Source: Rivularia sp. MS3
GTDB lineage: Bacteria > Cyanobacteriota > Cyanobacteriia > Cyanobacteriales > Nostocaceae
Reading direction: 5' to 3'
Assembly: GCA_019192545.1 (NCBI GenBank)
Contig: JAHCMI010000002.1
Location: 1-64,000, forward strand
DNA length: 64,000 bases
Shown here in pieces: positions 1-64,000 of the stretch. The position numbers and the translations under genes are program-made. The notes below the pieces were generated by a model. The model made no database searches and had not been told where the DNA came from. It saw only the letters and a list, made by a program, of their open reading frames with translations. The first letter of the stretch is position 1. Every line of letters starts with the position of its first letter.

Positions 1-70
1 CACCGAAATCAACACAAAATGGTGCGTTGCACTTGGTGACAACACACCCTACGAATAATAATTCTGTATA

Positions 71-112
71 TATCAACTAATAACTAACCACTATCAACTA
101 ATAACTAACTAC
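71..112. repeat. 21-bp tandem repeat, two copies
   Basis: Two consecutive 21-bp copies starting TATCAACTAATAACTAAC differ at one base and end four bases before the ATG of the ABC ATPase gene. No Shine-Dalgarno sequence is visible between the repeat and the start codon. The first 60 bases of the window carry a GGTGCG...CACCCTACG dispersed repeat of the type found at several other places here. Confidence 0.7.
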
Positions 113-116
113 TAAT

Positions 117-851
117 ATGAATAAACCAATCATCCGTACAGAATCGTTGTGTAAATCATTTGGAAGTCTGGAGGTACTTAAAAATATTTCTACAGAGATT
201 TCTCAAGGTGAAGTGGTTGCTATTTTAGGTCCTTCTGGTTCGGGAAAATCTACTTTTTTACGATGCATTAATTTATTAGAAATGCCGACTTTAGGAAAGG
301 TTTATTTTCATGACGAAGAAATAACTCATCCTAAAACTAACATTGCTAAAATTCGACAGCGTTTGGTAATGGTATTTCAGCATTTTAATTTGTTTCCCCA
401 TATGACGGTGCTACAAAATATTACTTATGCACCTATTAAGGTAAAAAGCTTGGAGAAGAAACAAGCCGGAATCAAAGCGATTGAATTACTGGAAAAAGTC
501 GGTTTAGCACAAAAAGCTGATGCCTACCCAGCAAGACTTTCAGGAGGGCAAAAGCAGCGCGTAGCTATAGCCCGTGCTTTAGCTATGGAACCGGAAATGA
601 TTTTGTTTGATGAACCTACCTCTGCTTTAGATCCAGAAATGGTTAAAGATGTATTAGAGGTAATGAAAAATTTGGCAAATACCGGAATCACGATGGCTAT
701 AGTGACTCATGAAATGGGCTTCGCAAGAGAAGTTGCGAGTCGAATCATGTTTCTCGACACCGGATATCTAGCTGAAGACGCTGCACCAAAAGATTTTTTC
801 AATAATCCAAAGTGCGATCGCGCTAAACAATTTTTAGAAAAAATGCTTTAA
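117..851 (+). CDS. Polar amino acid ABC transporter, ATP-binding subunit (GlnQ/HisP type)
   Basis: This is a complete 244-residue ATPase of the polar amino acid importer family. It would energise uptake of an amino acid such as glutamine, arginine or histidine from the inner face of the plasma membrane. Walker A (GPSGSGKST) is at residues 38-46, the Q-loop (VFQHFN) near 87, the ABC signature (LSGGQKQR) at 141-148 and Walker B (MILFDEP) at 161-167, followed by the H-loop (IVTHEMG). Family members almost always work with a permease and a periplasmic binding protein. Neither follows here, so they are probably upstream, outside the window. The substrate cannot be told from this subunit. The gene is followed by a candidate sRNA on the same strand. 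Confidence 0.93.
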
Positions 852-927
852 ATTTGTTTTTCTCTGGTGAGAGTTAATCAATATACAATTTTCATATTTT
901 GGTAATATATACTTCACACTTGATAAG

Positions 928-933
928 TATAAT
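928..933 (+). promoter_or_regulatory. -10 hexamer TATAAT of the Yfr1 candidate
   Basis: A perfect TATAAT lies about 7 nt upstream of the predicted 5' end of the Yfr1-like RNA. No convincing -35 box is seen at the usual distance. Confidence 0.45.
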
Positions 934-938
934 TGGTT

Positions 939-1016
939 ATAGACAGCATAAAACAACATTCCTCACACCACATTTGAAGCTCTCTTCCCTTAAATGGGTT
1001 GAGAGCTTTTATTTTT
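939..1016 (+). ncRNA. yfr1: Yfr1-like small regulatory RNA
   Basis: Yfr1 is a short cyanobacterial sRNA with an unpaired, ultraconserved 11-nt core (ACTCCTCACAC) followed by a Rho-independent terminator. It acts by pairing this core with mRNAs of outer-membrane and other proteins. Here ATTCCTCACAC, 10 of 11 bases, lies at 957-967. It is followed by the terminator AAGCTCTC / GAGAGCTT (977-984, 1001-1008) with a T-rich tail, and a TATAAT box precedes it. The size of about 75 nt fits the family. A 5' stem is only weakly suggested, and the boundaries are estimates. The hairpin could instead simply terminate the ABC ATPase gene, but the core motif at the right distance favours Yfr1. Confidence 0.6.
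977..1016 (+). terminator. Rho-independent terminator
   Basis: The stem AAGCTCTC / GAGAGCTT has a 16-nt loop and is followed by a T-rich run. It forms the 3' end of the Yfr1 candidate and would also stop read-through from the ABC ATPase gene. Confidence 0.75.
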
Positions 1017-1110
1017 GCTGGCAATAAATTTTACTTATTCTTTTCGTATTTATTGCGTATTTACAGGATTTGTAACAAACACTCAAGTCAGCAGCTAAAA
1101 CCTATAAAAA

Positions 1111-1980
1111 TTAAGGATTGCAGTATATACATTGGGCAGGCTCTGCAAACTGTTTACCTTGGGGAAAAGATTTTTCTTTCCTGAAACCACATTTTTGGCA
1201 CTTATAAATTACAGACTTTGTTAAAGTCGTGGGAGCGCTACACCATTCACAAGGCAATCCCGGAATTTGTTGAACAATATCAAAACCAGGTGCCGAACAA
1301 TTTGGACAAAGGCTATTAATTTTTTCAATCAGGTTTAAGGTAGCTTTTTCTATATTCTTCATTCTCGTGGGATTGTACATTGCTCGCATATCAGTTTCGA
1401 GATGTAATACACCATTCGATGATTTATTCAACCCACTATTTATTGCTTCAGTTAACGCTGCTTCTGTATTAATGCCTTTAATTATCTCTTCGCTATTTTT
1501 AGGATACTCGTTCAACATGACAACCAAACCATGTTGGGGAAAGCCAACTTTTTCGGCAAAATCAAAAGCTTGTTGGATATTCTTAACTTGTAAATGATTG
1601 TGATTTGTATCTGTAGATAATTCTTCGCCAATGATTTCCAAATCATTTTTTCTATCTATCAAAATTACAACTTCTCGATTGCATGGAATTAATGGAAAAG
1701 AAGGGTGAGGAGCAAAACTTCCTTCACTGGCGATCGCCAAACTTTCATTAGTTAGTAAAATTGCTTGTTGCGCTTTCAATCTTGCAGCTTCTATTTGACT
1801 TCCCGAACGCTCTATTTCTCTTGTAAATGAGCCAAATTTATCGGTATTAAAATTTTGCGGTACTGTTACCTTTACACCTAATTCTTTATCTAAGAGCGGA
1901 GCAATCACTCTCTCTTTTTTATGCATGGTAGCGAGTACGGCAACTCGATTTTTAAAGATTGTCTGACTATCCGTAAACAT
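1111..1980 (-). CDS. DUF6671 family protein with C-terminal zinc-ribbon cysteines
   Basis: This is a 289-residue soluble protein whose function I do not know. The sequence resembles the conserved hypothetical family I recall as DUF6671: an N-terminal segment with the phrase ATMHKKERVIAPL, a middle part with SEGSFAPHPSFPLIPCNRE, and a cysteine-rich tail. The tail contains four CxxC pairs (CPNC, CEWC, CQKC, CIYC) in the last 75 residues, as expected for zinc-ribbon folds. No signal peptide or membrane span is visible. It is followed on the same strand, after 64 bp, by the membrane protein gene. The gap holds a GGTGCGT...ACGCACC palindrome. Confidence 0.75.
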   Translation of the reverse strand: MFTDSQTIFKNRVAVLATMHKKERVIAPLLDKELGVKVTVPQNFNTDKFGSFTREIERSGSQIEAARLKAQQAILLTNESLAIASEGSFAPHPSFPLIPCNREVVILIDRKNDLEIIGEELSTDTNHNHLQVKNIQQAFDFAEKVGFPQHGLVVMLNEYPKNSEEIIKGINTEAALTEAINSGLNKSSNGVLHLETDMRAMYNPTRMKNIEKATLNLIEKINSLCPNCSAPGFDIVQQIPGLPCEWCSAPTTLTKSVIYKCQKCGFRKEKSFPQGKQFAEPAQCIYCNP

Positions 1981-2003
1981 AGTTTCTTAAGTTAGTAGCA
2001 AAT

Positions 2004-2036
2004 CAAAATGGTGCGTTTATAAATGACGACGCACCT
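2004..2036. repeat. GGTGCGT...ACGCACC palindromic repeat
   Basis: GGTGCGT and ACGCACC flank about 13 bases and form a hairpin between the two reverse-strand genes. The same motif pair recurs at the window start, near 60540-60610 and at 61575-61640, so this is one copy of a dispersed repeat family. Confidence 0.5.
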
Positions 2037-2044
2037 TAGTTTAA

Positions 2045-2527
2045 TTATGCATTTGCTGAGAGAAAGGGAATGCTTTTGGCTAAAAAATCACTTACCGCAA
2101 TATTTTGTTTATTTGCCCAATATTCGCTCAAAAAATGAATTTGTCTTAAACCAACAATTAAATTCAACCCCGGAATAAATATCCACCAAACTATCAAAGG
2201 TTCTTTCATACCTGCATCACGATAAAGTTGGTTTACAGTTTTATACAAACGATACTGAGAAATATAAATCCAGATAATACCTAAAAGTGAGAACCAACCG
2301 AACCATCCCGGAACATCAGGATCGAAAATCCGTAAAATTTGAGAAACAGCTACACCTAATAAAAAAGGAGCTAAACATTTAATTCCAGACCACCCATAAC
2401 CATTGTAGCGTTTTAATTCTTCATGAATAATATACTTGTACCAACCGTAATACAGCATTCCCGTAGCTACAGATAAAACAATTACTCTCCACAAAGGACG
2501 GGGTTTTCCTAAATTTTCCTTAGACAT
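2045..2527 (-). CDS. Small integral membrane protein, DUF4234-like
   Basis: This 160-residue protein has about four hydrophobic stretches (roughly residues 12-28, 48-66, 76-92 and 110-126). It also has the motif pair RVIVLSVATGMLYYGWYKYI and LYKTVNQLYRDAG, which resembles the DUF4234 family (short bacterial inner-membrane proteins of unknown role). It has no catalytic motif I recognise. It sits 64 bp upstream of the DUF6671 gene on the same strand, so the two may be co-transcribed. It is divergent from the LemA gene. Confidence 0.6.
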   Translation of the reverse strand: MSKENLGKPRPLWRVIVLSVATGMLYYGWYKYIIHEELKRYNGYGWSGIKCLAPFLLGVAVSQILRIFDPDVPGWFGWFSLLGIIWIYISQYRLYKTVNQLYRDAGMKEPLIVWWIFIPGLNLIVGLRQIHFLSEYWANKQNIAVSDFLAKSIPFLSANA

Positions 2528-2836
2528 ATTGATAAATTGGATATCAAATTTAGCTTGTTAACATTACTTAATGTCTCATAATTTGCGAATATTTGAGCTA
2601 AAGATTTTGATATTTCAATGATTTTATTGAGTAATTCTATCCCTTAGCTTACTAAAGGCATTCATAAAATCTATACAGTAAATATTTAGGTTTATTCAGT
2701 AAAATCCCTTAATCATTTTCACAGAAGACAAAAATGACCTTGTGAAATTAGACTCAGATTAGATAAAAAACTTTTGCAAAAGAATAATGTCAGAGAAAGT
2801 AAAAACTGACGATTTAAACTATAGGAATTTAAATTT
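2528..2836. other. Divergent intergenic region, nothing recognised
   Basis: This AT-rich 309-bp stretch lies between the divergent DUF4234-like and lemA genes. It must hold promoters in both directions, but no clear motif, RNA or ORF was recognised. Confidence 0.5.
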
Positions 2837-3424
2837 ATGGGATTTTTTATTTTCGTAGGTGCTGTTATTGCCACTGTTCTTTTAATTATCATTAATAGCT
2901 ATAACGATTTAGTTAAGTATCGCAACCGCTACAAAAATGCTTATGCTCAAATTGATGTGCAACTACAGCGACGTTATGATTTGATTCCTAATTTGGTAGA
3001 AACTGCTAAAGGGTATATGAAGCACGAAAAAGAAACTTTAGAAGCAGTAATTGCGGCAAGAAATTCTGCGATTGCTGCTAGCAGTCGTGCCGCAAAAAAT
3101 CCTGGCGACTCTCAAGCAATGGGACAATTAGGCAATGCAGAAGCAGTTTTAAATAGTGCATTGAGTAAATTGATGCTAATTTCCGAATCATACCCTGATT
3201 TGAAAGCAGACCAATCCATGAGTAAACTAATGGAAGAATTATCTTCAACAGAAAATCGGATTGCTTTTGCACGTCAAGCTTTCAATGATGCAGTAACGCT
3301 TTACAACACTAAAGGCGAAGTTTTTCCTAGCAATTTAGTTGCTGATAGCTTTAACTTTACTTCTGCCGATTTGTTAGAAGAAGTTGCGCCGGAAGTCAGA
3401 AACACCCCTCGCGTTTCTTTTTAA
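2837..3424 (+). CDS. lemA: LemA family protein
   Basis: This is a 195-residue LemA-type protein with one N-terminal transmembrane anchor (residues 1-20) followed by a helical bundle. The family's RYDLIPNLVETAKGYMKHE segment and the repeated ENRIAFARQAFNDAVTLYN segment are clear. LemA proteins are membrane-anchored, and their biochemical role is poorly defined. They are frequently encoded beside M48 metalloproteases of the HtpX type, as here, where the protease gene follows 179 bp downstream on the same strand. A role in envelope protein quality control together with the protease is an inference from this pairing. Confidence 0.9.
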   Translation: MGFFIFVGAVIATVLLIIINSYNDLVKYRNRYKNAYAQIDVQLQRRYDLIPNLVETAKGYMKHEKETLEAVIAARNSAIAASSRAAKNPGDSQAMGQLGNAEAVLNSALSKLMLISESYPDLKADQSMSKLMEELSSTENRIAFARQAFNDAVTLYNTKGEVFPSNLVADSFNFTSADLLEEVAPEVRNTPRVSF

Positions 3425-3609
3425 AAATGAATTAATTTGCTTACACAATTTAACCTCATGCCGCCTTCGCCATCACTAGCTTTATTTAAGAGAGAAGAAG
3501 GGGTTGAGGTTAGTCTGTGTTGCATTAATAAGAAAACAATTATATTTATTTTTCTACAGATAAAGTTTTTAAAATCATTTATAAAAAATATTTAATAAAA
3601 AGTGTGTTT

Positions 3610-5505
3610 ATGAATTTTTTTGAACATCAGGATAAAGCACGCCAAAAAACGCAACAATTGCTTGGGTTGTTTGCAATAGCTATATCCATAATGATTGTGG
3701 CAATTTATATTGTTGTGTTGCTGTTACTTTATATATTAACGTTCTCAATTGAGACAATAATAATTTGGTGGCAACCTACTTTATTCTTTTGGGTATCAGC
3801 TACGACAATATCCCTCATAGCCTTAGCAAGCTTGTACAAAATCCTTAGTTTACGTCAAGGTGGTTGTGTAATTGCCCAAGAATTAGGTGGAAGATTATTA
3901 CTTACAGAAACTGCCAGCGAACAAGAACAGCAGTTGTTAAATATTGTTGAGGAAATGGCGATCGCCTCTGGTATTCCCATCCCCAAAGTTTACTTACTCG
4001 ATCGCGAACCTAGTTTAAATGCCTTTGCAGCAGGGTTTTCACTTAACGATGCTGTAATTGGTGTGACTCGTGGTTGCATAGAAAAACTTAACCGCGATCA
4101 ATTACAGGGCGTTGTTGCACACGAATTCAGTCATATTCTGAATGGTGATATGGTACTGAATTTACGATTAATGGGCTTGCTCTACGGAATTTTGTTCATT
4201 TATCTTCTCGGAAGAGAAATGTTGTTAGGCATTCCTGATGAAGATGATATTGGTTTTCGTTTGTGGCCATTAGCTTTGGCTTTGATGGCAATTGGCGGTA
4301 TCGGATTACTCTGCGGGCGTTTAATCAAAGCTGCCGTTTCTCGCCAACGAGAATTCCTTGCCGATGCTTCTGCGGTGCAATTCACTCGCAACCCTGACAG
4401 CATTTCTGGGGCATTACAAAAACTGCAAGAAATGGATTCGCGCTTGCTCACACCCAAAGCCGAAGCCGCCAGCCATATGTTCTTCGGTAACGCTGTCAAA
4501 ATCCATTTTTGGGAAGAAAGATTTGCGACTCATCCACCGCTTGCAGTTCGTATTCGTCGCGTTAATGGAGTCAAAGTCAAAAATATTTCAAATTCATCTC
4601 GTAACATAGTAAATTCTTCATCAAATAACTCCTTAGTAATGGGCTTTGCTGGCGGTAATTCCCAAGCTGTAACTCCAGAAAAAGTAGTTGCTCGAATTGG
4701 TACCGTTACACCCAAACATTTTGACTTTACTCAAGAATTATTAGCCGAATTACCCGAATCTTTACGTTTAGGAGTTAAAGAAACACAAACAGCACCAGCA
4801 ATTTTATTTGCTTTAACCTTAGAAAATCAAAATTCCTCAATACAAGAAAAACAGCTTACCTGGCTGCGTCAAGTTCAAACAGAAGAAATAATAAATTTAT
4901 CTGTAAAATTCAACCAAGAAATTGCTCAGCTAAATTCTAATATTCGCTTACCGCTTTTAGATTTAACAATACCCGCATTACGCCAACTGCCACTCAAAGA
5001 ATGCCAAAGAGTTTGTAAATGTACTCAAGGTTTAATCGCAGCCAAAAAACAAGCATCAGTACAAGACTTCGTGGTGCGTTTAATTTTGTGGCATCGCTTG
5101 CAAAGCGTATTTAAACCAGATTGCGACATTACAGTAAAATTCAACTCTATCGCAGAAATTTGGTCGGATTGTTTACTAGTATTATCAGCAATAGCGCAAG
5201 TCGGCGAAAACAATCCAGATTCAGCAGCTTATGCATTTAGCAGTGGTATTTTTCGACTTCGGGGTGCGACACAGCAAGAGAAGCCGAAAGTACCACTCAA
5301 ATGTAATTTTTCAGACGTACAAAAAAGTATTGCAAATCTTCGTCAAGCCACACCAAAACTCAAACAAGCAGTTGTTGATGCTTGTGCCCATACAGTACTA
5401 GTAGATAATAAAGTTAGTGTCCAAGAAAGAGATTTACTCAGAGCGATCGCCATGACATTGGATTGCCCAATACCGCCATTTTTGAATTCAAAGCGAAGTA
5501 ATTAA
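3610..5505 (+). CDS. M48 family membrane zinc metalloprotease with long C-terminal extension
   Basis: This HtpX-related membrane protease has two N-terminal transmembrane segments (about residues 20-80), the zinc motif HEFSH (about 171-175 from the ATG) and further hydrophobic spans. Downstream, SRQREFLADA provides the third zinc ligand. HtpX proteins are usually about 290 residues long; this one has 631. Its extra 290-residue C-terminal part ends with ACAHTVLVDNKVSVQERDLL, which looks like a TerB-type acidic helical module. The ATG at 3610 is chosen over a GTG two codons earlier. It is paired with lemA. A role in membrane protein turnover is known for the family; the function of the extension is unknown. 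Confidence 0.88.
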   Translation: MNFFEHQDKARQKTQQLLGLFAIAISIMIVAIYIVVLLLLYILTFSIETIIIWWQPTLFFWVSATTISLIALASLYKILSLRQGGCVIAQELGGRLLLTETASEQEQQLLNIVEEMAIASGIPIPKVYLLDREPSLNAFAAGFSLNDAVIGVTRGCIEKLNRDQLQGVVAHEFSHILNGDMVLNLRLMGLLYGILFIYLLGREMLLGIPDEDDIGFRLWPLALALMAIGGIGLLCGRLIKAAVSRQREFLADASAVQFTRNPDSISGALQKLQEMDSRLLTPKAEAASHMFFGNAVKIHFWEERFATHPPLAVRIRRVNGVKVKNISNSSRNIVNSSSNNSLVMGFAGGNSQAVTPEKVVARIGTVTPKHFDFTQELLAELPESLRLGVKETQTAPAILFALTLENQNSSIQEKQLTWLRQVQTEEIINLSVKFNQEIAQLNSNIRLPLLDLTIPALRQLPLKECQRVCKCTQGLIAAKKQASVQDFVVRLILWHRLQSVFKPDCDITVKFNSIAEIWSDCLLVLSAIAQVGENNPDSAAYAFSSGIFRLRGATQQEKPKVPLKCNFSDVQKSIANLRQATPKLKQAVVDACAHTVLVDNKVSVQERDLLRAIAMTLDCPIPPFLNSKRSN

Positions 5506-5509
5506 TGTT

Positions 5510-5650
5510 GTCTTCAAATACACCATGACCTATAAAATGAAAAACGTTGTAGGGCTTTTTATCTAGCTTTTGGTTAATATTGCCAATGGTGGCTTCTTTT
5601 AAGACATCTAACTCTATATTTAAAGGCTTTTCGGAGAAGGATTCAAGTAA
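5510..5650 (-). pseudogene. Fragment of a CHAT-domain (caspase-like) protein gene
   Basis: Reading the reverse strand from 5650 gives about 47 uninterrupted codons that end in KKPYNVFHFIGHGVFED. This is the segment around the catalytic His-Gly of CHAT (caspase HetF-associated with TPRs) proteases. There is no start codon, no cysteine-containing second half and no room for them, since the fragment runs into the 3' end of the M48 gene. I read it as a remnant left after deletion of a larger gene. The match is by eye; a protein search of the translated fragment would settle it. Confidence 0.6.
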
Positions 5651-5653
5651 AAA

Positions 5654-5697
5654 AGCGCAGCGATTGTTTGCCTTGGAATGGTGCTTTACGCTGCGCT
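5654..5697. repeat. 9-bp inverted repeat
   Basis: AGCGCAGCG at 5654-5662 and CGCTGCGCT at 5689-5697 form a perfect stem with a 26-nt loop, adjacent to the CHAT remnant. The stem has no T-run, so it is not an obvious terminator. It may mark the edge of a small repeat or an insertion scar. Confidence 0.5.
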
Positions 5698-5699
5698 AA

Positions 5700-5868
5700 A
5701 AGTACCCTACTTTTGTTTTTGATTTAATCCACGTTCCTTAGCTTCAACATATTAGTTCTATAGCCGAGGCTTTAGCTATTAGACGAAGGTATAAACTATC
5801 GTCCGTATTTGAGTGTAAGCGTTAGTGGATGCCTTAGAATTACCACCCAGAGCATGGTAAGGAGGAAA
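5700..5868. other. Structured non-coding stretch
   Basis: Several short stems follow one another: ATAGC/GCTAT, GACGA/TCGTC, and CCTTAGAATTACCA facing TGGTAAGG. No ORF is supported. The pattern could be the decayed 3' end of an IS200/IS605-type element or a small structured RNA, but neither identification is firm. Confidence 0.3.
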
Positions 5869-5917
5869 ACTCTTAACTCTTCACTCTTCACTCCTAACTC
5901 CTAACTCCTAACTCCTT
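5869..5917. repeat. Heptanucleotide tandem repeat (ACTCYTM)7
   Basis: Seven consecutive 7-nt units (ACTCTTA, ACTCTTC twice, ACTCCTA three times, ACTCCTT) reach the stop codon of hemJ. Such short tandemly repeated heptamers are typical of Nostocales intergenic DNA. Confidence 0.85.
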
Positions 5918-6486
5918 TAACCTTGAGAAACCTGCGCTTCCAACTTCTCTTTATCCTGCCGACGCTTTTTAGCGTAAAGCTGAATAGTAGCAGCCATCGC
6001 AATAATTAACCCGAAAATTCCCCAAGCTGTAATATCGGTAGGAAGATTATTCTTGAACACTGCTAGCAACACAATTACAACCAGCATTACAGTAGGTGCT
6101 TCATTCAGAGCGCGCAACTGCTGACTACCCCATTTGCATTCACCAGCTGCTAACTGCTTCATTAAGCGCTTGCAGTAATGATGATAACCAATCAATAACA
6201 CCACGAAAGCCAATTTGACGTGTAACCAAGGCTGTTTTAAAACTTCCGGCTCAGTCGATAGCAAACCAATTGCCATCAAGACCGTTACAATCATTCCTGG
6301 CGTGGTAATAATGCTGTAGAGACGTTTCTCCATGATTTGATATTGATTTTTCAATATCGTGCGTGCCGGTTCCGTTTCTTGCTCGGCTTCTACGTGGTAG
6401 ATAAACAAACGTACCAAGTAGAACAAACCAGCAAACCAAACTACAATACCAACGATGTGAAATGCTTTAAACCAGGAATAAGCCAT
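5917..6486 (-). CDS. hemJ: Protoporphyrinogen IX oxidase HemJ
   Basis: HemJ is the oxygen-independent, heme-binding membrane enzyme that most cyanobacteria use to oxidise protoporphyrinogen IX to protoporphyrin IX, the last step before heme and chlorophyll diverge. The 189-residue protein has the four expected membrane spans. It also has the conserved N-terminal His (FKAFHIVGIVVWFAG, His10) and the WLHVKLAFV segment with the family's His and Lys. The downstream edge abuts a heptamer repeat, and no operon partner is adjacent. It is divergent from the Rieske oxygenase gene, 200 bp away. Confidence 0.92.
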   Translation of the reverse strand: MAYSWFKAFHIVGIVVWFAGLFYLVRLFIYHVEAEQETEPARTILKNQYQIMEKRLYSIITTPGMIVTVLMAIGLLSTEPEVLKQPWLHVKLAFVVLLIGYHHYCKRLMKQLAAGECKWGSQQLRALNEAPTVMLVVIVLLAVFKNNLPTDITAWGIFGLIIAMAATIQLYAKKRRQDKEKLEAQVSQG

Positions 6487-6686
6487 AAATCGTAACCTTT
6501 ATAAACTTCATTTTAAAGGGGCGATATAAATATTAGGTTACGATAAAAAGCTCGTGAACAACTGCTAATAGATGCTCGCTAGGTGAAGAAATACTAACTT
6601 TAACGTTGCCCCGATTCAATTTGGGATAATGTGTTTTTTTGTGTAGATATCTGATTTTTCCGTTTTTACTTGTTGGCTTTTTTTAA

Positions 6687-8024
6687 ATGCAACCCGAATT
6701 CAACTTTTTTGGGCATTGGTATCCAGTTTCTCCTGTAGAAGATATCGACCCCCAAAAACCAACCGCAGTAACAGTTTTAGGACTTCGTTTAGTTATCTGG
6801 AAACCGAAATTATCCGATTACCGGGTATTTTTAGATAAATGTCCCCATCGTCTCGCACCTTTAAGCGAGGGAAGGGTTGACGAAAAAACGGGTAATTTAA
6901 TGTGTAGCTATCATGGTTGGGAATTCGATGCCCAAGGAATTTGTACCCGCATTCCCCAGGCAGAGAATCCACAACTAGTTACGAAAAATCAAAAGCATCT
7001 TTGCGCTGTTAGTTTACCTGTAAGGGAAGAAAATGATTTATTATGGGTTTGGCTCGATGCAAATTCACCCCAACTAGCGAAAGATACGCCTCTGCCTCTT
7101 TCACCTCAAGTTGATGCGAGCAAAGGTTTTGTTTGGTCTTCTTACGTCCGCGATTTAGAATATGATTGGCAAACTTTGGTAGAAAATGTTGCAGATCCAA
7201 GCCATGTTCCTTTTACACATCATGGAGTACAGGGGAATAGAGAACAAGCTTCAGCCTTATCATTAGAAATTATTAAATCAGCAGTTAATTTAATTGAAGC
7301 AAATTATTCAGGAACATTTAACACTACTATTACTTTTGAACCACCTTGCCGCTTAGAATATACAATCCGCGTAGGTAAAGAAGGAAAGCAACTCGGACTT
7401 GTCACCTACTGCATACCAACTTACCCAGGTAAATCAAGAATTATTGCTCAATTTACCCGTAACTTCGCTACCAATCTCAATCGCATAATACCGCGTTGGT
7501 GGAGTCATATAAAAATTAGAAATCAAGTCCTTGATGGTGATATGATTTTGCTGCATCAGCAAGAGCGTTTTCTCCAAGAAAGACAATTACAGGAAAGTTG
7601 GAAAACTGCTTATCAACTACCTACAAGTGCAGATCGCTTAATAATTGAATTTCGTAACTGGTTCGATAAATATTCTCAAGGCAAGGTTCCTTGGGATAAA
7701 GTTGGAATCCAAGTTCCACAGAATTCTACATTGACAATAAATGAAAATCGCCAAGAATTACTCGACCGTTACAAACAACACACTCAAAATTGTAGTAGCT
7801 GTAGAAAAGCACTGAAGAATTCTCAGCGCTTACAAGTATTTTTGGTTGCATATTTTGCCATCGTAATTTCCATAATTGCCACTCTCTCCGATACATTCAG
7901 AATTAAGTTTGGCTTACCTTTAATGTTGAGTGGATTATTGAGTCTAACAGTTTTTGCTTGGCTTAAATTTTGGCTAATTCCTCAATTTATTTTTCAGGAT
8001 TATCTGCATCCCGAGAAAGATTAA
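6687..8024 (+). CDS. Rieske non-heme iron oxygenase, Lls1/pheophorbide a oxygenase-like
   Basis: This is a 445-residue relative of plant PaO/ACD1 (Lls1), Tic55 and chlorophyllide a oxygenase. The Rieske centre is C52-x-H54 (CPHRLAPL) and C73-x2-H76 (CSYHGWEF). The mononuclear iron site is in NVADPSHVPFTHHG (residues 167-180: Asp170, His173, and His178 or 179). The protein ends with a CxxC (CSSC, 369-372) followed by two membrane helices (about 385-405 and 410-430), as in the plastid members, where the CxxC links to redox control. Electrons would come from ferredoxin. The substrate in cyanobacteria is not established. The divergent neighbour hemJ also belongs to tetrapyrrole metabolism. Confidence 0.87.
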   Translation: MQPEFNFFGHWYPVSPVEDIDPQKPTAVTVLGLRLVIWKPKLSDYRVFLDKCPHRLAPLSEGRVDEKTGNLMCSYHGWEFDAQGICTRIPQAENPQLVTKNQKHLCAVSLPVREENDLLWVWLDANSPQLAKDTPLPLSPQVDASKGFVWSSYVRDLEYDWQTLVENVADPSHVPFTHHGVQGNREQASALSLEIIKSAVNLIEANYSGTFNTTITFEPPCRLEYTIRVGKEGKQLGLVTYCIPTYPGKSRIIAQFTRNFATNLNRIIPRWWSHIKIRNQVLDGDMILLHQQERFLQERQLQESWKTAYQLPTSADRLIIEFRNWFDKYSQGKVPWDKVGIQVPQNSTLTINENRQELLDRYKQHTQNCSSCRKALKNSQRLQVFLVAYFAIVISIIATLSDTFRIKFGLPLMLSGLLSLTVFAWLKFWLIPQFIFQDYLHPEKD

Positions 8025-8641
8025 ACCCCAAGGATTTATTCTAATCAAAATTTATTAATATTGAGCAATCAAGCTCATTTAAGTAGTAGAAACTAATGCC
8101 GAAAACAATCATTAATCTAAATATGCTCGACTGTATAATCTTATATAAAAGACGAAATTATATGAAACGCTTGATTATTTTTTAGATATTAATTGAGATT
8201 TATAATGATTATGTGCGATATATAACTGAGCATAAATACTCACAGAAATAAAATTATCGTAAGCATAAATTTAAAAATTTTTATTCCCAGAGTAATTATG
8301 GTTAAATCAGTAATGTGAAAGGCTAATATGTTAAATCCCTGACAAATTCAACTTATTGCTGTAGTAGAGACCTATGTTAAAGAAATTGAATATAATCCCC
8401 GCTATATTTATTTTTTAGAGTAGATAAATTCAGCTATGCGATATGATAGTTAATATTTATTAATATAAATTTCATACTGATGATTTAATATTTTTTTTAT
8501 AAACTCAGTCTTGAGGAAGTGATTCCGAGGTAATGCTGTCATAGTATGAAACATAGGAATACTGTACTGGAGGTAATTTATATCGATAGTACTCATCTAA
8601 GTCAAGAACTGAAGTTAAAAAGTTTTAGGGGTGTAAGGTCT
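8025..8641. other. Long AT-rich intergenic region
   Basis: This 617-bp stretch precedes the response regulator start chosen here. It is AT-rich, with no ORF, strong hairpin or recognisable RNA. An in-frame ATG at 8546 would add 32 residues unlike any response regulator N-terminus, so that part is treated as untranslated leader. Confidence 0.45.
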
Positions 8642-9310
8642 ATGCCCTTCAAAATCCTTGTAGTGGATGATGATTTAGGTACTCGTCTATCTATTAGCGA
8701 CTATCTAGAACTATCTGGCTACAAAGTAATTACAGCTAACGATGGTCAAGAAGGTTTGATTCTGGTGAATAAACACCATCCAGACTTGATTGTGACCGAT
8801 ATCATTATGCCGCAAATGAATGGGTACGAACTTGTGCGTCAGGTGCGTCAACAAGCTCATTTTCGTTTGCTGCCCGTTATTTTGTTAACAGCGAGAACCC
8901 AAACACAAGAAAGAATTTTGGGTTATCAATCCGGATGCGATTTATATTTACCTAAACCTTTTGAACTTGAAGAGTTAGCAGCGGCTATTAATAATCTTTT
9001 AGAGCGAAGTCAAATTATTCAATCTGAATATAAATTATCACTACAAGAAAATCTTGAAAAAGATGATTATATTAATGGGACCGAACTTTCTGACGACCAA
9101 AAAACTCAATTGCATGAATCTCTTACTAATAGAGAACGAGAAGTTTTAGAGATTTTAACTCATGGATTTTCCAATGCTGAAATCGGCGATCGCCTTCATT
9201 TAAGCCCTCGAACTGTAGAAAAATATGTAAGTAGCTTGTTGAGAAAAACAGATACTAGTAATCGAGCCGAATTAGTACGTTTTGCGATGGAACATAATTT
9301 AGTCGAGTAA
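8642..9310 (+). CDS. NarL-type response regulator (REC + LuxR HTH), Ycf29-like
   Basis: This is a two-domain DNA-binding response regulator. The receiver occupies about residues 3-120, with the acidic pair Asp10/Asp11, phosphoacceptor Asp53 (VTDIIMP) and Lys105 (YLPKPF). A linker is followed by a LuxR/NarL helix-turn-helix in the last 65 residues (LTNREREVLEIL, SPRTVEKYVSSLL). The start at 8642 gives a protein that begins directly with the receiver (MPFKILVVDDD) and has a plausible ribosome site (AGGGGTGTAAGG) upstream. The layout and length match the plastid/cyanobacterial Ycf29 regulators, but no partner kinase is adjacent and the regulon is unknown. Confidence 0.85.
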   Translation: MPFKILVVDDDLGTRLSISDYLELSGYKVITANDGQEGLILVNKHHPDLIVTDIIMPQMNGYELVRQVRQQAHFRLLPVILLTARTQTQERILGYQSGCDLYLPKPFELEELAAAINNLLERSQIIQSEYKLSLQENLEKDDYINGTELSDDQKTQLHESLTNREREVLEILTHGFSNAEIGDRLHLSPRTVEKYVSSLLRKTDTSNRAELVRFAMEHNLVE

Positions 9311-9328
9311 ACCATTTGTTAGCCATGA

Positions 9329-9382
9329 AAAATGATGTAGAGGCGTATAAGTTCGTTCCTTTTAACGTCTCTACATCATTTT
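9329..9382. terminator. Bidirectional hairpin terminator
   Basis: AAAATGATGTAGAGGCGT (9329-9346) pairs with ACGTCTCTACATCATTTT (9365-9382) with one mismatch. It lies between the convergent response regulator and ictB genes and has a T-run on one side and an A-run on the other, so it can act for both. Confidence 0.75.
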
Positions 9383-9403
9383 GTGTTATTAGAACTTTCC
9401 TTG

Positions 9404-10831
9404 TTAATGTGCAGTTGGTTGAGGAGACGGGGAATTGATTTGATTTAGTTGAGCTTTAGATAAAGGTTTCCAGTAACTGGCAACCAAGCCAACCATTAAC
9501 CACCATATTGTATTTACTTGGGGACGGTACCATACAGTGTCAACCAAACCGTGACCGAGCATTCCCGCCAAAACGGCAATTCCTGCAATTAACCATAGCC
9601 CTTCCAGATTACGTTGTACTCTTAAACGTCGTAACTGTACTAAACCAGAATTGAAAGTGACAACTAGCAGCCAAATGAAACAGAAAAAGCCAATTAAACC
9701 AGTTTCCACAGCTACTTCCAGAAAAAGGGAATAAGCGCTCAAAGCAGTGAAATTTGGACGTTGATAAAGAGGGTAAATTTTATTAAATGCACTATTACCC
9801 GGTCCAATGCCAATTACGGGACGGTCTTTAATCATTTCTATAGCAGCCATCCAAACGTTGATTCGGAAGTTATTACTGCTATCGCCTCTACCAGCAAAAA
9901 TACTTAAAACCCTGTCTCGAACGGGCGGGACAAATAATATTGCTAAAGCTGATACTATTCCCAAACTTCCTAACAAAATTGGCAGCGACCAAGTACGCCA
10001 GAAAGGAGGCATATCAATGCTCCACCAATATACTAATAATACTAAAAGTACTAAAAACGACACTACTAAACCAATCCAACCACCACGGCTAAAAGTAAGC
10101 ACTAAACAAGCACTATTAACAATAAACATTGTCAGTGCAAGAGCTTTAGTTAACTTGCTGCGCCATGCGAAAATAGCAATAAAACTAAGAATGACAGCAG
10201 GAAGAATATAGCCAGCAAGTAAGTTAGGATTGCCTAGATAACTATATATTCTTGTAGTTTTTGATAAAGATGATTCTGGATCTACCCAAGTAGCTAATGC
10301 TTTTGCGCCGAAAAACCATTGCCGCAATCCGTTAACGCTAACAATTAAAGATACATGTAGGAATACGGTAATAAGCCAAGAACGAACGCGAGAAGATTTT
10401 AGTAACCTGGCACAAAGGGCAAACAGCAGCAAATATAAAGTTAGTTTTGTCCAACCTGCAAATGCTGCTTTCTTTACTGGTGATAGTGATGTTGCTACAG
10501 TAGCAATTCCCCAATAGAAAAAGACAAGTATATGTATTGGTGTAATTCCCGTAGCATTAGTATTAGCCGGTTCATCTGAAGCTGTCAGCAACAGCCAAAA
10601 TCCGACGCAGGCTATAAGTAGTAAGCCTATTAAGCCATTAGAAACGAAAGGAGCGAGAATAAATACGATACTTAATAGTGCAACTGCGATCGCGTCGCCC
10701 CAGCGAAGTAAAATACTAGTCTGCCGCCAGGAGCTTACAAACCCGACTAAAACACGGTGTATATAGCTTGAAGTAATATACTGCTTCAAAGGAAGGGAAG
10801 ATAAAGTTAACTGCTGCCAAAAGAAATCCAT
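9404..10831 (-). CDS. ictB: IctB family membrane protein (O-antigen ligase/polymerase-like)
   Basis: This is a 475-residue polytopic membrane protein with roughly ten hydrophobic segments. A Wzy/ligase-type loop contains FRINVWMAAIEMIKDRPVIG followed by GIGPGNSAFNKIYPLYQRP. It is the cyanobacterial IctB family. IctB was first described as being involved in inorganic carbon accumulation, but it is not itself a proven bicarbonate transporter, and the family is homologous to O-antigen ligases. Both readings remain open; the surface-polysaccharide genes a few kilobases away make the ligase reading attractive. The gene is monocistronic here and ends against a shared terminator. Confidence 0.85.
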   Translation of the reverse strand: MDFFWQQLTLSSLPLKQYITSSYIHRVLVGFVSSWRQTSILLRWGDAIAVALLSIVFILAPFVSNGLIGLLLIACVGFWLLLTASDEPANTNATGITPIHILVFFYWGIATVATSLSPVKKAAFAGWTKLTLYLLLFALCARLLKSSRVRSWLITVFLHVSLIVSVNGLRQWFFGAKALATWVDPESSLSKTTRIYSYLGNPNLLAGYILPAVILSFIAIFAWRSKLTKALALTMFIVNSACLVLTFSRGGWIGLVVSFLVLLVLLVYWWSIDMPPFWRTWSLPILLGSLGIVSALAILFVPPVRDRVLSIFAGRGDSSNNFRINVWMAAIEMIKDRPVIGIGPGNSAFNKIYPLYQRPNFTALSAYSLFLEVAVETGLIGFFCFIWLLVVTFNSGLVQLRRLRVQRNLEGLWLIAGIAVLAGMLGHGLVDTVWYRPQVNTIWWLMVGLVASYWKPLSKAQLNQINSPSPQPTAH

Positions 10832-11128
10832 ACAAGTCCAGCCTTAGTCAATTAGCATCGAGCGAAAATCTTGGACTAATAATAATCTGCTTAGCCCAAA
10901 AAAAGTAATAATGTAGACTGCATTTCGGAAATTATTAATTTAATTATTAATTAAACATAAATTTAATTTCCGGTTTTGGTGTGGTGGTAATAGTTTTGTC
11001 TTTAACTATTACCACTTACCTATGAATCATTACAAATTACCTATAATCCGAAAATTTTCCTTCGATGCTAATCTGCATATTGTTGGGAAAGCGATGAATA
11101 AACCACATGGATTATGCAAAATGTAACA

Positions 11129-12688
11129 TTATGCATCTGGGGCTGTCTCAGTATTAGCTTGATCTATAGGTAAAGAAAGCACGTAGCGATATCCTGATTC
11201 TGGCGAACCCTGAATTGTGATGTCTCCTCCGTGTAACTCTGCTAGCTGACAACTAAGCAATAAACCTAATGTTTCGCGAGAAACTCCACCAGACTGTGCT
11301 TTTTCCTCATTATTAGATGAATCATCTACAGCAATCGGGCTAGAAGAAAAATTCTCCGTTGTTTGTAAATTATCCTCTCTCGCAGGCATACTATTTACTG
11401 TTTCTTTGCTTTGAGAGTTGCGATTAAAGACTGAATTTATATTAGATGCAAGTTCCATAGAAGATATTTGAGAAAGACGGAAATAAGGATCTACTTCTGT
11501 GATTCCTTCTCCTAACCAAGGATGAGAAACCCAAATAGTCAGGTTTAAAGCATCTTCTTTGTAAGAAACATGAATTCTAACAATACTACCCGTTGCAGAA
11601 AGTTGAATTACGCTGAAAATCAGATGATACAAAATCTGCCGCACTTTATCTTTGTCTAAAGGTAAAATACGATTGCGTCCTGGTTCTATGGATAGACGAA
11701 TATCTTGCTCGCGACGGGCTGCTGCTTCTTCCAAAGTATTGATAGCTTGCTGGCAAAGCATTTCAATATCAACCGGAGCCAGGTTAAGTTCGGTATTCGT
11801 GTCATCCATTGCTCCAAGTTCAGAAATTTCATTGACTAAAGAAAGCAAATATCTACCGCTGTGCTGAATAATTTCTAGATATTCTCTTTGCTTGGTTGTC
11901 AAAGGACCGTAAATTTCCCGCCCTAAAACACTGGCCATACCCAAGACTGATGTTAAAGGAGTACGTAGTTCTTGAGTCAATTGTCCTAAAAGCTGTAATT
12001 TCAATTGACTAGTAAAAACTGAGTCTTGGAAAGCTGGAGCGCTAATTTTGATTTCCGAAGTGTTAACTTCTTCAAGCTTATTAGTATTTTTAGAAGAAAC
12101 CGTTTTTACTGGAGGGGCTTGCAGCAAGCGATTACGCTCGAATTCACTCATGCTCCAACGAGCAATAATTTGTAAAAATTCGATATCTCGAGTTGTAAAA
12201 TTGCGCGGCATCAAATCCATTACTGCTAATGCCCCCAAACAATGCCCTTGAGCATCAATAAGTGGTACTCCTACATAGGCGCGAATTCCATACTCCTGTA
12301 CTAGTTTTCCGTTAACTAGCTCTGGTTTTTCTAGTTTATGGGTATCGTTAATCGCTACTATTTGCAAGCTTTCTACTACCTGGGTACAGAAAGATTCTTG
12401 GCGTGAGAGTTGGCGGGTTTGCGCTAGTTGATTCATTAGTCCCAAGCGGGACAAACCAACAGCAGACTTAAACCAGTGTCGCTCGTTATCTATAAAACCC
12501 AAAATAGAAATAGGTGCTTCGAGGAAGTGTGCGGCAGTTTGAGTAGCTTCCTCAAAAACCGGGATTGTTTCTGGCTGCCGCAAACCTAACTTCAATAAAG
12601 CTTGAAGGCGTTGCTGTTCTAAATTTTCAGGCGTTGCCCAACCATCTTTTTGGGCAAACATTTTGTTTTCAGGCTCTACCATTACCAC
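11129..12688 (-). CDS. GAF-domain sensor protein, degenerate histidine kinase (pseudokinase)
   Basis: This 519-residue cytosolic protein has an N-terminal GAF domain (about residues 40-185), a dimerisation/H-box region (228-295) and a degenerate ATPase region to the end. In the H-box the phosphoaccepting histidine is replaced by glutamine: TQELRTPLTS, Gln239 (codon at 11972-11974). The N-box lacks its asparagine (ILYHLIFSVIQ), the usual DxGxG is absent (HPWLGEG stands in its place), and a low-complexity insertion follows. Autophosphorylation by the normal route therefore looks impossible. It may act as a scaffold or as a modulator of another kinase. A GTG start with AAGG five bases upstream is used; an ATG lies two codons later. 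Confidence 0.85.
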   Translation of the reverse strand: MVMVEPENKMFAQKDGWATPENLEQQRLQALLKLGLRQPETIPVFEEATQTAAHFLEAPISILGFIDNERHWFKSAVGLSRLGLMNQLAQTRQLSRQESFCTQVVESLQIVAINDTHKLEKPELVNGKLVQEYGIRAYVGVPLIDAQGHCLGALAVMDLMPRNFTTRDIEFLQIIARWSMSEFERNRLLQAPPVKTVSSKNTNKLEEVNTSEIKISAPAFQDSVFTSQLKLQLLGQLTQELRTPLTSVLGMASVLGREIYGPLTTKQREYLEIIQHSGRYLLSLVNEISELGAMDDTNTELNLAPVDIEMLCQQAINTLEEAAARREQDIRLSIEPGRNRILPLDKDKVRQILYHLIFSVIQLSATGSIVRIHVSYKEDALNLTIWVSHPWLGEGITEVDPYFRLSQISSMELASNINSVFNRNSQSKETVNSMPAREDNLQTTENFSSSPIAVDDSSNNEEKAQSGGVSRETLGLLLSCQLAELHGGDITIQGSPESGYRYVLSLPIDQANTETAPDA

Positions 12689-13553
12689 TGCTACCTTAAT
12701 TTTTCTTGGAAACTGTATTTCATGTAACTTTTTTTTGTAAGTCTTTACTATTCATAAGCATTCCCCAAATTTACCTCAGACAAACAGTTTGCTAGATTTT
12801 TTTTATCGCGTGGGAAATTTTTACCTATGGCAGGCATCTTGGCAGAACAGTTTAACTGCTATAGCTCTGCATCTAGCATCGTTGCGGTTGTATCTGTTGT
12901 GCCTTTATGCCTCTGATGGTTCATAAATAAAATAATTAGCTTCTAAAAAAAAACTAAAACTATTATTTATTGGCATATAAAATTATGCCCGTAGGTCTAC
13001 TGAATTTTATATCGAACGCATTTTTTTATAGTGGATACACTGTTGCCTGTATTCATTAGAAAACCTATGAATGGTAATTAGATAAGTGATGGAATAAAGT
13101 CAATTTTATTCATAGATAATCAAAATGTTTTGAGTATTTTCATCTAGTTTTTATCGTTTTTTTAATGATTAAATATGGAAATTAAATATAGAACGGTGAA
13201 AAAACGTTGTATTCATTAAAATGTATAATGTATTGCATTTATAACTAATTATTTAGCTGTTCTAAATAAAGCTTTTACTTATGAGCTTTTAGGCAATTAG
13301 CTATCGTACATTCTCTTCCTTAACTTTATTAAGTGATTAACCACTAGAAAGACAGCTTAGATAATGTTCGTAAAGATAAGACAAAAGAAGATAAAAAATA
13401 GCAAAACATCAATGAAATATTAAAGGTTGCTGAATATAAAATGAAATTGACAAATAATTTACACAACCTTCATAATTATCGTTTGCTGATTTCTAAGTAG
13501 TTAGTCATAAATAGATAAGGCAGGTATAAAAAAATAAAGAGGCTGCGAATTAT
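12689..13553. other. Long AT-rich intergenic region
   Basis: These 865 bp separate the divergent pseudokinase and aminotransferase genes. The stretch is very AT-rich, with stops in all frames and no strong hairpin, repeat or RNA signature that I can see. Promoters for both neighbours must lie here. Confidence 0.5.
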
Positions 13554-14720
13554 ATGAATGATGTAAATGTAAAAATTCCTTTTGTTGACTTGAGTTTGCA
13601 GCATCAATCAATTCAAAAACAAATGCGGCAAGCGATTGAAGATGTATTGGAGCGGGGAGATTTTATTTTAGGTAAAGCACTAAGTGATTTTGAAGCAGAA
13701 TTTGCTTCAGCCTGCGGTGCGAAATATGGTATTGGAGTTGCTTGTGGAACCGATGCGATCGCCCTTGGCTTACAAGCTTGTAATATTGGTGCTGGCTCGG
13801 AGGTTATACTACCAGCAAATACTTTTGTTGCTACATTAATTGGAGTTTTACGTGCTGGTGCGACACCAGTTTTTGTTGATTGTGACCCAAATACTGCTTT
13901 AATAGATTTAGCAGCAGCAGAAAATGTAATTACACCAAAAACTAAAGCTATTGTTCCAGTGCATTTGTACGGTCAGGTAGTATCTCCTGAAGAATTAATC
14001 AATTTTGCCCAAAGGCATGATTTGATGATTTTTGAAGATGCTGCACAAGCACATTTAGCTCATAGAGACGGATACAAAGCAGGCTCTTTGGGAATAGCAG
14101 CAGCTTATAGTTTTTATCCCAGCAAAAATTTGGGTGCATTCGGTGATGGTGGAATACTAGTTACAAAAGATGAGGAAGTCGCACAAAAAATGGTGCGCTT
14201 ACGGAATTACGGTGCATCGAAAAAATACTTCCACGTTGAGGCAGGAACAAATAGCCGTTTAGATACTTTACAAGCAGCAGTACTGCATCAGAAATTACCA
14301 CATTTAGCAGGGTGGAATGCTAGCCGTTTAGAAATAGCTATGCAGTACGATAGCGAACTAGCACCTTTGAAATCGATGGGGATTACTCCTATAGAAAATC
14401 AAAGTGGTGACGGACATGTTTATCATCTTTACGTAATCAAAGTAGATGAATCCTGTCCTTTACAAAGAGAAGAAATTCAGGAAAAGCTTGCTAGCTTAGG
14501 AATTCAGACAGGAATTCACTATCCGATTCCCTGCCATCTTCAGCCTGCTTTCAGCAATTTGTGCTATAAAATAGGAGACTTCCCCAATTCTGAAAAACTA
14601 GCAAAACAAATACTATCTTTACCTATGTATCCTGGTTTAACCAGCAGTCAAGTAAAAGAAGTAGTAGCTGTTATTGCATCGTTAATTAGCGAAAAGCAAG
14701 ACAAGCTTATGCATATTTAG
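13554..14720 (+). CDS. DegT/DnrJ/EryC1/StrS family sugar aminotransferase
   Basis: This is a 388-residue PLP-dependent aminotransferase of the family that installs amino groups on nucleotide-linked keto-sugars for polysaccharide or lipopolysaccharide synthesis. The PLP site is clear: CGTDAIALGL (64-73) for phosphate binding, EDAAQAH (161-167) with the PLP-interacting Asp, and the Schiff-base lysine in SFYPSKNLGAFGDGG (Lys191). Substrate-side motifs (NYGA, NSRLDTLQAAVL) follow. It opens a co-directional series with the exosortase and polysaccharide export genes, suggesting that an amino sugar is part of the exported glycan. It may be transcribed separately, because 296 bp separate it from the next gene. 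Confidence 0.92.
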   Translation: MNDVNVKIPFVDLSLQHQSIQKQMRQAIEDVLERGDFILGKALSDFEAEFASACGAKYGIGVACGTDAIALGLQACNIGAGSEVILPANTFVATLIGVLRAGATPVFVDCDPNTALIDLAAAENVITPKTKAIVPVHLYGQVVSPEELINFAQRHDLMIFEDAAQAHLAHRDGYKAGSLGIAAAYSFYPSKNLGAFGDGGILVTKDEEVAQKMVRLRNYGASKKYFHVEAGTNSRLDTLQAAVLHQKLPHLAGWNASRLEIAMQYDSELAPLKSMGITPIENQSGDGHVYHLYVIKVDESCPLQREEIQEKLASLGIQTGIHYPIPCHLQPAFSNLCYKIGDFPNSEKLAKQILSLPMYPGLTSSQVKEVVAVIASLISEKQDKLMHI

Positions 14721-14741
14721 AAGCTGATTTAATTGTTTAAA

Positions 14742-14950
14742 TTATATCGGATTTAAGTTGGCATCAAAAATTTCATAATGACAGTTTACATAGAAAAATT
14801 AGGCTTCAATTAAAATCAGTTTTTCAATAAAACTTTTATAGAATCTTATACCTGGAAAATTGAATCAAAGCAAATGTATTCATAAATTGATTGAACTTAA
14901 CCGAAGTCTAAATTTGTCAAGAATTTAGAGCTATACAAAATCCGATATAA
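14742..14950. mobile_element. MITE-like element with 13-bp terminal inverted repeats
   Basis: TTATATCGGATTT (14742-14754) and AAATCCGATATAA (14938-14950) are perfect inverted repeats bounding 209 bp of non-coding DNA between the aminotransferase and exosortase genes. No ORF lies inside. TA dinucleotides flank the ends, but a target duplication cannot be proven from one copy. Confidence 0.45.
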
Positions 14951-15016
14951 AAACCCTAAAGAAAATTAATTCTGCCGTTTTTTTATCTAACTTTAGAATA
15001 TGAATTAATTGAAATT

Positions 15017-15913
15017 ATGTTAAGTCAACATCAAATAAGACGTTCAATATCACCGCAAATATTTAATTTAGCAATATTAGGTATACTGGTTTTGCTGTAT
15101 GCTCCTTTAGTGCACTATTGGTACGACGGGTGGATAAGCAAAAATATCAGCACGGAACATGAATATTTTAGTCACGGTATTATTGGTTTCCCATTTGCCG
15201 CTTATCTAGTTTGGATGAATCGTAAACAATGGGTAAGACTGCCAGATAAAACTCATGTGCTTGGTGCCATATTATTAGCATTAGGAGCAGTTTTTTATGT
15301 TAGCGGAATTGGTGAATGGGTCAACCTTTCTTTACCCGTGATACTAACTGGATTATGTTTGTGGTTAAAAGGAATTGAAGGTTTTAAATTACAGAGTTTT
15401 CCTTTACTGTTAATTTTGCTGGCAACTCCTAATTCTGTCCCTTACTTAATTGCACCCTTTACTTTACCTTTACAAAGTTTCATTGCCGGAACTGCTGGCT
15501 TTATTCTCAATCAATTTGGTCTGCCTGTAGTTGTGGATGGAATTAATATCTACTCAAGAGGACGCATAGTAGAAGTTGCACCGTATTGTGCTGGTTTAAA
15601 AATGCTGTTTACTACTATTTATGTTGGCTTAATTTTGCTTTTTTGGACTGATACTTTATCATCTAAACGTAAAAGTACTTGGTTTCTATTAATAGCAGTA
15701 ATTATCAGCGTTACCGCCAATATTATTCGGAATACTTTATTAACCTTTTTTCACGCTACCGAACAAGATGGCGCTTTTCATTGGCTGCACGACAGTTGGG
15801 GTGGAGACCTTTATTCTGCTTGTATGTTGCTAGTATTAATACCAATAATTAACTGGATTGATAGCTATTTTTCTGAAAGCCCGGTTCGGGAATCAGAAGC
15901 TGAAAAAGGGTAA
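15017..15913 (+). CDS. crtB: Cyanoexosortase B
   Basis: This is a 298-residue polytopic transmembrane cysteine protease/transpeptidase of the exosortase family. Exosortases process PEP-CTERM-type sorting signals and are generally encoded next to exopolysaccharide genes. About eight membrane spans are visible. The catalytic triad is recognisable: Cys191 in VAPYCAGLKM, Arg238 in ANIIRNT and His258 in FHWLHDSWGG. The N-terminal phrase SHGIIGFPFAAYLVW is typical. The next gene is its usual system-associated partner. No PEP-CTERM substrate is encoded in the window, so its targets lie elsewhere in the genome. Confidence 0.9.
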   Translation: MLSQHQIRRSISPQIFNLAILGILVLLYAPLVHYWYDGWISKNISTEHEYFSHGIIGFPFAAYLVWMNRKQWVRLPDKTHVLGAILLALGAVFYVSGIGEWVNLSLPVILTGLCLWLKGIEGFKLQSFPLLLILLATPNSVPYLIAPFTLPLQSFIAGTAGFILNQFGLPVVVDGINIYSRGRIVEVAPYCAGLKMLFTTIYVGLILLFWTDTLSSKRKSTWFLLIAVIISVTANIIRNTLLTFFHATEQDGAFHWLHDSWGGDLYSACMLLVLIPIINWIDSYFSESPVRESEAEKG

Positions 15914-16024
15914 ATTATCAGCCCTCAATATCAGAGCAATATGTGCAGGACTGTTGAAATTACTGAACTCACAAAGTCGGTATAAAAAGTACAATTTTGT
16001 CTTTTGTAATTAATATTTCATTCA

Positions 16025-16738
16025 ATGATTTCTCTTCCCCGTTTTTTTAAACAGCGTCAGTTTTTACAAATAGCAGCACTAATATTATTAGCGCTGTTAC
16101 TGGCGATAGGGGCATTACCAGGATACCTCGGAGGTAAATGGCAATGGAAACAGCCACCACCCATTATTAACCTTGGAGAAATAAAGAAGTTGCGTAAAAC
16201 AGGTTTAGCAATACCTGAGTGGAAAATTACTCAACAGCAAGAACAGATGCTCGGTTCTGGTAAATGGTCTTTACAAATTATGGAAAAAGACGGTGGAAAG
16301 CAAGCGGCGATATTGCTTTTGTTACCTCAAAATGGTCCCAAAGACCAACCCCAGGTTGAATGGACAGAAATTAACAGTTGGGGAAGAATGCAGTGGGGGG
16401 AATGGCAGGTTGCTCAGTATAGGCAAGCTGAGTTTGCAGTTCAACAGCCACAGATAGAAGAAAAAGCTAAAGTAAAAGCAAGATTTTTCCGTGCCCATAG
16501 TAAACAACAAACTTTTGCTGTTTTGCAATGGTACGCCATGCCAAACGGCGGGCATTTTTCCCCTTTAAATTGGTTCTGGGCAGACCAGTTTGCACAGTGG
16601 CATAAGCAGCGCGTTCCTTGGGTCGCTGTTAGCTTATTAGTTCCAATGGAACCTTTAGGAGAAGTAGAAACAACCTGGGAACAAGTAAAATCTATTGGTA
16701 AAACGGTACAAATTAGATTGTTTAATTTTAATTCTTGA
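16025..16738 (+). CDS. Cyanoexosortase B system-associated protein
   Basis: This is a 237-residue protein with one N-terminal membrane span (about residues 13-35) and an extracytoplasmic body rich in Trp, Gln and Lys. It includes TGLAIPEWKITQQQ and WYAMPNGGHFSPLNWFWADQ. In position (111 bp after the exosortase), size and motif set it matches the partner protein that accompanies cyanoexosortase B, loosely equivalent to EpsI-like partners in proteobacteria. Its molecular role is not established. The identification rests mainly on the neighbour and on the conserved NWFWADQ segment. Confidence 0.82.
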   Translation: MISLPRFFKQRQFLQIAALILLALLLAIGALPGYLGGKWQWKQPPPIINLGEIKKLRKTGLAIPEWKITQQQEQMLGSGKWSLQIMEKDGGKQAAILLLLPQNGPKDQPQVEWTEINSWGRMQWGEWQVAQYRQAEFAVQQPQIEEKAKVKARFFRAHSKQQTFAVLQWYAMPNGGHFSPLNWFWADQFAQWHKQRVPWVAVSLLVPMEPLGEVETTWEQVKSIGKTVQIRLFNFNS

Positions 16739-16891
16739 ATAAAATGTAGATATTTTTTTGTTCTAACAGTATTTTCGACAATAGAGGCTAAATATAAGTA
16801 TAAAATAATATATAAATAATAGATAATTTAAGTATTTTATAAAGGGGCATTTTTCTATTTTTACGCCTTTATCGGCAATTGTGAAGCACAG

Positions 16892-18262
16892 ATGTTTATA
16901 GCTCGATTACTTTATATGCGTGCATTTAATGCCTTTTGTGTTGCTAGTCTTCAAATAAGTGTTTTTTTAGCAACAGCTTCCCAACCTATTTTTGCTCAGA
17001 TACCGCAAAAACAACGACTCCAACAATTAGATCCAGTCGGACCACTTTTAGCACCTCCACCCGAACAGGAGTTTCTATCTCCTTCTCCCTTGAACGACGA
17101 TGGAGAGATTTTGCCTCAATTCACTAGATATTTTCTAGGAACGGGGGACGTAATCGGCATATTTGTAGAATCACCTGAAGGTCGCTACCGTTTAGGAACC
17201 GGAGATGCAATTACTGTGATAGTACAGCGTTTCCCCGATTTGAGCTTTCAAGCATCGATAAATCGGCAGGGAAACGTTATAGTACCTTTAGCTGGAACAG
17301 TATCTCTCCAAGGCTTAACCTTAGAACAAGCTCAAGCCAAAATTCGTACTGTTTTGAATCGATTTGTCGTTGAGCCAAGCGTTACTTTAGCATTAGTAGC
17401 ACAACGTCCTCCTTTAAATTTCCAAGCGCCAGTAGATATAGAAGGTAACATCGTAATACCTAGATTGGGAAAGATTTCGGTAAAAGGTTTAACTTTAGAA
17501 GAAGCGCAAGAAAAAATTCGTTTGGGTTTAGAGCGTATTCAGGTAGACCCTGTTGTTACCGTTTCTCTATTATCACCGCGACCGATTCAAGTAAATGTAG
17601 CCGGAGAAATAACTAGACCTGGAGTTTATGCTGTGAATCCAGCATTACCGCGCATTCTTGATGTTTTGCGGACTGCTGGAGGGTCAACTCAAACAGCAGA
17701 TTTACGGCAAATTCAGGTACGTCGCAAGCTTATAGATGGTTCAGTAGTTTCCCAAAATGTAGATTTCTATACTCCTTTGCTTTCGGGGGGAAGTTTCCCG
17801 TCTCTACGCTTACAAGATGGAGACTCAATCATCATTCCGCGCCGTGAAGTGGCTATGGATGATGGTTATGACCGTAATGTCGTTTCACGTTCAACTTTGG
17901 CACAGCCAGTAATTAGAGTTCGTGTCTTAAATTATGCAGCCGGAGGAATAATTACCCAGAATTTACCGAATGGCAGTAATTTTATTGATGCTTTAGGAAG
18001 TGTAAGTATTGCTCGCTCAGATTTAAAAGATATTGCTTTAGTACGTTTCGATCCCGAACAAGGCAGAGCTGTAACCCAGAAGTTAAACGCTAAAAAGGCA
18101 TTTAAAGGAGACTCTTCTCAAAACGTAGCACTGCAAGACAACGATGTAATAGTTGTCGGTCGAAATTTAATTGGTAAAATTACCAACGTTCTTTCAAATG
18201 TTACCAGACCTTTCATTGATGTTCAGTCTTTTGTTCGCTTTTTTGAAGCCTTCACTTTTTAA
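16892..18262 (+). CDS. Wza-like polysaccharide export protein with duplicated export domain
   Basis: This is a 456-residue outer-envelope exporter with an N-terminal signal segment (about residues 10-35) and Poly_export/SLBB architecture. Two consecutive RLGTGD-type openings (FLGTGDVIGIFVES near 81 and RLGTGDAITVIVQR near 104) are followed by two related blocks (GNVIVPLAGTVSLQGLTLEQA and GNIVIPRLGKISVKGLTLEEA). The export module is therefore internally duplicated. SLBB segments follow (VAGEITRPGVYAV, DVLRTAGG). The role is passage of capsular or exopolysaccharide across the outer membrane, together with the Wzc-like protein encoded 97 bp downstream. A lipobox is not obvious, unlike E. coli Wza. 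Confidence 0.88.
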   Translation: MFIARLLYMRAFNAFCVASLQISVFLATASQPIFAQIPQKQRLQQLDPVGPLLAPPPEQEFLSPSPLNDDGEILPQFTRYFLGTGDVIGIFVESPEGRYRLGTGDAITVIVQRFPDLSFQASINRQGNVIVPLAGTVSLQGLTLEQAQAKIRTVLNRFVVEPSVTLALVAQRPPLNFQAPVDIEGNIVIPRLGKISVKGLTLEEAQEKIRLGLERIQVDPVVTVSLLSPRPIQVNVAGEITRPGVYAVNPALPRILDVLRTAGGSTQTADLRQIQVRRKLIDGSVVSQNVDFYTPLLSGGSFPSLRLQDGDSIIIPRREVAMDDGYDRNVVSRSTLAQPVIRVRVLNYAAGGIITQNLPNGSNFIDALGSVSIARSDLKDIALVRFDPEQGRAVTQKLNAKKAFKGDSSQNVALQDNDVIVVGRNLIGKITNVLSNVTRPFIDVQSFVRFFEAFTF

Positions 18263-18268
18263 ATATCA

Positions 18269-18304
18269 ATATAAATTACGCTTGCTTAATAAATTACGCT
18301 TGCT
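18269..18304. repeat. 18-bp tandem repeat, two copies
   Basis: AAATTACGCTTGCTTA is repeated with an 18-bp period in the 97-bp gap between the Wza-like and Wzc-like genes. No function is apparent. Confidence 0.7.
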
Positions 18305-18358
18305 TAAAACTTTTATATCTCCTGTATCCTGTAAATTCTGTTTGTATCTACCTTTGCC

Positions 18359-20518
18359 ATGACTCCACCAATTGTTAAACGCTATCTAATTGCTTTTGAA
18401 AAATACAAATGGATAGGATTAGCTAGTTTTGGTTTAGTTGTTGCGGGGTCAACATTATTAGCCGTACAACCAGAACCAGCACGCAAATTTGTTGCTAATG
18501 GTACCTTAGCTTACACTAGTCCGCCGGTTAGCTTTTCAGCCACCGGTAGTGAAATTCAGCAAAAAGGTTTGGCATTATCAAAAGAGGTTTTAACACAAGA
18601 CAAAATAATTGAAGCTGTAGCAGAAAAAGTTAATGTCAAACCAAAAAAAATTGGTAAAAATCTTTCGGTAAGCGTTCCTGAAGTTGGAATGGACGGTCAG
18701 TTAAGTGCTGGCGCTATTACTATTAAATATCTGGATACTGAACCTAAAAGAGCGCAACAAATAGTGTTTGCTTTAATGCAAGCAATGGTGCAATTGAGTG
18801 GAGATATTAATAGCGGCAGATTACAAAAGATTATTGACAAAATTGAGGAAAGGCTACCAAAAGTTAGTCAAGAATTGCAAGAGGCTGAAAAGAAACTCGA
18901 ACAATACGATAAGATAGAGCGTCCGGCAATTCTGGCTGCTGAGAATGGTAGTTTGCTAAGCAGTATCACTAGTAGCCAAAATCAACAAAGGCAAATTAAA
19001 TTAGCTGTTTCTGGTATTGATGCCCAGATTCGTAGTTTGCAGCAAAGATTAGGATTGAGCGCTCAACAAGCATATACTTCTTCGGCTTTAAGCGCAGATC
19101 CAATTATTGCCAATTTACGCAGCCAGATTTATCAAGTTGAATCTCAGATGGAGATTTTGAGAAAAGACTTACGTCCGACTCACCCCAATATGGTTCAGCT
19201 TCGCCGTCAAAAAGAAGCTTACGAACGACTGCTGCAAGAACGAGCTGCTGAAGTAGTTGGTGGTGGCGGTAATGCTGCTCCCCTTCCTAATGTTTCCGGA
19301 GTCCGCGCTCAAAGCAATTTAGATCCCGCACGACAACAGTTAGCAAATCAGTTGGTAGCTCTACAAACTCAACGGGAAACTTTACAAAGGCAATTGATTG
19401 ACTTGGTGCAAGAACAAGCTAGGCTACAGCGAGATTATGCACTCATACCTAATAAACAACTAGAGCGTTCTCGTTTAGTACAGCAAGTAGGTTTAAAAAA
19501 AGCAGTTTACGACCAGATGCAAGCAAAATTAGCAGATGCTCAAACCGCAGAAGCAGAAACTGTAAGTACTTTAGCGATTACTCAACCACCGGTAGTTATA
19601 CCGCAACCGACTTCTTCACAGAGTATACCTGTAACTTTAGGCATAGGTGGTTTCTTAGGTTTACTGATTGGCGGAGGTGTCATTTTTTTACTTGGTTCTT
19701 TGGAAGGTACCTTCAAAACAAAAGAAGATATTCGCAATGCACTCAAACAGCGAGAAGTTTTGCTACTTGCTGAATTGCCTATAATGTCAGTTGAAGAACC
19801 AGACGAAGAGCTTGTTCCGGTCGTGCTTTGGTCCGAATCTCCTTATATGGAAATTTTAGAAAAATTTCGTTCTAACTTGCGTCGGGTTGGCGGTAGAAAA
19901 GTCAAAGTGGTACTAATTACAAGTACTGGTAGTTTAGAAGGTAAAACTACAAGTGCTTATAACTTAGGAATAGCCTCTGCTCGTGCGGGTAAACGAACAT
20001 TAATTATCGAAACAGATTTGCGATCGCCATCTCGTTGTGAATCGCTAAATGTCAATCTTGACCCAGATGCCAACGTCGAACCCTTACGGTACTATGGCAG
20101 CAGCGAATGCATTCGTCTTGTTCCGGATGTCGAAAATTTGTATATCGTACCAAGTCCCGGACCTTTGCGGCAATCAGCAGCAGTTTTAGAATCTAGCGAA
20201 CTTAGGAGACTGATGGAAGATGCTAAAGAACGCTTCGATCTAGTAATTTTAGATACAACTCCTTTAGGTCTATCAAATGATGCTTTGCTAATTCATCCTT
20301 ATAGCGACGGTATGATTATGGTAACTCGACCAAATTACACCCAAGAAAATATATTAAGTGAAGCTATTGACGAATTAGTTGAATCTGAAATGGGTTTATT
20401 AGGGGCAGTTATCAATGGTGCTGATATAAATCTAAGCATTGAAGAACCAATTTCACGTTATGAAGAAGACTCTGAAATTATACATCCAGAGGAGTATTCC
20501 GGAGTACATCGGAATTGA
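18359..20518 (+). CDS. Wzc/GumC-like polysaccharide copolymerase with tyrosine-kinase-type ATPase domain
   Basis: This is a 719-residue inner-membrane polysaccharide copolymerase. A Wzz-type domain begins with a membrane span (about residues 18-36). A long coiled-coil periplasmic region (about 150-400) and a second span (about 425-445) follow, and then a cytoplasmic BY-kinase-like ATPase. Walker A is STGSLEGKTT (522-531), Walker A' is RTLIIETDLR (546-555) with Glu-Thr-Asp instead of the usual Asp-x-Asp, and Walker B is FDLVILDT (626-633). The C-terminal tail holds only two tyrosines, so a classical autophosphorylation cluster is lacking. It partners the Wza-like exporter upstream in chain-length control and export. 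Confidence 0.9.
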   Translation: MTPPIVKRYLIAFEKYKWIGLASFGLVVAGSTLLAVQPEPARKFVANGTLAYTSPPVSFSATGSEIQQKGLALSKEVLTQDKIIEAVAEKVNVKPKKIGKNLSVSVPEVGMDGQLSAGAITIKYLDTEPKRAQQIVFALMQAMVQLSGDINSGRLQKIIDKIEERLPKVSQELQEAEKKLEQYDKIERPAILAAENGSLLSSITSSQNQQRQIKLAVSGIDAQIRSLQQRLGLSAQQAYTSSALSADPIIANLRSQIYQVESQMEILRKDLRPTHPNMVQLRRQKEAYERLLQERAAEVVGGGGNAAPLPNVSGVRAQSNLDPARQQLANQLVALQTQRETLQRQLIDLVQEQARLQRDYALIPNKQLERSRLVQQVGLKKAVYDQMQAKLADAQTAEAETVSTLAITQPPVVIPQPTSSQSIPVTLGIGGFLGLLIGGGVIFLLGSLEGTFKTKEDIRNALKQREVLLLAELPIMSVEEPDEELVPVVLWSESPYMEILEKFRSNLRRVGGRKVKVVLITSTGSLEGKTTSAYNLGIASARAGKRTLIIETDLRSPSRCESLNVNLDPDANVEPLRYYGSSECIRLVPDVENLYIVPSPGPLRQSAAVLESSELRRLMEDAKERFDLVILDTTPLGLSNDALLIHPYSDGMIMVTRPNYTQENILSEAIDELVESEMGLLGAVINGADINLSIEEPISRYEEDSEIIHPEEYSGVHRN

Positions 20519-20596
20519 CGCAGATAGGGAGATAGAAAGAGATTTTGAATTCAAAAACTCTTAACTCCTGATTTATAATCACTAACAACTAACTAT

Positions 20597-21295
20597 TTAA
20601 TAATCATCATTAAACAAACCGAGCAACGGACCTAAAAGTAATCCAAATACAAACCCCCCAATATGCGCCCAATAAGCTACTCCACCTGTTTCCATTGTCA
20701 TATTAGCGGCTCTTTGTAAATCAGCAAGACCAGATACGACATTCTGGACAATGTAAACTCCTATCAACACCCATGCTGGAACTCTAAGAGTAGTTATAAA
20801 AATACCAAGGAAAATGAATGTGTTGACCAAAGCTTGAGGAAAGCGGATAAGATAAGCACCCAAAACTCCAGAAATTGCGCCAGAAGCCCCTAAGGAAGGG
20901 ATAGCAGAATTCATGCCAATAAACCACTGGCATAAAGCAGCTAAAGCTCCGCAAGCTAAGTAAAAAATTATATATTTGAAATGACCTAGACGATCTTCAA
21001 TGTTGTTACCAAAAACCCAAAGAAACACCATATTAGAAATAAGGTGCCACCATCCACCATGCAAGAACTGTGATGTAAACAAAGTTGCCCATTCTGGTAC
21101 CGGTTGATTAATTACTCCACCGGAAAAGCTAGCACTTAACTGCTGAGGTATTACTGCATACAGTTGAAAAAATTGCTCTAACTGTACATCTGAGAGCCTA
21201 AATTCATGAAGAAATACTAAAACATTAATGCCAATCAAACCGTAGGTTACAAAGGGAGTGATTCGCGTTGGGTTTTCGTCGTATAGAGGAAACAC
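20597..21295 (-). CDS. Rhomboid family intramembrane serine protease (copy 1)
   Basis: This is a 232-residue rhomboid with six membrane helices. The catalytic dyad is Ser138 in GASGAISGVLG and His211 in YWAHIGGF. The conserved HGGWWHLISNM of the second helix and the L1-loop residues (EWATLFTSQFLHG) are present, so it should be an active protease cutting helices inside the membrane. Its substrates are unknown. It begins MFPLYDENPTRITPFVTYG, the usual short start in this cyanobacterial group. A second rhomboid gene of the same family lies immediately upstream on the same strand, which points to tandem duplication. Confidence 0.92.
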   Translation of the reverse strand: MFPLYDENPTRITPFVTYGLIGINVLVFLHEFRLSDVQLEQFFQLYAVIPQQLSASFSGGVINQPVPEWATLFTSQFLHGGWWHLISNMVFLWVFGNNIEDRLGHFKYIIFYLACGALAALCQWFIGMNSAIPSLGASGAISGVLGAYLIRFPQALVNTFIFLGIFITTLRVPAWVLIGVYIVQNVVSGLADLQRAANMTMETGGVAYWAHIGGFVFGLLLGPLLGLFNDDY

Positions 21296-21465
21296 TGATG
21301 TTTTCTGTTGTAGTTAACAACTGCACTATAACCTGTAAGGCTTACAGTTGCTAAGTATAGAGTATTTCAACCTGTCAATATTTAATTAAATATAGGAAAT
21401 TGGGGACGGGTAGACAAGGAAAAATATAAACTCCTAACTTAAGGCTTCTAATGCCTGACTTTTAA

Positions 21466-22233
21466 CTACCAAGATTTATCGGTCGATTTATCGCTAAACA
21501 AACCTAATATTGGGCCGAGGATGGCTCCCACTACAAAACCACCAGCGTGTGCCCAATAAGCAATTCCACCACTTTCCATACCGATATTAGTAGGCATCCC
21601 TAAACTAGAAACACCATAAAAAGCTTGCTGAATAAACCAAAATCCTAAAAAGAAGTATGCAGGTACTCGGAAGGTAGGGAAAAAGATACCCAAGGGTACA
21701 ACACCAATCACTTCTGCTTTCGGAAAACGGATAATATAAGCCCCCATTACACCAGCGATCGCGCCACTAGCACCCAAAGAAGGAATAGTGGAACCTTGGG
21801 AAAAGTACCATTGAGCTAAAGATGCCAAAACACCGCAACCCAAGTAAAAAATCAAATATTTGATGTAGCCTAATTTTTCTTCAACATTATTACCAAAAAT
21901 CCACAAAAATAGCATATTGCCGCCCAAGTGCAGTAAACCACCATGTAAAAACTGGGAAGTAAACAAAGTTAACCATTCGGGAACGGGTTGATTTACCGAA
22001 ATCCCGGCGAAACTGTAGCTTAATTCTCGGGGCACCACGGCAAATAAATGAAGAAACCCATCCAAAAACTGGGGGGGTAAACTCGATTCGTATAGAAAAG
22101 CTAAGACATTGACGGCAATTAGTCCATAAGTAACATAAGGTGTGATGGAAATCGGATTATTGTCTCTAATTGGAACCACGGCAGTTTTCCCGACTTTTAA
22201 ACTGTTTCTCAATACATTACCGAACTTTGACAA
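21466..22233 (-). CDS. Rhomboid family intramembrane serine protease (copy 2)
   Basis: This 255-residue paralogue of the next gene downstream is clearly related along its whole length. The active-site Ser156 (GASGAIAGVMG) and His229 (YWAHAGGF) are intact. Compared with its neighbour it carries about 20 extra N-terminal residues before VPIRDNNPISITPYVTYG. It also differs in the L5 region (FPTFRVPAYFFLGFWFIQQAFYG), which gates substrates in rhomboids, so the pair may have diverged in specificity. A gap of 170 bp separates the two genes. Co-transcription is possible but not shown. Confidence 0.92.
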   Translation of the reverse strand: MSKFGNVLRNSLKVGKTAVVPIRDNNPISITPYVTYGLIAVNVLAFLYESSLPPQFLDGFLHLFAVVPRELSYSFAGISVNQPVPEWLTLFTSQFLHGGLLHLGGNMLFLWIFGNNVEEKLGYIKYLIFYLGCGVLASLAQWYFSQGSTIPSLGASGAIAGVMGAYIIRFPKAEVIGVVPLGIFFPTFRVPAYFFLGFWFIQQAFYGVSSLGMPTNIGMESGGIAYWAHAGGFVVGAILGPILGLFSDKSTDKSW

Positions 22234-22505
22234 TAAGCGCTTCTAACTTACGATTGACATCTTTATAGATAATTTTCTCGCATTAGGTCAGTTGTTTTAC
22301 TGCTTTTCTTCAATTACATCGGTATTGTTATCAAGTTGATGTTTAGGATTTTAGTTAATTCAAAATTAGAGATGCATCACTGTTTTATGAAGAATGGGGA
22401 ACAGCTAAAAGAAAAATGTTCCCACTACATAGATTCAAACAAGTTTTAACTTGAAGTGAAATTTTTCTTAGAGCTAGTTATCATTCACTGTTCCCCTTTT
22501 TAAAT

Positions 22506-24722
22506 ATGGAAACTATCCAAACTAATACACGTAGGAATAAATGTATAAATACGTTTATACAACAACGACAAAGATTTGGTGTCAGAATCGAACGCGATCG
22601 AGCAAATTTAGAAGCTTGTAAACTAGCACTTATTAATTTAAAAAATTACCAATCTGAATTTGCTGCTAGTAGCGTTAATGCTGTTTCTGTTGAACGTCTC
22701 AAAGAAATTGATTTTGAAGTAATCAATCGGATTAGTAATTTATTAAATGTACTTGAAAAACTGCACTACCGTTGCACTCGAAATACAATAAATATTGCGG
22801 TTGTTGGTTATGCTCGACAAGGTAAAAGCATCTTGCTGCAAAGTTTAACCGGACTTAGTAATCAAGTCATTCCCGATGGTAGTGAGGGTTACTGTACCGG
22901 TACTATAAGCAAAATTGTTCATCAACCTGGATTACAAGAAGCCAAAGCTAAGGTAAGTTTCTATTCACCAAAAGAATTTCAGGCTCAAGTGCTTGCTCCT
23001 TATTACGAAACCTTGGATTTAGATGAAAAGCCTGTAACTGTTGAAGAATTTGCTCGTACTCCTCCTCCTTCTCTACCTTTGAATAAAAAGGATAGCGAAT
23101 TTGACAAAGCAAGATACGGTCACCTGCGTAAAGATTATTATTCCAATATAAATAAATATCGCCATTTACTTGAATCTCCGCCTATAGAAATTGCTGAATC
23201 AGAAATTGCACGATACATTACCCAAGACGCTAGCGATGAAAAAGGCGATAAAATTGTTGATTATTTAGCAGTTAAAGAAGTTGAAATATTCTGTTCTTTT
23301 CCCTACAAAGAAATAGGTCAGATTTCTCTATTAGATTTACCGGGTTTAGGGGATACAAATTTAATCGAAGCTAAACGGTTAATAAAAATTCTCTCAGAAG
23401 AAGCCGATATTATCTTGTTTGTTCGCAGACCAGAACCGAATGCGGTTTGGGGAGAAGCACATCTGAAACTTTATCAAATTGCTCGCGATGCTTTAAACAA
23501 TTTTCCTCTCTCCAAATCTTCATTTATGATTCTTAACCGCACCAGAAATGGTGTGGAAGGTGGTGATAACAGTTATCGTTGCCAGAAATTACAGGCAGAA
23601 TTAAAACAAACACCAATCCGAGTTGCAAAGTGTATTATTGCTGATTGTTCTAATTCTCAAGAAGTTTTTAATGAAGTGTTAGAGCCAATTCTCAATGATT
23701 TAGTTGATAATGTAGAGTCAATTGAAAAGCAGTATAGACAGGAATGCGAACAGCAATTAAATCAACTTCATCGAAATATTAGCATTGAGTTAGACAAAGC
23801 GAGCTTGGCTTTAACAAGATATGGCGATGAAGATTTATTGTTTGAACAACTTTTTGAACAATTTTGGCACAAACTAACAAATGATTTGGAAAATTTACTC
23901 GCACAATTAAAAGAAAATCAATATAGTTTAGACCAAGAGTTTGCAGAAAAAGTTAAAAATGCAATTCAAAAATGCCGAACGGACAAGATAATTCCCGCAA
24001 GCTGTGAAGAAATTGCCGAACGTCGTCATTTGTTTGGGTCTTACAATACTGCTTATAACGAATTTTTACACGAAATCCGCTCTAATTTTTTAAGCAATTT
24101 CCTATCTTTAGATGAAGAAATGCAGCATTCCTTAGATAACCGCAAAAATTTAGCTGTAAAAATTATTAAATCTCATTTGGGAGAATTTGCAAGTTCGCAA
24201 GAAATCGACTTTCTTAGATACATATACAATATTCTTCCCGATAATGCGAGCAATCTCAAACTGGCTTTTCAGAAGCTGTATGACTTCGATGTTTCTAATG
24301 CAGGAAGAATAATACGCTTAGTAAGAATAAATATAGATACACTTAAACCAGATAATAGTAAACTATCTTTATCGGAACCAATCAATCTATCAGAAAAACA
24401 AGCAAAAAGTGAATTCCATATTGAAAAACAAATTTTACATTTATTACAACAACTTTATCAACAAGCAACAGATATCTCCGAAAAAGCCTTAAATCAAATA
24501 GTTTCCGAGCCTTCTACTGATGCTTATTTTATGCTTGAGGAGTTTGTAGATCGAGTTATTCGGACAAAAAATGCGAAATTAGAATGGCGAATTTTTCTTC
24601 GTAAAGAATCATCAAAAATATGGTCGGAATTCAGAGAAATACAGCAGTGCGTTCAACAAAAGCAGACTTTGATAGCACTAGTGGAACGCGCAAAAGAGGT
24701 TAATGGCTTATTATTTAAATAA
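22506..24722 (+). CDS. Dynamin-like GTPase
   Basis: This is a 738-residue large GTPase of the bacterial dynamin-like group. The G1 P-loop is GYARQGKS (101-108), the likely G2 threonine is in GYCTGTISK, G3 is LLDLPGLGD (near 275) and G4 is NRTR (near 340) in place of NKxD. Long helical, coiled-coil segments before and after the GTPase domain match a dynamin stalk. No strong membrane-spanning paddle is visible, unlike the Nostoc BDLP. Bacterial dynamins remodel or protect membranes; the role here is unknown. The gene stands alone, and a strong hairpin lies just downstream between it and the convergent phosphatase gene. Confidence 0.85.
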   Translation: METIQTNTRRNKCINTFIQQRQRFGVRIERDRANLEACKLALINLKNYQSEFAASSVNAVSVERLKEIDFEVINRISNLLNVLEKLHYRCTRNTINIAVVGYARQGKSILLQSLTGLSNQVIPDGSEGYCTGTISKIVHQPGLQEAKAKVSFYSPKEFQAQVLAPYYETLDLDEKPVTVEEFARTPPPSLPLNKKDSEFDKARYGHLRKDYYSNINKYRHLLESPPIEIAESEIARYITQDASDEKGDKIVDYLAVKEVEIFCSFPYKEIGQISLLDLPGLGDTNLIEAKRLIKILSEEADIILFVRRPEPNAVWGEAHLKLYQIARDALNNFPLSKSSFMILNRTRNGVEGGDNSYRCQKLQAELKQTPIRVAKCIIADCSNSQEVFNEVLEPILNDLVDNVESIEKQYRQECEQQLNQLHRNISIELDKASLALTRYGDEDLLFEQLFEQFWHKLTNDLENLLAQLKENQYSLDQEFAEKVKNAIQKCRTDKIIPASCEEIAERRHLFGSYNTAYNEFLHEIRSNFLSNFLSLDEEMQHSLDNRKNLAVKIIKSHLGEFASSQEIDFLRYIYNILPDNASNLKLAFQKLYDFDVSNAGRIIRLVRINIDTLKPDNSKLSLSEPINLSEKQAKSEFHIEKQILHLLQQLYQQATDISEKALNQIVSEPSTDAYFMLEEFVDRVIRTKNAKLEWRIFLRKESSKIWSEFREIQQCVQQKQTLIALVERAKEVNGLLFK

Positions 24723-24742
24723 GTTAGAGCCTAAAATTAAAA

Positions 24743-24773
24743 AGTTAAGAGTTATAAGCTATAACTCTTAACT
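24743..24773. terminator. Bidirectional hairpin terminator
   Basis: AGTTAAGAGTTATA and TATAACTCTTAACT form a perfect 14-bp stem with a 3-nt loop between the convergent dynamin-like and phosphatase genes. Confidence 0.7.
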
Positions 24774-24799
24774 TGAAATTGAGAATTGATGTTGAATAT

Positions 24800-25285
24800 T
24801 TATAAATTTACTTGAGTTGTGCGGATGTCTTCTAAAAGACCACCACAAGCATCAACAAGTAAATTTACAACTTGGTTAAAGCCTTCCGTTCCCCCATAAT
24901 AGGGATCTGGAACTTCTTTAAGAGAGTGACTGCGACAATAGCCACACATCAAGCGCACTTTATCTCGATATTCTCCACTTGAATCCATTGAAAGAATATC
25001 GCGATAGTTCTGCTTATCCATAGCCAAAATCAAATCGAAATTTTCAAAATCAGATGATTTAAAGGCTCGTGCATTCCCGCGAAGTTTTATTCCCAGAAGA
25101 TGATTCGCAGCAGCGCTCATGCGAGAATCAGGTGGACTACCGATGTGATAACTTGATGTTCCGGCAGAATCGCAGTTGATAGAATTACTTAAACCAGCTT
25201 TTTCTACCAAGTGATTCATTACATTTTCTGCGGTTGGCGAACGACAAATGTTACCCAAGCAGACAAATAGCAGCTTATAAGCCAT
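24800..25285 (-). CDS. Low-molecular-weight protein tyrosine phosphatase
   Basis: This is a small cytosolic phosphatase of about 161 residues. The signature loop CLGNICRS begins a few residues from the N-terminus (catalytic Cys and Arg). The general-acid Asp is in the C-terminal DPYYGG motif, so it should be catalytically competent. The ATG at 25285 is preferred over an upstream TTG, because it places the active site at the family's normal distance from the start. In bacteria these enzymes often act on BY-kinases and polysaccharide synthesis proteins; the Wzc-like protein 4 kb away is a conceivable target, but this is inference. It follows ybaB on the same strand. Confidence 0.92.
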   Translation of the reverse strand: MAYKLLFVCLGNICRSPTAENVMNHLVEKAGLSNSINCDSAGTSSYHIGSPPDSRMSAAANHLLGIKLRGNARAFKSSDFENFDLILAMDKQNYRDILSMDSSGEYRDKVRLMCGYCRSHSLKEVPDPYYGGTEGFNQVVNLLVDACGGLLEDIRTTQVNL

Positions 25286-25354
25286 AATCCAATCACTATT
25301 CCCGTCCAAAGTTTTGCAGTTTATAGCATATAAGAATGCCGGTGCAAGCTTTGA

Positions 25355-25702
25355 TTAAAATCCGGGAAGTTCTAATCCACTAGTCAAATCTTCCATCCGA
25401 TCGCGCATGGTAGCAGTGGACTTATTGTAAGCATCTGTCATTGCTGCGGTAACTAAGTCAGAAAGAACTTCTGCTCCTTCGTTCATTGCATCGGGAGAAA
25501 TTTCTACTCGCTTAGGTTCTTGGTTACCACTAAGAATTACCTTTACCATTCCACCACCAGATTCTCCCTGAATTTCCATCTGCTCCAATTCTTCTTGGAG
25601 TTGCTTGGCTCCTTCTTGAACCTGCTGAGCTTTTTTGAAGGCTTCAGCTAATTCCTTCATTTTTCCTAAACCAAAGCCAAATCCTTGTCCTTTTCCCGTC
25701 AT
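25355..25702 (-). CDS. YbaB/EbfC family nucleoid-associated protein
   Basis: This is a 115-residue DNA-binding protein of the YbaB/EbfC family, which forms dimers shaped like tweezers on DNA. It has the helical [26 protein letters not shown] segment. A beta part ([18 protein letters not shown]) then leads into [17 protein letters not shown] and [11 protein letters not shown], as in the family. It has a Gly-rich N-terminus, like other cyanobacterial members. In the window it follows murB and precedes the phosphatase on the same strand. Confidence 0.92.
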
Positions 25703-25897
25703 AATAAATAGTCAGCGTGTGCTTTCAATAACAAATCAAATTCAATTATAGATGCGTCGTGTAATTTGATAGTTTTTTATCTTGGGGTGATGCACCCAAT
25801 TGAATATCGGATGGCGGAAAATGTTAAAGATTTTTGATTATATTTTAAATCAAGAATCTATGCTCTTCCGATTCTTGCGTTCTGCGCGCAGGTTCAA

Positions 25898-26893
25898 TTA
25901 GGCAGCTTGGAATTCTCCTAACATTTTGACTTCGGGGTGTAATGCAATTGACCAGCGTTCTTGTACTTGATACTGGACATGACGAATGAGATTAAAAACA
26001 TCGTTGGCAGTAGCTCCTCCACAGTTAACAATAAAATTAGCATGGAGTGGTGCTACTTGTGCTTGTCCAATTTTAAAGCCCTTAAGACCAGCCTCTTCGA
26101 TTAACCTGCCCGCAGAATGAGGCTTAGGATTGCGGAATACGCTGCCGCAACTAGGCAAATGATAAGGTTGAGTGGCTAGTCGATGTTTCTTATGTTGCTT
26201 CGTTTTTGCTGTGACTTCGGCTGGTTCTGCTCCGGGTTGAAGCTGTAAAGTTGCTTGAGTAACTATTAAATTACTTCCTTGCAGTACGGAAGTACGGTAG
26301 CTATAGTTTAATTCTTCGCGAGTCATCGTTTGCAGAGTGCCATCAGGAGTTAGTACCTCGACGCTGACCAAGATATCTGCAATACAGCTATTGTGTGCCC
26401 CCGCATTCATAACTACAGCACCGCCAATGGTTCCAGGAATGCCAACAGCCCATTCAAAACCTTCCCAACCGCGTTCTGCAATAGCCCATGCTAATGCAGG
26501 AATTGATTCCCCGGCAGCAAATGTAGCTCTACCATTTTCGGGATGATAATCGCTGTAACGCATATGACGAGTCGCGATAACCAAACCCGGTATACCGTCG
26601 TCGCTTACTAATAAGTTAGAACCAGCACCAAGTACTGTTATTGGTAGCTCGTTTTCTTTGGCATATTCTACGCTGGCTTGCAAAGATTTACTAGAGCGCG
26701 GAGCAACATACCATTGGGCTGGACCGCCAACTCTGTAAGATGTGTAGGAAGATAAAGAAACTTGGGGCTTTATAATGCAGTCACTACCGTTCAGAGGAAT
26801 ACCTTCTTTATTTCCGTCCGCTTTCATTTCTTTATGATTGGTGGTAACGTTAGAAACTTTACATACATTATCAACCGCCTGGGAAATGGTCAT
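25898..26893 (-). CDS. murB: UDP-N-acetylenolpyruvoylglucosamine reductase MurB
   Basis: MurB reduces UDP-GlcNAc-enolpyruvate to UDP-N-acetylmuramate with NADPH and bound FAD, the second committed step of peptidoglycan synthesis in the cytosol. The 331-residue protein shows the FAD-binding segment (LGAGSNLLVSDDGIPGLV), the GIPGTIGGAVVMNAGA motif, the SYRTS and CGSVFRNP motifs, the latter with the catalytic Ser, and the C-terminal Glu (LHPEVKMLGEF). It lies 161 bp downstream of murC in the usual cyanobacterial murC-murB order. About 45 N-terminal residues precede the conserved fold. Confidence 0.96.
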   Translation of the reverse strand: MTISQAVDNVCKVSNVTTNHKEMKADGNKEGIPLNGSDCIIKPQVSLSSYTSYRVGGPAQWYVAPRSSKSLQASVEYAKENELPITVLGAGSNLLVSDDGIPGLVIATRHMRYSDYHPENGRATFAAGESIPALAWAIAERGWEGFEWAVGIPGTIGGAVVMNAGAHNSCIADILVSVEVLTPDGTLQTMTREELNYSYRTSVLQGSNLIVTQATLQLQPGAEPAEVTAKTKQHKKHRLATQPYHLPSCGSVFRNPKPHSAGRLIEEAGLKGFKIGQAQVAPLHANFIVNCGGATANDVFNLIRHVQYQVQERWSIALHPEVKMLGEFQAA

Positions 26894-27054
26894 ATTTTCC
26901 AGAATTCAATAGATTTTAACGCGAGACTACCGTAATCATACGGCTTTATAGTTTAGCAATTAACAAATTGTCCAATATAGACAATAATTAAGGGGAGAAA
27001 CGAGAATACATAGGTATTGGTTCACCCCGCAGAAGTTAGGAAAGTATTTCCGAC

Positions 27055-28494
27055 TTAAGATGTGGCTTGTGCTGGTTGGTTTATAGATTCGATAATTTGA
27101 GGAATTGTTTGGTTCAAGTTTCCAGCACCTAGGAATAATGCTAAATCTCCCGGACGCAGGTTTTGTTGCAAGAATTCGCGAATGTCGGCTAAAGTTGCCT
27201 GATATTCAACATTGGAATGGTTTCTGGCAACTTCTGCTGCTAGTTTTTCACCACTAATCAAACCAGTATCTGGTTCTCCCGCGCTATAGATATCAGTTAG
27301 AACTACTAAATCCGCATGACTGAAAGATGTCGCAAATTCAGCTAAGAATGCTTGAGTACGGCTATAACGGTGTGGTTGAAATATTGCAACAACTCGCTGC
27401 CCCGGTCTTGCTTGCAATCTTGCAGCAGCCAGAGTTGCACTTAACTCACTTGGGTGATGTGCGTAGTCATCTATAAATGTAATACCGTCAACTTCTCCGC
27501 GAAACTCGAAGCGTCTTCTAGCACCTTCAAAAGTCGCTAAACCTCTGGCAATTTCGCCAAATTCTAATCCTAATGCTCTACCAATCGCTACTGCTGCTAA
27601 GGCATTACTTAAGTTATGATGACCTAATACACTTAAGTTTAATACTCCTAGGGCGATACCTTTTTCCCAAACTAAAGATGTGGTACCATCGGCACGATAG
27701 TCGATATTGGTCGCATAATAGTCTGCACCGCTTTCGGAATTAAGACTATAGCTGATATGAGGTTGGAAGCGCTCGCGTACCGTTTCGCAATCAATGCAAG
27801 CAACGAGAGTTTTACATTGACTGGTAAATTTTTGAAATATATCTACTACTTCATCCAATGTATCGTAATGGTCTGGATGATCCAATTCTATATTGGTAAT
27901 AATGCCAATTTCCGGAGAATGCTTTACTAAAGAACCGTCCGATTCATCAGCTTCGGCAACTAAATAAGGACTTTGCCCTAAACGAGCATTACCTTCCCAA
28001 GCTTTGACTTCGCCGCCAACAATAATTGTTGGGTCTACACCAGCTTGTAGCAGCATATAGCCAATCATACTACTTGTAGTAGTCTTGCCATGAGTTCCAG
28101 CAACAGCAATACTATTGTACTGAGATATTAATGCCGCCAATATATCAGAACGATGGAAAATTGGGCAGCCACTTTCCAATGCTGCTTTATATTCTGCGTT
28201 CGAGGCATTGATTGCTGTAGAGCAAACTACTTGAGGTGTAGATGCTTCGCTAGCATCTTTTAATTGTTCGCCCTCTAAATCTCTACCAAAAAATTTCAGA
28301 TTAGCTGCTTCTTGTTTTCCGAAAAAATTCACTCCAATTGATTCTAGCTTGTGAGTAATATGATTTGGGCGAACATCTGAACCACTAACCCGAAACCCCT
28401 TTTGAGCAAGTATATATGCCAAAGCTGACATACCTATACCGCCTACACCAATGAAATGAAATGGTCTACCGTTAAAATCTACTGCACTTACCAT
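27055..28494 (-). CDS. murC: UDP-N-acetylmuramate-L-alanine ligase MurC
   Basis: MurC adds L-alanine to UDP-MurNAc with ATP hydrolysis, the first amino acid of the peptidoglycan stem. The N-terminal Rossmann phrase FHFIGVGGIGMSALA, the ATP loop AVAGTHGKTTTS, ITNIELDHPDHY and the C-terminal FIDDYAHHPSE are all present. The ATG at 28494 is preceded by AGAGG at a good distance and is preferred to an upstream GTG. It heads a reverse-strand run of murC, murB, ybaB and the phosphatase gene. Confidence 0.96.
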   Translation of the reverse strand: MVSAVDFNGRPFHFIGVGGIGMSALAYILAQKGFRVSGSDVRPNHITHKLESIGVNFFGKQEAANLKFFGRDLEGEQLKDASEASTPQVVCSTAINASNAEYKAALESGCPIFHRSDILAALISQYNSIAVAGTHGKTTTSSMIGYMLLQAGVDPTIIVGGEVKAWEGNARLGQSPYLVAEADESDGSLVKHSPEIGIITNIELDHPDHYDTLDEVVDIFQKFTSQCKTLVACIDCETVRERFQPHISYSLNSESGADYYATNIDYRADGTTSLVWEKGIALGVLNLSVLGHHNLSNALAAVAIGRALGLEFGEIARGLATFEGARRRFEFRGEVDGITFIDDYAHHPSELSATLAAARLQARPGQRVVAIFQPHRYSRTQAFLAEFATSFSHADLVVLTDIYSAGEPDTGLISGEKLAAEVARNHSNVEYQATLADIREFLQQNLRPGDLALFLGAGNLNQTIPQIIESINQPAQATS

Positions 28495-28515
28495 CTTGTT
28501 TTCCTCTGACACCAC

Positions 28516-29544
28516 ACCACACCATTTAGACTATTAACACGCACGTATCATACCGATAAATTTAATTGTACTGATACATTCCCTGTATATTTTATTTCAT
28601 ATTAAAAATTGAATTTGTTGCATTTATTTTTGTTGTTCAGAAAGATTTTAACCCCGGATGGCATTTTTTTCTCTTTCTAAACTATTATTATGTTTCTTCT
28701 GAGAATAGAAGTACAATCTGGAAATAAGTAATTGTAATTCACAATACATCATTATCAATAAACTAAGGTGATTGTTTACAATACTACCCGCTTTAGCGAA
28801 AGAAGATTTGAACCTACCAAAAATTCAAAGTATAAATTTTGGAAATTGGCTTTTTCAGATTGTGTATCTCGAATAACATTAATAGAATATGACCTCAAAA
28901 GTAACTGGAAGGACAGCAGGTTTAGTTTACATATAGATGATATTTAGGTTTCCCGTTTTGAATAACCTATAACCCGCGCTATGGTTGAGCGAAAATTAGG
29001 ATACAGATTTTACTTTTATAAACCTAAAAATCATATTGCCTTTCTTGTATCCAAAACTGATAGCAAACAATTAATTGCAAAAATTTACTGCCACTACCAT
29101 TACTTGTACCCAAATACTATTACCGTTAAGCTATTAGTTAGAATTTTTTCTAACTCTGCCTTCGCTATATTTAGGCGCTGGTAATTAACACAGTTGTGTA
29201 ATTTACCGACCGGGCATATAGATTCTCAAGTGGTGTGAATATAACTCAATCCGACTCGATCTGCAAGCAGCTTAAGCAACAACCGAGCAATCATCTCGAT
29301 ACCATGTGCTGGCAATTAATACATACCTCTTTAGAAAGAGTTTCGTCAAGTAATATTCGTAACTTATGTTTAATTACCTACCTTAAACGTATTTGAGTTA
29401 CCGACTTACTCCTTAAAAAAAATGGGCGGGGCATGCCAAAAAATTTTTTTATAAAAATTTAGAAAACCCCAGGCAGGCTTTCTGAAAAGCCTTCGTTTTC
29501 AAAACTAGCAACTCGTCCGGTATGGGACGAAGAACTACAACGGC
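28516..29544. other. Long intergenic region upstream of gap2, first part
   Basis: About 1 kb lies between the divergent murC gene and the structured region upstream of gap2. It has no supported ORF; a 67-codon frame at 28981-29184 has no ribosome site and no recognisable motif. Small stems are present (CTCTTT/AAAGAG near 29330; AGGCTTT/AAAGCCT near 29475; CGTCC/GGACG near 29513-29530), the last two leading into the large inverted repeat. Confidence 0.45.
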
Positions 29545-29611
29545 AAGCGATATGAGTTCCCATTTTTTTACAGAGAAATTGTGGCAAAATTTTTGGGAAC
29601 TCATATCGCTT
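29545..29611. ncRNA. Candidate structured RNA: perfect 18-bp inverted repeat upstream of gap2
   Basis: AAGCGATATGAGTTCCCA (29545-29562) and TGGGAACTCATATCGCTT (29594-29611) pair perfectly across a 31-nt spacer, about 150 bp upstream of the gap2 start. Smaller stems lie just upstream. Neither arm is followed by a convincing T-run, so this is not a plain terminator. It may be a non-coding RNA, a leader structure, or the ends of a tiny mobile repeat. The type given is the most likely one, not a proven one. Confidence 0.4.
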
Positions 29612-29702
29612 ATCTCGGTGTTTGCAGGAGCTAATCGGGACAAATTATCAACTTTTTTGTGAATCTAACGCTCTATAGTTATTAATACTCCCCCCTTTGC
29701 GA

Positions 29703-29708
29703 TATGAT
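29703..29708 (+). promoter_or_regulatory. Likely -10 box of the gap2 promoter
   Basis: TATGAT lies 50 bp upstream of the gap2 GTG start, in a position that would give a leader of about 45 nt. No clear -35 box is visible. Confidence 0.35.
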
Positions 29709-29758
29709 CGAGGTCATAAATAAGCACTGTTTAGACATAAATACAGAGGGCAAGACCT

Positions 29759-30778
29759 GTGGTTAGAGTTGCAATTAATGGTTTCGGTCGCATCGGACGT
29801 AACTTTATGCGTTGTTGGATGACTAGAGAAAATAGTAATCTTGAAGTAGTTGCTATTAACGATACCTCAGACCCCAGAACCAATGCTCACTTGCTAACGT
29901 ATGACACTATGCTTGGCAATTTAAAAAATGCTGACATTTCTGCTGATGATAATTCCATTACAGTAAATGGCAAAACAATAAAATGTGTATCTGACCGTAA
30001 TCCGGAAAACTTGCCCTGGAAAGAATGGGATATTGATTTAATTATCGAATCAACAGGGGTGTTTGTTACTGAAGAGGGAGCAAAAAAGCACATTAAAGCT
30101 GGTGCTAAAAAAGTTCTGATTACGGCTCCTGGGAAGGGTGGCAATGTCGGTACTTACGTAATAGGCGTAAACCATAATGATTACGATCCAAGCAAGCACG
30201 ATGTGGTTAGTAATGCAAGCTGTACCACTAACTGCTTGGCTCCCATAGCTAAAGTATTAGATGAGAAATTTGGTATCATCAAAGGTACCATGACCACTAC
30301 TCATAGCTACACGGGCGATCAACGCTTGCTTGATGCTTCTCACCGAGATGTACGACGCGCCAGAGCGGCGGCAATGAATATTGTGCCGACTTCTACTGGT
30401 GCTGCAAAAGCAGTCGCATTAGTATTACCAGCGCTTAAAGGCAAGCTGAATGGTGTAGCACTGCGCGTACCTACTCCTAATGTTTCGATGGTAGATTTTG
30501 TAGTTCAAATTGAGAAGCCTACCATTGCCGAAGAAGTGAACCAAGCTTTTAAAAATGCTGCCGAAAATGAATTAAAAGGTGTTTTGGGCTATAGCGATTT
30601 ACCTTTGGTTTCATCCGATTATAAAGGTAGCGATACCTCTTCGGTTGTAGATGCCAGCCTCACAATGGTTATGGGAGGCGATATGGTCAAAGTTATGGCT
30701 TGGTATGACAATGAGTGGGGTTATAGCCAGCGCGTTGTCGATTTAGCTGAATTAGTTGCTCAAAAGTGGAATAATTAA
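29759..30778 (+). CDS. gap2: Glyceraldehyde-3-phosphate dehydrogenase, Gap2 type
   Basis: This is a 339-residue tetrameric dehydrogenase. In cyanobacteria Gap2 works in the Calvin-cycle/gluconeogenic direction with NADPH or NADH. The N-terminal dinucleotide fold is [13 protein letters not shown], and the catalytic Cys is in [29 protein letters not shown] and [11 protein letters not shown] form the phosphate sites. [20 protein letters not shown] is characteristic of the Gap2 (plastid GapA/B-like) branch rather than Gap1. It starts with GTG and has an AGAGGG purine stretch about a dozen bases upstream. The CP12-interacting C-terminal extension of GapB is absent. A long, structured upstream region precedes it. 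Confidence 0.96.
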
Positions 30779-30779
30779 A

Positions 30780-30807
30780 AGTTAGGAGTTAGGAGTTAAG
30801 AGTTAAG
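30780..30807. repeat. Heptanucleotide tandem repeat (AGTTARG)4
   Basis: Four 7-nt units (AGTTAGG twice, AGTTAAG twice) follow directly after the gap2 stop codon. Confidence 0.8.
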
Positions 30808-30859
30808 AATTATAAGTTTCTAACGAAGGTAAATATCATCTCTTATCTTAGCTCTTGGT

Positions 30860-31861
30860 CTAATTTGAAAAATGTTGAAACCCCCGATTTAAGTTTAATA
30901 CTTGGTCGGGATTTTTTTTGTATTGATCTTGCAATAAAACTTTATCGCTATCAATGATAGTTCCAATTATGGCTGCACTATTACCAAGTTTACTTACTAA
31001 TTCAGTGGAAGCTTCTTTTGGTAAACAAAGCATCAGCTCAAAATCTTCACCACCATAGAGAGCGTAATTTAAAGCTTGTTCGGGTGTTAGCCAACTTTGA
31101 AAAGCTTTATGTAGGGGAATTTTAGTTGCTTCAATCGCCGCGCCAACTTGACTTGAATGACAAATTTGTAAAATTGCATCTGCTAAACCGTCGCTAGTAT
31201 CCATTCCGCAGATATCTAGAATGGAATGGGAATCTACAATTTCCCAGAGAACTGGTAAAACATCTAAACGTGGTTTCGGTCTTTGATGTGTTTTTATTAA
31301 GGCAACCTTCTCGTATGTACTTAGATTTGTTTTGAGATTGGGATTTAGCAATAATTCCAAACCGCCACGAGAAGCGCCATGACAACCCGTAACAACGATT
31401 GCGTCTCCGACTCTGGCTTGATTGCGACGAATAGTACGCTCTGGAGAAACTTCTCCGAAAGCCGTAATTGCTACATTGATAATTGGCGATCGCACTATGT
31501 CGCCGCCAACAATCGGAGTATTATATTTTCGTAAGCATTGGGTCATTCCTTGGTATAAGTTTTCTACCCAATCAACGGTAGTATCTCCAGGAAGTGCTAA
31601 GCCTACGGTAATTCCTAAAGGTGAAGCTCCCATTGCAGCTAGGTCGGAAAGATTTGCGGCCGCCGAACGCCAACCAACATCTGATGCAGAAGTAGTATTT
31701 TCACTGAAGTGAATATTATCTACGAGTACATCGGTAGTGACAACTAAAGATTTTTTGGCAGCAATTGGTAATACGGCTCCATCGTCGCCGATAATATCCG
31801 AAGGACAAAAACGCTGCAATATCTTTAAAAGTCCTTGTTCGCCAATTTCTTTTACTAACAT
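30860..31861 (-). CDS. thiL: Thiamine-monophosphate kinase ThiL
   Basis: ThiL phosphorylates thiamine monophosphate to the active cofactor thiamine pyrophosphate using ATP. The 333-residue protein shows the PurM-like fold with GDDGAV near residue 26, TTDVLVDNIHF, AANLSDLAAMGA, and the DTSDGLADAI and YGGEDFELMLCLP motifs that bind ATP and magnesium. It starts with ATG and has no co-directional partner close by; its start is 51 bp from the start of the divergent lipoprotein gene. Confidence 0.95.
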   Translation of the reverse strand: MLVKEIGEQGLLKILQRFCPSDIIGDDGAVLPIAAKKSLVVTTDVLVDNIHFSENTTSASDVGWRSAAANLSDLAAMGASPLGITVGLALPGDTTVDWVENLYQGMTQCLRKYNTPIVGGDIVRSPIINVAITAFGEVSPERTIRRNQARVGDAIVVTGCHGASRGGLELLLNPNLKTNLSTYEKVALIKTHQRPKPRLDVLPVLWEIVDSHSILDICGMDTSDGLADAILQICHSSQVGAAIEATKIPLHKAFQSWLTPEQALNYALYGGEDFELMLCLPKEASTELVSKLGNSAAIIGTIIDSDKVLLQDQYKKNPDQVLNLNRGFQHFSN

Positions 31862-31912
31862 AAAATTTAAACAGTGAACAGCAAGCAGTTAAGTGCGAAC
31901 AATTAACTCCAA

Positions 31913-32317
31913 ATGATAAGACTAGTTTTTACGGTAATTTTGCTGGTGCTATTGACAGCTTGTACTTTCGGTACGCCATCACCAAATAAAGGTTTGGTAA
32001 AAAAAGCAATAGCTCTTTCAATGCAGGAAACACAACAGCAGCTGAGCCAAAAGTTAAATTTGGATTTTCGCGAACTTGAAATTAATCATTTATCAATCAA
32101 GCAACGAAAGCTGATGACAGTTGAACATTTACCAGCTTTCCGAATCCAAGGAACTTACAATCTAAACTTGAAGTTACCACAAAGAAACATAGAACAACCC
32201 CAAAAAATATTTGACATTTACCTACAGCTTCAAAGAGAAGGTAAAACTTGGAGATTGTTACTTCCTCCGGGAAACAATGAGGATTCTTCAAGTTGGCATA
32301 GTTATCTTGTGGAATAG
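31913..32317 (+). CDS. Small conserved lipoprotein, unknown function
   Basis: This 134-residue protein has a lipoprotein signal: a hydrophobic stretch (VFTVILLVLLTAC) with lipobox LLTAC, giving a lipidated Cys17. The rest is a soluble alpha/beta body with ELEINHLSIKQRKLMTVEHLPAFRIQGTYN and a polar end, and no recognised domain. It probably sits on the periplasmic side of a membrane. A terminator hairpin overlaps its stop codon. It is divergent from thiL by only 51 bp. Confidence 0.7.
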   Translation: MIRLVFTVILLVLLTACTFGTPSPNKGLVKKAIALSMQETQQQLSQKLNLDFRELEINHLSIKQRKLMTVEHLPAFRIQGTYNLNLKLPQRNIEQPQKIFDIYLQLQREGKTWRLLLPPGNNEDSSSWHSYLVE

Positions 32318-32340
32318 GTTGATTAGCCAACCTATTTTGG
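32313..32340 (+). terminator. Hairpin terminator
   Basis: AATAGGTTG / CAACCTATT with a 6-nt loop and a TTTTGG tail overlaps the stop codon of the lipoprotein gene. Confidence 0.65.
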
Positions 32341-32418
32341 TTTTTAGATTTTAGATACACAACCTATCCTGAAGGGGAAATTTCGGGCATTTTCCTTTAC
32401 TTCCTATTAGTTATTAAC

Positions 32419-32892
32419 TCAATAATTTTTGATTGCACGCCTCATTTCACGCTGATCTTGACGTTTTTTGATAGTTTCGCGTTTGTCATGGAGCTTTTTC
32501 CCTCTACCCAAAGCAATACTAACTTTCACCCAACCACCTTTTAAATACATTTTTAAAGGAACCAAAGTCAAACCTTGCTGTTCTGTCTTACCAATCAACT
32601 TACGAATTTCATCGCGATGAAGAAGAAGCTTGCGGCTACGACGGGGTTCGTGGTTAAAGTATTGTCCGCTGGCGTTGTAAGGTGAAATATGTACGTTGAG
32701 CAGCCATGCTTCGTTATCGCGAATTAGTGCATAGCCGTCTTGAAGGTTAGTTCTACCTGCCCGGATGGACTTGACTTCGGTTCCAGTTAACTGAATACCT
32801 GCTTCGTAAGTTTCTAAAATTTCATACAGATAACGGGCTTGACGGTTGTCAGCCATTACTTTGTAACCTTGACTTTTCTTATCTTTGCTCAT
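32419..32892 (-). CDS. smpB: SsrA-binding protein SmpB
   Basis: SmpB binds tmRNA and delivers it to stalled ribosomes for trans-translation. The 157-residue length is normal. The N-terminal NRQARYLYEILETYEAGIQLTGTEVKS stretch, the GRTNLQDGYA motif, the NVHISPY turn and the basic C-terminal tail (GKKLHDKRETIKKRQDQREMRRAIK), which enters the mRNA channel, are all present. The tmRNA gene itself is not in the window. Confidence 0.96.
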   Translation of the reverse strand: MSKDKKSQGYKVMADNRQARYLYEILETYEAGIQLTGTEVKSIRAGRTNLQDGYALIRDNEAWLLNVHISPYNASGQYFNHEPRRSRKLLLHRDEIRKLIGKTEQQGLTLVPLKMYLKGGWVKVSIALGRGKKLHDKRETIKKRQDQREMRRAIKNY

Positions 32893-33145
32893 TGATGATT
32901 TTTCCAGACTCCTGTTAATTTTTGGGCAAATATTTAGCGGGCAAATACGATCAATTTTAAGGGGTACTTAATCATCGCTATCGGAAAATGCGCGGAATAT
33001 ATATTTAATTTTATAAAATAGGCATTCCCATTGCATTTTCTCTACCTGGACTTTCTTCGCCTACCGAAGCTTACTCTACTGTGGGAAGATTATTAGTAGG
33101 TTACGACGAAATCTCAAATAATTTGATGTTGCACTGTTAGATTCC

Positions 33146-34252
33146 ATGTTCAATTTATTAAAATCTTCTTTGAAGAATTGTCTAATTACATTGCTTCTGG
33201 TTGCGCTATTTATAGGAATTAGTACAACTGGATGGACTTCTTCGAGTATTGCTGCTTTACCAGCAGGAAATGCGATTACCGATGGTAAAGCTTTATTAAG
33301 GTATGCGCTTCCAATAGATAATGAGCCAGTGCGGAAATTGCAAAAAAGTTTGGAAGATATTGCAACCCAATTAAGAGCAAATCGACGCTGGGGGGCTATT
33401 TCTAATGATTTAAAAACTGCCGCACGGATTTTGAGCAAGCCGGAGAAAATATTAGCAAGCGTTCCCGAAGAAAATCAACAGCAAGCCTCTGCTTGGATTG
33501 ACGAATTACGAACTGGTGTAGAAAAGCTCCAAGAAGTAGCCAAGTCTAAAGATAAAGAAGAAACTTGGATAGAAAGAGCCAAACTTTTGGATAAGGTAAG
33601 CAAACTAGAAGAATCTATGGTGACGGGTTTTCCTTATGAGGTTCCCGCAGAATACAGTAATTTACCTCAGCTGAAAGGACGTGCCACTGTAGAAGTTAAA
33701 ACCACTCAAGGAAACCTTGAAGTTGTTTTGGATGGCTACAGCGCTCCTGTAACTGCCGGAAACTTTGTTGATTTGGTTCAACGGGGCTTTTACGATGGTT
33801 TGGAATTCTTGCGTGCTGAAGATTTTTATGTGCTGCAAGCTGGAGATCCACCGGGTGAAGATGCAGGATTTATCGATCCGAAAACAGGAGAGTATCGTGC
33901 TATTCCTTTAGAAGTACTTGTCGAAGGAGATAAAGAACCGATTTACGGCATAACTCTCGAGCAGGCTGGACTTTATACAGAAATGCCTGTTTTACCTTTC
34001 TCCTCTTACGGTGCAGTAGCAATGGCTCGTCCAGAAACTGAAGTTAACGGAGGATCTTCTCAATTTTTCTTCTTTCTATTTGAACCAGAACTAACTCCAG
34101 CCGGACGTAACTTGTTGGACGGACGCTATTCCGTGTTCGGCTACGTTACAGAAGGTAAAGAAATTTTGGAAAAAATTAAGGAAGGGGACAAAATCGAATC
34201 CGCTAAGGTTATTCAAGGAATAGAAAACTTAGTTGAACCCCAAAATGCATAG
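33146..34252 (+). CDS. Thylakoid-lumen-type cyclophilin peptidyl-prolyl isomerase (TLP40/AnaCyp40-like)
   Basis: This is a 368-residue protein with an N-terminal signal/transit hydrophobic stretch (about 12-35). A helical region resembling the PsbQ-like bundle of TLP40 follows (about 50-160), then a cyclophilin domain (about 180-360: TTQGNLEVVLDGYSAPVTAGNFVDLVQRGFYDGL, GAVAMARPE, SSQFFFFL, LDGRYSVFGYVTEG). It should act in the lumen or periplasm on photosystem or export substrates. The conserved active-site Arg of the HxFxR motif of standard cyclophilins is not obvious (FLRAEDFYVLQAG), so its isomerase activity may be low, as is reported for some members of this group. Confidence 0.87.
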   Translation: MFNLLKSSLKNCLITLLLVALFIGISTTGWTSSSIAALPAGNAITDGKALLRYALPIDNEPVRKLQKSLEDIATQLRANRRWGAISNDLKTAARILSKPEKILASVPEENQQQASAWIDELRTGVEKLQEVAKSKDKEETWIERAKLLDKVSKLEESMVTGFPYEVPAEYSNLPQLKGRATVEVKTTQGNLEVVLDGYSAPVTAGNFVDLVQRGFYDGLEFLRAEDFYVLQAGDPPGEDAGFIDPKTGEYRAIPLEVLVEGDKEPIYGITLEQAGLYTEMPVLPFSSYGAVAMARPETEVNGGSSQFFFFLFEPELTPAGRNLLDGRYSVFGYVTEGKEILEKIKEGDKIESAKVIQGIENLVEPQNA

Positions 34253-34558
34253 ATAATCAGCGATAGCGAGGTTTCGTTACGGTGTTTTGACTTCATAACT
34301 TTTGACCGCAACCATTATGCAAACCCCAATTCTAGCAATGGTTGCGGTTATTTATGGATTATCTGCTTATATAGACGGCTGGCGATTTATAAAAAGATGG
34401 AATTACTATTTAGATCGTAAATTTTTATTGATTCACACATATATTTCAGTATTTATACCCGAGTTATTCTTACCTTTAAGAGACAAAAATATGAGAAGGG
34501 ATTTTATCAAAGTTAGTGTTAGATCGAGATATTAGGAAAACTATTCTCTTATAAATTT
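34253..34558. other. Intergenic region with strong hairpin; no gene accepted
   Basis: This 306-bp gap holds the terminator at 34305-34348 and then AT-rich DNA up to the sensor kinase. A 77-codon frame starting at a TTG (34302) overlaps the terminator stem and is not accepted. Confidence 0.5.
34305..34353 (+). terminator. Strong hairpin terminator after the cyclophilin gene
   Basis: ACCGCAACCATT (34305-34316) and AATGGTTGCGGT (34337-34348) form a perfect 12-bp stem with a 20-nt loop, followed by TATTTAT. Confidence 0.65.
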
Positions 34559-36937
34559 ATGCAAACTGCTTTTCGTGCTTTTTCTTCACTACTTTTAGAA
34601 AATTTAATTGACTATGCTCCAGCCACTGTAGGAAAGGAAACAACAGTCTGGGATGCTATAGGGTTGATGGATGGACAACCACCTATAGAAAATCTGTTGG
34701 TAGTGGAAAACTGGCGAGTTGTAGGTGTATTTTCATGGCAAGATGCTTTAAGGGTAGTAAAATCCCAACTCAATTTAAAAGAAAGTAAGATTACTGAATT
34801 TATGAACAATTCAGTAATCAAGATTAAATATTCTCAGATTCAAGATACAGCATCGATTTTGAATATTATTGCTGATACACAAGAAACAGTATTAGTTGAA
34901 GACGAAAAAGGTCAATTAGTCGGCAGTATTAATCGTGAAGCAGTTAACGGTTTTTTACTTCAAAATTATCAGTCGCAGATAACAAGATCAAGTATAATAA
35001 ATTATACAGAACAAGAAGTAAAACCAACTGAAGAAACAAATAATATAGATACTGTAAATTACTTTCGACAAGCTTTAGAAAATAGTAGCGAAGCCATTGT
35101 AATTACAGATATAACAGGTCAAGCAATTTACCATAATTCAAGCTTTATTCAAATATTTGGCTATGTTGCTGAAGAATTAAATGTATTGGGGGGAATACCA
35201 TTTTTATGGGAAAATCAGTACCAATACGAAGAATTATTAGCAAACATAGAACAGGGAAAATCTTGGCGACATAAAGTAGAAATGACAAATCATAAAGGTG
35301 ATATCTTGCATTTTGATGTACGAACAGATGCAATAAAAGATGTCACTAATGAAATTATTGGCATGATAAGCATTTATACAAATATCACTGAAAGCTTAAA
35401 AATGCAACAGGCTTTACAGTTAAAGAATACAGGTTTTGAGGCTAGTCATAATGGCATCATAATTTTCGATGTTAGATTAGCTTCTAAGCCAATAATCTTT
35501 GCTAATCCTGAATTCCAACGCACTTGCGATGAGAGCATATCGCAAGGGCTAGGATTCAAAAACAGTTTTGTTGAAAATATTATTTTTGAAATAAATACAC
35601 TTTTAAAATCATGTCATTATTCTTACTTAAAATACAGTAATATTATCTTACGCAATTACTGTGAAGACGGTAGAGAGATGTGGTATCAGTTTAGCGTGTC
35701 ACCAATCTTCAACAGCGATAGAAAGATAACTCATTATATCTGTATTCAAACTGATATTACTAAGCATAAGCAGACAGAAATGTCACTCTTGATAACACAA
35801 GAGAAATTGCAACACATGCTATTTTCAAGCACTGGAGTAATTTATAGCTCAGAAATTCACGAAGACTATGCAGTTACTTTTATCAGTGACAATATTGTAG
35901 ATATAACCGGTTATCAAGCAGAAGATATTTTATGCGATTCTAATTTTTGGCTAAGTCACATTCATCCAGACGATGTAGAGCTATATCTCGTAGAACTGCA
36001 AAAAGTATTTACACAGCAAAAAGTAAGTATAGAATACCGTTTCTTACATGAAAACGGTAATTATATTTGGATATACGAGCAATCAAAATTAATCAAAGAT
36101 AATTCCGGAAACGCTTTAGAAATCATCGGCTATCGCATTGAAATTACCGAACGTAAGAATCTCGAACAGGATTTACAACAAACCTTAGAAAAAGAAAAAG
36201 AACTTAACGAACTAAAATCTCGTTTTATTTCAATGGCTTCTCATGAATTTCGTACACCTCTAAGCACTATTCTTTCTTCATCAGAATTGCTTGAAAATTA
36301 TCATCATAAATGGGATGACCAAAAAAAACTGAAGCATTTTAATAGAATTAATAAGGCAGTTCAGCACATGAACAGTTTATTGAATGATGTATTGTTTATC
36401 GGTAAAATAGAAGCAGACAAAGTTGATTCTAAGCCCCAAGAATTAGATTTAGTAGAGTTTAGCAATCAGTTAATAGAAGATGTGCAAATTAATCAGAAAA
36501 CAAATTTATTAGATAAAGCAGATATTAAATTAAATTTGGTTACAAATTATGAGAGTTTGATTGGTTACTTTGATGAAAAACTACTAGCCCACATATTCAA
36601 TAATTTAATTTCTAATGCAATTAAATATTCTAGAAGTGGAAGCACTATTACATTAACTTTGGATGTTCGCAATTCTCAAATCTTATTTGAAATTCAAGAC
36701 GAAGGAATTGGCATACCTCCAGAAGATTTACCATCCTTATTTGATTCTTTTCATAGATGTAAGAATGTAGGTAATATTCCAGGCACCGGATTAGGACTAT
36801 CAATCGTCAAAAAATGTATAGATGTACTTCAGGGCGATATCGAAGTTTCCAGTGAAGTAGGCGTAGGTACAAAATTTACGATCAAATTACCATTAGTAAA
36901 TAAGGATCTGGAATTAGAAAAACATATCGCTTTATAA
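34559..36937 (+). CDS. CBS-PAS sensor histidine kinase
   Basis: This is a 792-residue soluble kinase. The N-terminus (about 1-135) is a pair of CBS domains, which usually bind adenine nucleotides. Three PAS-type modules follow (about 165-280, 285-400 and 410-545: AIVITDITGQAIYHNSSF, GIIIFD, IVDITGYQAEDIL). The kinase core has the phosphoacceptor His562 (ASHEFRTPLS), N-box FNNLISNAIK (680-689), G1 DEGIG (714-718) and G2 GTGLGLS (742-748), all intact. There is no membrane span, so it senses an internal signal. The next gene, 270 bp downstream on the same strand, encodes a REC-EAL regulator that is its likely partner. Confidence 0.9.
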   Translation: MQTAFRAFSSLLLENLIDYAPATVGKETTVWDAIGLMDGQPPIENLLVVENWRVVGVFSWQDALRVVKSQLNLKESKITEFMNNSVIKIKYSQIQDTASILNIIADTQETVLVEDEKGQLVGSINREAVNGFLLQNYQSQITRSSIINYTEQEVKPTEETNNIDTVNYFRQALENSSEAIVITDITGQAIYHNSSFIQIFGYVAEELNVLGGIPFLWENQYQYEELLANIEQGKSWRHKVEMTNHKGDILHFDVRTDAIKDVTNEIIGMISIYTNITESLKMQQALQLKNTGFEASHNGIIIFDVRLASKPIIFANPEFQRTCDESISQGLGFKNSFVENIIFEINTLLKSCHYSYLKYSNIILRNYCEDGREMWYQFSVSPIFNSDRKITHYICIQTDITKHKQTEMSLLITQEKLQHMLFSSTGVIYSSEIHEDYAVTFISDNIVDITGYQAEDILCDSNFWLSHIHPDDVELYLVELQKVFTQQKVSIEYRFLHENGNYIWIYEQSKLIKDNSGNALEIIGYRIEITERKNLEQDLQQTLEKEKELNELKSRFISMASHEFRTPLSTILSSSELLENYHHKWDDQKKLKHFNRINKAVQHMNSLLNDVLFIGKIEADKVDSKPQELDLVEFSNQLIEDVQINQKTNLLDKADIKLNLVTNYESLIGYFDEKLLAHIFNNLISNAIKYSRSGSTITLTLDVRNSQILFEIQDEGIGIPPEDLPSLFDSFHRCKNVGNIPGTGLGLSIVKKCIDVLQGDIEVSSEVGVGTKFTIKLPLVNKDLELEKHIAL

Positions 36938-37207
36938 GTAAATTGCAGAAACTTTTCAATTTTATTGGCAAAAATAAAATATATTATTATTTTCTTTTTT
37001 CAGTATAAATACGATGGCAATTGCAAAAAAATCTGCAATATAAATACAAATATATAAAAATATCTACATTATTATTGCCAAAAAAAATATTGTGCCATAA
37101 TGTATTAAATATTTATATACTTTGAGTTAAAAAGAATATATAAGCGATTTCTCAATAAATCTCAGTTATAAGACAATCATAAATAATAAAAATTACATCT
37201 CAAGGCT

Positions 37208-38422
37208 ATGACTAAAATATTAGTAATCGAAGATGAAGAGTCAGTACGCGAGAATATTTTGGATTTATTGGAAGCTGAAAATTTTGAAACATTAGCTGCT
37301 GCTAATGGCAAAATAGGGTTAGACTTAGCAGTTTCTGAGACTCCCGATTTAATATTATGCGACTTGATGATGCCAAATATTGATGGTTATGAAGTTCTAA
37401 AAAAGTTAAACTTGCAAGCATCTACAGCAGCTATTCCATTTATATTTCTTACAGCTAGAAATGCGAAGGCGGATGTTCGTCAGGGTATGGATTTAGGTGC
37501 CGATGACTATCTTACCAAGCCATTTACTCGTTCCGAATTGCTAAACGCAATTATGAGTCGATTAGAAAAGCAAAGCAACGATATAAAATATCTTTCTAAA
37601 AGTAATCAAAACTCGGCTCGTTTTTTACCCGAACTTCAGATTCTAAAAAGTAGTTTACTTAGAACTTTAGCAAAGAGAAAACTAAGAGAATTTCAAGTTT
37701 ATTACCAACCAATTGTTGATACTAGTTCTGGTTCAATAGTAGGTGCTGAAAGTTTGGTTCGTTGGCAAAGCTCGGAATTAGGGTTAATTTCCCCTGCCGA
37801 ATTAATTCCTTTAGCCGAATCTACAGGTTTAATTATTCCAATTGGAGAATGGTTAATTAAAAATGTTTGTAACCAAACAAAAATATGGCAAGATGCCGGT
37901 TATAAAGATTTTTACGCTACAATAAATATCTCAATCAATCAATTAATTGAGCCAGATTTTGTTTCAAAATTGCTTATGTCATTAGCAGAAAATAATTTGC
38001 ATCCATCTTCTTTGGAGTTAGAAATCACAGAGGGGATGGTTGAACATGACGTGAATACAGCAATTAATAGAATGCAAGAGCTACAATCTCATGGCTTAAA
38101 ACTTGCTATTGATGATTTCGGTACTGGGCGCTCATCTTTAATTTATTTGAAACAGTTACCAATTAATACTTTAAAGATTGACCATTATTTTGTCCATAAC
38201 ATTAATAAAGATAGACAAAAATCAGCAATTACAAAAGGGATTATTGAAATGGCTCATAACCTTGATTTACAGGTAGTTGCTGAAGGTGTAGAGACTAAAG
38301 CAGAGTTAAATATTATAAAAGCTCTTAAATGCGATAAAACACAAGGTTATTTGTTAAGTCATCCTTTACCAGTGGCAGAATTTGAAGAACTATTACTAAC
38401 CGATCAATGTTTGATAGCATAA
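37208..38422 (+). CDS. REC-EAL response regulator, putative c-di-GMP phosphodiesterase
   Basis: This is a 404-residue regulator. The receiver domain (1-120) has the acidic pocket near 8-10, phosphoacceptor Asp52 (LCDLMMPN) and Lys104 (YLTKPF). The EAL domain (about 155-395) has Glu181 in ESLVRW (the EAL motif as ESL, keeping ExLxR), Asn in INISINQL, Glu in LELEITE, Asp302/303 (IDDFGTG), Lys323 (LKIDHYFV) and AEGVET (358-363). All metal and catalytic positions appear preserved, so hydrolysis of c-di-GMP is likely. The CBS-PAS kinase upstream probably phosphorylates it. The c-di-GMP-responsive BcsA and BcsB encoded 15 kb away are conceivable downstream targets; this is inference. Confidence 0.9.
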   Translation: MTKILVIEDEESVRENILDLLEAENFETLAAANGKIGLDLAVSETPDLILCDLMMPNIDGYEVLKKLNLQASTAAIPFIFLTARNAKADVRQGMDLGADDYLTKPFTRSELLNAIMSRLEKQSNDIKYLSKSNQNSARFLPELQILKSSLLRTLAKRKLREFQVYYQPIVDTSSGSIVGAESLVRWQSSELGLISPAELIPLAESTGLIIPIGEWLIKNVCNQTKIWQDAGYKDFYATINISINQLIEPDFVSKLLMSLAENNLHPSSLELEITEGMVEHDVNTAINRMQELQSHGLKLAIDDFGTGRSSLIYLKQLPINTLKIDHYFVHNINKDRQKSAITKGIIEMAHNLDLQVVAEGVETKAELNIIKALKCDKTQGYLLSHPLPVAEFEELLLTDQCLIA

Positions 38423-38988
38423 ATATCTATAGATATGACAAAGTCTTAGATTTTATTATGATATTCGTTTATAAATCATGAGTTGACTGCTATATAACCT
38501 GTAAAAACTAAGTGACTACTAAAGTAAATTTTAAAATTTTTTATTTCTATAGCTAGTATTTACTTACCTGTATAAAGTAGCATCGAAACCAAATATTCGG
38601 TTAAGCACTGTAAAACAGTATTTCTGTAAATTTAATATTTTGCCGTTATATGATTTACGTAAAGCTTCAGAGCCTAATGAGCTTCTGAAGCTTTTTGTGT
38701 TAGGATAAAAACTTATGTACTATGTAATAATACAGACTACATTTATGTATTAAATGAAGGAAATGTCGAGTTAAAAGCTAATAATCTTTTTTTATCTAAA
38801 TAATATAAAGCCAGTATTAAGTAATTTCTGCTAAAAGTAAATTTTTTGCAAATTACAAGCCTGACTCAGCTTATGGGAGGAAAAATATGTAATTGTATAT
38901 TTGATTTGTTGAAAAAAAATTATACACATATAGCTTTGCATAATTGTTTTCGTTTGCGTTATTTCTGTGCCGTAATTCTGAGTAAATT
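38423..38988. other. Intergenic region before the PhyH-like gene
   Basis: These 566 bp are AT-rich. Apart from the terminator at 38661-38698 nothing is recognised. A 99-codon frame that starts here at 38846 and runs into the next gene in another frame is a shadow. Confidence 0.45.
38661..38698 (+). terminator. Hairpin terminator
   Basis: AAAGCTTCAG (38661-38670) pairs with CTGAAGCTTT (38685-38694), with a T-run after it, some 240 bp after the REC-EAL stop codon. Confidence 0.65.
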
Positions 38989-39903
38989 ATGTATAAAAAA
39001 ATTGTCTACAAAATTCGGAACGAGGTATCGCTTAATACTCGTCAGCTTCCGTTTTTGTGTACTCAAGATAAACTTAATTATCAAGCAGCACGGAAGAAGC
39101 ACTTTGAGAATTTACCCTCTATTTCGGATTATGAACAGAGTTTGATAAACAAAATCAAAAGTGAAGGGGTTGCAATGACTTCATTAGAAGCTCTTTCCAT
39201 TCCTTCTACTAAGCTGATGTTTCAAGCAGCTAAAACATTGATGCCGAAAATTCCTTCAAGCCTGTCTCAAAATAAAAAAGAATATGTAGTCCATGCAAGC
39301 CCCGAACAAATTTTAGAACATAAAGAAATTTTTCTTTGGGGTTTAGAGCAACGTTTAATCAATATTATCGAGAACTATATTGGTTTGCCAGTTGCTTATC
39401 ATGGTGCGTATTATCGTAGAGATACTGTTAATCCAGTTCAACTAAAGTCACGACTGTGGCATATCGATCCTGAAGACAGAAAAGTTTTGAAGGTAATTAT
39501 CTATCTTAATGATGTAGACAAAGAAAACGGTCCTTTTGAATATATTCCTCAATCACTTACCGATAAAATAGTTTCTTCATTGAGATACAATCATGGTTAC
39601 GTACAAGATAAAACAATGGAAAAGGTGATATCTCCTTTAAATTTTAAGTCTTGTTTGGGAGTTGCTGGAACTGTTATTTTTGCTTCTACAGGTAGTATAT
39701 TTCATAGAGGTAAAATACCAATTTATTCAGACAGATATACACTCTTTTTCGATTACACTTCTAGAAATCCAATAGTGCATAATCATTACGGTGCATCTTT
39801 TCTTTGCAAAGAACATATAGAACTGTTAGCAAAGAATCTGACACCGCAACAAAGAGAATGTCTTTTCTGGAAAGAACATTTTTGGCAACCTTTTAGTTGG
39901 TAG
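38989..39903 (+). CDS. PhyH-like 2-oxoglutarate/Fe(II) dioxygenase
   Basis: This is a 304-residue protein with the double-stranded beta-helix iron site of phytanoyl-CoA dioxygenase relatives. H158-x-D160 lies in RLWHIDPED, the distal His239 in GSIFHRGK, and Arg249 (SDRYTLFF) is placed to bind 2-oxoglutarate. The strand IIYLNDVDKENGPFEYIP between them is typical of the family. It probably hydroxylates a small molecule or a cofactor-bound acyl or amino acid; the substrate cannot be inferred. No biosynthetic genes are adjacent. The ribosome site is weak. Confidence 0.8.
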   Translation: MYKKIVYKIRNEVSLNTRQLPFLCTQDKLNYQAARKKHFENLPSISDYEQSLINKIKSEGVAMTSLEALSIPSTKLMFQAAKTLMPKIPSSLSQNKKEYVVHASPEQILEHKEIFLWGLEQRLINIIENYIGLPVAYHGAYYRRDTVNPVQLKSRLWHIDPEDRKVLKVIIYLNDVDKENGPFEYIPQSLTDKIVSSLRYNHGYVQDKTMEKVISPLNFKSCLGVAGTVIFASTGSIFHRGKIPIYSDRYTLFFDYTSRNPIVHNHYGASFLCKEHIELLAKNLTPQQRECLFWKEHFWQPFSW

Positions 39904-40015
39904 TCATAAGATAATATCTACCATTTGATATTAAGCTTATCCAAATAAAATTCTCAATTGAGTTTTCTAGATATTGAAATCTTTCCAACATTTTTTTCAG
40001 GGGCTTCTATTACTT

Positions 40016-40909
40016 TTAAAGGTAGAACAATAATGCAATTCCAGTTATAGAAATAAATACACCGAGAATTGCGCGGATACTAACTTTTTCTCCCATGCTG
40101 ATTGCAAAAGGTATGACAAAGATAGGGCTGGTTTGTAAGAGAGTAGATGCAATTCCTACAGATGTGAGTTTAATCGCGGTTTGTTGCAGCCAAATTCCTA
40201 AATAAGTTCCGCAGAAAGCAGCGAAAAAAGTTCCAAAAATTACTCGTGAATCCAGCAAATCATTAAGACGAAAGCTTGTTTGCGACTTAGATAATTTCCA
40301 TATCAGCAGAATTAATGTACCAGCACTCAATCTTAATAGAGCAGCCCACAAAGGACTAATTACAGTATCTGCTATTGCACTACGCGAAAGTACCGCGCCA
40401 ATTGCACCAGATAAAGCTGTCAATAAGCCAAAAACGATACCTTTTTTAAATTCTATAGTTGATATATTTTTTATATCTGTAGTTCGCTCGCTTACAACCC
40501 AAGCTACTCCTAATATTGTTACTAAAATACCGCACCAAGCTAATGCATTTAACTTTTCTTGCAGAAAAATCAGTCCGAAGATTGCTGACATTGGTGAAGT
40601 CAGAGTTTGCATTAGTAATGCTCTCCTAGCTCCCAAACTATTTATAGTATTAAAAAACAAAGTATCGCCCAGACTTATACCAATTACTCCGCTCGACAGT
40701 AACAAACACATTGGTAAAGTCGCGATTGAAGGAAATAACTCCCCCTTTGCCAAAATTGTGAACAAAAAAAGCGCGATCGCGATGATTCCTTTAATTAGAT
40801 TTAATTGCAAAGGTGGAATCCGCGCACCCAGCTTACTATAGACTACAGATGCAATAGACCACAAGCAGGCAGCAGATAAAGCCGCTACTTCCCCAGAAAA
40901 ATCTGTCAT
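40016..40909 (-). CDS. EamA/DMT family transporter
   Basis: This is a 297-residue inner-membrane protein with ten hydrophobic helices arranged as two EamA repeats (first half to about 145, second half from about 155). The phrases AALSAACLWSIASVVYSKLG and ALSGAIGAVLSRSAIA open the halves. Both end with the typical LGVAWV and ITGIALLF segments. Drug/metabolite transporters export or import small metabolites; no substrate is indicated. Its start lies beside the array of CIRCE-like dyads, which could control it or the divergent gene. Confidence 0.9.
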   Translation of the reverse strand: MTDFSGEVAALSAACLWSIASVVYSKLGARIPPLQLNLIKGIIAIALFLFTILAKGELFPSIATLPMCLLLSSGVIGISLGDTLFFNTINSLGARRALLMQTLTSPMSAIFGLIFLQEKLNALAWCGILVTILGVAWVVSERTTDIKNISTIEFKKGIVFGLLTALSGAIGAVLSRSAIADTVISPLWAALLRLSAGTLILLIWKLSKSQTSFRLNDLLDSRVIFGTFFAAFCGTYLGIWLQQTAIKLTSVGIASTLLQTSPIFVIPFAISMGEKVSIRAILGVFISITGIALLFYL

Positions 40910-40999
40910 TACAATTATTAAGAAATATTAAGAAGAGTAACTTGCTCTTTTCAAACAGTGAAAATCTTTAATATTTTAATATAAATAGCGTTATAAATA

Positions 41000-41115
41000 T
41001 TAGCACTCTATGAAGCTTTCTGCTAATTTTTGCGAGACAAATATTAGCACTCTCAATCGTTAACTGCTAACTTTGTACCGGATAAATCTTAGCACTATAT
41101 CGTGTATATTGCTAG
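41000..41115. promoter_or_regulatory. Three tandem CIRCE-like dyads
   Basis: TTAGCA-N15-TGCTAA occurs at 41000-41026 and 41044-41070, and TTAGCA-N15-TGCTAG at 41089-41115. Centres are 44 and 45 bp apart. The first two copies read TTAGCACTC in the left half, which is exactly the left arm of the HrcA operator CIRCE (TTAGCACTC-N9-GAGTGCTAA), and the 15-nt inner distance equals that of CIRCE. The inner three bases of the right arm do not match. The array lies between the EamA gene and the divergent small gene at 41229, placed to bind a repressor cooperatively. Whether HrcA or another protein binds is unknown. Confidence 0.6.
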
Positions 41116-41228
41116 TTTTATTTAAATAATATTAATAGCAAATTTGATTGTACTTAATTATTTGTTAGCAAACAAGCGCTAAAGCCTATATTAAAAAATA
41201 AAAATTTTTTACAACCTGGAGGAATCCG

Positions 41229-41576
41229 ATGAAATATACTTTCGATATTGTAGGTGTATCTCCAATTTTGCACTTTTTTAACCATCAACAACAGAGTCAG
41301 GAAAAGACTCAAAGTCAAGGTGTAGAGTACTTAGGAACACATATATGTACTCTAGATGCATTTCTCGAAACAGTAGAGCCAGTGCCTTCAAAGTGGGGCT
41401 GGAATATGGATGAAGTTGTGGATACTGTGATTCAGTTTTGGATGAACAATTCTGAGAGTATTGGTTACTGGAAATCTCGTTTAACCGATGCAGGTAAGGA
41501 TAATTTATTAGTTGCAAGGGTAGCGGATATAAAAGCATTAAAATCGGAATTTAATTCTTTATTGGGGAATGGTTGA
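41229..41576 (+). CDS. Conserved hypothetical protein, 115 aa
   Basis: This small soluble protein has no domain I recognise. It begins MKYTFDIVGVSPILHFFNHQ and contains a WGWNMDEVVDTVIQFWMNNS segment and a helical C-terminal end; it has no signal peptide. A good ribosome site (GGAGG, 7 bases before the ATG) supports translation. Its upstream region carries the CIRCE-like operator array, which suggests stress-responsive or repressed expression. A short hairpin at 41628-41645 may end the transcript. Confidence 0.65.
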   Translation: MKYTFDIVGVSPILHFFNHQQQSQEKTQSQGVEYLGTHICTLDAFLETVEPVPSKWGWNMDEVVDTVIQFWMNNSESIGYWKSRLTDAGKDNLLVARVADIKALKSEFNSLLGNG

Positions 41577-41627
41577 TAATACCTTAAAAAATGTCCTCAT
41601 CCTCAAAGGGTGGGGCTACAATTACAA

Positions 41628-41645
41628 AGCCCACTTGCATGGGCT
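41628..41645. terminator. Short hairpin after the 115-aa gene
   Basis: AGCCCA / TGGGCT with a 6-nt loop, followed by AATTATTTTGTT. It is a weak terminator candidate. Confidence 0.35.
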
Positions 41646-41773
41646 AATTATTTTGTTATCGCCTATTTCAATGTAAAATATTTTCCTAATATTAAGTAGC
41701 TCGGTATACAAAACAACTAAATACGGGCTATTATGGGCATTGAAAATTCGCTGAAAAAATAGGAGGATTAAGT

Positions 41774-42442
41774 ATTCTTATTCAGTTTACTGATTTCAAC
41801 GGAGCAGATACGTTTATCACTTCTCGCTACAATACTGAATGGAATGAAATATCCAACGTCTTAACTGAAATTCCACTACATATTAAAGCTTCAGATCAAG
41901 CTGGAATTCAAGGGAATCCAATATTCGATCCAGTCGGAACTAATGAATATATCAAAGCTGCAATGGTACAGCTTGAATGGAAAGCAAATATTCCAATTCC
42001 ATCAGAATATAAGTTTTTAGGTAAGGATATTGACTTTGGTAAAGCAGGTATAATCGTTGAAAGTCAGTTTTCTAATTATCCTTTTCTACTTAATAATACT
42101 TTACGTTCCGAATTGTTTTTTAAAGCCGGTACTGTATTTGCGTCACAACCGACTCAACTGGTAGTTTTAATTACGAAAGCCGGAATGTTTCCAGCTTCTA
42201 ACAGTACACTTTACTACGAACAAGCAGTTAAGCAATTGACAGCTTTAGCTGAATATCATGTATTTGATGTCCCAATTAGACTTGTAGGATTATTTGAATC
42301 TAAAAATACTACCGTACCCATTACTTGGACTGTTTATTCATCAACAAGATATTCTAGAAAAGTTTAAGTAAGGGAAACTCGTCAATGTCAAATTATGCCA
42401 GGTAGATCCACACGTAGTCGTTGCATAATTCGCCTTTTATAA
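41774..42442 (+). pseudogene. BglII-family restriction endonuclease gene, altered start and in-frame stop
   Basis: The translation matches R.BglII (AGATCT) as I remember it along its whole length: IPLHIKASDQ, IFDPVGTNEYIK, DIDFGK, SQFSNYPFLLNNT, MFPASNSTLYYEQA and VFDVPIRLVGL. The catalytic Asp, Glu and Gln are kept (residues 87, 96 and 98). The codon that aligns with Met1 of BglII is ATT (41774-41776). It follows a perfect AGGAGG (41761-41766) by seven bases. A TAA at 42365-42367 interrupts the frame; reading through it gives 222 codons, close to the 223 of BglII. The first ATG in frame is at 41963, beyond essential parts of the fold. The gene is either dead or started weakly at AUU and shortened by 25 residues. 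Confidence 0.8.
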
Positions 42443-42449
42443 TTAATAA

Positions 42450-43547
42450 TTAATCCCATAAATTAAGTTGAATCTGTTCTACCTTATCTTGTTTTCTTAT
42501 AGGTGTCTTTTTACCATTTCCATTCGGTTTTCTATCTATGGGTGGTTCTTCTCCACGTAAATTAGCAGCAAAAGCAGCTTCCTCATAAAGCAATCTATCT
42601 TCCATTTCTTGCAAATGGTATTCTTCAGAATATATCTTTGCCTTACTGCGTTCTGATGCCTTTTTAGCTACCTGCATATCAAAACGAAATTTTTCAATAG
42701 TTTCGCCAGTTTCTTCCACATAATCTCGCAGCGTTTTTAAATTGGGAAAACATTCATTTTGATCGGGTTCTTTACTCAAGCGACGTAACGCTACTTGATG
42801 ATATTTCGGCTCTAATTCTGCTCCTATAAAGTATCTTTCGTAGTCTTGAGCAACAACAGCTACCGTACCCGAACCCATATAAGGGTCAAGCACAATATCA
42901 TTCTTATTAGTAGTAGATAAAATAATACGAGCAATCATATCCTCTGGAAACTGACAAGGATGTATCGTCTGTTCCTCATGATTATGTTTTACATTCCGAA
43001 ACAACCAGATATCACCAGGATTTTTACCATTAGGATTACAAGATAATTCACCTTTACGATTTCCCCGATAGTGTTTCTTATTTTGATATTTTTGTGGAAC
43101 TCTAATACCATCTAAATTAAAAATATAATTATCAGATTTAGTAAACCAAAGTAGCGTTTCATGACGACAAGAAAACTTTTTTCGAGCATGAAGTCCATGC
43201 TGTCTCGCCCAAACTATACGATTTTTTGGAATTAACTCACAAGATTCTAAAATAGGAAAAAATCGAATATCAAGAGGAATTAACATTCCTTTATTAGAAA
43301 AAGCACCAATCTGCCAGAATAAAGAACCCGTACTTTTTAGAACTCGGCTACATTCTCGCAATATAACCGTTTGCTCTTGTAAATAAATTTCTAAAGCCTG
43401 TTTCGCTTCATATTCCTTACCTAAATTATAAGGTGGAGAAGAAACAACTAAATCAACAGATTCATCCGGTAATTTTTTCAGCAGTTTTATACAATCTCCC
43501 AGGTAAATTTCGTTTAAAGGAAGTTGATAATTATCTGTCACTGCCAC
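42450..43547 (-). CDS. Type II DNA methyltransferase (beta class, likely N4-cytosine), BglII-type partner
   Basis: This is a 365-residue amino-methyltransferase. The catalytic motif SPPY is at 37-40 and comes before the AdoMet motif DPYMGSGT (221-228), the beta-class order. SPPY is frequent in N4-cytosine enzymes. The region in between (about 105-190) holds the target recognition part, and a charged C-terminal tail follows. It is convergent with the BglII-like nuclease gene, its end 8 bp from the end of the read-through nuclease frame, so it most probably methylates the same site (AGATCT in BglII). The frame is intact, so protection persists even if the nuclease is lost. Confidence 0.88.
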   Translation of the reverse strand: MAVTDNYQLPLNEIYLGDCIKLLKKLPDESVDLVVSSPPYNLGKEYEAKQALEIYLQEQTVILRECSRVLKSTGSLFWQIGAFSNKGMLIPLDIRFFPILESCELIPKNRIVWARQHGLHARKKFSCRHETLLWFTKSDNYIFNLDGIRVPQKYQNKKHYRGNRKGELSCNPNGKNPGDIWLFRNVKHNHEEQTIHPCQFPEDMIARIILSTTNKNDIVLDPYMGSGTVAVVAQDYERYFIGAELEPKYHQVALRRLSKEPDQNECFPNLKTLRDYVEETGETIEKFRFDMQVAKKASERSKAKIYSEEYHLQEMEDRLLYEEAAFAANLRGEEPPIDRKPNGNGKKTPIRKQDKVEQIQLNLWD

Positions 43548-43647
43548 ACCTGATTATAATACTTTTGAACTATTAGAATAGTTTATTTTTAGTTGTGAGG
43601 CAAGGGGTAGTAGTAGATTTTATGGTGCTTTCGTTCCAAACAACCTT

Positions 43648-43923
43648 CTAATTTGAGGGAAAATAGCGATAAAAATCTTTACGATGTAAAACTCGATAAA
43701 AAGTAATCATATCACCATCGAAAGTTAAACCAATTCGATAATTACCTACCCGAATTCGATAAGTATTATCATATCCTGTTAGTTTCTTTAGATTACTGAC
43801 TTCTTCAAAACTTTCAAGTAATGGTATTTCTTCAAAAACAAGTGATTTGATTGATTCAAAGTATGGAGTACTTTTGAGAGTTTTAATATCTTTTAAAAAA
43901 CCAGGTAGATACTCAGTATTCAC
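43648..43923 (-). CDS. RelE/ParE-family toxin
   Basis: This is a 91-residue toxin of the RelE superfamily, likely an mRNA interferase acting in the ribosome. The segments LKKLTGYDNTYRIRVGNYRIG and VLHRKDFYRYFP carry the family's Arg and C-terminal aromatic/His residues. It starts with GTG, whose TG overlaps the TGA of the antitoxin gene (4-bp overlap), so the two are translationally coupled in the antitoxin-first order. It stands 100 bp upstream of the methyltransferase gene on the same strand. Confidence 0.85.
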   Translation of the reverse strand: MNTEYLPGFLKDIKTLKSTPYFESIKSLVFEEIPLLESFEEVSNLKKLTGYDNTYRIRVGNYRIGLTFDGDMITFYRVLHRKDFYRYFPSN

Positions 43924-44123
43924 TCTTTTTCTAATTCTGCTAATGCTTCGTTTAAACTAAGGGGTGTCTGTCCTTCAACTTCTTTCATAGCCATAATTAA
44001 CGCTTTATCTTCAATAGCTTCTACCATACGTTTATAATCGGTAAAATCTATCACTACTTTACGAATATTACCTTCAGCGTCGGTAATAAATTCTTTTGCA
44101 AATGGATATTTATCAGCTTGCAT
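43920..44123 (-). CDS. Antitoxin of the RelE-type pair
   Basis: This 67-residue protein precedes and overlaps the toxin gene. It has the shape of cyanobacterial antitoxins: a beta stretch (NIRKVVIDFTDYKRMVEAIED) followed by an acidic helical tail (TPLSLNEALAELEKE) that would wrap the toxin. Such antitoxins also repress their own promoter. Assignment rests on size, order and overlap with the toxin. Confidence 0.8.
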   Translation of the reverse strand: MQADKYPFAKEFITDAEGNIRKVVIDFTDYKRMVEAIEDKALIMAMKEVEGQTPLSLNEALAELEKE

Positions 44124-44152
44124 AGAGTTTTGGAAATTTTTGAGTGGTAATA

Positions 44153-44362
44153 TTAATTTAGCGTGTTGGCATTGGAAATTACCATTTCAGAATATTCCTC
44201 TTGTATCATCTCAAATACATTAACAAGTTCTGCACAAGCTTCGTCTAAAGTTTTTCCCCAAGCGTGACAACTGGGAATTAATGGGATGTGAGCGACAAAG
44301 GTATTGTTGTCATCGAGACGAATAACGATTGTGTAGTCTTTCAAGGACTTCATTAGATTCAT
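44153..44362 (-). CDS. HicB-like antitoxin without a HicA partner
   Basis: This is a 69-residue protein with the partial RNase-H-like fold of HicB: YTIVIRLDDNNTFVAHIPLIPSCHAWGKTLDEACAELVNVFEMIQEE. HicA, normally 60-80 residues with a conserved His and encoded just upstream of hicB, is not found on either side. It therefore appears to be an orphan, or to serve another role. It lies 29 bp upstream of the RelE-type antitoxin gene on the same strand and may be co-transcribed with the pair. Confidence 0.75.
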   Translation of the reverse strand: MNLMKSLKDYTIVIRLDDNNTFVAHIPLIPSCHAWGKTLDEACAELVNVFEMIQEEYSEMVISNANTLN

Positions 44363-44871
44363 TTTGCAGCTTTTATTAACAATGTAGCGTGATAATTGTG
44401 AAAGAGATTAGGAATGCGATGCTTAATAGATTATTGGAACCGTTACAAACTCTACTTATTGTATATACAAATTGTTGAGTATCTTAAATAGATTAAAAAG
44501 CTTATTTAAATAATTTTCATGGGGTTGATATTACAGGGTTTGATTGAAAATCTAGCGAAGCGGGTTTTGGGAGGGTTAGAAGTGCGATCGCCATTCTCAA
44601 ATCCCTCAGCAACGGTAATTTTATTTCATCGTAGGTTGGGTTAGACGCACGATAACATCAGATATCAAGGGAATACTTTATTTTGCGTCGTAACCCAACA
44701 TAGAATACTGTTGTTAATTCAATTGCTTTGTGTTGGGTTTCGCTTAGCTCCACCCAACCTACTCACTAGTGATACCACTGATATAGTTTAGTCTCACTAT
44801 ATGTATATTTGCGGTTTTATTTTTTTAACTAATACTTAATAATATATTTCATGTAGATTTAAATAATAGAA
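44363..44871. other. Intergenic region with MITE-like repeat
   Basis: This 509-bp gap holds the palindromic element at 44631-44762. Before it, a 40-codon open stretch from an ATG at 44520 runs into the element and has no recognisable relatives. The rest is AT-rich leader of the GUN4 gene. Confidence 0.45.
44631..44762. mobile_element. MITE-like palindromic repeat, GTAGGTTGGG ends
   Basis: GTAGGTTGGG (44631-44640) and CCCAACCTAC (44753-44762) bound 132 bp. A second nested pair (AACCCAACA / TGTTGGGTT) makes most of the element foldable. This is a dispersed element type often seen between genes in Nostocales genomes. No ORF and no clear target duplication are visible. Confidence 0.7.
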
Positions 44872-45516
44872 ATGAGTGTCTGTATTGAAAGTGTAAAACA
44901 TTTTCTTGTTCGACAAGAATGGAAGAAAGCAGATTTTGAAACAGAAAAATTAATATTTTCTTTTTGCAATTATACAGGACAGGAATACCTAAAATTAGAG
45001 GACATTGATCTTATTCCTCTTAATATTCTTGCTCATTTAGAAAATCTTTGGACAACACATAGCAAAGGTCGTTTTGGATTTAGGACTCAAGAAAAAATCC
45101 ATAACAGTATTAGAAAGCAAATTCGATTAAATCCACGAGAAAGCCTGCAACGCATGATATCTAATGTTATGCGTGGGAGTAATGATTCGATGAATAGTAA
45201 AGAAGTCCTGATGGTGCCATATTTTTATGGTGTTGAGATAGGATGGATAGAAGGGCATCCTATGGACTCTTTAGGTGCATACGGTAAAGATAAAAGTTAT
45301 GAAGAGTTGACCTTTGATTTATCTGCCCCATTAGGGCATTTACCTTGTCAAACTTGGTGGACATTGAATCATCAAACCACACAAGTGCCTTTTAATGTTT
45401 TATTTAAAAAATATGGAATTATTGGATTACCAGGATGTGCTATAAAATACCAATTTACACTACAATTACACCTCTTTAAAAGAATTCAAATAGCGTGCCA
45501 ACAATTCACTAATTAA
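44872..45516 (+). CDS. Stand-alone GUN4-domain protein
   Basis: This 214-residue protein is essentially one GUN4 module. The helical start EWKKADFETEKLIFSF, the LEDIDLIPLNILAHLENLW segment, the KGRFGFRTQEKI turn, WIEGHP and ELTFDLSAPLGHLP match the fold that in Gun4 binds porphyrins and activates Mg-chelatase. The N-terminal helical bundle of true cyanobacterial Gun4 is absent. It is therefore more likely one of the many GUN4-domain proteins of unknown, perhaps signalling, function than the chelatase cofactor. It stands alone in the accessory patch beside toxin-antitoxin and restriction genes. Confidence 0.8.
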   Translation: MSVCIESVKHFLVRQEWKKADFETEKLIFSFCNYTGQEYLKLEDIDLIPLNILAHLENLWTTHSKGRFGFRTQEKIHNSIRKQIRLNPRESLQRMISNVMRGSNDSMNSKEVLMVPYFYGVEIGWIEGHPMDSLGAYGKDKSYEELTFDLSAPLGHLPCQTWWTLNHQTTQVPFNVLFKKYGIIGLPGCAIKYQFTLQLHLFKRIQIACQQFTN

Positions 45517-45614
45517 GATGGGATAATATTAAATATATTTTTGGGTAAATACTCTATTTCACCATAATCATAAATTTTCAATACTATATGAAAGTTGAAT
45601 TCACCAATTTGATA

Positions 45615-45664
45615 TATTTTTTCCATAAGATATAAGATGTATTTTTTCCATAAGATATAAAATG
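45615..45664. repeat. 25-bp tandem repeat, two copies
   Basis: TATTTTTTCCATAAGATATA plus five bases, repeated twice with one difference, lies between the convergent GUN4 and acnB genes. Confidence 0.75.
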
Positions 45665-45779
45665 ATTTTAATCAATTTATATCTTTTCTCTTTAGACTTA
45701 AATCATTTAATGTATACTCTGCTTACTTCTGCGTTTAAAATAAATTCTAAGGTGGGCAAAAACCCACCCTAAAATCAAT

Positions 45780-48440
45780 TTACTTAGCCCCTGTCGTCAT
45801 CCCCAAAATATCCTCAATCTTGGGCATTTCTTCCAACGGAATCACCCTTCCTTCATCCTCAAAACCAGCAATTTGATCAAAGTTCAAATACTTATACAAA
45901 TCATCAGCAAAGGGATGAATTTTATTCCCTACAATCTCCATATATTCTTCTACCGATGGCAGTTTTCCTAATAATCCACAAACTGCTGCTAACTCTGCCG
46001 AACCAAGGTAAACTTGTGCGCCTTTACCCATACGATTGTTGAAGTTTCTTGTAGAGGTTGAAAATACGGTGGCGTTATCTTCTACTCTTGCTTGGTTGCC
46101 CATACACAAACTACAACCGGGCATCTCTGTACGAGCGTTTGCTGACTCAAATACTTCGTAAATACCTTCTGATTTCAATTGCTTTTCATCCATTCTTGTA
46201 GGAGGACAAATCCACAATTGAGTTGTGACTTTTCCGGCGTTTTCTAATACTTTGGAAGCTGCTCTGTAGTGTCCGATATTGGTCATGCAGGAACCAATAA
46301 ATACTTCGTCAACTTTATCACCGACTACCTCTGAAAGTAATTTTACGTTGTCGGGGTCGTTTGGTGCGGCTACTATTGGTTCTTTGATTTCGTTTAAGTC
46401 AATTTCAATTACTTCTGCATATTCTGCGTTTTCATCACCTGACATTAATTCGGGATTTTCCAACCATTGCTCCATTTTGGCTACTCGACGCAATATTGTT
46501 CGAGCATCTTGATAACCACGGGCTGCCATGTTTTTCAACAAAGCAACGTTAGAGCGCAGATATTCGGCTACTGTTGATTCGCTTAGTTTAATGGTACATC
46601 CAGCACAAGAGCGTTCGGCGCTAGCGTCGGTTAATTCAAAGGCTTGCTCGACTTTCAAATCTGGTAAGCCTTCGATTTCCATGATTCTTCCAGCGAAGAC
46701 GTTTTTCTTATTTTTCTTCTCTACTGTCAATAAACCTTTTTGAATTGCGACGTAGGGAATTGCGTTTACCACGTCTCGCAAGGTAACACCTGGCTGTAAT
46801 TCACCTTTGAATTTTACTAATACCGATTCTGGCATATCTAAAGGCATTACTCCCAAAGCAGCTGCAAACGCCACTAAACCGGAACCTGCTGGAAATGAAA
46901 TTCCCAAGGGGAAACGAGTATGAGAGTCGCCACCAGTTCCCACAGTATCTGGTAACAGCATTCGATTTAACCATGAGTGGATAATACCATCACCGGGACG
47001 TAAAGCTACACCACCACGTTGAGCGAAGAAATCGGGTAGTTCTTTGTGGGTTTCTACGTCAACGGGCTTGGGATATGCTGCTGTATGACAGAAGCTTTGC
47101 ATTACCAAGTCAGCGGAGAAACCCAAACAAGCCAATTCTTTTAATTCGTCACGTGTCATCGGTCCGGTGGTATCCTGAGAACCGACGGTGGTCATAATGG
47201 GTTCGCAAGACATACCTGGGCGTACTCCCGGTAATCCGCAGGCTTTCCCGACCATTTTTTGAGCTAGGGTAAATCCTTTTCCACTGTCTTCTGGTAGTTG
47301 GGGACGAACAAATAAAGTACTCGCTTCTAAATCTAATGCTTCGCGGATTTTGTCTGTCAGCGCACGTCCGATAAGTAACGGAATCCTGCCACCAGCGCGG
47401 ACTTCATCAAGAATTGTATCTGGTTTGAGCTTAAATGTAGAAATAACCTCACCGTTTTCGTTGGTAATTTCACCTTTGTACGGATGAATGGTAATTACCA
47501 TACCGGTTTCCATCTTGGTGACATCACATTCGATAGGTAAAGCACCAGCGTCTTCTGCTGTATTAAAGAAAATTGGCGCTATACTACCACCTAAAATATA
47601 TCCTCCCGCACGTTTGTTAGGTACAAAAGGAATATCCGCTCCTAAATGCCACAATACGGAATTAATCGCCGATTTACGTGAGGAACCGGTTCCGACAACA
47701 TCCCCGACATATGCTATGGGATGTCCTTTATCCTTTAATTTAGCAATAGTTTGCAACCCTTCGGGCATGGCATTTTCCAACATTGACAAAGCGTGGAGAG
47801 GAATGTCCGGCCGCGTGGTAGCATGAGTTGCGGGAGATAAATCGTCAGTGTTGGTTTCTCCGGGAACTTTGAAAACGGTAACGGTGATTGTTTCGGGTAC
47901 TTCCGGACGAGTAGTAAACCATTCTGCTTCAGCCCAGGAATCAACTACTCTTTTAGCGTAGGGATTGGTTTCGGCTAGTTCTAGAATATCGTTGAAAGCA
48001 TCGTAAACCAGTAATGTTTTACTCAAAGCTTCAGCAGCATATCTTGCTATAGGTTCTTTACCTTCCCCACCCATTACCAAAGGAGTTTCGGAAGAATCGG
48101 ATACCGATACGGTTGGGGTTTGTAAAAGTTCAATTAAAGATTGGACATTGTAACCACCCACCATAGTACCCAGCAATTCTACTGCTTCGATGGGAGAAAT
48201 CAAAGGACATTCGATTTCTTCTTTAGCAATTCCCGTCAAGAATCCAGCTTTGACGTAAGCTGCTGGATCTACTCCAGGAGAAACTCTTTCTCGCAACAGA
48301 TGCAATAAAAATTCCTCTTCACCTGATGGTGGATTTTTGAGTAATTCGCACAGTTCTGAAGTTTGTTTTGCATCTAGTGGTAAAGGAGGAATCCCTAAAG
48401 CCTCTCTTTCCTCTGCGTGTTTACGATATGATTCAAGCAT
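45780..48440 (-). CDS. acnB: Aconitate hydratase B
   Basis: AcnB isomerises citrate and isocitrate using a [4Fe-4S] cluster; it is the main TCA-cycle aconitase of cyanobacteria. The 886-residue protein has the N-terminal HEAT-like domain and the swivel domain ([30 protein letters not shown]). The catalytic part follows ([19 protein letters not shown]). The cluster ligands are in [15 protein letters not shown] and [13 protein letters not shown]. The ATG at 48440 ([11 protein letters not shown]) follows GGAG by six bases and is preferred to ATGs two and four codons upstream. It is monocistronic. Confidence 0.96.
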
Positions 48441-48452
48441 TTTCATCTCCAT

Positions 48453-49112
48453 AGATACAATTTGAAACTTATAATTGGATGTTTATTCTTTACCCTACTT
48501 TTTAGAGTAACTTTTATTAACAATTATTCGATTCACCTGTAGATATAATTGTCAGTATTTATAGTACTTACACAGCTTTATCCGACACAATTTTTTCTCC
48601 AAATAACTTCCGAAAATATTTTTTGCTGAACATTTACGATGATGAATCAAAAGCATTACTTGATTGATAAATCTCAACTAGATTTTTAATTAGGACTTAC
48701 GTAATTGTCTGGTGAACTGGTTGGTGCGCGACTCTATAAAGGTTATTGCTACGTTCATAAATAGTCAAAGCGTCCCAGAGTTACCATAAAAAATTTGTTC
48801 TTCTAAAAAAATAAAGGGTTCCCGTCACAGCACTTTACAAGCAAAATATGCCAGCTGTCTAAGTCCTATTAATGTGTAGATAGTCACTTTTATTTTTTTG
48901 AATAAAATAAAGTTTACGATATCGTGACAATTAACGTTACAAATAGACTTACAAAGCAGTTTTACAATTCTTATTTATTATCACTCTACAGCTAATTGGG
49001 CTATTTTTATCTAATTGAAAATAATTATTATATATGGTTTACCAGTTGAATCGTGAGCTTATTAATAATATAAAATATTCAGTATTATACGGACGCACAC
49101 CATATATTGTAT
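48453..49112. other. Intergenic region between acnB and the ferredoxin gene
   Basis: The 660-bp divergent gap contains the MITE-like element at 48691-48868. Inside that element is a 60-bp block related to 61575-61640. Otherwise it is AT-rich, with no gene seen. Confidence 0.5.
48691..48868. mobile_element. MITE-like element with TAGGACTTA ends
   Basis: TAGGACTTA (48691-48699) and TAAGTCCTA (48860-48868) are perfect 9-bp inverted ends, with TA as the possible duplicated target. The 178 bp carry no ORF. TAGGACTTACG ends are widespread in Nostocales and resemble those of IS630-type elements mobilised in trans. Confidence 0.65.
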
Positions 49113-49433
49113 ATGACTACAACTTATACCGTTGAATTCATTCATCAAGGTAAAACGCATATTTTACAAGTACCCGAGGACAAAACTATTCTATCTGCTG
49201 CTGAGGAGGCGGGTTTAGAATTACCTTCTTCATGTAATGCTGGTGTTTGTACTACTTGTGCCGGTAAAATCATTAATGGTGGTAGTGTAGACCAAAGCGA
49301 CGGTATGGGAGTTAATCCAGATTTACAAAATCAAGGTTTTGCACTGCTTTGTGTCGCTTATCCACGCTCCGATTTGAAAATTGAAACCGAACAAGAAGAT
49401 ATTGTTTATGACAAGCAGTTCGGTAAAGGTTAA
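49113..49433 (+). CDS. Plant-type [2Fe-2S] ferredoxin
   Basis: This is a 106-residue ferredoxin with the cluster ligands in CNAGVCTTCAGK and the distant Cys in FALLCVAYP, the CX4CX2CX~29C spacing of chloroplast-type ferredoxins. It differs from the main photosynthetic PetF in its KIINGGSVDQSDGMGVNP loop and its longer C-terminal end (DIVYDKQFGKG), so it is probably an auxiliary electron carrier. ATG at 49113 is chosen; a TTG two codons upstream is unlikely. A strong terminator follows, so it is a single-gene transcript. Confidence 0.93.
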   Translation: MTTTYTVEFIHQGKTHILQVPEDKTILSAAEEAGLELPSSCNAGVCTTCAGKIINGGSVDQSDGMGVNPDLQNQGFALLCVAYPRSDLKIETEQEDIVYDKQFGKG

Positions 49434-49447
49434 TTGTTAATTTTAGT

Positions 49448-49484
49448 TAACGATTAGCCGTGATTTAATTACGGTTAATCGTTA
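49448..49484. terminator. Hairpin terminator after the ferredoxin gene
   Basis: TAACGATTAGCCGT (49448-49461) and ACGGTTAATCGTTA (49471-49484) form a 14-bp stem with one mismatch and a 9-nt loop. Confidence 0.65.
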
Positions 49485-49550
49485 TCAGTGAACAGTTATC
49501 AGTGAACAGCGAACAGTGAGTAGTTAACAATTATTAGTTAACAGTTAAGA

Positions 49551-49748
49551 GTGAATAGGCAAGGAATTTTGATTACTGATTTTGTTTGTTTAGAAATTGA
49601 TTTGGAAGATGATATTACCCAGCTACATAATTCTGTTGAATTAGAATTGAATAAATATGGTAAGCCTTTACGTTGGGCTATCACTACTGTTGATTATGAG
49701 AAAGATAAAGTTATTTTGGAAGCGGTTGTGACGAAGGAAGGAAATTAA
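49551..49748 (+). CDS. Small conserved hypothetical protein, 65 aa
   Basis: This acidic 65-residue protein (MNRQGILITDFVCLEIDLEDD ... LRWAITTVDYEKDKVILEAVVTKEG) starts with GTG. It has no recognised domain, no signal and no membrane span; alternating strands and one helix suggest a small alpha/beta fold. It lies between two hairpin terminators, which supports it being a real transcription unit. AACAGTTATCAGTGAACAG-type repeats precede it. Confidence 0.55.
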   Translation: MNRQGILITDFVCLEIDLEDDITQLHNSVELELNKYGKPLRWAITTVDYEKDKVILEAVVTKEGN

Positions 49749-49782
49749 TTACTGTATAATTTGTAAATATTTAAGATGTTAT

Positions 49783-49815
49783 AAACCCGGTTTTTTGAAA
49801 GAACCGGGTTTTTGA
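49783..49815 (+). terminator. Hairpin terminator
   Basis: AAACCCGGTT / AACCGGGTTT with a 9-nt loop and a T-rich tail follows the 65-aa gene. Confidence 0.75.
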
Positions 49816-50034
49816 ATTGTTCTTAAATGATTTAGCATTGTTGTAGAGAAACTATTTTAGTAAAATGTAACAAAAAATGGCTTATAGCGATTTAACTCTA
49901 AGTAAATTTCAAAATAGCTTGGCTCATCAGTTGTTAGTATGCTAAATTCTGAATAAAAATTACCGAAATATTTACTGCGTAGGGATTTGACATTTTATAT
50001 GCTTAATTTTTGATAACTTTACTCTTTTTCCCCT

Positions 50035-50061
50035 ACTGCCGACTGCCGACTGCCGACTGCC
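50035..50061. repeat. Heptanucleotide tandem repeat (CTGCCGA)
   Basis: Nearly four copies of the 7-nt unit CTGCCGA lie upstream of the interrupted gene. Confidence 0.8.
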
Positions 50062-50139
50062 TAAAAACGACTACTTAAATAGCATACCAAGTGCTGAAGA
50101 ACCAATAGCTTTGATATTTATATAGAGGAAGATACCAAT

Positions 50140-50789
50140 TTGTTTGCAAATATTGAACCTTTAGAAGCTAGCGATAAGTTAAAAAGCGATTTGAAAGAGA
50201 CTGCTGAATTGGCTCTAGCTAAGTAAGTGGGTGAAATAATTTATAACCACGTCATTGCGAACGGAACGAAGTGAAGTGAAGCAATCGCAAGGTATTCAGC
50301 GTTTTTACTTTTCGTTACATAGTTCGGTTTATTTGTGTCTACCTACTTATCAATACAGAAAAAGCACGCTCGGAAATGATTATTTTACCTATTTTATTAG
50401 AAATTAGGCGTAGAGCTAATTATCAGATAAGTTTATTTTCGGGAATTAATTTCGATGTTGATATAGACAAAGGTTTAAATGGCTACTGCGATTTTATCAT
50501 TAGCCGCTCTAAGGAACAGCTATTAATTAATGCACCCGTAATCATTATTATTGAAGCTAAAAACGAGAATATCAAAAATGGATTGGGACAATGTGCTGGT
50601 GCAATGTTAGCAGCACAAATTTTTAATCAACGAGAAAATAATGATATACCAACTATTTATGGAGCAGTTACAACTGGTGATATTTGGAAGTTTCTTAAAT
50701 TAGAACTGAATAATTTATTTATTGATTTGAAGAATTATTATATTAAAGAACTTGCGAATATATTAGGAATTTTATTTCAGGCTGTTTAG
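50140..50789 (+). pseudogene. Cyanobacterial hypothetical protein gene interrupted by a MITE
   Basis: The first 28 codons (from a TTG at 50140, ribosome site GAGGAAG) read FANIEPLEASDKLKSDLKET and ELALAK, then stop. After a 126-bp insertion the protein resumes with [21 protein letters not shown] and continues for about 145 residues to 50789 (ICDFIISRS-like, [39 protein letters not shown]). Joining the halves at the duplicated TA restores an uninterrupted frame (ALA-INTE). This is a family of about 200 residues common in cyanobacteria, with a possible PD-(D/E)xK-like IIEAK motif and no known function. The 3' half has its own ATG at 50376, but an intact protein cannot be made. Confidence 0.75.
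50222..50347. mobile_element. 126-bp MITE with TA target duplication
   Basis: The insertion is flanked by TA at 50220-50221 and 50348-50349. Its ends, AGTAAGTGGGTG and GTCTACCTACT, are imperfect inverted repeats (7 of the first 9 positions match). Inside is a palindromic block (TTGCGA ... TCGCAA around GAACGGAACGAAGTG). It has no ORF. The TA duplication points to mobilisation by an IS630/Tc1-type transposase. Confidence 0.7.
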
Positions 50790-50798
50790 TTGCATAAT

Positions 50799-51368
50799 TC
50801 AATTTAACCACAACAGCATAGCGTTACCTTTAACTGCTGCATCCTTATAATAATTTACTAACTCATCATAATAACAATATTCTGATAAAGAATCGAAAAT
50901 ATAATCATGATAACAATCTTTATCTTGTAACCTTTGAACTACATCACCGAGCTTTAGTTTTGATAAAGCATTAGCAATTTGATTCACTTCAGTAGCAGTT
51001 AAATAACGAATATCGTCATAGCCAGCATTAGCTTTTAATTGTTTACCTCCTAATACAGTGTTAATTAAAGGTAATTTATCTTTTTTATTTATGCTTATCA
51101 GGTTATCAATTTTCATATATGAGTCTTCATAACCAGTAAATAGGTAATGAAAAAAATACCAAGCTTTATTTATGTCTAATGATTCTTCCATTCCTTTTTC
51201 AAGAATAGAATAAATATTTTTTGGTAAATTTCTAAGTTTCTTTAGTTGTGCATAGCTCAAGTCATTCCACGATTCCCATCCCAAATAAAATTCAGTGAAA
51301 TCTGGATAATTTATTAATACTTCTAATAGGGATGTGCTAATTTGTGAAAACTCTGCTGTAGTTGACAT
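50799..51368 (-). CDS. DUF1877 (YfbM-like) family protein
   Basis: This is a 189-residue soluble protein with the hallmark LDINKAWYFFHYLFTG of the DUF1877/YfbM family, followed by GGKQLKANAGYDDIRYLTATEVNQIANAL, which matches the family's second block. These proteins have no established function. The gene is convergent with the interrupted gene and divergent from the DUF3326 gene, with AACAGT-type short repeats in the gap. Confidence 0.78.
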   Translation of the reverse strand: MSTTAEFSQISTSLLEVLINYPDFTEFYLGWESWNDLSYAQLKKLRNLPKNIYSILEKGMEESLDINKAWYFFHYLFTGYEDSYMKIDNLISINKKDKLPLINTVLGGKQLKANAGYDDIRYLTATEVNQIANALSKLKLGDVVQRLQDKDCYHDYIFDSLSEYCYYDELVNYYKDAAVKGNAMLLWLN

Positions 51369-51462
51369 TCTATTATTGTTAATAAGTCAATTTATTAGAT
51401 AATAAATTATCCACACCCTCCGGGTGAAAACTGTTCACTGTTTACTGTTCACTGATAACTGA

Positions 51463-52521
51463 ATGCGTCCATATACTGCTATTTTAATTATTCCCACAGG
51501 TGTGGGAGCAGCCATCGGAGGTTATGCTGGTGATGCTTTACCCGTTGCTAGAGCTATGGCTGAGGTTTGCGATGTTTTGATTACTCATCCTAATGTTCTT
51601 AATGGTGCAATGTTGTACTGGAATCTACCTAATGCTTTATACGTCGAAGGTTACGGTATTGAGCAATTTTGTCAAGGAAATTGGGGTTTACAGCCGGTAC
51701 ATCAAAATAAAATTGGTTTGGTTTTTGATAAAGGAATTGAGCCGGATTTACGTTTAAGAAATATTCAAGCCGCAGATGCAGCAAGAGCAACGCTGGGATT
51801 AAATTTAACTGATTATGTAGTTACCGATGCTCCCTTAAATGTAGAATTACGCTCGGCACAATCCGGTGCAAGTTGGGGCACTATAGCTAACCCAGATAGC
51901 TTATTAAGAGCGGCGGAAGCGTTGATAAATAAAGCAGGAGCTAACGCGATCGCAGTTGTTGCTCGTTTTCCTGATTACATTGATGAAGAAGCGGAGCAAA
52001 ATTATCGTGAAGGGAAAGGGGTAGATCCAATCGCCGGTGCGGAAGCGATAATTAGTCATTTGATAGTGCGAGAATTTCAGATTCCTTGCGCTCATTCTCC
52101 GATATTTTCTCCACCACCTTTAGATGCAAATTTATCACCACGCTCTGCTGCGGAAGAAATAGGCTATACTTTTTTACCAAGCGTACTTGTGGGTTTAAGT
52201 CGCGCTCCCCAATTTGTTAATAGAGAATGCGATCAATTTTATAGGAATCGCGACATATGGGTAAATCAAGTTGATGCTGTGGTGGTACCTGCAAATACTT
52301 GTGGTAGCAGTGCTTTACTAAGTTTGAGTCAAACAAACACTCAAATAATTACTGTAGAGGAAAATCAAACTCAGATGCAGGTTTTTCCTCAAGCCTTGGG
52401 GATGAAAACAGTATCAGCGACTTCTTACTTGGAAGCAATAGGAATATTAGCAGCTCGTAAAGCAGGTATCAATCCATCTGCTTTAAGTTCTACAATATTT
52501 TCTTTACAGTCGCTAATTTAG
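51463..52521 (+). CDS. DUF3326 family protein
   Basis: This 352-residue protein belongs to a family conserved in cyanobacteria and plants without a known function. Characteristic segments are LIIPTGVGAAIGGYAGDALP (residues 8-27), THPNVLNGAMLYW, NALYVEGYGIEQF, and CAHSPIFSPPPLD followed by PANTCGSSALL. The glycine-rich start could bind a nucleotide or a phosphate. It is preceded by repeats, and the CPBP protease gene follows 76 bp downstream on the same strand. Confidence 0.85.
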   Translation: MRPYTAILIIPTGVGAAIGGYAGDALPVARAMAEVCDVLITHPNVLNGAMLYWNLPNALYVEGYGIEQFCQGNWGLQPVHQNKIGLVFDKGIEPDLRLRNIQAADAARATLGLNLTDYVVTDAPLNVELRSAQSGASWGTIANPDSLLRAAEALINKAGANAIAVVARFPDYIDEEAEQNYREGKGVDPIAGAEAIISHLIVREFQIPCAHSPIFSPPPLDANLSPRSAAEEIGYTFLPSVLVGLSRAPQFVNRECDQFYRNRDIWVNQVDAVVVPANTCGSSALLSLSQTNTQIITVEENQTQMQVFPQALGMKTVSATSYLEAIGILAARKAGINPSALSSTIFSLQSLI

Positions 52522-52597
52522 ATGTTAAATGTAATTTGTGAAGCAGCGCTTAGACATAAAGTCAATCTAAAATATACAATTCAAAATCTAAAATTGA

Positions 52598-53185
52598 ATG
52601 ACGCAACAGCAAAAGCACGAGCCAGAAATCCCATACCTGACACGTACCCAAGTGCTGATGGCAATGGGTGTGACAGCTATTATTTTGTGGATAATTGCCA
52701 AACTATGGTTACAATTAGGTAATTTTTCTTTGATGTCTTGGCGTTGGCATCAACAAGAATTATTGATTGGAGTCGCTTTAGGTTTAACTATTACTATTGT
52801 AAGTAGTTTAGCTTATCAATTTTTACCTTTATATCGTCAAAGCGCCAACTATTATTTGGAAATAGTATTAAAACCTTTAGCATTGCCTGATTTGATTTGG
52901 CTGGGGCTGTTACCAGGCTTGAGTGAAGAATTACTATTTCGAGGAGTTATGCTGCCAGCTTTTGGATTAGATCACTTAGCTGTCATCATATCAAGTATTT
53001 GCTTCGGCGTTTTACATTTGAGCGGTTCCGGACAATGGGCTTATGTCGTTTGGGCAACTATTGTTGGAATTATTTTGGGCTATAGCGCTTTTTTAAGCGG
53101 TAATTTATTGGTGCCTATAGTAGCTCATATTGTAACTAATATAGTTTCTAGCTATTTTTGGAAAATACAGCATTCCAAAGTTTAG
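52598..53185 (+). CDS. CPBP family intramembrane glutamic protease
   Basis: This is a 195-residue membrane protein of the CPBP (CAAX protease/bacteriocin-processing) family. The catalytic motif EELLFRG is at 110-116, the second motif is FGVLHL with its His near 140, and VAHIVTN near the end supplies the last conserved His. About six hydrophobic helices are present. The start at 52598 gives a polar N-terminus before the first helix. It follows the DUF3326 gene and ends near a hairpin terminator. Its substrate is unknown. Confidence 0.9.
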   Translation: MTQQQKHEPEIPYLTRTQVLMAMGVTAIILWIIAKLWLQLGNFSLMSWRWHQQELLIGVALGLTITIVSSLAYQFLPLYRQSANYYLEIVLKPLALPDLIWLGLLPGLSEELLFRGVMLPAFGLDHLAVIISSICFGVLHLSGSGQWAYVVWATIVGIILGYSAFLSGNLLVPIVAHIVTNIVSSYFWKIQHSKV

Positions 53186-53205
53186 TAAATTGCCAATTTC
53201 GTTAA

Positions 53206-53244
53206 TTTTAAATTTAAGGTTTTAAATTTAAGGTTTTAAATTTA
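53206..53244. repeat. 14-bp tandem repeat, 2.8 copies
   Basis: TTTTAAATTTAAGG is repeated at 53206, 53220 and (partially) 53234, just after the CPBP protease gene. Confidence 0.8.
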
Positions 53245-53325
53245 GCATTGAATTGCCATGTCTATGTTGTTTCAAATAATTAGTTTGAATTAGGGAACAA
53301 GAGAAAAAGTTAATAGAAAAATTAA

Positions 53326-53354
53326 AAACCCGGTTTTTTGCAAAAACCGAGTTT
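53326..53354. terminator. Hairpin terminator between convergent genes
   Basis: AAACCCGGTTTTT pairs with AAAAACCGAGTTT (one mismatch) between the CPBP protease and bcsA genes. It belongs to the same sequence family as the hairpin at 49783. Confidence 0.7.
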
Positions 53355-53401
53355 ATCGTTATTTAAATTTCTACAGTTTATTGAAGATTGGAGTCAAAAG
53401 C

Positions 53402-56038
53402 TTAAGCTGCTACGCTATTTTTGTTAAAATTATCGCCTGAATTATTTCTTAAAAACTGTTTGATTTTTGGAGATTGTCTGTTGCGGAATTTTTCAGGGAA
53501 AGTAAGCTCTATTGCAACTTTACCGCGCTCTTCTTCAACTAGATTGATTTCAGCTACAAATCGAGTAGGTGAAGTATTTTCTTCTTGACTTAATAGTAAA
53601 CCAACCAGCGGTTTTACATGCTGCATTGTTTCTAAATCTTTTTTTCCAAGCAGTCTATCATCGCTTGATAAAGATTTTTTACTATCTAATTCTAATCGCA
53701 AACCTGTTATTCCTAATTCGGTAGCAACTCCACTGAAGAAATGACCATCCCAATAAAGTTGAGCGCCCGTATGTACCTGTTTGCGTATCTTTTTGGTGGT
53801 AGTTGGTTTTAATTCCCGTAGAGAACGAGTGATGCTAGTGGCTAAGAAACCCAGAGAAGCAAATGGTTTGTCAGCATTTTCTCGGTTTTGAGAGTACCAT
53901 TCTTTCACATCGGAATACATTACTAAGGATAAATCATCCATCTGAGTACGAGTCAGATTGACAAAATCTACTCCTAAATGAGTTTCCGTTTCATTTACAG
54001 GAGTAACTCGTACAACTCTGGCAGTTAACAAAACACGAGCTTCAAAATCTCCCATTACTTCAATCTGTACTTCATCTGGTAAATTTGACCATGATTCTAA
54101 AGATATCAAAGCACCAGTTTCTGATATGTTTATAGTTTCTCCCATGATGGTTTGGTCTTCGCTAGAAATTACCACCGGAAGTTGTCTTTGCAAGCGGTGA
54201 GCGGTACGAATTTGTGGTTGTTCAAATCCTACAAGTAAAGCTGCTGATAGCAAAATCAAGTTAAAGCCAGACCATAGGGTGTTAACTAACACAGCTTCTG
54301 TATCTTCCGGTCTTAATAATAACCAGTAAGGAACCGCTAACAAGGAACTGACTACTAATAACGTTACTATTATCAAACCCCGCATCGATACCCAGTCAAA
54401 GGTACGTTTGGTAACGTTTATGCCTTTATCGGTAACGTTGAAAGAACCCATTTTAGGATTAATCAATGCTAATAATGTTACCCAACCTGCTTGGAATGAC
54501 ATTACGAATTCAAAAATCTCGTTCCAGAAGGAAAAGCGGACGTGTTTGTAAATAATGTGGTTGGTAGCTAGGGAGAGAAGAATGTGAGGTAAAGCATATG
54601 CCAAAGTTTCTAAACCTAAACCCTGGATGGGATTAACTCCAAACAATAAGAATAAGGTCGGAATGATTGCGTATACCAGTCGGGGATAACCGTATAAAAA
54701 GTGGGAAGTCGCGCTTAAGTAACAAATTCGTTGAGCAAAATTTAAATTAAGCTTGGGATTAAATAATGGGTTTTCTAATCTGAGAATTTGAGCCATTCCC
54801 CTAGCCCAACGTACTTGCTGGCCTACATAAGCTGAGAAGGTGTCTGGTGCTAACCCCGCTACCATGATTTTGTCGTAGTAGACGGATTTGTAACCTTTGG
54901 AATGCAAGCGTAATGCTGTATGACAATCTTCTGTTACCGTTTCAACCGCAATTCCTCCAACTTCTAAAGCATGAGTTTTACGAATTACCGCAGCAGAACC
55001 GCAGAAAAAAGATGCGTTCCAAAAATCATTACCTTTTTGCAGTACTTTATAAAATAGTTCGTTACCTACAGGGATTTTTCCGTCGGTAAGCAAGTTACGC
55101 TCAAACGGATCGGGGTTATAAAACCAGTGAGGAGTTTGAACAAAGGATACTTTGGGATCGTAGAAGAAACCTACTGTATGTAAGAGAAATTGTCGGGAAG
55201 GAACGTGGTCGCAGTCTAGAATTAAAACTAAATCCCCTCCGGTTTTGTGGAAAGCAGTATTGATGTTACCAGCTTTGGCATGGTCGTTATTGTCTCTTCC
55301 CATGTGAATACAGCCAAGTTCATCACACATTTGCTGTAACTGTTCTCTTCTAACCCGGAAAGTCTCATAACGTGGGTCATCTTTTTGATACTTTTCAGGA
55401 CGACCATCATCTAAAACGTAAACTTTCTTCTTTCCGGGAGCATAATCGCAAGCTAAAGCCGCTAGTGCTGTCTTACGAACAATCTCAACATCTTCGTTAT
55501 AGGTAGGAATGTAAATATCAACATCAAACCATTCTTCTTGGGGAATGGTTGAAATATCAATGGGTTTTCTTTCTTTGATTTTTAAGGTTTGAAAGTACGC
55601 TAAGACTAAGGTGAAAATCGCGTACAATTCTGCTCCTAAAAGAGTTAAACAAGCAATGCTATTTACCCATCCATCAAAGTTAAGCGTATAGCTGAGACGG
55701 TAATATAAATACCGCATTGTTGTTACTAGACTCAGCCATACCATAAACAAGTGATAATATTGGCTGACTTCTGTAGAAGATTCTTGTTCCTCTGCACCTA
55801 ATACTAGCTGACCTAATAATATGAGAAAAACTGCTATGGCTCCTTGCTGCCAAACTTCTAATGGCGTAACAATCAGCGGTATTGAAACTACTAGTAGCAA
55901 TAAAATTAGCCACTTAAAATGTTTGATTCCTACTTTTTCTAAAGTGCTATCAAAAAAGCTGGGTGTTAAATCAATTAACCATCTACTTAAGTTAAAGCGC
56001 TGGCGCTTTTTAGAAGATTTTCTTGCTGAGGTAGACAT
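53402..56038 (-). CDS. bcsA: Cellulose synthase catalytic subunit BcsA (UDP-forming)
   Basis: This is an 878-residue GT2 glycosyltransferase that polymerises UDP-glucose into beta-1,4-glucan and passes it across the inner membrane. Four N-terminal membrane segments lie between about 40 and 150. The catalytic motifs are VLDDG (208-212), DCDH (275-278), TED (369-371) and QQVRW (407-411). More membrane helices follow. A PilZ domain starts near 625 (HRLQRQLPV with its Arg residues, NISETGALISL), so activity should depend on c-di-GMP. It is the last gene of a reverse-strand cluster with bcsB and the GH8 cellulase. Confidence 0.95.
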   Translation of the reverse strand: MSTSARKSSKKRQRFNLSRWLIDLTPSFFDSTLEKVGIKHFKWLILLLLVVSIPLIVTPLEVWQQGAIAVFLILLGQLVLGAEEQESSTEVSQYYHLFMVWLSLVTTMRYLYYRLSYTLNFDGWVNSIACLTLLGAELYAIFTLVLAYFQTLKIKERKPIDISTIPQEEWFDVDIYIPTYNEDVEIVRKTALAALACDYAPGKKKVYVLDDGRPEKYQKDDPRYETFRVRREQLQQMCDELGCIHMGRDNNDHAKAGNINTAFHKTGGDLVLILDCDHVPSRQFLLHTVGFFYDPKVSFVQTPHWFYNPDPFERNLLTDGKIPVGNELFYKVLQKGNDFWNASFFCGSAAVIRKTHALEVGGIAVETVTEDCHTALRLHSKGYKSVYYDKIMVAGLAPDTFSAYVGQQVRWARGMAQILRLENPLFNPKLNLNFAQRICYLSATSHFLYGYPRLVYAIIPTLFLLFGVNPIQGLGLETLAYALPHILLSLATNHIIYKHVRFSFWNEIFEFVMSFQAGWVTLLALINPKMGSFNVTDKGINVTKRTFDWVSMRGLIIVTLLVVSSLLAVPYWLLLRPEDTEAVLVNTLWSGFNLILLSAALLVGFEQPQIRTAHRLQRQLPVVISSEDQTIMGETINISETGALISLESWSNLPDEVQIEVMGDFEARVLLTARVVRVTPVNETETHLGVDFVNLTRTQMDDLSLVMYSDVKEWYSQNRENADKPFASLGFLATSITRSLRELKPTTTKKIRKQVHTGAQLYWDGHFFSGVATELGITGLRLELDSKKSLSSDDRLLGKKDLETMQHVKPLVGLLLSQEENTSPTRFVAEINLVEEERGKVAIELTFPEKFRNRQSPKIKQFLRNNSGDNFNKNSVAA

Positions 56039-56100
56039 AGCAGTTTTTAAATTTCGTTTATTAAAGGTGATGTAATTTTTAAGAAGTAGCGAGTAGAGAG

Positions 56101-56128
56101 TAGGGAATAGGGAATAGGGAATAGGGAA
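56101..56128. repeat. Heptanucleotide tandem repeat (TAGGGAA)4
   Basis: Four copies of TAGGGAA lie in the 142-bp gap between bcsB and bcsA, followed by a CAATGCCC/ATGCCCAATACCC stretch. Confidence 0.85.
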
Positions 56129-56180
56129 TGGGGGAAGAAATGACCAATGCTCAATGCCCTATGCCCAATACCCATAATTC

Positions 56181-58481
56181 TTACTTTCTGTCAGCAGTAG
56201 AAACCCGCTTTAGATACAGTTGAACAATTCCATAAAGTATTAGGGATAAACCAACAATACCCGCAGGTACTAACAACCAGTTTTCTTGCAGCATCCGCGT
56301 CATTTTGCTCAAAAGGTTAGTATCTTCGATGCGACGAGTTTCAGGAGCATTATCAAAAAACGCTAGCTGATAGGCATCTGGATCGTAAGCTGCGGGGTTT
56401 TTCTTGTCGCTGCTGATTAATACCGTATCTTTCTTAAGTTGGAAGAACCAAGGGTCTTTCTTTAAAACCTGCTGTACTTTTTCTAACCCCGAATCTGTCT
56501 GAGCGGTCAATGCCAATACGACGCGATCGCCATTCTCATTGAGTACTTGTTTAATCATTCCTTGACTATCTTGGGGTACTGTAACGCTTGCTTGAGCCGA
56601 ACCCCGTCCGAAGGATTTTGTTAAGTTAAAGCCTGGGGATTTAAATACACTTGGTAAAGGAAACTCGTCTCGCGTTCCAATTCCAACTAAGTGTTCGTTT
56701 TTAAGTACTTCCGGAGTTAAGGTATTCGGAGTATACACATCTAACTTAACTGCATCAGCACGACTTAACCTTCCCAAACGTTCGCTGAAAGCCAGCATTG
56801 TTTTTATATCCGTACTGCTAGGCTGTTGCGGAAGTACAATTGCTGTTTCAGATAAATCTTGAGGTGCAGCAAAGGGGAAGCCATACTGCATTAATTTAAG
56901 ATTTGGTAGCTCTACTGAGTTTTCCCGTTTTAAATCGAAACTAGTGTCGGAGTGAACCGTACCTGTAAGCTGTTGATCTGGTGGGCTGATACAGTTGGCT
57001 TTATCAAACGGCTCTTTAGGATTCATCCGGAAAAAGACTTGGAGTTTAGAGTCAGGCTTGACCAATTTCGCCGGTAAATCTACTTTCAGGTTTTTACGCA
57101 TTGCTCCTTGGTCTGAATCTAGACGCGCTCCACCGATGAAAACCCCATCCAACAATACTTCTACAGCTGAGGTTCTAGGATTCATTTGCGGTCCGTAACT
57201 GTAAACCAGATTCATCGAACTACCGCGTACAAATCTGTCATCCGGTAAAGCACGGAAGTCTATTTCAATTGGTGGAGCCGCAGAGCCGCGAACGCTGACA
57301 TCTTTAAAGGCATCGCCGTTAAATTGAGTTTTAATTTCACTTAGTTCAAAGCTACTAGACTCCGGTAAATAACCAGGCCATTCTCTTTTCCCTGGCGTAG
57401 TCCCTTCTTCTAATTTCTTGACAAAAACAATTCGATCCGCGCCCATTTTCCGCGAAGAAGGCTGTGCTAAAAACTGTGCAGCTTTAGCTACTCCTTTTGA
57501 CCCATTTCCAGTGGCAACTAAAACAGGGACTTTACCTTTTTTAGTAGTGGTGAGGATTAATACTCCTGTGTCTTCTGGTATTACATTCTGATTGGAATCT
57601 AAGATTTGAGAACCTGCAATTTTACGGGGCAAATCCAAATCTTTTAAAGCAGGTTGCTCGCCGGGAGTACCGATAATGACTAATTTTTCATTATCTGACA
57701 CATCAGAGATGTCAGAAATCAAATCTGTTTCTATCGGACGAAACTCAGCTTGTCTCCCTAATGAAGCTTGCAAGCGGGCTGCTCCCTCCAGCCAAGATTC
57801 ATTAGTGGTTCGGGGTTTCAAGTAAACGATGCGGTTAGTGTCTAAATCGAGGTTATCGAAGAACGGATAGGGGTAATTGCTAAAGTTAAGCGGAATTGGT
57901 TTGCGGTTGTAATTAAAAGTTATTTTTGAGTCTGGTAAAATTTCTGTCCATAAAGTCGGGTCGTTGGGGTCGCTACATCCAGAAGTATTATTCTGTTGAG
58001 CTACAATTTTGAGTTCGTTATATTCTTGTAGTAGCTTCGGAGGGATGTTTATTAGTACTCGACCGACTTGTGATTGTTTGCGATTTAAAGGAATACTACC
58101 TACAGCAGTATCGTTGACTAGCACCGTTAAATTAGAACGATTGGCAAACAGCGCTGGTGAATGTTGAAAGCGAATCTCAGCTTTTACAGTACCTATATCC
58201 CAGCTACGAGGACGAGTGAAACCCAAACGACCTTCCGAGTATACTCCTCGTAAACGCATCCGATTGCCTACTATCGGACTGCGATTGAATTCTAAAATGT
58301 ATTTATCATTGTATTTGGTTGGAGAATTTTTAGAGCTTCGATTAGCTCGTGCTAATAAAATTCCTTCAGAATTAGATAATTTATTTTGACTAGTTGCTTG
58401 TGCAGTTGGTAAAGCCGATAGCAAACAAAAAGAGATAATAAATGCTTTATTAAGGGTTTTGAAATTAAATAGATGCTTCAT
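56181..58481 (-). CDS. bcsB: Cellulose synthase periplasmic subunit BcsB
   Basis: BcsB is the periplasmic, membrane-anchored partner that guides the glucan leaving BcsA and is required for synthesis. The 766-residue protein has an N-terminal signal peptide (about 12-30), alternating carbohydrate-binding and flavodoxin-like modules and a C-terminal transmembrane anchor (WLLVPAGIVGLSLILYGIVQ, about 735-757). Recognisable phrases are ILEFNRSPIVGNRMRLRG, TVLVNDTAVGSIPLNRKQ and FDNLDLDTNRIVYLKP. It lies between the cellulase gene and bcsA on the same strand, with a heptamer repeat before bcsA. Confidence 0.92.
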   Translation of the reverse strand: MKHLFNFKTLNKAFIISFCLLSALPTAQATSQNKLSNSEGILLARANRSSKNSPTKYNDKYILEFNRSPIVGNRMRLRGVYSEGRLGFTRPRSWDIGTVKAEIRFQHSPALFANRSNLTVLVNDTAVGSIPLNRKQSQVGRVLINIPPKLLQEYNELKIVAQQNNTSGCSDPNDPTLWTEILPDSKITFNYNRKPIPLNFSNYPYPFFDNLDLDTNRIVYLKPRTTNESWLEGAARLQASLGRQAEFRPIETDLISDISDVSDNEKLVIIGTPGEQPALKDLDLPRKIAGSQILDSNQNVIPEDTGVLILTTTKKGKVPVLVATGNGSKGVAKAAQFLAQPSSRKMGADRIVFVKKLEEGTTPGKREWPGYLPESSSFELSEIKTQFNGDAFKDVSVRGSAAPPIEIDFRALPDDRFVRGSSMNLVYSYGPQMNPRTSAVEVLLDGVFIGGARLDSDQGAMRKNLKVDLPAKLVKPDSKLQVFFRMNPKEPFDKANCISPPDQQLTGTVHSDTSFDLKRENSVELPNLKLMQYGFPFAAPQDLSETAIVLPQQPSSTDIKTMLAFSERLGRLSRADAVKLDVYTPNTLTPEVLKNEHLVGIGTRDEFPLPSVFKSPGFNLTKSFGRGSAQASVTVPQDSQGMIKQVLNENGDRVVLALTAQTDSGLEKVQQVLKKDPWFFQLKKDTVLISSDKKNPAAYDPDAYQLAFFDNAPETRRIEDTNLLSKMTRMLQENWLLVPAGIVGLSLILYGIVQLYLKRVSTADRK

Positions 58482-58633
58482 AACAGAGTTTTTAAATTAT
58501 TAGGTAATTTGAGTATGAAATTGTTTTAAAAAAGTTTATTTGGTGTTGAAAAAAGTGGATTTAAGTATTTGTTCGCTACTTAAGTAATGCTGATTTATTT
58601 TATTCGCTAATTAGACAATAACGCCACAACTTT

Positions 58634-59896
58634 TTAATTACTTTGCAAAAGTTTTGGAGGAATTGCTGATGGAGATAGCAGCCCTAACCAAGCTAGATTC
58701 TGAGTGTAATAAGCTTCGTTATCGTCCCAAACCTCTTGCTGGTATTGGGGTAGCAGCTTTTTCTCTAATAATTCTTCAGCCAATGATGGTTGTATCAGCC
58801 TACTTGCTGCATAAAGCATGGCGTATTGAGAAGTAGCTTCGTAGTTCACCAAAGCTTTACCTTCGAGGTTTATCCGTGCTGGAATAGTTGATTTTTCCTG
58901 CCATAATTTGAGTGGATGCCCGATAGACGATTCCAGATAATTTCGTGCCCGAGATGAATTGAACCAGCTTGCATCGAGGGCGATTCTCCACCAAACTCGA
59001 AAAGCATCAAAGCTGTATGCGCTGCTTAACAGACTATCGTTAGGTAAGGATTTATATTCTCCCGTTTTGGCATCTAGAACAACCCAATCACTAGGTAAAT
59101 TTACAGCACTAATTCGTCTGGAATCTTCTAATACTTCATAGCTACTATCTACCAAGCTCAACCAATCCCGTTCGGAGTCAACTTGAGCAAACAAGCGAAA
59201 AGCATAAGGAGCAAAGTATGAAGGATTAAGAATAATGGACGATGAATCTTTGACAAATGCAGCTTTAGGACCTGGTAGCAGATAGCGTTTGTCTTGTGCG
59301 ACAACAGTTGAATACTTCCACAAATCTTTTAACTTAGTTTTTGCTAATTCTAGGTATTCCGGACGATTCCACCGTCTTGAAGCCAATATCAAAGCAGTAA
59401 TCGCATCTATATCGCCGTCGCTAGCAAAATTATCATCTATAGAACCCCAGCTACCATCAGATTTACGCCCCCACTTCCAAGCCCATAAACTATCTACAGG
59501 CTTACCGTCTTCTAGCCTTCGTAAATTATTTTCTCCCCAGTTTAAAGTTAAAGCAAAAGTTGCAGAGTCATCGATAAGTACTGCTCTGAGCATTGCATAA
59601 GCCTGCCCTTCACTAGTAGAGCGATCGCTAGCTTCGTAATCGATTACTCTTCCATCTCTCTGGATAAACCGACGACGATAGCTATCCCAACTTTCCACCA
59701 GTAACTCTCGGTTGGGAGTGGATTCCGGCAGAGAGGAGACGAATTGAACGTTGTCGTTATTAATAACCGATATTGAGGTTGATGATTGCCAAGATTTTTT
59801 CTCGGGTTTTTCAACGCTATTCGCCGAATCATCCCAACTACAGCCATTTAGAGCCAAAATTGTACATATTGCAGCTACTTTTGGGAAATAGTTCAT
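58634..59896 (-). CDS. bcsZ: GH8 family endoglucanase (BcsZ-like), lipoprotein
   Basis: This is a 420-residue glycoside hydrolase of family 8. The putative general acid is Glu96 in TSEGQAYAMLRAVL and the catalytic-side Asp lies in ASDGDIDAITALIL (about 158-171), with the alpha/alpha barrel Trp-rich repeats (WAWKWGRKSDGSW) around it. An N-terminal lipobox (LALNGC, Cys19) indicates a membrane lipoprotein, whereas proteobacterial BcsZ is usually a soluble periplasmic enzyme. It would trim or edit nascent glucan chains. It lies 152 bp upstream of bcsB in the same orientation. Confidence 0.9.
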   Translation of the reverse strand: MNYFPKVAAICTILALNGCSWDDSANSVEKPEKKSWQSSTSISVINNDNVQFVSSLPESTPNRELLVESWDSYRRRFIQRDGRVIDYEASDRSTSEGQAYAMLRAVLIDDSATFALTLNWGENNLRRLEDGKPVDSLWAWKWGRKSDGSWGSIDDNFASDGDIDAITALILASRRWNRPEYLELAKTKLKDLWKYSTVVAQDKRYLLPGPKAAFVKDSSSIILNPSYFAPYAFRLFAQVDSERDWLSLVDSSYEVLEDSRRISAVNLPSDWVVLDAKTGEYKSLPNDSLLSSAYSFDAFRVWWRIALDASWFNSSRARNYLESSIGHPLKLWQEKSTIPARINLEGKALVNYEATSQYAMLYAASRLIQPSLAEELLEKKLLPQYQQEVWDDNEAYYTQNLAWLGLLSPSAIPPKLLQSN

Positions 59897-60641
59897 CTTT
59901 AAAAATATTTTGCATTAATTGTTGCCAATTACGAGAAATTCTCTTTGCTTGAGTTTATACCCGAGAAATCCGGTTTCTGACCTAGTACAAGGTATAAGTT
60001 TGAGAAACTTCTTCTAATTACTATTCCCGTTGTAGTCCGTGTATTTAACTAAATAACTTATTCTTTATCGAAAATTTGTTTGGATGAGGATTTAGCTATG
60101 TATTCTTTAATCACAGGGAGTGGGAGAAGAGGTAATGCTGATAAATGTAGAGGTTTGGATGTTGGGTTAAGAAAGCCGTTGTAATGCGATGGCATTTCGT
60201 AGGAGAGATTGAAGTTCAAAGTGTTCATAGTTATAGCAGTCTTAGTACTACTGTTATTAAAAGATATTATTAGTATTGAAAAACACACATAATTTATCTA
60301 TATCTAAGTATATTAAAAACTGGAATAGATGTATCAAATAATAAAATTTCTAAAAGTAAGCAAAAGGAATATATAGGATTACTCCGCAGATTTTTGTTAG
60401 CGCAGCGTGCCCAGAGGGCATAAAACACGTAGGGGAGGCAGATTGGGAGGACACTGCGTTGCGGAGGTTCCCGCAGTACGAGCAAGTGTCCGGGTGTGGA
60501 TTTTCCTCCCCCAATACTGCCGTTGTGTTGCTTGCTGCGCGCAACGCACCATCATATATACATTTCGGTGCGCTCACGGCTGAAGCCATAACACACCCTA
60601 CAAGTACTTAATTGTTTTCAATATTCAAACCGGATTCCTAT
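59897..60641. other. Repeat-rich intergenic region upstream of the cellulase gene
   Basis: This stretch holds a doubtful small ORF (60058-60228) and, from about 60380 to 60605, GC-richer repeat DNA. The repeats include GCGTTGCGGAGGTTCCCGC-type sequence and a GGTGCG/GCACC pair with a CACACCCTAC end, known kinds of dispersed cyanobacterial repeat. It separates the Bcs genes from the TPR protein gene. Confidence 0.5.
60058..60228 (-). CDS. Possible small protein, 56 aa
   Basis: A 56-codon frame (MNTLNFNLSYEMPSHYNGFLN ... KEYIAKSSSKQIFDKE) starts 332 bp upstream of the cellulase gene on the same strand. Its position at the head of the Bcs run and its non-repetitive, Pro/Leu-rich composition suggest it could be real, but it has no ribosome site, no recognised motif and no homologue I know. 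Confidence 0.25.
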   Translation of the reverse strand: MNTLNFNLSYEMPSHYNGFLNPTSKPLHLSALPLLPLPVIKEYIAKSSSKQIFDKE

Positions 60642-60797
60642 ATGACTCAATCTGTTGATTTTGAAGCATTTCGTAAAGAGTGGCTGAAAGAAATTACTGA
60701 AGGAAACCCTTCAACAGTAGAACTTGGAAATCGTTTTTCCAGGAAGTTAATTACGCAATGGCTGGAAGTTGACGAATCAACAGATGATATTGTTTAA
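60642..60797 (+). pseudogene. Truncated N-terminal remnant of an AIPR-type protein gene
   Basis: This 51-codon frame (MTQSVDFEAFRKEWLKEI, GNPSTVELGNRFSRKLITQW, ESTDDIV) resembles the first residues of long cyanobacterial proteins of the AIPR (abortive infection/phage resistance-like) group. There the protein would continue into a nuclease-like core. Here it stops, and a hairpin follows at 60796-60818. It is either a remnant or a very small gene. The family assignment is from memory of the N-terminal motif only. Confidence 0.4.
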
Positions 60798-60818
60798 TTG
60801 CTTATTTTACAAGCAATT
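60796..60818. terminator. Short hairpin after the truncated gene
   Basis: AATTGCTT / AAGCAATT with a 7-nt loop overlaps the stop codon of the 51-codon frame. Confidence 0.45.
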
Positions 60819-60934
60819 AAACCAGAATAAATATCTCTATTCGATACCCAATAAACACAAAAATAGTTGGTACATGAATATAGAATAAATAAACTAAACT
60901 ATCCAACCAATCTAAAAACCAACAATACTAAATT

Positions 60935-61504
60935 TCAGCCAAAATTTAAACATTCAAAAATATCCGCCACTGACAAATCCCAACCTTCCAATACATCTAA
61001 CACGGGTAAAATATCATCTCCCTGTTTTATTTCCGGTACTCGATCGGGTTGAAAAACCATTATAGATTCATCTTCGGAGTCAAGAAACCAACCTAATTTA
61101 GTACCATTTTGAATCGAAAACATAATATTACGAATAACTCGGTTGGGAGATTGCTTTGGGGAAAGAATTTCAATTTTCCAATCGGGAGAAATTTCAAATT
61201 GGTTGGCAATTCTCCCATTGGGAAGCAAAGGAATACGCGACCATTCAAAAACAGCAATGTCTGGGACTAATGATTTTCCAGAAAATGTGCAGCGTAATTC
61301 TGGAAATGCATAAGCTAATTTTTGTGGTTGACCAATTTCATTAATGTTAGTCACCAAAAAACTTTGTAGTGTGCTGTGTTCTCCTTGTGGCATTGGTTTT
61401 TGATAGATTTTCCCGTCAATATATTCGTTATGAGGCTTAGTTTCAGGTAGTTTTAAAAACTCTTCTAAACTAAGGTTTGAGGATAATTGAGGTGATAATT
61501 TCAT
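60935..61504 (-). CDS. Uma2 family (PD-(D/E)xK) putative endonuclease
   Basis: This 189-residue protein belongs to the Uma2/DUF820 family that is hugely expanded in cyanobacteria. It has the family's NEYIDGKIYQKPMPQGEHS start. The predicted nuclease core follows: Asp in LVPDIAVFEWSRI, then WKIEILSPKQSPNRVIRNI with the Glu of the motif, and then LGWFLDSEDESIMVFQPDR. The usual LVVEVLSPSD motif is changed to KIEILSPKQS. Function in vivo is unknown; many copies are linked to mobile DNA. It sits among repeats and interrupts the Bcs-TPR series on the same strand. Confidence 0.85.
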   Translation of the reverse strand: MKLSPQLSSNLSLEEFLKLPETKPHNEYIDGKIYQKPMPQGEHSTLQSFLVTNINEIGQPQKLAYAFPELRCTFSGKSLVPDIAVFEWSRIPLLPNGRIANQFEISPDWKIEILSPKQSPNRVIRNIMFSIQNGTKLGWFLDSEDESIMVFQPDRVPEIKQGDDILPVLDVLEGWDLSVADIFECLNFG

Positions 61505-61861
61505 TTTTTTATTACTTTATCCCTAAAATGATTTTATTATAAATAGCAAGAGTTTTTATTGTCACAATTACTCGTTGGTGCGTGAGGCAGATAAATCTTA
61601 TCGCCACGTTCAATTTTTTTCATAGCGTCGCACCCTACAGTAAAATACTAGTACTCAACCACATTAAATATGACGTGTAGAGAGCGTTTGTAAAAAACCG
61701 CAGAGGACGCACAGAGCGCAGAGGAAGAGGGTAAGAAGGATTGATCTTATTAAAATTAAAATTGGTGTTACCCCATTACCAATTACCAATCTCCATAAAA
61801 AAACCACTCATACTAAAAGCACGAGCGGTTTAATTGCAAATTACCTTTAACCTTTAAACTC
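61505..61861. other. Repeat-rich intergenic region
   Basis: This 357-bp gap holds a GGTGCG...CGCACC repeat at about 61575-61640, related to 48721-48780. A CCGCAGAGGACGCACAGAGCG tract and a hairpin (AAACCACTC / GAGCGGTTT, imperfect) that may terminate the TPR gene follow. No gene was seen. Confidence 0.5.
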
Positions 61862-64000
61862 TTACCTTTTCCCCCGACGCTCGTAACTTTCCCAAGCTGG
61901 TTGAAAACCCCGTCTTTGTAGAAAGTCTTCCTGTATCTGCTGCATCTGGTTGGATATTTGAGGATTATTTTCGCCGCTAGCAATTTGCTCGATTTGCAGT
62001 TGCTCTAAAGCTTTCATAGCTGCTAATGGTTTATCGAGAATCGCATTCAAACCTGCTAGAGCGCGACGTGCTTCTTTATCTTGGGGATTTTGTTCCAACA
62101 CTGTGGAATAAATTTGTTCTGCGGATTCAAATCGTCTTTGCTCGAAGCGAATTCCTCCTAAAGCAGCCAAAGCGTCTATATCGTCTGGTTCCTGTTTGAG
62201 AATATTTTCATAAGCTTTACTAGCCATCTCTAAATCCCCAACTGCTTTAGCTAACAAAGCTACTCTCTGTTGTGAGTTAGCATTATCTGGAGCGCTAGCA
62301 ATCAATTGTTTCATTCGCAAACGGGCTTCACGGGGATTCCGTTGTGCTATTGACTCCAGTAAGCGCTGCTGCAATCTAATACTAGTAGGGTCAACTTCTA
62401 CTAAGTAATTATACAGAGACTCCCGATTGGGATCGGTGGGTAACTGTGTTACCAAGCTATATAATTCGGGTGGTGTATTGGTAGCTTTTTGAGTTGCTAA
62501 CCAATTATCTAAAACAGATTCTGCTTCGTTTTTAGAAATGCGTTTGGCTTGATAGGCGACGCTGGTACGTCCTAACTGAGCGGTAATATCTTGAGGATTG
62601 CGTTTGAGAACTTGCTCGTAAACTACTAAGGCTTCGTCAAAACGTTTTTGCTGAACTCTTACCCCTACCAATCCCCGCAAAGCACCATCAATTATATCGT
62701 TTTTGGGATTGTTATTAAGGACGGCAAAGTAGCGTTCGGCACTGGCTTCTAAGTTTCCTTCCCGTCTTTCGATTTCTGCTGCCAGCAACTGTGTAGCCAT
62801 ATCACTGGCACCTTGAGATGTTGCCGTATAATTGGCTAAAGCTTGTCTGGCTTGGATTGTATTTTCGAGCTGCAAAAACATTTGAGCTACCCGAAAATTC
62901 AAAAACGGCGCGTTAACTCCTGTTTGCAAAATATTTTGATATGCACTTAGAAGTTGAGGAGAGGGAGCATCTATATCAGCTAATGCTAAAGCTAACTCTT
63001 GTAATTGTGCTGAGTCAGTAGGTAAGTTTTGTAAGGTTGTCGCCAACCGCTGACTCAAATCGCTTTTGGAAATCATTCCGAGTTTGTATTCTAAAGCGAT
63101 TTGCCGTGCGATCAAACTTTTATCGTTTGGTAAAGTGGCAGCCAAACGTCTATATATTTGTAATGCTGTTTCCTCTCCCTGGGGTAAACCAGTAAAGACG
63201 TTGGCAATTTCTCGCAGCAAACTGCTAGAAGGATTAGGATTGTTCGCAAGAGCTTGACGGTAGAGGTTGGCTACTTTTTGCGTCAAGGAAGCATTGTCTG
63301 TATTTTTGCGAATTTCATTCAGCGCTCTAGCTAAAGGTAAAATCGCGTCTTTTCTATTTTCTAAAGGTTCTAATACGCTTAAAGCTTCGGTTTCTTGTTT
63401 GTTGGCAATATATGCTTGTGAAAGTTCTGCACGAGCATTAATAGATAATTGGTCTAAATTATCAGAGCGCTGTAGCTGTCTTTGTAGAATTGCGATGGCT
63501 TCTTGAGGATTCCCAGTTTTACGTAATGTAAGAGCGTAAGCAACAGCTGCATAATCTGTTATTTGTTTTCCAGTTGCTTGATAACGATTGAATAGTTCTT
63601 TGGCTTTTCGATAATCGCCGCTATAACTATAGGTTTGAGCCGCTCCAATTATTGCTTCTGGGGTGGGATTGTTCGCTAAAACTATTTGAAAGTCGGCGAT
63701 AGATTTACTAAATTGACCTTGGTAGGAATAAAGTAAAGCGCGATAATAACGACTTTGTAAATCATCGGGATTTAATTCAAGCAAAGTGTTAAGAGCCTTT
63801 ATACCGGGTTGATTCCATTCGGGACGGTAAGTACCCATCATCCCCACAATTCTCAAGGCTGCTTGATTCCTAGGATCTTGAGTTAATACTTCTTGATAAG
63901 CTTGAAATGCCTGTTCAATGTTTCCGGCGCGATTATAAGCAATAGCTAAACCCAGCTTGGCTTGTAAAGATTGTGGATTACTTATTAAAGCCTGTTTAAA
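61862..64000 (-). CDS. TPR-repeat protein, BcsC-like, incomplete at its 5' end
   Basis: The frame is open up to the window edge (64000 is the first base of a codon), so the start lies outside. The visible 712 residues are almost entirely tetratricopeptide repeats (for example GLAIAYNRAGNIEQAFQAYQ, IALEYKLGMISKSDL and FDEALVVYEQVLKRNPQD); the protein ends with GFQPAWESYERRGKR. No beta-barrel follows, unlike enterobacterial BcsC, whose N-terminal half is TPR. The gene is co-directional with bcsZ-bcsB-bcsA, so I take it as the scaffold of cellulose export; a general TPR protein is the alternative. It lies about 2 kb from the cellulase gene because of inserted genes and repeats. Confidence 0.7.
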   Translation of the reverse strand, partial: FKQALISNPQSLQAKLGLAIAYNRAGNIEQAFQAYQEVLTQDPRNQAALRIVGMMGTYRPEWNQPGIKALNTLLELNPDDLQSRYYRALLYSYQGQFSKSIADFQIVLANNPTPEAIIGAAQTYSYSGDYRKAKELFNRYQATGKQITDYAAVAYALTLRKTGNPQEAIAILQRQLQRSDNLDQLSINARAELSQAYIANKQETEALSVLEPLENRKDAILPLARALNEIRKNTDNASLTQKVANLYRQALANNPNPSSSLLREIANVFTGLPQGEETALQIYRRLAATLPNDKSLIARQIALEYKLGMISKSDLSQRLATTLQNLPTDSAQLQELALALADIDAPSPQLLSAYQNILQTGVNAPFLNFRVAQMFLQLENTIQARQALANYTATSQGASDMATQLLAAEIERREGNLEASAERYFAVLNNNPKNDIIDGALRGLVGVRVQQKRFDEALVVYEQVLKRNPQDITAQLGRTSVAYQAKRISKNEAESVLDNWLATQKATNTPPELYSLVTQLPTDPNRESLYNYLVEVDPTSIRLQQRLLESIAQRNPREARLRMKQLIASAPDNANSQQRVALLAKAVGDLEMASKAYENILKQEPDDIDALAALGGIRFEQRRFESAEQIYSTVLEQNPQDKEARRALAGLNAILDKPLAAMKALEQLQIEQIASGENNPQISNQMQQIQEDFLQRRGFQPAWESYERRGKR

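Follow-up and report, generated by a model that had tools for sequence, protein, structure and literature searches.

A conserved AUU-type start codon as a probable translational brake on BglII-like restriction endonucleases, in a decaying restriction-modification system of Rivularia sp. MS3

The BglII-like restriction endonuclease gene of Rivularia sp. MS3 begins with ATT, and the same codon position is occupied by ATT, ATA or ATC (together ATH) in 24 other loci of its lineage. The gene lies in a 64,000-nucleotide stretch of contig JAHCMI010000002.1 (assembly GCA_019192545.1, positions 1 to 64,000 of the forward strand), which is called the window below; the genome measures 9.19 Mb. The reading we prefer, with a probability of roughly 0.7, is that ATH is a conserved non-canonical start, comparable to those of infC and sigR, which throttles translation of the endonuclease, and that the system in the window is itself decaying. 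The conserved AUU start is a more interesting finding than the lesions of the window.

The endonuclease gene (R) extends from 41774 to 42367 on the plus strand and is truncated to 197 codons by a TAA at 42365-42367, compared with 218-224 codons in intact relatives. Its former 3' end (42368..42442, +) is still recognisable past the TAA as far as a second stop at 42440-42442. The read-through frame comprises 222 codons, the TAA counted, which is near the family length as had been predicted, and the profile match goes on to position 222 with this one TAA inside. The relation to BglII proposed in the original prediction was borne out by homology searches: phmmer matched R.BglII (PDB 1d2i) with an E value of 1.3e-66 over query residues 3-196, the Pfam family PF09195 (Endonuc-BglII) scored 27.3 bits (cut-off 26) and the PADLOC model REase_II gave an E value of 5.1e-70. 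A profile built from 22 R proteins places position 1 at BglII residue 1, and the match reaches BglII residue 214. Residues N72, D87, E96 and Q98 of the window protein align with N69, D84, E93 and Q95 of BglII, in which positions 84, 93 and 95 (D, E, Q) are what we take to be the active site. Judged from its sequence, the frame that opens at 41774 encodes a true homologue of R.BglII, and an AGATCT specificity of the window-type endonuclease is assumed from this homology.

A Shine-Dalgarno sequence, AGGAGG, was read directly at 41761..41766 (+; duplex energy -10.2 kcal/mol), seven bases ahead of the ATT at 41774..41776 (+), the putative AUU start, which aligns with BglII residue 1; the original prediction had described both elements and this spacing correctly. 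No in-frame ATG, GTG or TTG occurs between the upstream in-frame stop and this ATT, and the first one inside the gene is codon 64. The ATT is backed by the 24 other ATH loci, and the TAA at 42365-42367 rests on one assembly.

BglII-like homologues were matched in 23 of 292 relatives, in 29 of 388 genomes of the order and in 11 of 388 genomes of the class (PF09195 likewise in 11); one scan each of GTDB contigs and of viral contigs contributed 10 and four loci, and none was matched among plasmids and phages. After removal of duplicates and fragments the start was readable in 36 loci, which comprised 25 ATH, eight ATG (L015, L017, L020, L022, L026, L027, L082 and L085), two GTG (L032 and L083) and one ambiguous start (L084, with ATT aligned to codon 1 and an in-frame GTG two codons upstream). 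The enzyme itself does not need AUH, since ATG and GTG are found in these ten related loci. The ATH loci, all different in sequence, carry ATT in 21 cases and ATA and ATC in two each, and they are distributed over four families of the order (f1, f2, f5 and f9) and two named Nostocaceae contigs. In none of the 25 loci does the stretch from the preceding in-frame stop to the ATH codon contain an ATG, GTG or TTG in frame, and all 25 have a Shine-Dalgarno match upstream, the weakest ones at L010 (-5.9) and L013 (-5.8). Intact genes of 218-224 codons make up the set together with damaged or cut ones (L001, L023, L072 and L074) and two at contig ends (L062 and L109). The side remark in the original prediction that AUU might act as a weak start, as in infC, gains considerably from this distribution.

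Left out of the count were fragments without a readable start (L021, L033, L064, L067 and L068), duplicates (L063, whose gene equals that of L074; L019, from the same genome as L109; L066, equal to L022) and second copies of one genome, recognised either by checked identity (L024, L028, L030, L031, L051, L052 and L054) or by genome handle (L043-L050, L055-L059, L061, L065 and L073). The BstYI-like members of PF09195 were set apart (L034-L042, L069-L071 and L075-L081); they start with ATG or GTG wherever the start is clear. Ten regulator operons of the family with less similarity (L124-L133) have ATG as the start of the downstream gene, and that of L124 is a type II endonuclease according to PADLOC (E 2.6e-47) with no Pfam match. 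From the sequences compared, the ATH start is a trait of the BglII-like lineage rather than of the genomes at large. The loci L082-L085 carry their BglII-like R on contigs classed as viral, and a convergent methyltransferase-like ORF was displayed for L082, L083 and L084.

In 18 of the 25 ATH loci R is preceded, on its own strand, by a small gene for an XRE-type regulator (C). The C stop codon occupies positions -5 to -3 relative to the start of R in all 18, ending two bases before the ATH codon, and C is read in another frame than R. The regulators scanned from L006 and L023 contain an HTH_3 domain; a composite C query returned from the PDB two XRE-family proteins and a putative transcription factor first, with C.AhdI and C.BclI among the rest. 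The C genes of all 17 ATH loci scanned (L002-L013, L016, L018, L023, L025 and L029) have GTG at a conserved start position with an upstream duplex energy of 1.9 to -3.6, that is, no Shine-Dalgarno sequence; L006 and L016 have an additional in-frame start further upstream. Such GTG starts would fit leaderless transcripts. In the loci displayed, R is followed by a convergent methyltransferase-like ORF (M), L023 showing none, and the M genes start with GTG, ATG or TTG. Anabaenopsis elenkinii CCIBt3563 and Sphaerospermopsis kisseleviana NIES-73 are examples of relatives in which C, R and M are all intact. Given these C and M starts, ATH is confined to R within one locus.

No C gene was found upstream of R in seven ATH loci (the window, L014, L053, L060, L062, L072 and L074), all of which have kept ATT. 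The Shine-Dalgarno energies are -9.0 to -13.8 in these loci compared with -5.8 to -9.4 in the C-bearing ones (Mann-Whitney p 4e-4, uncorrected for relatedness). The persistence of ATT where C is missing shows ATH to be independent of C translation. In the window a probable relic of the 3' end of C is located at 41739..41771 (+); it reads IENSLKK*ED*, with short similarity to IEELLKTQKEN* of a relative, and its last TAA ends two bases before the ATT (-5 to -3), at the same place as the C stop of the relatives. Searched with tblastn, the rest of the window yielded no credible C gene, and the C query had no match in the genome (G000).

The original prediction counted two separate lesions in the window gene, the ATT and the TAA. 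The TAA does depart from the relatives, the intact ones having a sense codon there, and it strips the last 25 residues (198-222) from the endonuclease; the ATT is no lesion, being matched by ATH in intact genes. A second real loss beside the TAA had been overlooked, namely the C gene, which lies directly upstream of R in the 18 relatives mentioned. As far as the sequence can tell, the real lesions of the window are the TAA and the missing C gene. The methyltransferase, said in the original prediction to be kept, is indeed an intact type II enzyme (N6_N4_Mtase, PF01555 E 1.2e-58; PADLOC MTase_II E 1.2e-125) of 365 codons with a GTG start, convergent to R at 42450..43547 (-), and constrained with a dN/dS of 0.08-0.10. 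Compared with two relatives, the window R gives dN/dS values of 0.149 and 0.157, inside the 0.142-0.286 range of pairs without the window, so that the TAA and the decay, if real, are recent, there being no relaxation of selection. Together, a C gene reduced to a tail relic, a truncated R and an intact M mark the window system, by its sequence, as decaying. Adjoining the methyltransferase on the minus strand (43648-44362) are ORFs for a ParE-type toxin, a RelB-type antitoxin and a HicB-like antitoxin.

A genome of the same genus (G001) has a syntenic M that is 91% identical, with R down to about 21 codons of its end. An ORF for an Mrr_cat nuclease (L087, 769-1272, +) lies there between a shared upstream ORF and M, where R was deleted. 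The window carries at 41229-41576 (+) a 115-codon ORF with no Pfam or PADLOC match, and a similar ORF is found upstream of the G001 locus. The other six genomes of the genus gave weak matches to M. Thus, in the assemblies at hand, R is broken in one of the two genus genomes with this M and nearly gone in the other. Other genomes retain C or M although R is broken or absent (L015, L023, L072, L074, L087, L106 and L107), which suggests repeated decay of the endonuclease.

Avoidance of AGATCT was considered as a mark of restriction and rejected, the counts being unspecific across ten genomes. The window's genome has 37 AGATCT sites versus 1598 of the reversed word; 23 sites were counted in G001, which has M but lacks R. 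Genomes of the genus with weak M matches have 25 (G002), 20 (G005), 305 (G004) and 163 (G006) sites, and among all genomes with a C-R locus the counts are 9 (G086), 38 (G065), 40 (G039) and 239 (G102, where the locus is intact). Since AGATCT is as rare in G002 and G005, which have no close M, and common in G102, its scarcity is no mark of this system.

Several other readings of the ATH codon were weighed. That the ATT is a mutation silencing the gene, the main reading of the original prediction, might seem to agree with the nonsense codon and the loss of C in the same system; it is practically ruled out by the ATH at the same codon of 24 other loci, many of them intact under purifying selection. 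Nearly as improbable is the production of R fused to C, through -1 frameshifting or read-through of the C stop, with no initiation at AUH. The C and R genes do overlap in different frames at 18 loci, and natural C-REase fusions of other systems are described (PMC3850674), but a -1 slippery heptamer occurs in just 2/18 overlaps, the shortest overlap is seven bases, other relatives have ATG at exactly codon 1 of R, and the seven ATH loci with no C found upstream speak against a fusion. Translation from an internal ATG at codon 33 was suggested by the relatives scanned, most of which have an ATG at or near this codon. It is very unlikely, and was rejected on selection and structure: an internal start would drop the first strand and the first helices of the predicted fold, and codons 1-32 are under protein-level selection according to dN and dS in pairs (dN was not below dS in one pair, L014-L053; an insertion of two residues distorts L009-L011, and both members of L026-L027 start with ATG). 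Moreover, the methionine at codon 33 is internal in BglII too, and the window has isoleucine at this position.

More weight is due to the view that ATH is a true start with no regulatory role, an inherited quirk tolerated by virtue of the Shine-Dalgarno sequence and perhaps of coupling to C, though we hold it to be on the unlikely side. A 25-row tree, weak in its deep branches, needs no more than three changes between ATH and ATG (a first tree had 29 rows), and all ATH rows may descend from one ancestor, in which case the conservation amounts to few independent events. The share of ATT at codon 1 (19/23) is only mildly above that among the other isoleucine codons of the same genes (306/485), and relatives with ATG exist. 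G makes up 8.5% of the four-fold sites of these genes, so the lack of a third-base G in 25 related rows is weak evidence alone. Against this stands that ATG is one base away, and yet four families have kept ATH along long branches, its third base varying among T, A and C. ATH is also kept in the seven C-less loci, where the Shine-Dalgarno sequence is stronger before correction for relatedness. A somewhat less probable alternative concerns the window itself, in which the truncated enzyme would be active and low translation from AUU would make for a weak but working restriction system. The active-site residues are kept, selection is not relaxed, and BstYI structures match the model of the intact relative L006 over residues 1-175 only, which implies that not every member of the wider family has the tail. 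The predicted L006 structure has the BglII fold including the C-terminal strands. Against activity, the part lost from the window protein takes in two predicted strands, 197-208 and 218-221. This tail is present in the 21 relatives aligned; C is lost in the window, and G001, of the same genus, retains M after deletion of R. From its sequence, the truncated window enzyme is probably inactive.

In the preferred reading, that of a conserved start which throttles translation, AUU (AUA or AUC in some relatives) would be the inherited start of R with a Shine-Dalgarno sequence upstream. The ribosome would bind well, and the AUH codon would pair poorly with the initiator tRNA, such that little endonuclease is made. 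In other bacteria IF3 discriminates against poor pairing of start codon and initiator tRNA. By analogy, this discrimination would act on AUH and keep endonuclease synthesis low, and good ribosome binding combined with a poor start codon would hold a lethal enzyme at a low and buffered level. Initiation at AUH, the lowered expression and the role of IF3 are all argued from such parallels. Most relatives would have the start-codon brake layered on control by the C regulator. In the window C is lost save for its probable tail relic, a recent nonsense codon cuts off the last two strands of R, and M has stayed intact and constrained. We further propose, tentatively and at somewhat below even odds, that AUU, AUC or AUA with a Shine-Dalgarno sequence was selected as a translational brake, that restriction depends on the fidelity of initiation under IF3 control and would rise when IF3 is scarce relative to ribosomes, and that in C-less loci the Shine-Dalgarno sequence tends to be stronger and the brake is kept.

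Non-canonical starts of this kind have precedents. According to PMC5472188, the start codon of infC is ATT in E. coli and ATC in Streptomyces, and Streptomyces sigR has a GTC start that is repressed by IF3 and leads to overproduction when replaced by a canonical one. Proteomics of Nostoc 7120 led to the revision of eight gene models to ATA or ATT starts (PMC8557916). The infC genes of 12 relatives were read and had no AUU start, with an in-frame ATG or GTG at the conserved start instead; classical IF3 autocontrol is therefore not evident in the group. A second IF3_N match of 166-173 codons, apparently an IF3 paralogue, occurs in 6/21 relatives (G008-G012 and G174) and would be relevant if start discrimination differs. 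Among titles and abstract beginnings of the open-access literature no report of a restriction gene with an AUU or ATT start was found; nor was one of BglII isoschizomers in Nostoc found in the open-access literature.

A restriction enzyme that is produced too soon or in too large an amount can be lethal to its host, and the safeguards known best, the C proteins, work at the level of transcription. If true, the conserved start at AUH would be a built-in translational safeguard against such a dangerous enzyme. It would also add a further gene with a well-conserved non-canonical start beside infC and sigR, and allow IF3-dependent control to be tested cleanly in bacteria other than E. coli and Streptomyces. 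Gene prediction and pseudogene calling that insist on ATG, GTG or TTG can misread such genes; here a conserved start was mistaken for a mutation.

Compared with the R.BglII system (PDB 1d2i, 1dfm and 1es8; PF09195), the cyanobacterial loci share the endonuclease sequence, the active-site residues, an N6_N4-type methyltransferase, the fold as predicted for L006 and, in 18 relatives, a C-type regulator upstream of R. They differ in the non-ATG start and in the convergent methyltransferase, the R-M genes of BglII in B. globigii being presumably in tandem, and the window differs further in its lost C and truncated R. C-controlled type II systems have an intact C gene, which the window lacks although the linked methyltransferase is present. 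The relatives resemble PvuII-type C-controlled systems (PMC2997769) by a C gene directly upstream of R and a C stop near the R start; they differ in that the cyanobacterial R would start at AUH. Translation of the PvuII R was found in that study to be independent of C despite the overlap of the genes, and coupling between C and R is hence not to be assumed here. With infC and sigR (PMC5472188) the loci have in common a conserved non-canonical start and a proposed brake on a dose-critical protein, while a restriction gene belongs to a different gene class and repression by IF3 is proposed here by analogy.
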